A stretch of 33,839 nt of DNA, taken from positions 1 through 33,839 of IMG/VR virus record IMGVR_UViG_3300008450_000213. One strand, written 5' to 3'. The translations under genes and the position numbers were made by a program. The notes below the pieces were generated by a model. The model worked only from the letters and a program-made list of their open reading frames with translations, had not been told where the DNA came from and did not search any database. The stretch comes from a virus. Of the stretch, positions 1-33,839 are shown piece by piece; position 1 is the stretch's first letter, and every line of letters begins with the position of its first letter.

Positions 1-1
1 A

Positions 2-469
2 ATAGGATTTCCAGGCGATGGTAATGAAGTGTATCAAGTAGAAACATCGGATTGGCATCGAAAGAATCAAAACAAGATGTACAAACACAATGAAAACATT
101 CCATTCTCAATGGTACCAGATCTTTCTATTTGGTTGCTACAAGAATATGATGTTAAAATGTCTTGGAATGAATATCAAGCAATTAAGATACATGATGGTA
201 TGTATGATGATTCTAATAAACCATATTTTGTCGCTCGTTCAGCTCAAGCTAAATTAAAAACAAATCTTCCTATTTTATTGCATCATGCCGACCATATGGC
301 TGCTCAGATTGAATATGAACGATGGAGGAACCGCAACGCATCGACACCAAAGCCGGTTGCTGAAAAAAGCAAGGTAACTAAAAGTAACGGACTTAAAAAC
401 CTAGCAGAAAATAATCCAGATGTGGAAAAGACATTAACAGATATTTTTAGTGCATTTAACCAGGATTAA
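2..469 (+). CDS. HD-domain-like phosphohydrolase, C-terminal part (5' end outside window)
   Basis: The reading frame is open to the first base of the window, so this is the 3' part of a gene that starts upstream; the GTG at 29 is unlikely to be its real start. The visible residues include W-x-x-K/R followed by a tyrosine and asparagine, an IPFSM segment, a helix with SIWLLQEY, and AIKIHDGMY followed by NKPYF. This pattern resembles the C-terminal half of HD-superfamily hydrolases of phages and bacteria, which act on nucleotides or phosphoesters. The N-terminal HD metal ligands are outside the window, so activity cannot be judged. The last 40 residues are a polar, probably flexible tail. The next gene starts 2 bases after the stop. 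The family call is from pattern memory and is moderate. Confidence 0.55.
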   Translation: MGFPGDGNEVYQVETSDWHRKNQNKMYKHNENIPFSMVPDLSIWLLQEYDVKMSWNEYQAIKIHDGMYDDSNKPYFVARSAQAKLKTNLPILLHHADHMAAQIEYERWRNRNASTPKPVAEKSKVTKSNGLKNLAENNPDVEKTLTDIFSAFNQD

Positions 470-471
470 TT

Positions 472-771
472 ATGTTGATTACATTTATAATACTATTTGT
501 TATAGCATTAGGATCTGCAATATATATTGGATACCGGGCTTATTATCTAGCCGGTAAAATTGCCGATGCCTTAGAATACATTGAGGAATTAGAATTAACT
601 AATGAATATATGTATGGTAAAATTGTGCAATCACACGATATCATGCAGCAAATAGACCGATTAGGTTCGTTTGAAGCAGAAGATGAAGCTGGCACTACAT
701 TCCAATTATTAAATGAAGTTATAACTGAACTTAAAGAACAATTTGATGGCACGACGCAAGAAGAAAAGTAA
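472..771 (+). CDS. Small membrane-anchored protein, unknown function
   Basis: A 99-residue protein with an N-terminal hydrophobic segment (residues 2 to about 23, LITFIILFVIALG then Ala/Tyr-rich), followed by an acidic helical domain with heptad-like spacing (residues 28-95). It therefore looks like a single-pass inner-membrane protein with a cytoplasmic or periplasmic helical tail. The start follows the preceding stop by 2 bases, and its 3' end overlaps the sigma-like gene by 26 bases, suggesting translational coupling. I do not recognise a family and assign no function. Confidence 0.7.
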   Translation: MLITFIILFVIALGSAIYIGYRAYYLAGKIADALEYIEELELTNEYMYGKIVQSHDIMQQIDRLGSFEAEDEAGTTFQLLNEVITELKEQFDGTTQEEK

Positions 772-1444
772 TATTTATTTTACTAAGATAACAGATATTG
801 CAATATCAGCATATAATAAAGCAGATAAACCTGTAACCCGAGAAAAAATATATCGTAGATTTATCTATCCAGCTTTCATGAAGTTAGCAGAAAACTTAAT
901 TAATAAAGTAAAACCTACTTATATTGATTCAAGTTTTTCTGATTTACAAACCGATTTAGTTACATTTTTAACTGAACGTTTAAATAAATTCAATCCAAAT
1001 GCAGGTAAAGCATATTCATATTATACCAGAACTTCATTTAATTATTTAATTGCAGAAAATCAAAAAGCATATTCAAAACTTAAATCGGATATGCAAGAAA
1101 TTGATATAGATGAACAGCGAAATATCATAACAGAAATTCATAACGATGAAATGCGCGAAACACTACATTATTTTATGAATGGTTATGTAGAATATTGTTA
1201 TGATAACTTGAATTTTATATTTAATAATCCTGTAGATATTCATGTAGCTGATTCAGTATTACATATTTTCGAAACCAGAGAAAATATTGAAGATTTCAAT
1301 AAAAAAGCATTGTATATTTTTATACGAGAGCGTACGGGTTTAGAAACAACTAACATTACCAGAGTTATAAAAGTATTGAAACAAATATACGAAGAAAAAT
1401 TTTTAGCATATGAACGTAATAATTTCGTAAATCTCCCTTTTTAA
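746..1444 (+). CDS. gp55: Late-transcription sigma factor, T4 gp55-like
   Basis: A 232-residue basic protein. Residues about 44-125 have the layout of sigma region 2 as in T4 gp55: a helix (KLAENLINKV), an acidic/hydrophobic helix (FSDLQTDLVTFLTERL), an N-P/D loop (KFNPNAGKAYSYYT), then the aromatic helix RTSFNYLIAENQKAY. In T4, gp55 is a minimal sigma that directs host RNA polymerase to late promoters with the sliding clamp and gp33. The N-terminus is a basic cluster (ARRKKK). ATG at 746 is preferred over the in-frame TTG at 743. It overlaps the preceding gene by 26 bases. The nine late-promoter-like elements in this window fit this role. Similarity is judged by eye; another sigma-like protein is possible. 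Confidence 0.65.
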   Translation: MARRKKKSNIYFTKITDIAISAYNKADKPVTREKIYRRFIYPAFMKLAENLINKVKPTYIDSSFSDLQTDLVTFLTERLNKFNPNAGKAYSYYTRTSFNYLIAENQKAYSKLKSDMQEIDIDEQRNIITEIHNDEMRETLHYFMNGYVEYCYDNLNFIFNNPVDIHVADSVLHIFETRENIEDFNKKALYIFIRERTGLETTNITRVIKVLKQIYEEKFLAYERNNFVNLPF

Positions 1445-1458
1445 TATTTATTATTAAA
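1444..1458 (+). promoter_or_regulatory. Putative late promoter element (copy 1)
   Basis: ATATTTATTATTAAA fills the gap between the sigma gene stop and the ATG at 1470. It is the least regular copy of the nine-member ATATTTAT-n-TAAA family seen in this window. An AAAGG ribosome binding site follows at 1456-1460. Confidence 0.4.
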
Positions 1459-1469
1459 GGATTTACGTT

Positions 1470-1904
1470 ATGGACAAGAATGATGAATTATTTAAAGGTA
1501 CCACATTCGCGGACCTAATGTCCGATGTGTATCATAATTCTAAAAAAAAAGATAGGCAAATCAATCAATTGATTGCTCAGTTACAACCACTAATTCGCAA
1601 TGCATCAGATGCTACTATCATTGTACCTTTAATTAAAGAGTACTTAGATGTAGCTGTAAAGAATGATGATCATCTTGTTAAATTAACAGCAATCGTTCAG
1701 CGATATATTTCGACTAAACAGACAATATCTGGTGCTGATAGTTTATTATCAGAAGAAGAAAAAAATCAATTATTAAAAATTGCTGAAAAAACTTTATCTG
1801 ATGAATTAACAGATGAGATTGATAATATTACACATGAAGATGAACTATTAAAACAAAAAATAGCTATAGCAAAAAGCAAAGTGGAAAAGGGTACGAATGA
1901 ATAA
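1470..1904 (+). CDS. Unknown helical acidic protein
   Basis: A 144-residue, largely helical, charged protein with no membrane segment. The N-terminal third (LFKGTTFADLMSDVYHNSKK) and the middle (ATIIVPLIKEYLDVAVKND) look like packed amphipathic helices; the C-terminal part (residues about 92-144) is rich in Glu and Lys. It has its own AAAGG ribosome binding site and a putative late promoter, so it is probably expressed late. Its 3' end overlaps the next, baseplate-type gene by 8 bases, which ties it to the tail operon. I do not recognise the family; a baseplate assembly factor or a late-transcription co-factor would fit the position, but nothing in the sequence proves either. Confidence 0.75.
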   Translation: MDKNDELFKGTTFADLMSDVYHNSKKKDRQINQLIAQLQPLIRNASDATIIVPLIKEYLDVAVKNDDHLVKLTAIVQRYISTKQTISGADSLLSEEEKNQLLKIAEKTLSDELTDEIDNITHEDELLKQKIAIAKSKVEKGTNE

Positions 1905-2901
1905 CATTCAATTTCACATTGGAGAAGTAGTAGCAGAACCTAGGGTTAAAACATACGAATATTCTGACAAAAATAATTTTCAAATATTTGTAAAAACATA
2001 TACTGATTATTACAATCAAGAAGAAATACGAGCGATTCCTCTTAATTCTAATATAAAACAAATACCTAGAGTAGGGGAACATGTTTTATTAGTTAGTGGA
2101 TTAGATGTAGAAAATGATTCACAAACCATGTATACGAAATGGTATTATGTTTCTACATTCTCGGTATTATCAGATGTTAATAGTGACTTTTTACAGGGAG
2201 TAGCAAAATATACAAATACATATACGCCGCCATCATCATTTATAGAACGAGAAGTTTCTTTTTTACAGCCATATGAAGGCGATAGTATTTTTGAAGGTCG
2301 TTTTGGAAATACTATTAGATTAGGTAGTACAATTGTAGGCGGCCAATATCAAAATCCTACATCCTGGAAAGGATTGAATTCAGGTGATCCGATAATAGTT
2401 ATATCAAACGGAGCTCCATATAAAAAAAATTCATATATTGTAGAAAATCCAGAAACAGACCAATCATCTTTATATTTAACTAGCACACAGAATATACCTA
2501 GTTTACTATTAGGAGATAAAAATTCTAGAAATCCATTAAACTGTTTTTTACCTAATGAATCTAAATTTTCAAAATCACAGTTTATCGGAGTTGCAGACCG
2601 TATTATATTAAAAGCAAAAACTGACGTTGCAGTAATTGATTCTCCTACGGCAATTATTTTGAATACCACTGGCGATGTTAGAATTGGATCTGATGAAGCA
2701 GATCAATCCATGGTGCATGGCGATGTTTTACTTAATATTATACAATTATTAATTACGCAAATGTTATCTGGAGTACAGATTGGCGATACATATGCCCCAT
2801 CTGGGGGGTATGCTAATAGCGGTACATATGCACAACAAGCACAAACGCTACTTAAAGATTTACTAAGTTCTACATATTTTATTAAGAAAAATACATATTA
2901 A
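1897..2901 (+). CDS. Baseplate hub/spike protein, gp5-like OB-fold, no lysozyme domain
   Basis: A 334-residue protein. The N-terminal half reads as a beta-rich OB-fold-type domain (residues about 5-110). It is followed by FEGRFGNTIRLGST (about residues 133-146), a motif of phage baseplate spike/hub proteins. Near residues 230-265 the run ADRIILKAKTDVAVIDSPTA, then TTGDVRIGS, has the alternating pattern of a spike beta-structure. The T4 gp5 lysozyme domain is absent. It probably caps the tail tube and contributes to membrane piercing. It overlaps the previous gene by 8 bases; the next gene follows after 8 bases with an AAGGAAAG ribosome binding site. The C-terminal tail is Gly/Ser/Tyr-rich then helical. 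Confidence 0.65.
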   Translation: MNNIQFHIGEVVAEPRVKTYEYSDKNNFQIFVKTYTDYYNQEEIRAIPLNSNIKQIPRVGEHVLLVSGLDVENDSQTMYTKWYYVSTFSVLSDVNSDFLQGVAKYTNTYTPPSSFIEREVSFLQPYEGDSIFEGRFGNTIRLGSTIVGGQYQNPTSWKGLNSGDPIIVISNGAPYKKNSYIVENPETDQSSLYLTSTQNIPSLLLGDKNSRNPLNCFLPNESKFSKSQFIGVADRIILKAKTDVAVIDSPTAIILNTTGDVRIGSDEADQSMVHGDVLLNIIQLLITQMLSGVQIGDTYAPSGGYANSGTYAQQAQTLLKDLLSSTYFIKKNTY

Positions 2902-2909
2902 GGAAAGTT

Positions 2910-3752
2910 ATGGCATCTATAGTACCACCATTAGATTTTATACCAAAATTACCAGGTATTGGCGCTGAATTAGTTGGTGAACAATTAAATAAACAGCTAG
3001 ATCAGTTTACGCAAATAGCATCACAAACTATACAAGATTCAGTAAAATTACCAATCGATTGTAAATGTGATGATCCTCGTATTAAAAAAATAAAAGAACA
3101 ATTAGCAGAGGTACAAAAACAAATAACAACCATACAAGAAAATATTCCAAAAATACAACAAACAATTAATCAAGTTAAACAAGTTGTTAATACGGCACAA
3201 AGTATAAAAGCAACAATAGCAGCTGCTCAATTATCAAATCCAGTTACTGCTCCGTTATTTATAGCACAACAGTTAACTGCAATACAAGATGCTACTATAG
3301 TTAATGCAATCAATTCGTTATCACAATTTTCTACGTTGCCTACTCAACTTACAGGTCGTTTACAAACATTAGTTCCACCGCTTATATCGGCATTAACAAA
3401 AGTCGATAATGCATGTAGCGGTACCGGAGATACTACTTCATTAATAATTCCAGAATCATTGACTGATTTGAATTTAGATAATTATAATGATTTAGCTTCA
3501 AGTGAATTCTACAATGAATTAAATGTATCTGATGCAGATTTACGAGATCGATCCAACCAAATTGAATCGTTAATATCGAGACAACAAAATTTGTTAGAAT
3601 CATTGCAAGAAGCTCCTAGTCAAGTTTATCAGGATCAAGGACTACCAGATTCTGAATTAGGAAAAACTGGAGATTATTATATAGATTTAACTACGAGTCA
3701 AATTTATGGACCTAAACTAACAGCAACAGATTGGGGACAGCCCATAAATTAA
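2910..3752 (+). CDS. Coiled-coil virion structural protein
   Basis: A 280-residue protein with a hydrophobic, Gly/Pro-containing N-terminus, a CKCDD motif near residue 51, and a long heptad-rich coiled coil (about residues 55-110; EQLAEVQKQITTIQENIPKI). A second helical stretch follows, then an acidic region. The last 40 residues (GKTGDYYIDLTTSQIYGPKL and WGQPIN) match the short domain often found in phage tail and collagen-like fibre proteins, with the pattern GDYYID-T-IYGPK-WG. It lies between the gp5-like spike and gp25, so a tail-tip or baseplate component is likely. The exact role is unknown. Confidence 0.65.
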   Translation: MASIVPPLDFIPKLPGIGAELVGEQLNKQLDQFTQIASQTIQDSVKLPIDCKCDDPRIKKIKEQLAEVQKQITTIQENIPKIQQTINQVKQVVNTAQSIKATIAAAQLSNPVTAPLFIAQQLTAIQDATIVNAINSLSQFSTLPTQLTGRLQTLVPPLISALTKVDNACSGTGDTTSLIIPESLTDLNLDNYNDLASSEFYNELNVSDADLRDRSNQIESLISRQQNLLESLQEAPSQVYQDQGLPDSELGKTGDYYIDLTTSQIYGPKLTATDWGQPIN

Positions 3753-3760
3753 TATTTACA

Positions 3761-3774
3761 ATATTTATATAAAA
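3761..3774 (+). promoter_or_regulatory. Putative late promoter element (copy 2)
   Basis: ATATTTATATAAAA in the 30-base gap before the ATG at 3783, 8 bases from the end of the element to the start codon. It is identical to the copies at 12549, 16722, 23842 and 26575. Confidence 0.6.
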
Positions 3775-3782
3775 AGTATAAT

Positions 3783-4280
3783 ATGGATTCAAAAACGTTG
3801 ATAAAAGCACTTAAATTAGCAGTGCGAGATGTTATTAAAGAAGAATTAACTGATATTCTTCGCGAAGGGTTACAATCTACAATAACGGAAATGAAACAAC
3901 CTAAAACGACATTACCAAAACAAAAAATTAATACTTCGACTACAGCAAAAAGACCGGTAAAATTCGAAGAAAACCGATGGGCATCTATACTAAATGAAAC
4001 AGATCCGTTATCTGAACAAGCGCCATTAGCAATGAATAGTTTTAAAGATATGATGCACGAAGGAATGGAAGAAATTCGAATGTCTTCTAAAGATGCACAA
4101 GGATTTAGTTCAATGCGGCAGAATATGAAATCTGCAATGGGTTTAGCACCAGAAGTACCACAAGTAATGGAAGATCCGGAAACTGGTAAAACATATGAAG
4201 TAGCCCCAGAAGTGCAACAAGCATTAACTAGAGATTATTCGTCGTTAATGAAGGCAATAAATAAAAAGAAAGGTAATTAA
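3783..4280 (+). CDS. Unknown protein between spike and gp25 genes
   Basis: A 165-residue protein with an N-terminal amphipathic helix (LIKALKLAVRDVIKEELTDI), a Thr/Lys-rich linker (about residues 38-62), a Met-rich central part (MMHEGMEEIRMSS; MRQNMKSAMGLAPE) and the segment EDPETGKTYEV. It has no membrane segment and no catalytic motif I recognise. Its stop overlaps the gp25 start by one base, and it follows a putative late promoter, so it begins the gp25-gp6 transcription unit. A minor baseplate or chaperone role is plausible from position only. Confidence 0.7.
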   Translation: MDSKTLIKALKLAVRDVIKEELTDILREGLQSTITEMKQPKTTLPKQKINTSTTAKRPVKFEENRWASILNETDPLSEQAPLAMNSFKDMMHEGMEEIRMSSKDAQGFSSMRQNMKSAMGLAPEVPQVMEDPETGKTYEVAPEVQQALTRDYSSLMKAINKKKGN

Positions 4281-4753
4281 TGCCATATCAGGTAGCAAAT
4301 ATAAATCAAACTAGTAATCCAAACACGGCATTAGGAATCACATTACCTTTTAATGGCGCTAATGGGTTGTTTTCGTCTACCTACACAACACAACAACAAG
4401 CAATTAGCAATTTAAAAAATTTATTGTTAACTGTTAAAGGCGAACGTGTACAACATCCTAAATTTGGTACAGATTTAGTTAGATTGTTATTTGAGCCTAA
4501 TACCGATGTTATAAAACAAAATGTAAATGAAGTTATAACAGAACCAGTTAGTCGGTGGTTACCATACATTAATATAATTGAAATTAAAACTATAACCGCT
4601 GAAGAAGATCCAAATTTGGATCATAATATTTCTATATCAATTACATTTAATCTCGTTGACAATTTATTAAAAGAAGATGATTTAACTACGATAACGTTAA
4701 ATGCATCTAATAATCAAATAACGATATCGGATTCTGCTACAAATGGAAACTAA
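4280..4753 (+). CDS. gp25: Baseplate wedge protein, gp25-like
   Basis: A 157-residue protein with the diagnostic gp25/W segment: a helix (QQQAISNLKNLLLTVKGERV), then HPKFGTDLVRLLFEPN, then VITEPVSRWLPYI-NI. In contractile phages gp25 belongs to the inner baseplate wedge core, holds gp6 and nucleates sheath assembly. T4 gp25 is 132 residues; the extra length here is a polar N-terminal extension and a C-terminal Thr/Asn-rich strand. The ATG shares its first base with the preceding stop, and the gene overlaps the gp6-like gene by 11 bases, the classical gp25-gp6 arrangement. Confidence 0.92.
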   Translation: MPYQVANINQTSNPNTALGITLPFNGANGLFSSTYTTQQQAISNLKNLLLTVKGERVQHPKFGTDLVRLLFEPNTDVIKQNVNEVITEPVSRWLPYINIIEIKTITAEEDPNLDHNISISITFNLVDNLLKEDDLTTITLNASNNQITISDSATNGN

Positions 4754-6623
4754 AAAAGATATATCATATTTAGGTAAAGATTTTAATCAATTTCGAAAGA
4801 ATCTGATTGACTTTACTAAACAATATTTTCCACAAACATATACTGATTTTAATGAATCATCGCCTGGTATGATTTTCTTAGAATTAGCTTCATATGTGGG
4901 AGATGTATTATCATATTATGCTGATAATAATTTAAGAGAATCATTTTTAGAGCAAGCATCGGAAAGAACTAATATATATGATTTAGCAAAATCTTTAGGA
5001 TATGTTCCTAATAATGTTGTTCCTGCATATGTTACTTTAGATATTTTTCAATTGCTCCCAGCAACAGGGACTGGAGTTAACGTACAACCAGACTATAGTT
5101 ATGCACTGTCAATCAAACCAGGAATGCGTATTAAACAAAACAATGGTTCTGCGATATTCCGTACATTAGACAGTGTAGATTTTGAATTTTCATCATCATA
5201 TGATACAACTGAAGTTACTGTGTATGAAAGTGATGAAGTAACAAAATTACCTACATATTATTTATTAAAAAAACAAGTACGTGCTGTATCTGGCGATGTA
5301 AAAGTTGGTTCATTTGATTTTACAACTCCAATTGCATATGATAAAATTATACTTCCAGAAAGTAATATTATTGAAGTATTATCCGTTGTAGAGTCAGATG
5401 GGGATAACTGGTATCAAGTTCCATATTTAGCACAAGATACAATATTTGAAGACGTACCTAATTTAGCAGAAAATGACCCGGATTTATCTGTATATCGGTC
5501 ATCAGTTCCTAGTTTATTAAAACTTAGAAAAACAGCTAAACGATTTATTACTAGATTACGTAGTGATAATCGTTTGGAAATACAATTTGGCGCCGGGATA
5601 TCGGATAATAACGATGAAGAAATAATACCTAATCCTACAAATGTAGGAAATGGATTAAGTTCATTTAGAAGATCTGTTGATATTGATATAGATCCATCGA
5701 ACTTTTTATATACTAGAACATATGGACAATCTCCATCTAATACGACATTAACAGTTACATATACTATAGGAAATGGTATTATAGACAACGTGCCAGCAAA
5801 TACGTTAACAGATATTAGTTTTTTAGAATATAATGATGATGTCAATGCTACTACAAATGCCGGATTAGTTAATTTTGTTAAATCTACAGTTGCAGTAAAT
5901 AATCCTAGTCCAGCCGCCGGAGCTAAAACAGCAGATACAATACAAGATATAAAAAACAATGCTTTAGCTAATTTTGCTACTCAAAACCGTTTAGTAACAA
6001 GAGAAGATTATATTATACGTGCATATTCATTGCCAGCAAAGTATGGAAGTGTATCAAAAGCATATATTGTTCCAGATGATCAAATATCACAACAAGATTA
6101 CGAAGAATCTAGAATACCTAATCCATTAGCAATGAACATGTATGTGTTAGGATTTAATGATTCTAAACAACTAGTAGCATTAAATCAGGCTATAAAAGAA
6201 AACTTAAAAACATATTTAGGATATTATAGAATTTTAACAGATGCTGTTAATATTAAAGATGCTTTTATTATTAATATAGGAGTTGATTTTGAAATTTCAG
6301 TGTTACCTAATTATAATAGTAATGAAGTTTTATTAAATTGTATTAATGTATTAAAATCATTTTTCGATGTCGACAGATGGCAAATTAATCAACCTATAAT
6401 AAAATCTGATATTACTACTACAATATCTAATGTAAAAGGCGTACAATCTGTTATCGGAATAACTTTAAAAAATTTATATGATACAGATTTTGGATATTCT
6501 GGTAACATATATGATTTAACTACGGCAACAAAAAATGGAGTAATTTATCCATCTTTAGATCCAAGCATATTTGAAATTAAATTTCCGACTCGCGATATAA
6601 AAGGCCGAGTAGTAAATTATTAA
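4743..6623 (+). CDS. gp6: Baseplate wedge protein, gp6-like (baseplate J family)
   Basis: A 626-residue protein, close to T4 gp6 in length (about 660). The N-terminus (YLGKDFNQFRKNLIDFTKQY, then NESSPGMIFLELASYVGDVL, YYADNNLRESFL, DLAKSLGYVPN) is typical of the gp6/baseplate J family. The central beta-rich part carries the IQFGAGI-type strand expected of these proteins. The C-terminal third includes NRLVTREDYIIRAYSLPAKY and strands that would form the gp6 dimer platform. It forms the inner ring linking wedges. The start overlaps gp25; the next gene follows after 9 bases with an AAAGG ribosome binding site. Confidence 0.92.
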   Translation: METKKDISYLGKDFNQFRKNLIDFTKQYFPQTYTDFNESSPGMIFLELASYVGDVLSYYADNNLRESFLEQASERTNIYDLAKSLGYVPNNVVPAYVTLDIFQLLPATGTGVNVQPDYSYALSIKPGMRIKQNNGSAIFRTLDSVDFEFSSSYDTTEVTVYESDEVTKLPTYYLLKKQVRAVSGDVKVGSFDFTTPIAYDKIILPESNIIEVLSVVESDGDNWYQVPYLAQDTIFEDVPNLAENDPDLSVYRSSVPSLLKLRKTAKRFITRLRSDNRLEIQFGAGISDNNDEEIIPNPTNVGNGLSSFRRSVDIDIDPSNFLYTRTYGQSPSNTTLTVTYTIGNGIIDNVPANTLTDISFLEYNDDVNATTNAGLVNFVKSTVAVNNPSPAAGAKTADTIQDIKNNALANFATQNRLVTREDYIIRAYSLPAKYGSVSKAYIVPDDQISQQDYEESRIPNPLAMNMYVLGFNDSKQLVALNQAIKENLKTYLGYYRILTDAVNIKDAFIINIGVDFEISVLPNYNSNEVLLNCINVLKSFFDVDRWQINQPIIKSDITTTISNVKGVQSVIGITLKNLYDTDFGYSGNIYDLTTATKNGVIYPSLDPSIFEIKFPTRDIKGRVVNY

Positions 6624-6632
6624 AGGTAATCA

Positions 6633-7751
6633 ATGTTTAGAATATTTTATGCCGAAAAAGATGCAACATTATACGAAGCATATCCTGATTATAATACCGG
6701 ATTAGATGAAGTATTAGAAATAGGAAAACGTTTAGGAACAGACGGAGCTACGTTATTAAAGTCTAGGGCTGTTATACAATTTGATATGACAGAGATTTCT
6801 GCATCTCTTTCAAAGTATAGTAAAACGGTTAATGACTGTAAATTCATAATGCAGTTATATACATCTCATGCAAAAAATTTACCATCCGACTATGCGATAT
6901 ATGCAAAATTAGTAGGTGAAAATTGGATAAATGGTACTGGGTATCTATCTAGTTTAACAACAGATGGAGTTGCCTGGAGTGGTTCGCAATCTGGATCTGC
7001 TTGGATATCATCAAGTCAGCAAATACAAGTAGGAAGTAGTACATTATATATTTCTGGAAGTGGTGCTGGAGGATCGTGGTTATATCAGTCAGCATCTGCA
7101 GGAAGTACTGCTGGATTAATATCATCTGAATCATTTTCGTATCGGGTTACTGATATTAATATGAATGTTACAGATGCAATTAAAATTTGGTTAAGTGGTA
7201 GTGGCGGTGCTTCAATTCCAAATTATGGATTTTTATTACAATTTGCAGATTCTGATGAAGCAAATACTTCTAAAGCTGGGTATGTAAGATATTTTAGTAG
7301 AGATACTCATACTATATATGTTCCTAAAATTATAATGTACTGGGATAACAGTGCATTTACAACAGGATCGTTAACAGCCGCTGATACTGAATCATATACA
7401 ATATATACACAAGTAAAACCTGAATATAAAGATACTGAGGTTGCTAAAATTAGAATTTATGCTCGAGATAAATATCCTAGAAAATCGCCGACAAATTTAT
7501 TTCCAATTGAAACAGTAAAATATTTACCAACTACTTCTTATTATGCTGTATTCGATGCACATACAGATGAAGCCATAATTCCGTACGATAATATTTATAA
7601 CAAAGTTAGTTGTGATAGTACTAGCAATTATATTTACATCGACATGAATAGTTTTATGCCAGAACGTTATTATCGTTTAGAATTTAAAATTGTAGATGGA
7701 ATTACGGAACAGTACATCGATAACGACATTTATTTTAAAGTAGTTAGATAA
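6633..7751 (+). CDS. Tail/baseplate protein with DNRLRE-like N-terminal domain
   Basis: A 372-residue beta-rich protein. The N-terminal 200 residues match the DNRLRE pattern by eye: D-A-T-L-Y-E with a proline and N-x-G (DYNTGLDEVLEIG), then RAVIQFDMTEI and later TDAIKIWLSG and YGFLLQF, followed by a charged strand. Such domains are known from secreted and surface proteins with carbohydrate- or cell-surface-binding roles. The middle is Ser/Gly-rich (SGSGAGGSW). The C-terminal 120 residues form a second beta domain. It sits directly after gp6, where T4 has gp7, but I see no gp7 likeness. A peripheral baseplate protein is likely. Its stop overlaps the next start. Confidence 0.65.
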   Translation: MFRIFYAEKDATLYEAYPDYNTGLDEVLEIGKRLGTDGATLLKSRAVIQFDMTEISASLSKYSKTVNDCKFIMQLYTSHAKNLPSDYAIYAKLVGENWINGTGYLSSLTTDGVAWSGSQSGSAWISSSQQIQVGSSTLYISGSGAGGSWLYQSASAGSTAGLISSESFSYRVTDINMNVTDAIKIWLSGSGGASIPNYGFLLQFADSDEANTSKAGYVRYFSRDTHTIYVPKIIMYWDNSAFTTGSLTAADTESYTIYTQVKPEYKDTEVAKIRIYARDKYPRKSPTNLFPIETVKYLPTTSYYAVFDAHTDEAIIPYDNIYNKVSCDSTSNYIYIDMNSFMPERYYRLEFKIVDGITEQYIDNDIYFKVVR

Positions 7752-8953
7752 TGGCAAATCGAATATCTATAAATAATGAAAATATACCAGTAACAACGGA
7801 TACTAATAGTATATCTCGTACTTTTATACCTACGAGATTAGATCCAGTTGAACAACAAATACAATCAAAATATAGATCTGAAGGATTAACTTATATATCT
7901 AATAACAATGATATCGTTCCTAGAGATACTGCTGGAAATATATCATTAACTGAAAATTCAGAAACAAATCCGTTATTAATAATTGACCCAGTAACTGAAA
8001 AAATTACTACAACTTCCATGTTACGGGTATTAAATACTAGATTTCAATATTATAAATTCCCGGTACAAGTATTAGCATCCGGAAGTTTAGACTTAAATGT
8101 AGATCTAAATCTAAATCAAGATCCTATATATGCTCGATATAAACCTAGTGAAAATCGAGAAATTTCTTCTGTTGGAATTGCATCCGGAATACTAATAGAT
8201 GAAATTGTAGAGGGATTATCACAGCAACAATCTAATGCTTATTACATATCTAAAGATTTAAAAAATTCTGGGGCATCCTTACGATTCAGAGTTAAATTAC
8301 AACATCGTTACGATGGCGAAGGATTAGGGTCTGCATATTTTTATATTTCAAGAACTGGTCCAGAAAAAGATTTAAACCGAGAGTATTTAGGTCCATTTGC
8401 ATCATCAATTGAAATTAATCCATATGAAGAATCATTAATTGGTACGCCAACGGATCCGGGTTTAATTAATACTATTATTGCAAATATATCATCTTGGATA
8501 TCGTTAACTATTAACACCGCAGCAGAATTTTCTGATACTGAAACTATTAACTGGTTTAACTATGTACAATCATTAGTTCCGCCACTAGACCAAACACAGA
8601 TAGGAACTAGAATTCCAGTACAACTTCGGTCTGCATTAAACAGTATAAACAGTGATTATGTATTTACGCAATTAGAAAAAAATCAAATTGATTCTTTATT
8701 ATCATTTTATGATGCAACAGTTCGACAGTCTGATGCTATAGGTATTGGATTTGGATTAATAAACCAATATGAAATACAAAATACATATATCGATGTTATT
8801 ATTCCAAACTCGGAATTTGAATATGGAGATTTATTTGGTATAAATGCAGTAGCAGGACAAACAGGTCATACAATTAACGCAGAACAAACATATTGGGTAA
8901 TTACTGATTCAGGTAAAGCTGTAGATTTATGGAATCAACCAATAACGGCATAG
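7751..8953 (+). CDS. Baseplate-region structural protein, unknown family
   Basis: A 400-residue protein with a polar N-terminus (about 80 residues rich in Asn/Thr/Ser), a beta-rich middle (FQYYKFPVQVLASGSLDLNV; ASLRFRVKLQHRYDG; GSAYFYISRTGP) and a helical region (about residues 240-330). The C-terminal domain contains YIDVIIPNSEFEYGDLFGI and INAEQTYWVITDSG. It lies between the gp6 group and the 1191-residue tail protein with overlapping or 1-base junctions, so it should be produced stoichiometrically with them. A gp8-like or other wedge role is conceivable from order alone; I see no motif that decides it. Confidence 0.65.
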   Translation: MANRISINNENIPVTTDTNSISRTFIPTRLDPVEQQIQSKYRSEGLTYISNNNDIVPRDTAGNISLTENSETNPLLIIDPVTEKITTTSMLRVLNTRFQYYKFPVQVLASGSLDLNVDLNLNQDPIYARYKPSENREISSVGIASGILIDEIVEGLSQQQSNAYYISKDLKNSGASLRFRVKLQHRYDGEGLGSAYFYISRTGPEKDLNREYLGPFASSIEINPYEESLIGTPTDPGLINTIIANISSWISLTINTAAEFSDTETINWFNYVQSLVPPLDQTQIGTRIPVQLRSALNSINSDYVFTQLEKNQIDSLLSFYDATVRQSDAIGIGFGLINQYEIQNTYIDVIIPNSEFEYGDLFGINAVAGQTGHTINAEQTYWVITDSGKAVDLWNQPITA

Positions 8954-8954
8954 T

Positions 8955-11900
8955 ATGTTAACACAATATAAAAATATCGAACAAATTCGTAACGCGTCTA
9001 AGTCTATTACGGCTGATCGAATAGATAAAACTAAATCTGAATTTTTTAGTTATGATGTATTACGAACCGCACCCGTACCTGATATTTTAAAACAAACTGA
9101 TTTCAATCGAATTGAATTTCATGTATATTCTGGTGATACCTGGATAACTGGAAATCACTCAATTCAGCTTCAAAATAAAATTCCGCAGTATATTGATTCA
9201 TCGACTAATGGAATTATAAAATTTCCTGGCGAACCGGTTGCGATTAATTTATATGAGGAGTTTGATCGTTTAAAATTAACGGCTGGTAATTTTAAATTTG
9301 TTATTAACTTTTTTAAAAATTTAATAGGTAATTACGAACGTCAACATTTAAGAATTGATGAAATATCACCGGATCGTACAGAAATACGTTTACGCGCAAT
9401 CGATAATGATGATCCAGAGTTCTTGCGTCAGATTACGAATTTTATTTCTACAGTTAATCATACTACTACTAGATTTTATAAATCATATGTTTTAAATTTT
9501 AGTAGAAATCAAACAGCATTATTTGTAAATAGTGTTGTATTTGGTGATTATGTATATGTTAAATTGTATGAACCACTCCCAGAAAATATTGATATAGATT
9601 TTAAATGTTGGGTAGTTGAAGAATTAAAATCGCCATATGTAGATAAAGTATCAATTACACCACAATCGGTACAGAAAAAATTTAAAAAACTAGGTAATCC
9701 GAATTGGTATGCAAATTCTATATATAATACATCAGCTGAAACTGGTTTACAAGCATGGACTGATTTATTAGGTTCATCTGTACAAACATCACAACAAATT
9801 GTAGATGCATATTTTTCTGGAAGTTTAAGTGGGGTTAAATTAAATATTGATTACGCTGATTTTAATAATTTTGTTTTTTATAGTTCAGCCACTGAACGAT
9901 TAGATAATTTCAAATATAAATTAGAACTTATTGAATATTATACATCGCAAAGTGCTGTAGTATCACAACTCTCTGGAAGTGTTGCTACTACCAATGTAGC
10001 TGATTATAATACTAGTAAAACTAATTTAATTGGTGGATTCGATGGATTTGAACAGTATTTATACTATCAGTCTTCATCAAAAATAACTACATATGAAGCT
10101 CCATTAGAATTTCCAACAGTAAGTAGTGTAACGGGTAGTTATATAAAACCAGCACCTAAAACAAATTCATCAATACCATATACTTTAGCATCTACAACAT
10201 CAAGTCAATTTATTACTTGGTATGAAAATACATATGCATCTGCGTCATTGTATGACACATTGAATGTTAATTCATTATCTTTTTTGATACCTGAATTTAT
10301 TAAATTAGATACAAATAATGACGGTATAACAACATTTGTTAACATGTTAGGTCATCATTTTGATATACTTTATACATATATCAATCATATGACTAAAATA
10401 CATAAACGAGAAGAAAATCCTAAGTTAGGAATGCCAAATGAATTGTTATATTCTGTAGCTAAACAGTTTGGTTGGAATTTAACAGATGGTAATCAAGGTC
10501 AAAAGCTTTGGGAATATGTATTAGGAACCAGTGAATCAGGTATTCCACTTACAGGATCTAATACGGTAGGAGATCCATCAGTACCAGGTCGAGATATGAC
10601 ATACGCAGTATGGCGTCGTATTGTTAATAACTTGCCTTTGCTTTTAAAATCTAAAGGAACTAAACGTAGTATTCAAGCACTATTATCATGTTATGGAATA
10701 CCGCAATCGTTAATATCAATTAATGAATATGGAGGACCTCGTTTAGATAGAGTTCCGGTTTATGAAAAATTAAATTTTGATTATGCATTAGATTTAATCG
10801 GAAATACATCCGGTAATGTAACTATAAATTATTCGCAATCAATTAATACTGTAGAACTTAGATTTCGCACAGATAATGTTATAACTAATCCAACAATGTC
10901 AGGAACTATGAATCTATTTAATATAGGTTCAAATGCGGTTACTATAGATTATACAAGTGGAACATTAGGTACTATATTAATTAATGGCACTGGTTCTGCT
11001 AATATAGAAATGTTTGATGGCGGATGGTTAACTGCAATGCTAAGAACTACCGGTTCTAAATTAGAAGTAGTAGCTAAACGATCAAAATATGGTAAAATAG
11101 TAGCTGAAGTGTCTGCATCGGCGACAGCATCTTTTAATTATTCTGGATCTGTAGTGTTAGGTGGAACGAGTACAGGCGCTACTAGATTAGAAGGACAACT
11201 GCAGGAAATAAGATTATGGTCAAGTAGTTTATCATCATCTGTATTTAATAATCACGTTAAAGCTCCAGCTGCCTATAATGGAAATACAAATGCATACGAT
11301 GAATTAGTATTTAGATTACCATTAACGCAAAAAATTAATCATACATTAACTAGTTCATTATCTGGAGTTCAACCGGTATCCTCGTCACTATCAGCTTCGT
11401 TTGCATCTTGGTCTACATCAACCCCATATGATTCTATAGAAGAAATATATTATTACGATGCTCCTAGTTTAGGTGCTGGTACATTTGATGATAATAAAGT
11501 TAGAATTGAATCTAATGAATTAATCGGTACATTAGATATTAAAACTAGGGCCGAACGAAGTCAGTTTGATAAAGCTCCATTAGACAGCAAAAAAATTGGA
11601 GTATATTTTTCTCCACAAACAATGATTGATGAAGATATCATTGCACAATATGGATATGTTAGTTTAGATGAATATATAGGCGATCCAGGAGAAACAGATT
11701 CCAAATCATATCCAAAATTAATTCAAAAGGCTCAAGAATATTGGAAAAAATATTCAACAAGAAATGATATTAATGCATATATAAAAGTATTTTCTATATA
11801 TGATTTATCATTTTTTAAACAATTAGAACAATTATTACCGGCTCGTGCCGATAAATTAACTGGAGTTTTAATTCAGCCAAATCTATTCGAGCGTAGCAAA

Positions 11901-12530
11901 GATAAAATTTTACCTGGTATTGAACGATTAGATTGCAGTTATTCAGCTAGTTTAACAGATACTATTGTTACCGCATCTGGTGATTATCTAGCTTATACTG
12001 GAAGCATTGATGGAAGAATTGTAGATATATCTGGAATCGATGATGATCAACTTCAGATGTATTTAACCGCATCGCAATCTGAAAAATATGATGGTACTAT
12101 ATATTCAAATGAATATTTATTAAGATCTGGAAGTACATGGATTACTGCATCAACACCATATTGGATAAGTGAAGCAACAGGTCCTACCATTATAACAAGT
12201 GTTAAATCAGAATACCGTTATGAGTCTGGATCCGTTGAATTTGTTGTTGAAAATGCAGTTGGAACGGTATATGGTGTAGGTACTTATGGAATTGGTACTT
12301 ATGCAACATTTACATATGGGTTATCTGGAAGTTTTGCACAAGTACAAGACTATATTCCAACAGGTATTGCAAATCATAGATTCATTGGTGCAAAATTAAC
12401 ATCGCCAGGATTTAATATTAATTCTACACAAACTGTAGATGGCGGACCGGTTGTCGAATGGCGCACTACAAATCCAAATCAATTGTTATATCAAACTAAT
12501 GGTGATCAAGGATCATTTGTATTAGTTTAA
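8955..12530 (+). CDS. Large tail protein with Tail_P2_I-like segment and lectin-like domain
   Basis: A 1191-residue protein and the largest gene here. The N-terminal 450 residues are mixed alpha/beta with Ser/Thr-rich insertions. At about residues 553-583, RRIVNNLPLLLKSKGTKRSI followed by QALLSCYGIP matches the LLK-KGT-x-x-G/S-I-x-A-L-x-x-x-YGI pattern of tail proteins related to P2 gpI, which join baseplate to fibres. Residues about 610-790 look like a concanavalin/LamG fold (VELRFRTDNV; FDGGWLTAMLRTTGSKLEVV; GQLQEIRLWSSSLSSSVFNN). A later segment (FKQLEQLLPARADKLTGVLI and QPNLFERSKDKILPGIERL) is also typical of this tail-protein type. The C-terminus is Tyr/Gly/Thr-rich with near-repeats GTYGIGTYATFTYG. 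It starts 1 base after the preceding stop. Confidence 0.7.
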   Translation: MLTQYKNIEQIRNASKSITADRIDKTKSEFFSYDVLRTAPVPDILKQTDFNRIEFHVYSGDTWITGNHSIQLQNKIPQYIDSSTNGIIKFPGEPVAINLYEEFDRLKLTAGNFKFVINFFKNLIGNYERQHLRIDEISPDRTEIRLRAIDNDDPEFLRQITNFISTVNHTTTRFYKSYVLNFSRNQTALFVNSVVFGDYVYVKLYEPLPENIDIDFKCWVVEELKSPYVDKVSITPQSVQKKFKKLGNPNWYANSIYNTSAETGLQAWTDLLGSSVQTSQQIVDAYFSGSLSGVKLNIDYADFNNFVFYSSATERLDNFKYKLELIEYYTSQSAVVSQLSGSVATTNVADYNTSKTNLIGGFDGFEQYLYYQSSSKITTYEAPLEFPTVSSVTGSYIKPAPKTNSSIPYTLASTTSSQFITWYENTYASASLYDTLNVNSLSFLIPEFIKLDTNNDGITTFVNMLGHHFDILYTYINHMTKIHKREENPKLGMPNELLYSVAKQFGWNLTDGNQGQKLWEYVLGTSESGIPLTGSNTVGDPSVPGRDMTYAVWRRIVNNLPLLLKSKGTKRSIQALLSCYGIPQSLISINEYGGPRLDRVPVYEKLNFDYALDLIGNTSGNVTINYSQSINTVELRFRTDNVITNPTMSGTMNLFNIGSNAVTIDYTSGTLGTILINGTGSANIEMFDGGWLTAMLRTTGSKLEVVAKRSKYGKIVAEVSASATASFNYSGSVVLGGTSTGATRLEGQLQEIRLWSSSLSSSVFNNHVKAPAAYNGNTNAYDELVFRLPLTQKINHTLTSSLSGVQPVSSSLSASFASWSTSTPYDSIEEIYYYDAPSLGAGTFDDNKVRIESNELIGTLDIKTRAERSQFDKAPLDSKKIGVYFSPQTMIDEDIIAQYGYVSLDEYIGDPGETDSKSYPKLIQKAQEYWKKYSTRNDINAYIKVFSIYDLSFFKQLEQLLPARADKLTGVLIQPNLFERSKDKILPGIERLDCSYSASLTDTIVTASGDYLAYTGSIDGRIVDISGIDDDQLQMYLTASQSEKYDGTIYSNEYLLRSGSTWITASTPYWISEATGPTIITSVKSEYRYESGSVEFVVENAVGTVYGVGTYGIGTYATFTYGLSGSFAQVQDYIPTGIANHRFIGAKLTSPGFNINSTQTVDGGPVVEWRTTNPNQLLYQTNGDQGSFVLV

Positions 12531-12548
12531 TCAAAAGTATTGATATGT

Positions 12549-12562
12549 ATATTTATATAAAA
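12549..12562 (+). promoter_or_regulatory. Putative late promoter element (copy 3)
   Basis: ATATTTATATAAAA, 15 bases before the ATG at 12578, in a 47-base gap. It is followed by AAGG, which could serve as the ribosome binding site. Confidence 0.6.
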
Positions 12563-12577
12563 TAAGGTTAAAACGGT

Positions 12578-13228
12578 ATGGGATACTTAGATAATTCAAG
12601 CGTAACGGTTGACGCTATATTAACATTGAAAGGCCGAGAATTGTTAGCAAAAGGCGGAAATGCATTTAATATTACACAATTTGCGGTAGGGGATGATGAA
12701 ATTGATTATTCATTGTGGAATCCAGATCATCCATTAGGAACTGCATATTATGGAACTATAATAGAAAATATGCCAGTAACAGAAGCAATTCCAGATGAAA
12801 CACAAGCATTGAAGTATAAACTTATTACATTGCCTAAACAAACAACAAATATTCCGGTTGTAACTGTTGGTAATACAAATATTACTTTGTTAGCACCCGG
12901 GGATTCTGCAGTTATTGCTCCAAACACAAGCAATTTCCAAGGCGGTAATGCAAACCTAGGATATACTGCAATTTTGTCTGATTCTACGATTGCAGATATT
13001 CAAGTAACAAGAGCATTGCAAAATTCAGTGCTTCCAACTACTCCTAGATTTATTGGAGATAATGAAGATGCACAGAGTGTTGCCGTTGCAGGATTTGAAT
13101 TCCGTATTGTTGCTAAGACGCAATTAATTGAAGATAAAACTGCTACTATTACAATCATTGCAAATGAAACTGGTGGTAGTGTTACTATTAATTTAACAGT
13201 TAATAAAGCAACTACTGCTACTATTTAA
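12578..13228 (+). CDS. Virion structural protein (tail), unknown role
   Basis: A 216-residue protein. The N-terminal 75 residues (VDAILTLKGRELLAKGGNAF; ITQFAVGDDEIDYSLWNPDH; GTAYYGTIIENMPVTEA) have a TxKGR-LLA-G-x-F-I-x-x-FA-D-DEIDY pattern that I associate with tail structural proteins of T4-like phages, though I cannot name the T4 equivalent. The C-terminal part is all-beta and Thr/Ile/Val-rich (AVAGFEFRIVAKTQLIEDKT; TITIIANETGGSVTINLTV), resembling an Ig-like decoration domain. It opens a short operon with the 428-residue protein, 13 bases downstream. Acidic, no Cys. Confidence 0.65.
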   Translation: MGYLDNSSVTVDAILTLKGRELLAKGGNAFNITQFAVGDDEIDYSLWNPDHPLGTAYYGTIIENMPVTEAIPDETQALKYKLITLPKQTTNIPVVTVGNTNITLLAPGDSAVIAPNTSNFQGGNANLGYTAILSDSTIADIQVTRALQNSVLPTTPRFIGDNEDAQSVAVAGFEFRIVAKTQLIEDKTATITIIANETGGSVTINLTVNKATTATI

Positions 13229-13241
13229 TAGGCATAAAATT

Positions 13242-14528
13242 ATGAACAACCAAACATTGATTAAACGTTTAAAACAGCAACCTAAACAAGGTCAAGATCC
13301 AACGAGGCGAGGTGCAGCCGCGGCTACTACTAACGTAACAAATACTGTTCCTATTCCGAGACAAACTTCAGCAATTAATGAACAAGTACAACAACTAGCT
13401 CAGCAGTTAGCAAATCAAATGGTTGCTGAAATGCAACAAAGTCAAATTACTGCTAGAAACGGTCGTGTATATACTAAATTTGATATAGTTAATGATATTA
13501 TATCAAATCAAACAGAAGTTGTAACAGCGGGACTTTGGAGTGATAACGTAGCAAGTTTAACTACATACTTTACCGCATCTACACAAACTACTACTCAAAG
13601 AAGGTATTATGTAGATGTGTATCAAGACACACCAACAGCAGATGGTGCAGCAGTACAATATTCTTTAGCTTTTGGACACGCATTAGGAAGTGGATCTGAT
13701 TCACAAGGTCAACTTAATGATTCTCCTAGTAAAGCAGTTTATTCGCAGTATCGTCAGTTGTTACTTAATCCTACCGATACTAGATTTACCACAGCCGGAT
13801 CTGGAAGTACAGATTATATCTATGTAGTTAATTTTAAAAGAAATCGTTTAAAAGAACGTTTAGATGCTGGAAATTTTGAATTGCCATTGCGATTAATTTC
13901 TGGTTCTAGGCCTACTAACGCAACAGGTAGTGTTAATGTTTCTGGTTCAACGATTGTAACACTTATTGACGATTCAAGCATTGCAGATCCTACTTTTAAA
14001 GGAGCTGGCAAAGTTTATAATATCGTGTCTGGATCTATTGATGCCGGTGTATTTAATGCATCAGCACCAGTATATTATGGATTAGCTTATCCAGATTATG
14101 GTACTTTAGTATTAGATGGAAAAATGTTAGATCAACAACTAAATTTCCAAACTAATACCGGTTCTAGTTCAGAAGGTAATAATCACTTTGCATTGTTCCA
14201 TTCTATTTCTGGTTCAGCATTATTAACAAATCCAGCAACTACAGATCCATACGGGTTCCAAGCACGTAATTCAGAAAAAGTTACTAGCACGCATTATTTT
14301 GTAAGAATTAAAAATGCTGAGTATAACTTTTCAAATAATCCATCATATGTAACTGGAAGTGTTGGTCAAATATCACAAACAACGTTTATTGGCGATCCTA
14401 AGACATATATCACAACCGTTGGATTATATAATGATCGTCAAGAATTATTAGCGGTTGCTAAACTTAGTAAACCATTACTAAAATCATTCCAGCGTGAAGC
14501 TCTTATACGAGTTAAATTAGATTTCTAA
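13242..14528 (+). CDS. Tail structural protein A with shared C-terminal module
   Basis: A 428-residue protein. The N-terminus is a basic, Gln-rich helix (LIKRLKQQPKQGQ) followed by an Ala/Thr linker and a Gln-rich helix (EQVQQLAQQLANQMVAEMQQ). The body is beta-rich with Ser/Gly/Thr loops (SGSGSTDYIYVVNFKR, LDAGNFELPLRL). The C-terminal 45 residues (KTYITTVGLYNDRQELLAVA, then KLSKPLLKSFQ and LIRVKLDF) are closely matched at the C-terminus of the next gene, so the two are paralogous in part. A strong intrinsic terminator follows the stop. A tail-fibre attachment or baseplate-peripheral role is likely; the precise function is unknown. Confidence 0.65.
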   Translation: MNNQTLIKRLKQQPKQGQDPTRRGAAAATTNVTNTVPIPRQTSAINEQVQQLAQQLANQMVAEMQQSQITARNGRVYTKFDIVNDIISNQTEVVTAGLWSDNVASLTTYFTASTQTTTQRRYYVDVYQDTPTADGAAVQYSLAFGHALGSGSDSQGQLNDSPSKAVYSQYRQLLLNPTDTRFTTAGSGSTDYIYVVNFKRNRLKERLDAGNFELPLRLISGSRPTNATGSVNVSGSTIVTLIDDSSIADPTFKGAGKVYNIVSGSIDAGVFNASAPVYYGLAYPDYGTLVLDGKMLDQQLNFQTNTGSSSEGNNHFALFHSISGSALLTNPATTDPYGFQARNSEKVTSTHYFVRIKNAEYNFSNNPSYVTGSVGQISQTTFIGDPKTYITTVGLYNDRQELLAVAKLSKPLLKSFQREALIRVKLDF

Positions 14529-14541
14529 AATAATCAGATTT

Positions 14542-14580
14542 AAGCCCTGTTATATTTATTATAAATGTAGCAGGGTTTTT
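14542..14580 (+). terminator. Intrinsic (rho-independent) terminator
   Basis: CCCTG (14545-14549) pairs with CAGGG (14571-14575). The stem continues inward through TTAT/GTAG (two A-T and two G-T pairs) and ATTTA/TAAAT (14554-14558 with 14562-14566), closing on a 3-base loop. TTTTT follows at 14576-14580. Outer AAG/TTT pairs may extend the stem. It lies 13 bases after the stop of the 428-residue gene and 8 bases before the next start. Confidence 0.8.
14552..14566 (+). promoter_or_regulatory. Putative late promoter element (copy 4), inside the terminator hairpin
   Basis: ATATTTATTATAAAT ends 21 bases before the ATG at 14588. It forms the upper part of the terminator stem-loop, so one short sequence may both end one transcript and start the next. 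Confidence 0.5.
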
Positions 14581-14587
14581 ACTGAAT

Positions 14588-16165
14588 ATGGCAGAATCTA
14601 GATTAATAATAAATGACCAAGACACGTATCAAGGAATATATCCAACTGTTTTTAAAAAAGTTGATATATCCGATGTAATGATAAATTCATTCCCGGCTTA
14701 TAAATCTTGGACTTTTTTATCTGGAAGTGTTACGAGTAGCTGTTTGCCGTTAATAGGAATTTATACAGATACTACATATCTACCAGCAATTGGATCTGAA
14801 TTAACATTTAATGATATAAAAAATATTGATAATAGTTTACAATCAGTTACTTATTTTTCTATTAATCATTTGTTTTATAAATGGAAATCTCAACCATTAA
14901 ATACATTTGGTCCAACTGACACTAATCGAACAAAAAAATATTTATATCAATCTGCATCTATTTTATCAATCCCACAAGTTCGTATCGGAGAAAGTATAAA
15001 ACCAGCGTCATTTACATATACCGGATCTGTTACATTAGCATCAGACCGTTATGGAAATTTATATGATGTTGCGTTTAATACTGCATCAATTATTTCCGAT
15101 GTAAAATGGTATGAAGGATTTAATGAATATTTTGATACGTCTAGAATTTCATATGATTATCAAAACATAACATTTATTCCTGGGATACCGACATCTAACG
15201 GTTCCCAACTACCAATTGGGTATGCAGCTAAATTCAATGGTGATGGTTATTTACATAATTTTGTTAAAGGATATTACGATCGCGATCATGATTATTCAAT
15301 ATCATTTTATATTTCAGCTTCCAATACAGGAACATCCAATCAATTAATATTAGCAAAAGCATCTAGTAGTTTATCACCGACATATCCATTTAAAATTGAA
15401 TTAAGTGGAAGTAAACAATTGATATTTACTGCCGCGGGAAGTACACAATTTTATACTTCAATAACATCTTCTTTAATATTAACCGGATCGTGGAATCATG
15501 TAGTTTGTCAAAAAACTGGTAGTAATTTAGAAATGTATATAAATAACACATTGCATTCTTCTATATCTAGTACACTGCTTGTTAATACATTATCACCATT
15601 TACAGCATCATCTAGGATTGATAATACAGACAATGTGTTTATAGGTGGTTTTAGTAGCCAAAGCTCAAATCTATACGGGTTATTAGATGAAGTTAGAATA
15701 TTTAATAAGTCGCTTACTACTAGCAATATAAGTGCGTTATATGACCGTACTGAAGGTGGCACTGTTTTACAAACTCAAAATGTTGGCAATGTTTTTAGTA
15801 AACAAGGATTAATTGTAGTTTCATCGCCAGACTATCGATATCACAATGTATTAACAACACCATATACTGCTAGTTATCGTAGCACTGTTACAATTCATGA
15901 ATTAAGTGTAATTGCAAAATTAGATGCTGGTGATTTTAATATGTCAACAAATTTAACATTGACTAAAGATGATGATAATACGTATCAAAATTTTGTAACA
16001 GGCAGTGATTTTGCGCCATATATAACTACTATAGGATTATATGATGATGCTGGCCAATTATTAGCTATTGGTAAATTAGCTCAACCAATTCGGAAACGAG
16101 ATGATGTAGATATGAATTTCTTAATTCGTTTAGATTTAGATAAAAATATCTCTTTTAAAGGATAG
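14588..16165 (+). CDS. Tail protein B with LamG/concanavalin-like domain and shared C-terminal module
   Basis: A 525-residue protein. Residues 1-215 are beta-rich and start with a short strand motif (AESRLIINDQDTYQG). Residues about 217-395 look like a LamG-type lectin fold: YSISFYISASN, PFKIELSGSKQLIFTAAG, LTGSWNHVVCQKTGSNLEMY, VFIGGF, and the end motif GLLDEVRIFNKSLTTSNISA-LY. The C-terminus (AKLDAGDFNMSTNLTL; YITTIGLYDDAGQLLAIGKL then AQPIRK and LIRLDLDK) is shared with the preceding gene. Lectin-like domains in tail proteins usually bind host glycans, so this may be a receptor-binding or fibre-attachment protein. The next gene starts after 1 base. Confidence 0.68.
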   Translation: MAESRLIINDQDTYQGIYPTVFKKVDISDVMINSFPAYKSWTFLSGSVTSSCLPLIGIYTDTTYLPAIGSELTFNDIKNIDNSLQSVTYFSINHLFYKWKSQPLNTFGPTDTNRTKKYLYQSASILSIPQVRIGESIKPASFTYTGSVTLASDRYGNLYDVAFNTASIISDVKWYEGFNEYFDTSRISYDYQNITFIPGIPTSNGSQLPIGYAAKFNGDGYLHNFVKGYYDRDHDYSISFYISASNTGTSNQLILAKASSSLSPTYPFKIELSGSKQLIFTAAGSTQFYTSITSSLILTGSWNHVVCQKTGSNLEMYINNTLHSSISSTLLVNTLSPFTASSRIDNTDNVFIGGFSSQSSNLYGLLDEVRIFNKSLTTSNISALYDRTEGGTVLQTQNVGNVFSKQGLIVVSSPDYRYHNVLTTPYTASYRSTVTIHELSVIAKLDAGDFNMSTNLTLTKDDDNTYQNFVTGSDFAPYITTIGLYDDAGQLLAIGKLAQPIRKRDDVDMNFLIRLDLDKNISFKG

Positions 16166-16166
16166 T

Positions 16167-16718
16167 ATGATACGGCTTAAAAAATTATTACTAGAATTAT
16201 CAGACAAAGATTTGAAACGTTTATTAAAAAAAATACAAGACAATCAGTTTAAATTTGTCGGGCAAGGTGATAATGGCCGCGTATATGAAATTGACGGTGA
16301 AGACAAAGTTTTTAAAATAACAAGAGATGATCAAGAATTTGAAGTTGCTCAGAAAATTGAAGGTGAGTTAACTATATATACTACGTTCATTCCGGTATAT
16401 TATACTGGAAAACATGATTCGCATAACATGATAATTATGTCAAAAGCAGATCCCGTGACGTCATCGCAAAAACAAATGATTGATCAATTCGTAGAACAAT
16501 TTAAACAATATTCATACACAGAAGGTGGTGAAGTTTCTATATTTGATTTTTTAGATAGCGAACAACAAATAAATATACATCCTCTATTAGAAAACTTTTT
16601 ACGTGCCTTACAAACCGATGTTAGAAAAACTAATATTGAAGAATTAGATTTAGATTTAGATTTTAAATCTGACAATGTAATGGATTGGAATGGCAAAATG
16701 GTAATGGTTGACTGGTGA
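16167..16718 (+). CDS. Minimal protein-kinase-like protein with capsid-targeting-like N-terminus
   Basis: A 183-residue protein. The N-terminus MIRLKKLLLE ends in L-x-E, like T4 capsid-targeting peptides cut by prohead protease gp21. Kinase-fold motifs follow in order: a glycine loop G32-Q-G-D-N-G-R-V-Y40, the VAIK-like V48-F-K50, a Glu-rich helix (E57-E67), a hinge-like IIMSKADPV, the catalytic loop D165-F-K167-S-D-N170, and a DFG-like D182-W183. The protein stops exactly after D-W, so the activation segment and most of the C-lobe are missing. It could be a minimal active kinase, a pseudokinase-like binder, or a remnant. It begins 1 base after the tail protein stop with an AAAGG ribosome binding site. 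Confidence 0.65.
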   Translation: MIRLKKLLLELSDKDLKRLLKKIQDNQFKFVGQGDNGRVYEIDGEDKVFKITRDDQEFEVAQKIEGELTIYTTFIPVYYTGKHDSHNMIIMSKADPVTSSQKQMIDQFVEQFKQYSYTEGGEVSIFDFLDSEQQINIHPLLENFLRALQTDVRKTNIEELDLDLDFKSDNVMDWNGKMVMVDW

Positions 16719-16721
16719 TAC

Positions 16722-16735
16722 ATATTTATATAAAA
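16722..16735 (+). promoter_or_regulatory. Putative late promoter element (copy 5)
   Basis: ATATTTATATAAAA, 11 bases before the ATG at 16747 and inside the only gap (28 bases) downstream of the kinase-like gene. Its position argues for the ATG at 16747 rather than upstream in-frame starts. Confidence 0.6.
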
Positions 16736-16746
16736 ATTGGAATAAA

Positions 16747-18207
16747 ATGAGTACACGTTTAGATCATGTAATACGAAAATATTTAACTGAACAGACCCGG
16801 CCGACGTATAAATATATGGCAAAAAAGCCAGATGCTGATAGTACGAACTTTATTAAAAATAAGATATGTCCCTTATTTAAAATTGATCCTAGTACCGTAG
16901 GGGTAGCATCTAGTCCAGATCCAAAAAAAACATGGCAACAAGGTCGTTTAGTTAGAATTGATGGTTTAGAATTTCAAATAAATCGACGTAACGCTATGCC
17001 AGCTGGACAAACAGATCCATTTTCAACTGCAGACTCATCGATAAAACAAGCAACTAAACTACGAACTTTATTACAAAGTTACATGAATACAGGTTTAGCT
17101 GGGGTTTGGCAGAAGGCAACTTCCACAGGCTGGTTTTGGTTTATTAGCACAGATCAAAATTTAGATAATAAAAAAGAATCTTTTAAAAAGAAAGATACTA
17201 GAACATTTGCAAAATATGTATACGTTTGCACGTATGTTAAATCTGATGTGTTTCCCCCGTCACTTTCATTGAAAATAACATCTGCTACTAAAGGATATAT
17301 GTTTACACTGAATGATGGTGCATTAGTTTTTGATTTAGCTGAAATTGATGCAGCACAATGGAAAATAATGACACCAAAAACATATAGTGGAGATGATGCA
17401 GCACTTTTATCCTCTCCCGGTGTTCCTCAATCAATAATGAGTTTTGGTAATTATAATGCGGATGGAGTATCTGCATTAAATTATTATTTAGGTATATCTA
17501 ATGAATTAGAATCTAATGCTGAATTTAAAGCGTTACAAGCAGATTTTCCAAAATATTTTATTTCGACAGCCGGTGCTGTAGAAGATGGTGAAACTAATCA
17601 ATTACCAGACACATATACCTGCGTGCAGCAAGAATTTATACGTGTTTTACAAGATAAAGCTTCTAAAGCTGGGTATTCTATAAATGTTAATGGGCAATAT
17701 GATATTGCAACAATTAATTATCTAAATGGCAGAAAAGATAAAAATAATAATGTATTACCATATTATAGATTTGATGATGCTGATATACCTTCTATTATAA
17801 ACAAAATTCGTACTTGCCTAGGAAGTCAGCCAGCAGCAGTTACAAGCAGTGAAATACAAGTACCAGAAGGCGGATTTAAAAAGAATCAAACAAATGATCC
17901 AGACAATTTTGGTAAAGTTCAAGATTTACTATTAAATGCTTATATTGCATTAAATAAAAAGAATCCAGAATTTTTTCCATTAAATGCTAGTGAATATACA
18001 AACTTAAAAAATGCATTAGCTAAAACACCAAGTCCGCGCGGAGGATATGGAGATAGGACACAAGCATTAGCATTGTATATTGCAGACGGGATTCCAGACT
18101 TAAAAAATAATACTAAACTAAAAAATAATATTATAGATGCAGATGTAATACGAATATTAAAAAAGATAACAGATCCCACTGTAACTAAAACAATTAAAGA
18201 CAATTAA
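16747..18207 (+). CDS. Putative internal (packaged) protein, 486 residues, unknown function
   Basis: The N-terminus MSTRLDHVIRKYLTEQ ends in L-T-E before Q, a possible gp21-type processing site, so this may be a packaged protein. An in-frame ATG at 16708 would put the late promoter element inside the gene, so 16747 is preferred. The body has an alpha/beta domain of about 200 residues (GRLVRIDGLEFQINRR; TGWFWFISTDQN; AKYVYVCTYVKSDVFPPSLS). Two C-terminal segments (INVNGQYDIATINYL and GGYGDRTQALALYI) faintly resemble the G-x-Y/F-x-x-x-T-x-x-A/Y-L pattern of peptidoglycan-binding domains. No catalytic motif is recognised. The C-terminus is Lys/Asn-rich. The next gene is 15 bases downstream. Confidence 0.6.
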   Translation: MSTRLDHVIRKYLTEQTRPTYKYMAKKPDADSTNFIKNKICPLFKIDPSTVGVASSPDPKKTWQQGRLVRIDGLEFQINRRNAMPAGQTDPFSTADSSIKQATKLRTLLQSYMNTGLAGVWQKATSTGWFWFISTDQNLDNKKESFKKKDTRTFAKYVYVCTYVKSDVFPPSLSLKITSATKGYMFTLNDGALVFDLAEIDAAQWKIMTPKTYSGDDAALLSSPGVPQSIMSFGNYNADGVSALNYYLGISNELESNAEFKALQADFPKYFISTAGAVEDGETNQLPDTYTCVQQEFIRVLQDKASKAGYSINVNGQYDIATINYLNGRKDKNNNVLPYYRFDDADIPSIINKIRTCLGSQPAAVTSSEIQVPEGGFKKNQTNDPDNFGKVQDLLLNAYIALNKKNPEFFPLNASEYTNLKNALAKTPSPRGGYGDRTQALALYIADGIPDLKNNTKLKNNIIDADVIRILKKITDPTVTKTIKDN

Positions 18208-18222
18208 ATAAAAATTCTAGAT

Positions 18223-19101
18223 ATGAAAAAAATAATAATTAACGAACAAGGGGCTGGTGATAAATCGAATGATACTAAATCTGGCGATGAACTTATTATA
18301 GTCGATCCTAGAAAAAGTCGACAACCTGATAAGCCTGTTGTTAAAAAACCTAGTACCGGAAATAACAAAACTGATAAAGGGGCTGGTGATAAATCGAATG
18401 ATACTAAATCTGGCGGTGAAGAAAAAAAGGATGAAGTACCAGTAAAGGGAAAAGTTAATCTATGTGATGCATTAGCAAAAAAGAAAGGTTTTAAATCAGA
18501 AAAAGAATTAGGTGCATCTGTTAGAAAAAATCCAACGTTATGGACTATATTATCTTCAGCGTATTATAAAAGTAACACGTTAAACTTATGTGCAGATTTT
18601 CTAGAAGAAATTGCAAACGAGACTACAGCGTCAAATATAAATGAATCATTGATACTTTCAAAGCTATCGGCATTTTTATCAAAAGGCTCTGTCGATGTTC
18701 GATGTAAATATCTAGATTGGGTAATCCGTATGCAAAATCCAGCATCTACTGTTTATAAAAATTTAACAAAATATCGTAAACAATATAACATATTATTTCA
18801 ACTCGCCTCTGGCGGACGTACTGTTGATGCAATTTCATCGATACCAATACATTCAAGCATAAAAACATTAACTGATTTAGTTAATCCGGCTTCACAATTT
18901 GGAGACTGGTTAGATACGCATGATATACAGACAATGAGTAAATTTAAAGGGATTGTTGGAACTAATTTCAAATTTGAAAGAACTGGAGATGAATATAGTA
19001 AAATAACTTTTACTGCGCCTGTATCTACACAGACTTTACAAAAAATAGTTTTAACTATATATGAATATTTTCCTTGTTTAAGTGAATTTAAGAAATCATA
19101 A
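18223..19101 (+). CDS. Putative internal (packaged) protein with duplicated linker, unknown function
   Basis: A 292-residue protein. It starts MKKIIINEQ, again an I-N-E before Q as in T4-type prohead protease sites. A hydrophilic linker (residues 10-80) contains GAGDKSNDTKSG twice, 43 residues apart, reflecting a DNA-level direct repeat. The C-terminal domain (about residues 84-292) is helical with several Cys (NLCDALAKKKGF; LCADFLEEIA; DVRCKYLDWVIRMQN) and ends with beta/alpha elements. I do not recognise the fold. It shares N-terminal layout and location with the two preceding genes, which suggests a set of head-internal proteins. Confidence 0.6.
   Translation: MKKIIINEQGAGDKSNDTKSGDELIIVDPRKSRQPDKPVVKKPSTGNNKTDKGAGDKSNDTKSGGEEKKDEVPVKGKVNLCDALAKKKGFKSEKELGASVRKNPTLWTILSSAYYKSNTLNLCADFLEEIANETTASNINESLILSKLSAFLSKGSVDVRCKYLDWVIRMQNPASTVYKNLTKYRKQYNILFQLASGGRTVDAISSIPIHSSIKTLTDLVNPASQFGDWLDTHDIQTMSKFKGIVGTNFKFERTGDEYSKITFTAPVSTQTLQKIVLTIYEYFPCLSEFKKS
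18248..18286 (+). repeat. Direct repeat, copy 1 (39 bp)
   Basis: Perfect 39-base match to 18377-18415, in frame (129 bases apart, 43 codons), encoding most of GAGDKSNDTKSG. Identity at third codon positions points to a recent duplication. Confidence 0.9.
18377..18415 (+). repeat. Direct repeat, copy 2 (39 bp)
   Basis: Second copy of the 39-base repeat at 18248-18286. The match continues for 4 more bases after a single A/G difference. Confidence 0.9.
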
Positions 19102-19108
19102 ATTTGTT

Positions 19109-19591
19109 ATGGTAAAAAATCATTGGCATGGAGCCGCGAATAGTAAACGAGCGACTGCATATAAATACGGTTACAAATCAGGATTGGAATTAACAGTAGC
19201 AGATCAAATTAAATCTACTGAATATCCTTTGAAATATGAAACTGAAACTATACATTATATAGTACCTGAACGAAAAGCAAAATATACTCCAGATTTTGTT
19301 TTTATTAAACGAGATGGTAGTTTTATGTTTGTAGAAACTAAAGGACGATGGACTAGTGCAGATCGTTTAAAAATGAAACACGTGCTAGCATCAAATCCTG
19401 GTGTCGATATACGAATAGTATTTCAATCACCTACACAAAAAATATCTAAATCTAGCAAAACTACTTATGAAGGGTATGCAAATAAACTAGGAATTACACA
19501 CGTTGCAAAAAAAACAATTCCTGAAGAATGGCTTACTGAGTGTTTAAAGAACGGAGAAGAAGTAGTAAATGTAAAGAAATTTTTTACATAG
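19109..19591 (+). CDS. Endonuclease I, T7 gp3-like Holliday junction resolvase
   Basis: A 160-residue protein with the full T7 endonuclease I signature. Counting from ATG 19109: S-G-L-E27, the Y-x-T-E strand with E44, Y-T-P-D62-F, and F-V-E76-T-K78-G-R-W. These correspond to T7 catalytic residues E20, E35, D55, E65 and K67. The distal segment (DIRIVFQSPTQKI; KTTYEGYANKLGITHV; KTIPEEWL) also follows T7 gp3. It should cleave branched DNA, debranching replicative DNA before packaging. A GTG at 19082 in frame would overlap the previous gene by 20 bases, so ATG 19109 is preferred. T4 uses the unrelated endonuclease VII (gp49) for this task. Confidence 0.9.
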   Translation: MVKNHWHGAANSKRATAYKYGYKSGLELTVADQIKSTEYPLKYETETIHYIVPERKAKYTPDFVFIKRDGSFMFVETKGRWTSADRLKMKHVLASNPGVDIRIVFQSPTQKISKSSKTTYEGYANKLGITHVAKKTIPEEWLTECLKNGEEVVNVKKFFT

Positions 19592-19769
19592 GTTTGAATT
19601 GTGAAAAATATTTAATACATTCATGTAAATTAATGATATATTAATTAAATGATTGATTCAGTATTGAATCGATCGTTAGACCAGAAATGAAATGTATGTG
19701 TCTAACTAATATTATTAATATTATATAATATAATTGGATGTATACTATGAATTCATTATATTATAAGTA
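19592..19769 (+). promoter_or_regulatory. Intergenic regulatory region with two adjacent hairpins
   Basis: The longest gap in the window (178 bases) and the only one of 25 bases or more lacking the late element. 19651-19660 (GATTGATTCA) pairs with 19665-19674 (TGAATCGATC) over a GTAT loop, with one G-T pair. Immediately after, GTTAGAC (19675-19681) pairs with GTCTAAC (19700-19706). A very AT-rich tract follows (19707-19735), and TATACT at 19741 could be a sigma-70-type -10, but I see no convincing -35. This region probably separates late genes from the replication/recombination operon; it could act as terminator, operator or structured leader. Confidence 0.5.
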
Positions 19770-20711
19770 ATGAAAAATCTGAAGTTATTACAATTATTAG
19801 AATCGGTTCTAGGTAAAGGAAAACCTACGTCTGGTGATAACATCGCATTTTTCTCTCCATTCGTTTCTCACTATAAACCTAAATTAGAAATTAACATACA
19901 AACTAATCACAATGGTGAAAACGTTTGGCATTGTTGGATATCTGATAAAAAAGGTCGTAGCATAACTACATTGTTCAGACAGCTTAACTTACCTAAAGAA
20001 AAGTTTGAGCAACTATCTAAAATAATTGAATCTTCGAAATACCGCAATGTAAAAACAGACGACGTTAAAGTTATATTACAACTGCCGGAAGAATATCGAG
20101 CACTTTGGATAAAAAAGAATACACCGGATTATAAAAATGCAATTCATTATTTAACTAATCGTGGTATTACTACATTTGATATTTTAAAGTATAGAATAGG
20201 ATATTGTGAACAAGGAGAATATTCCGGCAAGATTATTATTCCTAGTTATGATGCCGATGGCCAACTGAATTATTTTGTAAGCCGAGCATTTTATCGAGCA
20301 GACACTCAAAAACACAAGAATCCAAAAATATCCAAAGACATCATTGGTTTTGATTTAACTATTAACTGGTCACAACCTATTGTGCTTTGCGAAGGTGCAT
20401 TTGATGCAATTGCCGTTAAACGAAATGCAATACCGTTGTTTGGTAAAATCATACAACCTGCGTTGCAGAGAAAAATCATAGAAAAGCGAGTAAGAGACAT
20501 TTATATTTGTTTGGATGCCGATGCATTACGTAAAGCAATACAAATTGCAGAACGTTTTATGGCAGAAGGATTAAATGTTTATTTTATAGAATTACAAGAT
20601 AAAGATGCTGCGGATTTAGGTTTCGTAGAAATCAATAAAATCATACAAGATACCGACGTATTAACATTTGAACGGTTAATGCAACTTAAAATGGGACTCA
20701 TATGGACATAA
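19770..20711 (+). CDS. gp61: DNA primase, T4 gp61-like, with degenerate zinc ribbon
   Basis: A 313-residue Toprim primase. Toprim motifs are IVLCE208GAFDAIAV and YICLD249AD251A, with LQDKDAADLG downstream. Upstream, SGKIIIPSYDADGQLNYFVS and RAFY match the region before Toprim in gp61/DnaG. The N-terminal segment aligns with the primase zinc ribbon (H34-x-KPKLEIN, then W53-H-C-W), but the expected CPxC is S29-P-F-V32 and the CxxC is C55-W-I-S58, so only one of four Cys remains. It would make RNA primers for lagging-strand synthesis with a helicase encoded elsewhere. The gene follows the 178-base regulatory gap and overlaps the next start by 10 bases. Confidence 0.85.
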   Translation: MKNLKLLQLLESVLGKGKPTSGDNIAFFSPFVSHYKPKLEINIQTNHNGENVWHCWISDKKGRSITTLFRQLNLPKEKFEQLSKIIESSKYRNVKTDDVKVILQLPEEYRALWIKKNTPDYKNAIHYLTNRGITTFDILKYRIGYCEQGEYSGKIIIPSYDADGQLNYFVSRAFYRADTQKHKNPKISKDIIGFDLTINWSQPIVLCEGAFDAIAVKRNAIPLFGKIIQPALQRKIIEKRVRDIYICLDADALRKAIQIAERFMAEGLNVYFIELQDKDAADLGFVEINKIIQDTDVLTFERLMQLKMGLIWT

Positions 20712-23700
20712 AAAAAATTGATGTTGGATTAGATTGGATTGATAGAATATATCATATATCCGATGTGCATATTCGTACATTGAAACGACACCGAGAATAC
20801 AAACAAGTATTTGAAAATTTATTTGATCATATTGCATGTAACTGTACCGATAACAGCATAGCAGTAGTAACCGGAGATATTGTGCATAGCAAACTAGATA
20901 TGTCTCCAGAGTTAATCAATATGCTTGTTAATTTCTTTGATGGCTTCATGATACCTACCGTTGTTATACTAGGCAATCATGACATGAACTTAAACAATAT
21001 GCACAGAACCGATGCAATAAGTCCAATACTCAATGTAATCAAAAATCCTAATGTAATTTTTGTTCGGGAAAACGGATTGTTTGAAATTGCCGGAGTTGTG
21101 TTTAATCATATGGCTGTTGATGTTCCACCTTCTGAATATATTAGAGCAGAACAGTTTAAAGCTGCATATAAAATAGCATTGCATCATGGAGCTGTAAACA
21201 CTGCAAAAACAGATATTGGATATCAAATTTCTAATGAGCATGTTGGCGTTGAATTGTTTGATGGACATGATATCACATTGTTGGGAGATATTCACAAACC
21301 AGCTCAATTCCTAAACGATGCGGGTACTGTTGCATACCCCGGAAGTCTTATTCAACAAAATCATGGAGAAGCATTAGATCATGGAATATTGGTATGGGAC
21401 TTGCCAGATCGCCAAGCTGAATTTGTGCATATAGAAAATGATTATGGATATGTAACATTGGAATGTGAAGGAACTACCATAATTAAGGCTCCACACCGTA
21501 TGCCAAAGAAACCTCGCATACGAATCAAATTCAATGATACATCTGCAGCAGATATGAAAAAACTTATCGCTGTTATACGTAAAAAATATGATGTACAGGA
21601 TATAACTATTCAACGTAATGCTAATAACGTGTCTACCGAATCTACATCATCTTTTACTATAGGCAATGTTCGGGATGTTGAGTATCAAAACACATTAATT
21701 ACTGACTATATTGCAACAAATTTTCCACAAGCAACTGCAGAAGAAACTGATGCTATACGACATATCAATCGCACAATTAATTCAAAATTACCTGCTGTTG
21801 AATCTGTACGACACATGACCTGGCATCCAATACGATTTGAATTTGATAACATGTTTTCATATGGGGAAAGTAACGTAATTAATTTTGAAAACTTGCAAGA
21901 TGTATGTGGGTTATTTGCAGCAAACACTTCCGGTAAATCTTCTTTGCTAGATGCAATAACATATACTATTTTTGATAAGTGTAGTAAAACGGGTAAAGCA
22001 CATGAAGTTTTAAACAATAAAAAATCTACATTTTGTGGTAAGTTTACCTTTGAAATGAATGGTATTACATATACAATTGAAAGAACAGGTATCAAACAAA
22101 AAAATGGCCACGTTAAAGTATTAGTAGATTTTTATACCGACACAGAAAATTTAAACGGCGAAGAACGAAGTGATACAAATAAATCAATTCGTAGGTATTT
22201 AGGAACTTATGATGATTTTATTTTAACGGCATTTTCATTACAAGCTGACAACAACAATTTCATAGAAAAATCTCAACGCGAACGAAAAGATTTACTTTCA
22301 CAGTTTTTAGATATTACGGTGTTTGAACAACTATATCAATTAGCATCTGACGAAATAAAAGAAACTGCAGGGAAATTAAAAGAATACAAGAAAACAGATT
22401 TTGCAGATATTATTATACAAAATGATGCAGTTATATCGAGTAATCAAGATAACATAATAGAATTAGAACAGCAAGAAAATGAATTTCAAAATCATAGAAA
22501 TATTGCTCAAGACAAAATTGTTACGTTGATTGAAACAAAATTACCTACCACATATAATGGGCCAGATATTACAAAATTATATAAACAAGAATCTGATTTA
22601 ATTAAAAAAATTGATGAATTACAAACAGAGATTGAGCAATCAGAACAACTATTAGAAGAATTAAAAACACAAGATTCTACAATTAAAAAAGAAATACGTA
22701 CATATGATGAAACTGGATTATTAGAACAACTAGACCAGTTAAAAATATTCAACGATAATCTTGAAAAAATTGAGAATGACATTAAAAAGCAACAAGGAGT
22801 TGTAAATGCAAAACAAGAAAAAATTAAGCATCTTGAATCTCATGAATATGATCCAAACTGCAAATACTGCACATCTAACATTTTTGTACAAAACGCAATT
22901 GAAGCGCAGAATACAATCAATCAGGATAGAGATGTATTAACAGATTTACAAAATGTTAAACAAGATATTTCATATGAAATTGCGTTATTGCAACAATATA
23001 AACAACGGTATTCTGAACTAACTACATTGAAAACTAATTTACAAAACAATCAGAGTGCAATTGAAAAATTAGAATTGCAACTTCAAATCATAGAAAATGA
23101 ATTACAAACTAAAGAATCTGAATTAGAAACATGTTTAGAACGACAAGATTCATTTCATCAAAATGCAACTGCTATAATTCATAATCAACAAGTAGATTCA
23201 AAAATTACAACTTGTAAAAGCAACATTGAAACATACACAGAAAAAATAAAATCTATACAAGAAACTATTAAATCTTTGTTTGGGGCAATTGAAGTGGCAA
23301 AAACAAATAAAGCCGCGGCATTAACGCAGTTAGAATCTTATCGACAATTAGAAACGGAATATAAAGCCTTTGAATATTATTTACAAACAGTAAAACGAGA
23401 TGGGATTCCATATGAATTAATTTCGAAGGCAATGCCAAAAATTGAAACTGAAATAAACAATGTATTAAATCAAGTAGTAGATTTTAATATGGTACTTCAA
23501 AGTGATGGTAAGAATATCAACGGATATATTATTTATGATGAAGATAACTTTTGGCCATTAGAATTAACAAGTGGAATGGAACGATTTATTTCATCATTAG
23601 CAATACGTATAGCACTTATCAATGTATCTGCATTACCTCGGCCTAATTTTATAGCAATCGACGAAGGTTGGGGTAGTTTAGATGCAGAACATATATCGTC

Positions 23701-23842
23701 TGTAGTAAACTTGTTTGATTACTTTAGAACTAAATTTGATTTTTCTATTATTATATCACACGTAGATTCGATGCGTGATATGGTTGACAATTTAATTGAA
23801 GTAAACAAGATAAACGGATATAGCCAGATTTCGCACAATTGA
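20702..23842 (+). CDS. gp47-gp46: Mre11-Rad50 (SbcD-SbcC, gp47-gp46) fusion protein
   Basis: One 1046-residue open frame. Residues 1 to about 350 are the Mre11/SbcD phosphoesterase: D21-x-H23, G58-D59, G91-N-H-D94, then ALHHGAV, LLGDIHKP and YPGSLIQQ. From about residue 375 it is Rad50/SbcC: FDNMFSYGESN, Walker A (N-T-S-G411-K412-S413), long coiled coils with a zinc hook C720-K-Y-C723, the ABC signature LTSGMERFISSLAIRIAL, Walker B FIAID987E988, D-loop SLDAEH and ISHVDS. T4 gp47 and gp46 are separate proteins acting in recombination-dependent replication and host DNA degradation. The A-x4-GKS form replaces the usual first Gly of Walker A. No internal stop or frameshift separates the halves. 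Confidence 0.93.
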   Translation: MDIKKIDVGLDWIDRIYHISDVHIRTLKRHREYKQVFENLFDHIACNCTDNSIAVVTGDIVHSKLDMSPELINMLVNFFDGFMIPTVVILGNHDMNLNNMHRTDAISPILNVIKNPNVIFVRENGLFEIAGVVFNHMAVDVPPSEYIRAEQFKAAYKIALHHGAVNTAKTDIGYQISNEHVGVELFDGHDITLLGDIHKPAQFLNDAGTVAYPGSLIQQNHGEALDHGILVWDLPDRQAEFVHIENDYGYVTLECEGTTIIKAPHRMPKKPRIRIKFNDTSAADMKKLIAVIRKKYDVQDITIQRNANNVSTESTSSFTIGNVRDVEYQNTLITDYIATNFPQATAEETDAIRHINRTINSKLPAVESVRHMTWHPIRFEFDNMFSYGESNVINFENLQDVCGLFAANTSGKSSLLDAITYTIFDKCSKTGKAHEVLNNKKSTFCGKFTFEMNGITYTIERTGIKQKNGHVKVLVDFYTDTENLNGEERSDTNKSIRRYLGTYDDFILTAFSLQADNNNFIEKSQRERKDLLSQFLDITVFEQLYQLASDEIKETAGKLKEYKKTDFADIIIQNDAVISSNQDNIIELEQQENEFQNHRNIAQDKIVTLIETKLPTTYNGPDITKLYKQESDLIKKIDELQTEIEQSEQLLEELKTQDSTIKKEIRTYDETGLLEQLDQLKIFNDNLEKIENDIKKQQGVVNAKQEKIKHLESHEYDPNCKYCTSNIFVQNAIEAQNTINQDRDVLTDLQNVKQDISYEIALLQQYKQRYSELTTLKTNLQNNQSAIEKLELQLQIIENELQTKESELETCLERQDSFHQNATAIIHNQQVDSKITTCKSNIETYTEKIKSIQETIKSLFGAIEVAKTNKAAALTQLESYRQLETEYKAFEYYLQTVKRDGIPYELISKAMPKIETEINNVLNQVVDFNMVLQSDGKNINGYIIYDEDNFWPLELTSGMERFISSLAIRIALINVSALPRPNFIAIDEGWGSLDAEHISSVVNLFDYFRTKFDFSIIISHVDSMRDMVDNLIEVNKINGYSQISHN

Positions 23843-23855
23843 TATTTATATAAAA
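23842..23855 (+). promoter_or_regulatory. Putative late promoter element (copy 6)
   Basis: ATATTTATATAAAA begins on the last base of the fusion gene stop and ends 14 bases before the ATG at 23870. It would return transcription to the late programme after the replication genes. Confidence 0.6.
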
Positions 23856-23869
23856 AAGAATATCAGCGA

Positions 23870-26572
23870 ATGAAACGCAAAGAAGCTGTCTATAAAGGTT
23901 TACAATACATTGACGTTTGGATAACGGATACAACGTTAACTTCACCAGATTATTTTCAGATATCTGAATTTCCAACTAGGTTAACCGCTGGTAAAAATTT
24001 ATTCAAATTCCGCGGACATCCTACTAATTTAAGAGTTGGCTCATATCTAAACATTGAAGTATTAGATTATAACGGCGATCCTATTTATCATGAAGTTGTA
24101 AATTATATTGATGAAGACAAATCCAGAGTAATTGCAATTTACATTTATGAAGATACATCTCCTGGTGATTGTACAGTAACATTAACTGCAGAAGCTAATA
24201 ATGTTCCAGAGGAATGGCGCGGTAAAGCAAATGTTAAATGGTCTCGTACAGTCCCAGTTAATCCTAATATTTCAAACGATTCAGAAATTATTTTTGAAAC
24301 ACTTCCTACTGTAACTATTACTGAACAAGTAGGAGTACAACTTAATCGAACATATACTAATAACACACAGTTTCCAATATATACTACCGGTAAAGTACGA
24401 TATTTTTATTATAACGGTCAACCAGCTGTTGAGATATCCGGGGGGATGTTTACATCGGATATGTCTACTGGTACACTAACTGTATCAGCACCGGTAAATG
24501 CGACGCCTACACCCACATACATTATATCTAATACGGTTTATGCATCTAGTATTAAAAAGATATTAAGCAATACAACGGCATTATTAGACACGGAGTATAT
24601 AGTGTATACCAGCCAAAGTATATCAGCTCATACCTATACTGCATTTGATTATTCTACATTTTCTTTAGCATATGAAGCATCTCCAGTATATACAGCTACA
24701 CAAAACTCAGAATCATTTGCATTAATTCAAGTAGACGGACTGCAACCAGCAACTGGCGATGTATCTCGCGTTAAGACGTTTATGAGCAACAATGGTACTG
24801 TTGGCACTTGGGAATTAATTAATGATGTAGAATTAGATGAAACCGAAATATTCGTATCAAACACAGCATCATTATATCCAGATGAAAGTATTGGTATTTT
24901 TTACAGTCAAAGTGTAATAGATACATATTGGGAAACTTACGCATATCAAGGTAGAACTACATTAACTACACCGACATTATTATGGACTACCCAGTCTATT
25001 AACAATGCAATGTTAATATCAAGTAACATAAATACCGATGCACAAAACACTATTTTAATTGCACAGTATAAACCTGCATATAACGGTGTATTTATAGAAA
25101 ACAGTTCATATAAAGTTACTTTTGATGCATTAGGTACTAGGTCCGGATCTGCAAATCCTAAATTATCTGTTTATATTTCCGGAAGTTCATTTGACTTTGA
25201 TAGCACAGATTATTTTAATCAAGAATTTCCTAAACGATTAGGAAAACGAATTGGTGAGTTAGAAGTTGCAACAGACAATCAAAGATTTGATGATCAGGTA
25301 TTTGAATTTGATGCCGACAAAACTGGTGCTGGAGTACTTATATTTGTAGTAGAATCTGGGGTTTGGCAAATTGCCGACATTCGAACTACATCAGACAATG
25401 AAATTGGATATACTCCAGATTATACTAGAATACGAAGTCTAGTACCAACTGCACATAAATCTGATAATCAACTTTCTTTTAAACTAGAATATTACAACGT
25501 TGCGGGTGAAAAAAGCAAACAAATAAGTTATGTGTACAACAAGAATTGGGAAGGCGGTAATCGTTATGTTGATGGCGATTATTCAATGCTCACTGGTTCT
25601 TTATATGTAGCTGATTCTTTAGAAAGCGGTGTAGCAATTAGTGGATATAAAAATACTGGATATATTAGATCATTAGGATACGACGGGTTTGCAGCTGGCT
25701 TTCCTGGATTTTTAATATGGTCAGGATCTGCATTATCTGGTTCTTCGGGTACTAAAGGAGGCGTACCATATAGTGGAGTTGGATTAGAATTATATGGTAA
25801 TGCTAATAACTATTTTAGATATTCAACCAATCCATCTGAATTAGATGTTCATACAGAAACATTTTTCTTCGGAGATCCTACATCGCAATATATTTCAGGT
25901 AGTAATGGTAATTTAGAAATTTCGTCAAGTGGATTTTATTTAACAGCAAACGGAGATGTAACTGCATCTGCATTCTTAGCAGTAAATTCTGGTACTGTAT
26001 TATTTGATTCTAACAATCAATTTGCAGATGGGCTAAATATAGGACGAGTAGTATATTTTGATCAATCAGAATTTTCATTTACAGGAAATATTGGATCAAA
26101 TGGTACCGCTCAAACTGCATCTATATTCGAAACATTTATATTACCGGGAGAAACTAGAATGCAAGTTTCATTAACTACACAATATAATAACGCAGACATA
26201 CTAAATAATAGAACTATTCTAGGACAATGGTATATACAGTCTGCTAGTAATATAAATTTATCACCGGCGAGTAATTTATATGACACATGGAGTACTCCAG
26301 TACCATTGAGTTCAACTGGAATAGGTATTTTATTTACTCCTGCTAACACTATCACAGGAAATTCTAGAACAATAGAAACAGTTGATGGGGTAACCGGTAA
26401 AACAAATTTTGCTAATCATCAAGGAAAATACGTAAGGATTTATATGATTGCAAATCATTTAAACCCCGGTAATGCTGGAAGTGTTTTAAAAATGAAAAGC
26501 TTTGTATATAGAACATCTCGTGTTGCTGGTAGTTCAACAGCATCATATAGCGGAGGACTACTGCCAGAATAA
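23870..26572 (+). CDS. Large tail-fibre/tail structural protein
   Basis: A 900-residue protein rich in Ser, Thr, Gly, Tyr and Asn, mostly beta. The N-terminal 130 residues form a distinct domain (GLQYIDVWITDTTLTSPDYF; FKFRGHPTNLRVGSYLNIEV). The middle contains several Ig- or fibre-like beta domains. Near residues 680-720, LEISSSGFYLTANGDVTASA followed by FLAVNSG matches the G-x-V-T-A strand pattern found in phage fibre shafts. The C-terminal domain is beta-rich (LPGETRMQVSLTTQYNN; YVRIYMIANHLN). It is flanked by putative late promoters on both sides, so it is probably its own transcription unit. A long fibre or tail decoration role is likely; the exact role is not decided. Confidence 0.65.
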   Translation: MKRKEAVYKGLQYIDVWITDTTLTSPDYFQISEFPTRLTAGKNLFKFRGHPTNLRVGSYLNIEVLDYNGDPIYHEVVNYIDEDKSRVIAIYIYEDTSPGDCTVTLTAEANNVPEEWRGKANVKWSRTVPVNPNISNDSEIIFETLPTVTITEQVGVQLNRTYTNNTQFPIYTTGKVRYFYYNGQPAVEISGGMFTSDMSTGTLTVSAPVNATPTPTYIISNTVYASSIKKILSNTTALLDTEYIVYTSQSISAHTYTAFDYSTFSLAYEASPVYTATQNSESFALIQVDGLQPATGDVSRVKTFMSNNGTVGTWELINDVELDETEIFVSNTASLYPDESIGIFYSQSVIDTYWETYAYQGRTTLTTPTLLWTTQSINNAMLISSNINTDAQNTILIAQYKPAYNGVFIENSSYKVTFDALGTRSGSANPKLSVYISGSSFDFDSTDYFNQEFPKRLGKRIGELEVATDNQRFDDQVFEFDADKTGAGVLIFVVESGVWQIADIRTTSDNEIGYTPDYTRIRSLVPTAHKSDNQLSFKLEYYNVAGEKSKQISYVYNKNWEGGNRYVDGDYSMLTGSLYVADSLESGVAISGYKNTGYIRSLGYDGFAAGFPGFLIWSGSALSGSSGTKGGVPYSGVGLELYGNANNYFRYSTNPSELDVHTETFFFGDPTSQYISGSNGNLEISSSGFYLTANGDVTASAFLAVNSGTVLFDSNNQFADGLNIGRVVYFDQSEFSFTGNIGSNGTAQTASIFETFILPGETRMQVSLTTQYNNADILNNRTILGQWYIQSASNINLSPASNLYDTWSTPVPLSSTGIGILFTPANTITGNSRTIETVDGVTGKTNFANHQGKYVRIYMIANHLNPGNAGSVLKMKSFVYRTSRVAGSSTASYSGGLLPE

Positions 26573-26574
26573 TA

Positions 26575-26588
26575 ATATTTATATAAAA
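26575..26588 (+). promoter_or_regulatory. Putative late promoter element (copy 7)
   Basis: ATATTTATATAAAA in a 27-base gap, 11 bases before the ATG at 26600. Confidence 0.6.
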
Positions 26589-26599
26589 GAAAATATATA

Positions 26600-29101
26600 A
26601 TGGATAAAATAACAGTCTTATTTCCCGGAGGTTTTAAACCATTAACCGGAGCTCATTTAGAATTAGCAACCCGATATGCACAACATCCAGATGTACAACG
26701 TGTAATCATGTTGATTGGACCAAAAGATCGAGATGGTATTACACAACAAAAAACTATTGATATATTCAATTTAATTAATCGAGATGCTAAAATAGAAATG
26801 CGGCCTACACCATTTAATTCTCCTATCATGGCTGCTTATGAATATTTATTTGCATTGCCAGAAGATACTAAAGGTCGGTTTGCCATGGCAGCTTCTACTA
26901 AAGGAGATGATTATGTACGAGCAAAGGCATTCGTTCCTAATGTAGATAAATACATAACCATTGGTGATAAATCAGGACGAATGATTCCAACCGGAGTTAA
27001 TGCTGTTGAATTGAATATAGATGTAGATCCATTGCTATATAAAAACGGAGATCCTATCTCAGCATCTACTATACGAGCTGCACTGCAACAAGATGAATAT
27101 AAAACGTTTCGAGCTTCATATCCAAAACAAACAGAAGCTGAAGTTAAAAACATATGGCAGATACTAAAAGGAATACAAGAATCAAAAATGTTTTCTGTAG
27201 AATGGTGGAAACAACAGTTACGCGCTGATATTGAAATGTTTGAATCCATGATGTTTCCTAAAGAAAAAGAACGACACTCTGATAAAATAAAAAAACTTAG
27301 ATCTTTCTTAGATTCAAATAACGGAAAATCATTTGTATATGATTTTGATAAATTTAAGAAAACAGTGTTTGGTGCAAAACTTTTAGAAAATGTTATCACA
27401 GAAAATTATATAACTAGAGAAGAACTATCTACTATTGAACAAGCAGTTGATGGGTTCTTTCGGGAATTTGGAATTGATGTAGATTTTCAAGGAAAGTTTA
27501 CTCACTTCATTGAACGACTAAATGATCCTAGAAATGAAGCTCCTATATACACAGATGAATTAACTGAATTTTTTGAGGAACTTGCTGACGAATATGGAGA
27601 TGATATTAGAAATCAAGTAGATCAGAATAAAAATACTGCAGTGGCATCTGATTATCAATTCGATGTTCCAATACATATGCCATTCATGTTAAGATGGGAC
27701 GGCAAAAAAATCAGATTAATTCCTAGAACTATTAAAAAGCAACGACGGCGTTGGCAATCAAATGATCCAAGCGATGTAATATATACAATAGAATCATTAA
27801 CCGAAAGTCAACGTAGATACGGAAGCATGATTATAGAAGGCGGTGCAGCAGGTCATATGGCACACCCTTGGGACGATCACGGACTATCTTTTAACGATAT
27901 GAAAGAAATTGTAGCACGTGCGTTATCCGGTCGTTTAGATATAGAACAGGCAGTTACTGAAAAAACTGATGGACAGAATATATTTGTTACATGGAAAGAT
28001 GGACAACCAGGATTTGCACGTAATAAAGGTACCGTTATTAATCCAATGACTCCAGAACAATTAGTTGCTGATTTTGAAAGAAAATATCAAGAATCAGTGC
28101 AAAAAAATGGAGCTGAATCTGCAGAAGGATATAAATTAGTTGTTGACGCATTTCGAGAAATGTCACAGGATGTTACTGCTGCATTATCTAAAATTGATTC
28201 GGCAAAACTCAATGAAATATTTAAAAATGGACGAGTATTTGCAAACATGGAAATAATTTATCCAGCAACACGCAACGTTATTGCATATGATAAAGCACAT
28301 TTACAATTTCATAATCTTGTTGAATATGATGAAAAGGGCAATGTAATTCAAACAGATTTAACTGGCGGAGCATTAATGCAAACAGTTATACGGGATGCTA
28401 ATGCACATATGCAAAACACATTTTCATTTATACCTCCACAACAAATTAAGTTAGGACGAGTTTATGATTTTGAAGATCAACAAGCAGCATTTTTCAATGA
28501 GATTGATCAGTTACAGGCAAAGTATAATTTGAAACCTACTGATTTAATCAGTGAATATCATAAAGCATGGTGGCGTGATACTATACGAAGTAAAGCTCAA
28601 CAATTAAATTATGATATCCCGGAGAATATTTTAGATGCATTAATGTATCGTTGGTCATTTAATGATAAATCTACTAATATTGCTGCGTTAAAAAAACAAA
28701 TTGATAATCCTGAATTTTTAAATTGGGTTACAGAATTTGACAAGAAAGATTTTAAATCATATAAAAAACAAAACTTAGAACCATTTGAATCTATTTTTTT
28801 AAGATTAGGAGTTGTTGTATTACAAAATGCATCTAATTATTTAGCAGCAAATCCAAATAAAACAGTTCAAACTATTAAATCAGAAATGGCAGAACTGATA
28901 CGAGATTTACAAACAACTAGCAACCCAGACACTATTAAAAAATTAGAATTAGAGTTACAGCGTATACAAAAACTAGGAGGATTTGATGCAATCGTACCGT
29001 CTGAAGGAGTAGTATTTACATATCAAGGTAATACATATAAAATGACTGGCGCGTTTGCCCCGGTAAATCAGATTTTAGGAGTGTTAAAATACGCACGCTG
29101 A
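26600..29101 (+). CDS. Fusion of NMNAT/cytidylyltransferase-like domain and ligase-like covalent nucleotidyltransferase
   Basis: An 833-residue protein. Residues 1 to about 190 form a Rossmann-type nucleotidyltransferase: F-P-G10-G-F-K-P-L-T-G-A-H19 (HxGH-type site) and I153-S-A-S-T-I-R159 (ISxTxxR), as in NMN adenylyltransferases and cytidylyltransferases. A helical, charged linker follows (about 190-400). From GGAAGHMAHPWDDHG (about 414-428) comes a ligase-superfamily pattern: motif I E-K455-T-D-G458, R-N-K-G nearby, a motif III-like F-A-N-M-E551, a motif IV-like S-E802-G-V-V-F and a motif V-like Y-K814-M. A long helical insertion separates motifs III and IV. Possible roles are NAD or nucleotide metabolism joined to RNA/DNA end repair; the substrate is unknown. 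Domain calls are by eye. Confidence 0.75.
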   Translation: MDKITVLFPGGFKPLTGAHLELATRYAQHPDVQRVIMLIGPKDRDGITQQKTIDIFNLINRDAKIEMRPTPFNSPIMAAYEYLFALPEDTKGRFAMAASTKGDDYVRAKAFVPNVDKYITIGDKSGRMIPTGVNAVELNIDVDPLLYKNGDPISASTIRAALQQDEYKTFRASYPKQTEAEVKNIWQILKGIQESKMFSVEWWKQQLRADIEMFESMMFPKEKERHSDKIKKLRSFLDSNNGKSFVYDFDKFKKTVFGAKLLENVITENYITREELSTIEQAVDGFFREFGIDVDFQGKFTHFIERLNDPRNEAPIYTDELTEFFEELADEYGDDIRNQVDQNKNTAVASDYQFDVPIHMPFMLRWDGKKIRLIPRTIKKQRRRWQSNDPSDVIYTIESLTESQRRYGSMIIEGGAAGHMAHPWDDHGLSFNDMKEIVARALSGRLDIEQAVTEKTDGQNIFVTWKDGQPGFARNKGTVINPMTPEQLVADFERKYQESVQKNGAESAEGYKLVVDAFREMSQDVTAALSKIDSAKLNEIFKNGRVFANMEIIYPATRNVIAYDKAHLQFHNLVEYDEKGNVIQTDLTGGALMQTVIRDANAHMQNTFSFIPPQQIKLGRVYDFEDQQAAFFNEIDQLQAKYNLKPTDLISEYHKAWWRDTIRSKAQQLNYDIPENILDALMYRWSFNDKSTNIAALKKQIDNPEFLNWVTEFDKKDFKSYKKQNLEPFESIFLRLGVVVLQNASNYLAANPNKTVQTIKSEMAELIRDLQTTSNPDTIKKLELELQRIQKLGGFDAIVPSEGVVFTYQGNTYKMTGAFAPVNQILGVLKYAR

Positions 29102-29116
29102 TATTTATTATAAATA
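29101..29116 (+). promoter_or_regulatory. Putative late promoter (copy 8) with exact T4 late octamer
   Basis: ATATTTATTATAAATA; positions 29109-29116 are TATAAATA, the T4 late promoter consensus. It ends 15 bases before the ATG at 29132. This copy anchors the interpretation of the other eight. Confidence 0.65.
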
Positions 29117-29131
29117 GTAGGATTTTTAACC

Positions 29132-30052
29132 ATGGCTCAAAAACATAAAAGCAAATACAAAGCACCAAAAGATTTAGAAAAATCAAGAAAACTAACCCCT
29201 CGTAAAGATCTTAAAGATTACACGTTGGATGATAAAGATGGCGGATTGAATCCAAAATCTACTAAAGAAAAACAACTCAATGTTCTACGTAAAACTGATA
29301 AAGAAACAGTTGATACAGGTAAAATGGATGTTAAGTATGATGCTGACGACCGTCTTTATAAAAAACTAGAAGACGGTGATTATGATCCTAAAACTGCATC
29401 TAAAAGATTTAAAAATCGTTTAGACCAGGAAGAAAAAGATTCTAAAGATCAAATTAAAGATAAAATTGAAAACTTAACTAGAGAACAACGAGAACATTTA
29501 GTTAGACAATATATTCGTAAAAAAATTCAAAAAGTAATTTCCGAACAAGCAAAAGATGCTGCAGCTACAGAAGAGCCAGCTACCCCAGAAGCCAGCGCTA
29601 CGCCTGAACCTGAAGCTGCCCCAGCTGGAGCAACTCCTCCTGAAGCAGGAGCTACACCACCAGCTGGCGGAACACCTCCAGCACCTGAAGCTGAAGCTAC
29701 GCCTCCAGCAGAACCGACTGCACCAGCAGGTGGAACACCACCAGCACCAACGACTCCACCAGCTGGGGATGCTGCTAAACCAGGAGCTGAAGCTGGAAAA
29801 GAATCTGAAGAAGAGGAAGAAGAAAAATTAGATCCAGAAGCAAAGCAAGCACTAGATACAGATCGATTCATTAAAAGCATTAAAAAAATGACTGGTACTG
29901 TAGAAAAGGTTAAAGCAATTGCTAAGGTTGTAAAAGATGCTACCGATGATTTAGAATATGATGATTCTAAAAACTTTTATCAGATGCTTAGAACATATGC
30001 AATTAATAAACTAGAACGTTTAGGAAGCTCTGATAAAAAATCTAAAAAATAA
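29132..30052 (+). CDS. Highly charged protein with Pro/Ala/Glu linker (possible head core/internal protein)
   Basis: A 306-residue protein. Residues 1-138 are lysine/aspartate-rich and helical (KYKAPKDLEKSRKLTPRKDL; REHLVRQYIRKKIQKVISE). Residues about 140-225 are a low-complexity Pro/Ala/Glu/Thr/Gly linker (PAGGTPPAP-type repeats), then a poly-Glu stretch. The final 80 residues are a compact helical domain (FIKSIKKMTGTVEKVKAIAK; NFYQMLRTYAINKLERLG). V-I-S-E138 before Q is a potential gp21-type cleavage site like those in the genes at 16167-18223. Composition and absence of Cys fit a prohead core or DNA-associated internal protein. No family recognised. The gene at 30063 follows after 10 bases. 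Confidence 0.65.
   Translation: MAQKHKSKYKAPKDLEKSRKLTPRKDLKDYTLDDKDGGLNPKSTKEKQLNVLRKTDKETVDTGKMDVKYDADDRLYKKLEDGDYDPKTASKRFKNRLDQEEKDSKDQIKDKIENLTREQREHLVRQYIRKKIQKVISEQAKDAAATEEPATPEASATPEPEAAPAGATPPEAGATPPAGGTPPAPEAEATPPAEPTAPAGGTPPAPTTPPAGDAAKPGAEAGKESEEEEEEKLDPEAKQALDTDRFIKSIKKMTGTVEKVKAIAKVVKDATDDLEYDDSKNFYQMLRTYAINKLERLGSSDKKSKK
29560..29815 (+). repeat. Low-complexity Pro/Ala/Glu coding tract
   Basis: Imperfect repeats of CCAGC/GCTCC-type codons encode the linker of the 306-residue protein. It is the most GC-rich stretch in an otherwise AT-rich window and opens long false frames on both strands. Confidence 0.75.
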
Positions 30053-30062
30053 AAAAAGTTAT

Positions 30063-30716
30063 ATGTCAAAAAAGTTACAAAACGTCAAAGCTATTCAACA
30101 AATGTTGGATGGTAAACACAAATTTCAAAATAAAAAATCTATAGGTTTCTCTGATGCTGAAGATGTTGCGAAGAAAAATGAAAAACATCAAGTAGGCGAT
30201 ATTTGGGAGGAAACCGATTCTGTCACCGGTGTTACATATATTATAGAACAGCGAGACGGGTTTCGTGTTAAAAAAACAAAATCAAGTGAAGTTTTACAAA
30301 CAGTACGAGAAGAACTTCGATCCTTTCCAAACTGCCGTAAAGATACATGTACGTGTTTAGGTAAACATCCATTAGATATAAAGATGCAAAAAGTGCACGG
30401 AATGTGTTTTGATTGCGTAATCGAAATGGAACATGATCTAAAAAAAGAAGGCAAGTATGAGGAATATGAACAAAATAAAATTCGAGAAAATGCACTTGCA
30501 TGGTTACGTTCCGCGGAACAAGATGTTAACATGTTAAAACAAGCATATACAGAAGCTTCTAAATTTGTTACTAATTCAGATGGAGAAACAGAAACTTGGA
30601 CCGCAAAAATGACACCGGAAGAATTTCAAGAAAAGATAGAAGAACAATTCCAAGTATTTAAAGAAAATTTTTTAAACCGATTAAATGGAGAAACAGAATC
30701 AGATGCAAACAATTAA
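30063..30716 (+). CDS. Cys-cluster protein upstream of terminase, unknown function
   Basis: A 217-residue charged protein. The N-terminus (LQNVKAIQQMLDGKHKFQ) is followed by a beta segment (VGDIWEETDSVTGVTYIIEQ, then RDGFRVKK). A Cys cluster (C91-x4-C96-x-C98, then C-F-D-C near residue 115) looks like a structural zinc site. The rest is helical, with a long acidic C-terminus (MTPEEFQEKIEEQFQVFKEN). It is three genes upstream of the large terminase. A small-terminase-like or neck-assembly role would fit the location, but I see no helix-turn-helix and do not assign one. It overlaps the next gene by 14 bases if that gene starts at 30703. Confidence 0.7.
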   Translation: MSKKLQNVKAIQQMLDGKHKFQNKKSIGFSDAEDVAKKNEKHQVGDIWEETDSVTGVTYIIEQRDGFRVKKTKSSEVLQTVREELRSFPNCRKDTCTCLGKHPLDIKMQKVHGMCFDCVIEMEHDLKKEGKYEEYEQNKIRENALAWLRSAEQDVNMLKQAYTEASKFVTNSDGETETWTAKMTPEEFQEKIEEQFQVFKENFLNRLNGETESDANN

Positions 30717-31050
30717 GAAATATTGGATATGGATTGTAGCTTTTATAGGTACAATTGTAGGAGTTTTATTTTTATCAAAAAAATACAATCAAAAACAAAT
30801 TGATAAAACTGACAAACAAATTGATGATAATAATAAAAAAATTAGTAATCTAGATGGTAAGATTGATGCAATCGAAGATCAGAAACAAGATGCTAAACAA
30901 GCAGCAGAACAAATTCAAGATCAAATTGATGATTTAAAAGATAAACGAGATGATATCAATCCTACGGTTGTTGAAGATACTGCTCAATTAAAACAAGACA
31001 TTATAGCTAAAACTAAACGCCGGGGTCGCAAACCAAAAGGTCAATCATGA
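30703..31050 (+). CDS. Single-pass membrane protein with coiled coil (possible inner-membrane spanin-like)
   Basis: A 115-residue protein from ATG 30703; an in-frame ATG at 30685 would add six polar residues. A GGAG at 30687-30690 favours 30703. It has a basic start (MQTIKKYW), one transmembrane helix (about residues 8-26, IWIVAFIGTIVGVLFLS), and a long charged coiled coil (IDKTDKQIDDNNKKISNLDG; AEQIQDQIDDLKDKRDDINP). The C-terminus is basic (KTKRRGRKPKGQS). This N-in topology with a periplasmic coiled coil is the layout of i-spanins, and the next gene encodes an exported protein overlapping it by 4 bases. The lysis role is inference; it could equally be a membrane-bound virion-morphogenesis protein. 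Confidence 0.65.
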   Translation: MQTIKKYWIWIVAFIGTIVGVLFLSKKYNQKQIDKTDKQIDDNNKKISNLDGKIDAIEDQKQDAKQAAEQIQDQIDDLKDKRDDINPTVVEDTAQLKQDIIAKTKRRGRKPKGQS

Positions 31051-31427
31051 AAAAACTATTAGTTATATTATTATTACCATTAACTTGTTTTTCACAAACA
31101 GTACCAGATACATGTTTTACAAAACAAGAAATGCAAGACATTTTATTTACAATTGATTCGTTGTATGAATTAGATGATATTAATCAACAAATCATTTCTA
31201 AGCAAGAGTCATTAGTAAAAGAATTAAATTTTGTAATTCGTTTAGATTCTATACAAACGGCATATCGAATTGAACAAACAAAACTTTTACAAACAAACAT
31301 CAATTTGTATGTAGAACGAGAAAAACGTTTAAAACCAAAATGGTATGATAACAAAGCAATTTGGTTTGGAAGTGGAATTTTAACTACGTTGTTTACTGGA
31401 GCAATTATCAGTGAATATTTAAAATAA
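31047..31427 (+). CDS. Exported small protein with signal peptide and C-terminal membrane helix
   Basis: A 126-residue protein. The signal peptide MKKLLVILLLPLTCFSQ probably ends after the FS or at the Q; the LTC could be a weak lipobox but lacks the small residue normally before Cys. CFSQ-type ends are common in Bacteroidetes exported proteins. The middle is helical (QEMQDILFTIDSLYELDDIN; QQIISKQESLVKELNFVIRL). A second hydrophobic segment near the C-terminus (about 106-122, AIWFGSGILTTLFTGAIIS) may span a membrane. It overlaps the preceding membrane-protein gene in ATGA style and abuts the terminase start directly. The pair may work together at the envelope; lysis is one possibility. Confidence 0.65.
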   Translation: MKKLLVILLLPLTCFSQTVPDTCFTKQEMQDILFTIDSLYELDDINQQIISKQESLVKELNFVIRLDSIQTAYRIEQTKLLQTNINLYVEREKRLKPKWYDNKAIWFGSGILTTLFTGAIISEYLK

Positions 31428-33011
31428 ATGGCTCAACCAACTAACATAAAGCAAATAATACAACAGCAGTACATGATGTGTGCTAAAGATCCTGTGTTCT
31501 TTATGCGTAACTATTGTTATATACAACATCCAAAGCGTGGTAAAATTAAATTTAATCTATACGATTTTCAAGAAAAATCATTAAGCGAATTACGAGATAA
31601 CAGATACAATGTTATACTTAAGTCTCGACAGTTAGGCATTTCAACTCTATCCGCCGGATTTGCTCTATGGAGTATGTTGTTTGCAGAAGACTTCAATGTA
31701 TTAGTTATTGCAACAACTCAGGAAGTTGCAAAAAACTTAGTTACAAAAGTACGGGTAATGCATGAAAATTTACCTAGTTGGCTAAAAGGTACGGTTGAAG
31801 CGGATAATAAATTATCATTAAAATTTAAAAATGGTTCACAAATTAAAGCAGTATCATCAGCAACTACAGGAGCCCGTTCGGAAGCATTGTCATTGTTAAT
31901 TGTGGATGAGGCTGCATTTATTCGAAACATTGAAGAAATATGGATAGCATCTCAAGCAACATTATCAACAGGTGGTGGTGCTATTGTGTTATCTACTCCT
32001 AATGGTGTTGGTAACTGGTTTCATCAAACATGGGCCGATGCTGAAGCTAATATTAACGGATTCCATACAATTAAATTGCATTGGACCGTACATCCCGAAC
32101 GCGATCAACAATGGCGTAATGAACAAACACAATTATTAGGCGAACGTGGAGCTGCACAAGAATGTGATTGTGACTTTATTAGTTCGGGACATACTGTAGT
32201 AGACGGTGGATTGCTTTTAGAATATGATGAAAAATGTGCAGATCCTATCGAAAAAAGAGGATTTGATCACGGATATTGGATTTGGGAATATCCAGATTAT
32301 TCTAAAGATTATATAGTAGTAGCAGACGTCGCTCGGGGTGATTCTACAGACTTTTCAGCATTTCATGTTTTTGAGGTAGAATCTGTAACACAAGTAGCAG
32401 AATATAAAGGAAAGCTTCCTCCTAATGATTTCGGAAACATGTTAGTTACAGTCGCATCCGAATGGAATAATGCATTACTAGCAATAGAAAATGCAAATAT
32501 TGGATGGGCTGCAATACAGCCAGCAATAGATAGAGGATACCAAAATTTACATTATACATATCGTGATGATGGGTACACTGATGAATCAGTTCAACTCAAA
32601 AAAGGTTATGATATGAAAGATAAATCACAAATGGTCCCGGGTGTCTCTACAACGACAAGAACACGTCCATTAATGATATCTGCATTAGAAATGTATATGC
32701 GGCAAAAAACACCTACTATTCGTAGTAAAAGACTAATACAAGAACTATTTGTTTTTGTTTGGCTAAATGGTAAAGCTCAAGCACAACAAGGATATAACGA
32801 TGACTTAGTAATGTCATTTGCGATTTCATTGTGGCTACGAGATACAGCACTTCGATTACGGCAGCAAGGCATAGACTTAAATAAACGAGCACTATCACAA
32901 TTTCAAAAAACAGCACCGGTAATTTTTACTAACAAACCCAATGCCCGGGATACGGGTTGGTCATGGGATACTGGTTTCGGCGATGAAAGTTTAACATGGT
33001 TAATTAAATAA
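31428..33011 (+). CDS. gp17: Terminase large subunit, gp17-like (packaging ATPase-nuclease)
   Basis: A 527-residue protein that pumps DNA into the prohead and cuts it. The ATPase domain has an adenine-binding-like Q48, a deviant Walker A K65-S-R-Q-L-G-I-S-T73 (no Lys in the GKT position; the Lys lies upstream), and Walker B L-L-I-V-D160-E161, followed by a coupling-type motif VLSTPNG. The RNase H-like nuclease domain shows VVADVARGDSTDFSAF, LAIENANIGWAA and the C-terminal NDDLVMSFAI with paired Asp. It is somewhat shorter than T4 gp17 (610). The ATG is adjacent to the previous stop. The portal gene follows after 44 bases. Confidence 0.93.
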   Translation: MAQPTNIKQIIQQQYMMCAKDPVFFMRNYCYIQHPKRGKIKFNLYDFQEKSLSELRDNRYNVILKSRQLGISTLSAGFALWSMLFAEDFNVLVIATTQEVAKNLVTKVRVMHENLPSWLKGTVEADNKLSLKFKNGSQIKAVSSATTGARSEALSLLIVDEAAFIRNIEEIWIASQATLSTGGGAIVLSTPNGVGNWFHQTWADAEANINGFHTIKLHWTVHPERDQQWRNEQTQLLGERGAAQECDCDFISSGHTVVDGGLLLEYDEKCADPIEKRGFDHGYWIWEYPDYSKDYIVVADVARGDSTDFSAFHVFEVESVTQVAEYKGKLPPNDFGNMLVTVASEWNNALLAIENANIGWAAIQPAIDRGYQNLHYTYRDDGYTDESVQLKKGYDMKDKSQMVPGVSTTTRTRPLMISALEMYMRQKTPTIRSKRLIQELFVFVWLNGKAQAQQGYNDDLVMSFAISLWLRDTALRLRQQGIDLNKRALSQFQKTAPVIFTNKPNARDTGWSWDTGFGDESLTWLIK

Positions 33012-33033
33012 ACCATTGGTTCTACGGATAGTT

Positions 33034-33048
33034 ATATTTATATTAAAA
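33034..33048 (+). promoter_or_regulatory. Putative late promoter element (copy 9)
   Basis: ATATTTATATTAAAA in the 44-base gap between terminase and portal genes, ending 7 bases before the ATG at 33056. Confidence 0.5.
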
Positions 33049-33055
33049 AAGAAAT

Positions 33056-33839
33056 ATGGCGTCATTAAGAAAACGTTTACAGAATTTATTTAGCACCAAT
33101 GTAATCGTCAGAGCATACGGAAAAAATCAAGTACGTGTTGTTGATACAAACCGTTTACAAAGTGTTGGGAATCTAGCACAAAGTAAAGTTGCTGACAGAT
33201 ATACTAGATTGCATGGTGCAAACAAACAGCGTGTCGGCGGAATGGGCGGCTACGATTCAAACTACTATATGCATCAAAATCGTATGCAATTATATGCAGA
33301 TTACGAAATGATGGATAAAGACCCTCTAATTCATTCTGCGTTAGATATATACTCAGATGAATCTACATTAGCTGATCAATTTGGTGAAATCTTAACAATT
33401 AAAACTAATAAAACAAACATACAAAAAATACTTTATAATTTGTTTTATGATGTTTTAAACATAGAATTTAATCTATGGGCATGGATTCGTAATGTAACCA
33501 AATATGGTGATTTTTTCTTAAAATTAGATATTGCCGATGAATATGGCGTAATTAACGTACGTCCATTTTCTAGTTATGAAATTGAACGTTGGGAAGAATT
33601 TAATGAAGCAACTGGTGAATATGAAATTAAATTTAAACATGTAGCTTCAGAACAAATGTCATATGACACATTTGAAATTGCACATTTCCGTATGTTGTCA
33701 GATTCTAACTTTTTACCGTACGGTAGATCTATGTTAGAAGGGGCTCGTAAAGAATTTCAAAAACTAATGATGATGGAAGATGCAATGTTAATTCATCGTA
33801 TCATGCGAGCTCCTGAAAAACGTATTTTTAAGATTGATA
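33056..33839 (+). CDS. gp20: Portal vertex protein, gp20-like (3' end outside window)
   Basis: The first 261 codons are present; the frame is open at the window end. T4 gp20-type segments are MDKDPLIHSALDIYSDEST, a wing/clip region (YGDFFLKLDIADEYG; VRPFSSYEIERWEE), EIAHFRMLSDSNFLPYGRSM then LEGARK, and MMEDAMLIHRIMRAPEKR. The portal forms the dodecameric ring through which DNA enters the head and docks the terminase and neck. It is encoded directly after gp17 here, while in T4 the sheath (gp18) and tube (gp19) genes lie between them. The start is supported by the late promoter element and a GAAAT context rather than a strong ribosome binding site. Confidence 0.93.
   Translation, partial: MASLRKRLQNLFSTNVIVRAYGKNQVRVVDTNRLQSVGNLAQSKVADRYTRLHGANKQRVGGMGGYDSNYYMHQNRMQLYADYEMMDKDPLIHSALDIYSDESTLADQFGEILTIKTNKTNIQKILYNLFYDVLNIEFNLWAWIRNVTKYGDFFLKLDIADEYGVINVRPFSSYEIERWEEFNEATGEYEIKFKHVASEQMSYDTFEIAHFRMLSDSNFLPYGRSMLEGARKEFQKLMMMEDAMLIHRIMRAPEKRIFKID

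Follow-up and report, generated by a model that had tools for sequence, protein, structure and literature searches.

A putative capsid-cargo precursor of a T4-like phage combining nucleotidyltransferase-like and RNA-ligase-like modules

Introduction

A protein that carries the motifs of two different nucleotidyltransferases raises the question of whether it acts as a single enzyme, producing a cofactor for its own use, or is a chain from which separate enzymes are released. Such a protein of 833 amino acids is encoded by an ORF running from ATG to stop at 26600..29101 (+ strand) of the window analysed here, which is the whole stretch of one 33.8-kb virus record (IMGVR_UViG_3300008450_000213, 33,839 nucleotides) with no second contig of the same record. 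An original prediction, made from the sequence alone, had placed the sets TGAH/ISxTxxR and K-T-D-G ... E-G-V-V-F ... K on this one protein and had suggested a single enzyme that makes and uses a nucleotide cofactor. The ORF is real and the residue numbering right, and neither motif set is a matter of chance, as both are conserved across relatives. In addition to what had been predicted we found a third module (aa 269–392) and conserved sites in the linkers, giving the order N – linker 1 – M – linker 2 – C, and we regard one coupled enzyme as less likely than separate cargo enzymes.

Results and Discussion

By its sequence the genome that hosts the 833-aa ORF is that of a T4-like phage. A T4-type large terminase (gp17; 31428..33011, +, Pfam Terminase_6N) lies 2.3 kb downstream and shows 57% identity to the terminase of Microcystis phage Mel-JY01 and 55% to that of Flavobacterium phage immuto, and the ORF adjoins terminase, tail and other structural genes. 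Elsewhere in the window a 1046-aa ORF (20702-23842, +) combines metallophosphatase and SMC/Rad50-type parts (Pfam Metallophos E=3e-10, SMC_N E=7e-6) and resembles a fusion of T4 gp47 and gp46, and a Phage endonuclease I family protein is encoded at 19082-19591 (+; Pfam Phage_endo_I, E=1e-31) in this T4-like phage.

Scans of the whole protein against Pfam, PHROG, NCBIfam and PADLOC gave weak or no matches except for PHROG 23027, a family of unknown function, over M, and a sequence search of the PDB returned no significant match for the 833-aa protein. An AlphaFold2 model was built on an alignment of 58 diverse rows, which also served for the conservation counts and of which 49 contain the N module. 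The model is confident over aa 1-192 (N) and aa 422-833 (C), and the stretch between them was predicted with low confidence.

The N module (aa 1-190; 26600..27169, +) is modelled with a pLDDT of about 80-91 over most residues, and Foldseek matches the model to 8aih, 3otw, 1m8j and 2r5w in the PDB (probability 1.00), which are NaMNAT, NMNAT and PPAT structures, and to phage cytidyltransferase-like proteins in BFVD; the Pfam match to CTP_transf_like (E=0.011) falls short of the Pfam cut-off. The motif GGFKPLTGAH (aa 10-19) includes the catalytic (H/T)xxH signature T16-G-A-H19 (26645..26656, +) with A instead of the usual G at the third position, and T16 and H19 are present in all 49 rows with the module. 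Further downstream I153-S-A-S-T-I-R159 (27056..27076, +) forms an ISxTxxR-type motif in which S154, A155 and R159 are at least 97% conserved. Judged by modelled fold and both motifs N is a HIGH-superfamily nucleotidyltransferase of the NaMNAT/NMNAT/PPAT-like kind, within which NMNAT, PPAT and cytidylyltransferase cannot be told apart here by sequence or fold, so that the predicted NMNAT-like domain stands at this level.

The ligase-like domain was likewise borne out by the predicted fold. For the C module (aa 414-833; 27839..29098, +), an RNA-ligase-type covalent nucleotidyltransferase by Foldseek and BFVD, the best ligase match in the PDB is 9do4 (T4 Rnl1; E=7.8e-4, probability 0.89), followed by Trl1, Rnl2 and an archaeal RNA ligase, with low TM-scores of about 0.2 of the target, and BFVD gives viral RNA ligases. 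Motif I, K455-T-D-G (27962..27973, +), holds the candidate adenylated lysine, R474 in ARNKG (28019..28021, +) is the counterpart of the Arg/Lys that follows motif I in RNA ligases and is aligned by hhalign with AKRTG of Rnl2, motif III is N549-M-E551-I-I-Y-P (28244..28264, +) and matches NMEWCAP / NFEFVAP of Rnl1, motif IV is E802-G-V-V-F (29003..29017, +) and motif V contains K814 in K-[LM]-T-G (29039..29041, +). All 58 rows share K455, D457, G458, R474, E551, E802, G803 and K814, and the C sequence FANMEIIYPATRNVIAYDKAHLQFHN aligns with VNMEWCAPNNRIVLEYPEAKLVILN of KVP40 Rnl1. The second Lys of motif V (KxK) is absent and is replaced by Thr816 in 58/58 rows, and because of this we call C ligase-like and do not file it as a member of Rnl1. 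Profile scores are weak: PHROG 562 matches 6/15 members for C (best E=0.005), and hhalign against Rnl1 aligns the correct motifs at E 0.03-0.09, profile-profile comparisons that do not suffice on their own given the low diversity of the alignments (Neff ~2). C shares KxDG, the NMExxxP motif III, the EG of motif IV and the Lys of motif V with T4 RNA ligase 1 (gp63), but differs from it in a large helical stretch inserted after motif III and before motif IV, in K-x-T for K-x-K, in a conserved GGxxGHMxHP start and in its place within a putative cargo chain.

As T4 Rnl1 is also annotated as tail-fibre attachment catalyst and is the closest fold match, C could mainly be a factor for tail-fibre attachment or assembly whose ligase chemistry is secondary or lost, which would also fit the neighbouring tail and terminase genes and the missing Lys of motif V. 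However, the remaining residues for nucleotidyl transfer are invariant in rows as diverse as these 58, and the fusion of C to N, to kinase/zeta-toxin and to HAD-like modules suggests nucleotide or RNA chemistry, making a main role in tail-fibre assembly very improbable. Among the roles considered for C, a putative one against RNA-cleaving defence is the likeliest.

Between N and C lies the M module (aa 269-392; 27404..27775, +), which is weakly RegB-like and is matched by PHROG 23027 in 9/9 members. M is missing from about one third of the N-containing fusions and occurs as a stand-alone protein in marine T4-like phages as well as in Methylophilales and other phages. A stand-alone relative matches Pfam REGB_T4 at E=0.0011 and the endoribonuclease family PHROG 1323 at E=0.006, and hhalign of M against RegB gave E=0.015 with controls at 0.19-0.35, again at an Neff of about 2. 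The relatives match the T4 endoribonuclease weakly over the HxxDR helix, but M lacks the His of the ELFHK stretch of RegB, which moreover is a stand-alone enzyme, and its model (pLDDT 74) found no match under E=0.7 in a fold search, YoeB/HigB2 appearing only at E ~3. An M-like module is also present in immuto gp080 (L083:8160-8918), a separate 252-aa gene upstream of the terminase.

Relatives of the whole protein are encoded in 180 IMG/VR stretches, and C-module relatives in at least 561. The loci examined comprise 83 N-M-C and 42 N-C architectures, 28 in which C stands by itself or has different partners, and a small number of partial forms, counts in which some contigs were entered twice. 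The Mel-JY01 fusion is of the N-C type. C stands alone in L086, L149 and L156 and N in Lak phages, and L063 and L106 encode the fusion as two overlapping ORFs (370 + 414 aa in L063), which is either a natural split or a frameshift. A 484-kb phage record joins ParB-like, nucleotidyltransferase and C modules in 915 aa (the first two assigned by eye), and in a 462-kb record C is alone and adjoins a 653-aa protein that ends with a nucleotidyltransferase. Longer chains of 780-1543 aa combine C with kinase, HAD-like and other enzymes, including a zeta-toxin/P-loop kinase-like domain in L160 (Pfam E=3.7e-11), a Zn_protease-like domain in L153 (E=4.5e-7) and a HAD-like sequence in L120 (DUF2608, E=2e-4); an SGNH-like stretch in L128 and an ART-like stretch in L147 were recognized by eye only. 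Furthermore, immuto gp088 (L083:2103-4826), annotated as NadR and showing Pol-beta-like and metallopeptidase-like parts by eye, is probably another multi-module protein of this kind.

These data bear on the single bifunctional enzyme, in which NAD, or a different adenylylated product, would be made by N and used by C within the same polypeptide for RNA repair or modification. N and C are the most constant partners, both being present in most fusions examined, and their catalytic residues are intact. However, the modules are also found apart and with other partners, and the linkers between them are predicted to be disordered and carry the protease-type sites described below. Rnl1-type RNA ligases use ATP, and as C is of this type no NAD made by N would be needed and no product would have to be transferred. 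The NAD-salvage half of the idea is not supported, as a search for NadV-type genes (PF04095) was negative in 12 related records, of which several are incomplete, and in a published survey all NadM-containing phages carry NadV as well (PMC9503650). Thus we consider the single coupled enzyme clearly improbable. A second RNA ligase occurs in only two of the 12 records, in G003 above and in Mel-JY01 below the family cut-off.

T4 gp21 and its giant-phage relatives cleave after Glu following a short motif (PMC9026906, PMC5694885), and both linkers contain candidate sites of this kind (a slash marks the cleavage point). Linker 1 (aa 191-268; 27170..27403, +) has disordered ends (pLDDT <50 at aa 193-222 and 252-276) flanking a small basic helical stretch, and its candidate Glu residues are E194, E215, E263 and E268. 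E215 (27242..27244, +) lies in MFE/S, with the family pattern [VMFI]xE/[GAS], and its column has 90% E, 100% hydrophobic P3 and 100% small P1' at a P2 entropy of 2.3 bits. E263 (27386..27388, +) lies in LLE/N with 100% E, 100% hydrophobic P3 and a P2 entropy of 3.1 bits, and E268 (27401..27403, +), just before M in ITE/NY, is 100% E with only I or L at P3 and a P2 entropy of 2.4 bits. Linker 2 (aa 393-413; 27776..27838, +; pLDDT <50 at 395-419) contains E402 and E413, the latter (27836..27838, +) just before C in IIE/GG. There [LIVMFY]xE/GG is found in 78 of 81 distinct family contexts with 11 different P2 residues, and the Glu is missing in the other three, two of which carry an HNH-like insert at the junction, and in LR756508.

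Overall the density of [LIVMF]xE[GASN] per 1000 residues is 42.9 in linkers, 2.1 in domains and 6.1 (max 9.5) in shuffled linkers, which is about 20-fold that of the folded domains and 7-fold above linker composition. Among 21 conserved Glu columns 5/6 in linkers (194, 215, 263, 268 and 413) and 0/15 in domains fit the pattern (Fisher 2.9e-4, post hoc), and the linker sites keep P3 and P1 at a variable P2, which varies at all five except E194. As a pattern in the sequence, [LIVMF]xE/[GASN] corresponds to the gp21-type signature of T4-type prohead proteases. The relatives do encode a prohead protease with ...SLTE/S near its N end, and N-terminal segments of their capsid proteins end with LVKE/A, LISE/A or IVSE/A; the window's own protease and capsid genes fall outside the window.

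The junctions also accommodate extra modules. In L065, L066 and L076 a module of about 200 aa, HNH-like by eye, sits exactly at the E/GG junction before C and is followed by a site copy that reads LLVC/GG. We also considered an intein, but saw none of the ends that are typical of one. Linker 2 of L030, L037, L041, L056 and L076 carries a small zinc-ribbon-like insert (CxxC...GGxDLYVCHECGHDN).

In T4 the internal proteins IPI-III and Alt are capsid cargo with short leaders that are cut by gp21 and are ejected into the host, residues 4 and 7 of the leader being important in targeting and residues 8 and 10 in processing (PMC9026906); IPII and IPIII start with MKTYQEFIAE/A. Stand-alone relatives of M and C share this leader pattern. 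M proteins start with MKNFADYITE, MIRFNQYITE, MKTFKDFLKE, MKTFLTYLDE or MSTFLEYLNE, and 8/45 distinct leaders fit the strict pattern while many more start with MKTF or MKSF. C proteins start with ...SYEEFLNENLILE/GG or MKIYNNFEQFVTE...LILE/GG, their T4-comparable leaders ending with LILE/GG or FLFE/GG. A scan of 886 distinct ORFs showed [YF]xxF[LIV]xE at a 22-fold higher density close to the N end than in the interior, a figure from no more than six hits, of which three are the very C proteins that had suggested the pattern. In contrast to the T4 internal proteins, which are encoded by separate genes, the window protein is one multi-enzyme chain with internal sites, and a T4-style N-terminal capsid-targeting leader was looked for in it and is absent, as the nucleotidyltransferase starts directly; among the N-first fusions examined a leader is present only in L120 (MKSILQEFKQHLAE). 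A recurrent [ST]K[DE]WW stretch precedes the linker sites and is a candidate signal for head entry of the leaderless window protein.

Virion data exist for more distant proteins. S-CREM2 gp154, a cytidylyltransferase that belongs to the HIGH superfamily like N but stands alone (286 aa) and is too distant to align with the N profile, was detected in virions by mass spectrometry, and NMNAT-like virion proteins are listed for the cyanophages S-CBWM1, S-SZBM1 and S-SCSM1 (PMC10665884). S-CREM2 gp154 starts with MKNFSSFLTE/A. For the lineage of the window phage we found no virion proteomics in the literature.

The same domains could also form a late cytoplasmic enzyme that is not packaged, with the xE sites being due to chance linker composition or to host proteases. 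The missing N-terminal leader would agree with this, and virion-associated nucleotidyltransferases may be carry-over according to the authors who reported them (PMC10665884). However, the sites are 7-fold more frequent than expected from linker composition and keep P3 and P1 at a variable P2, and stand-alone relatives have leaders resembling capsid-targeting ones, so that we regard a non-packaged enzyme as unlikely.

Three neighbouring genes of the window (16167-16718, 16753-18207 and 18223-19101, all +) have no Pfam match and encode proteins with LLLE, YLTE and IINE at their N ends, the first being kinase-like by eye. Going by the hydrophobic-x-E near the N ends, they are possible further capsid cargo.

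Taken together we consider it probable that the product of this gene is a modular precursor of cargo enzymes, which in this T4-like phage is packaged and cut by the prohead protease and whose enzymes are injected. This explanation is suggested by the folds of N and C and the invariance of their catalytic residues, by the shuffling of the modules (N-M-C, N-C, C alone, split, other partners), by the linker sites with their kept P3 and P1, by the protease and the xE/A capsid segments of relatives, by the T4-like leaders of stand-alone M and C and of the virion protein S-CREM2 gp154, and by the neighbouring terminase and structural genes. Against it speak the missing leader of the window protein, the contexts without Glu before C (3/81 and LR756508), the weak C-Rnl1 profile scores together with the altered motif V, and the fold search with M that gave nothing significant. 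The precursor would be produced late alongside head and tail proteins and would enter the prohead, where a gp21-type protease would cut it after the hydrophobic-x-Glu sites of the linkers. This would free the N nucleotidyltransferase, a small basic peptide, the possibly RegB-like M and the Rnl1-type RNA ligase C, and these would then enter the host together with the DNA. There C could use ATP to seal RNA cut by the host, for example tRNA cut by anticodon nucleases, N could restore or make a nucleotide cofactor and M might cut RNA.

The polyvalent proteins of phages and plasmids (Iyer et al. 2017, PMC5512222) are among the nearest described counterparts of this family. They are large proteins of mosaic, multidomain build whose genes lie between those for virion components, and packaging and injection have been predicted for them. 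The fusions show the same mosaic architecture and setting among virion genes, and loci related to the window gene carry kinase-like, ParB-like and other such domains. That study never saw 2H domains of the polyvalent type together with RNA ligases, and NMNAT did not come up when its text was searched (PMC5512222). Polyvalent proteins, T4 internal proteins, RNA ligases and virion nucleotidyltransferases are each already known, and in a limited search of open papers we found no precursor that joins NMNAT-like and ligase modules via prohead-protease-type sites.

Conclusion

In summary we have described a phage protein family in which a nucleotidyltransferase module and an RNA-ligase-like module with invariant catalytic residues are shuffled and joined by linkers with conserved hydrophobic-x-Glu sites. 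That the chain is a capsid-packaged polyprotein, which is cut inside the head and delivers ligase, nucleotidyltransferase and nuclease-like domain in equimolar amounts before any phage gene expression, is possible and falls somewhat short of probable. Phage RNA-repair enzymes are known as products made after infection. If the polyprotein is indeed packaged, virion-borne RNA repair would be active from the first minute of infection, which would explain how a phage could withstand defences with immediate tRNA cleavage, and hundreds of unnamed ‘cytidyltransferase-like’ phage genes would gain a function. The linker sites also provide a testable rule to find cargo modules in T4-like phages.
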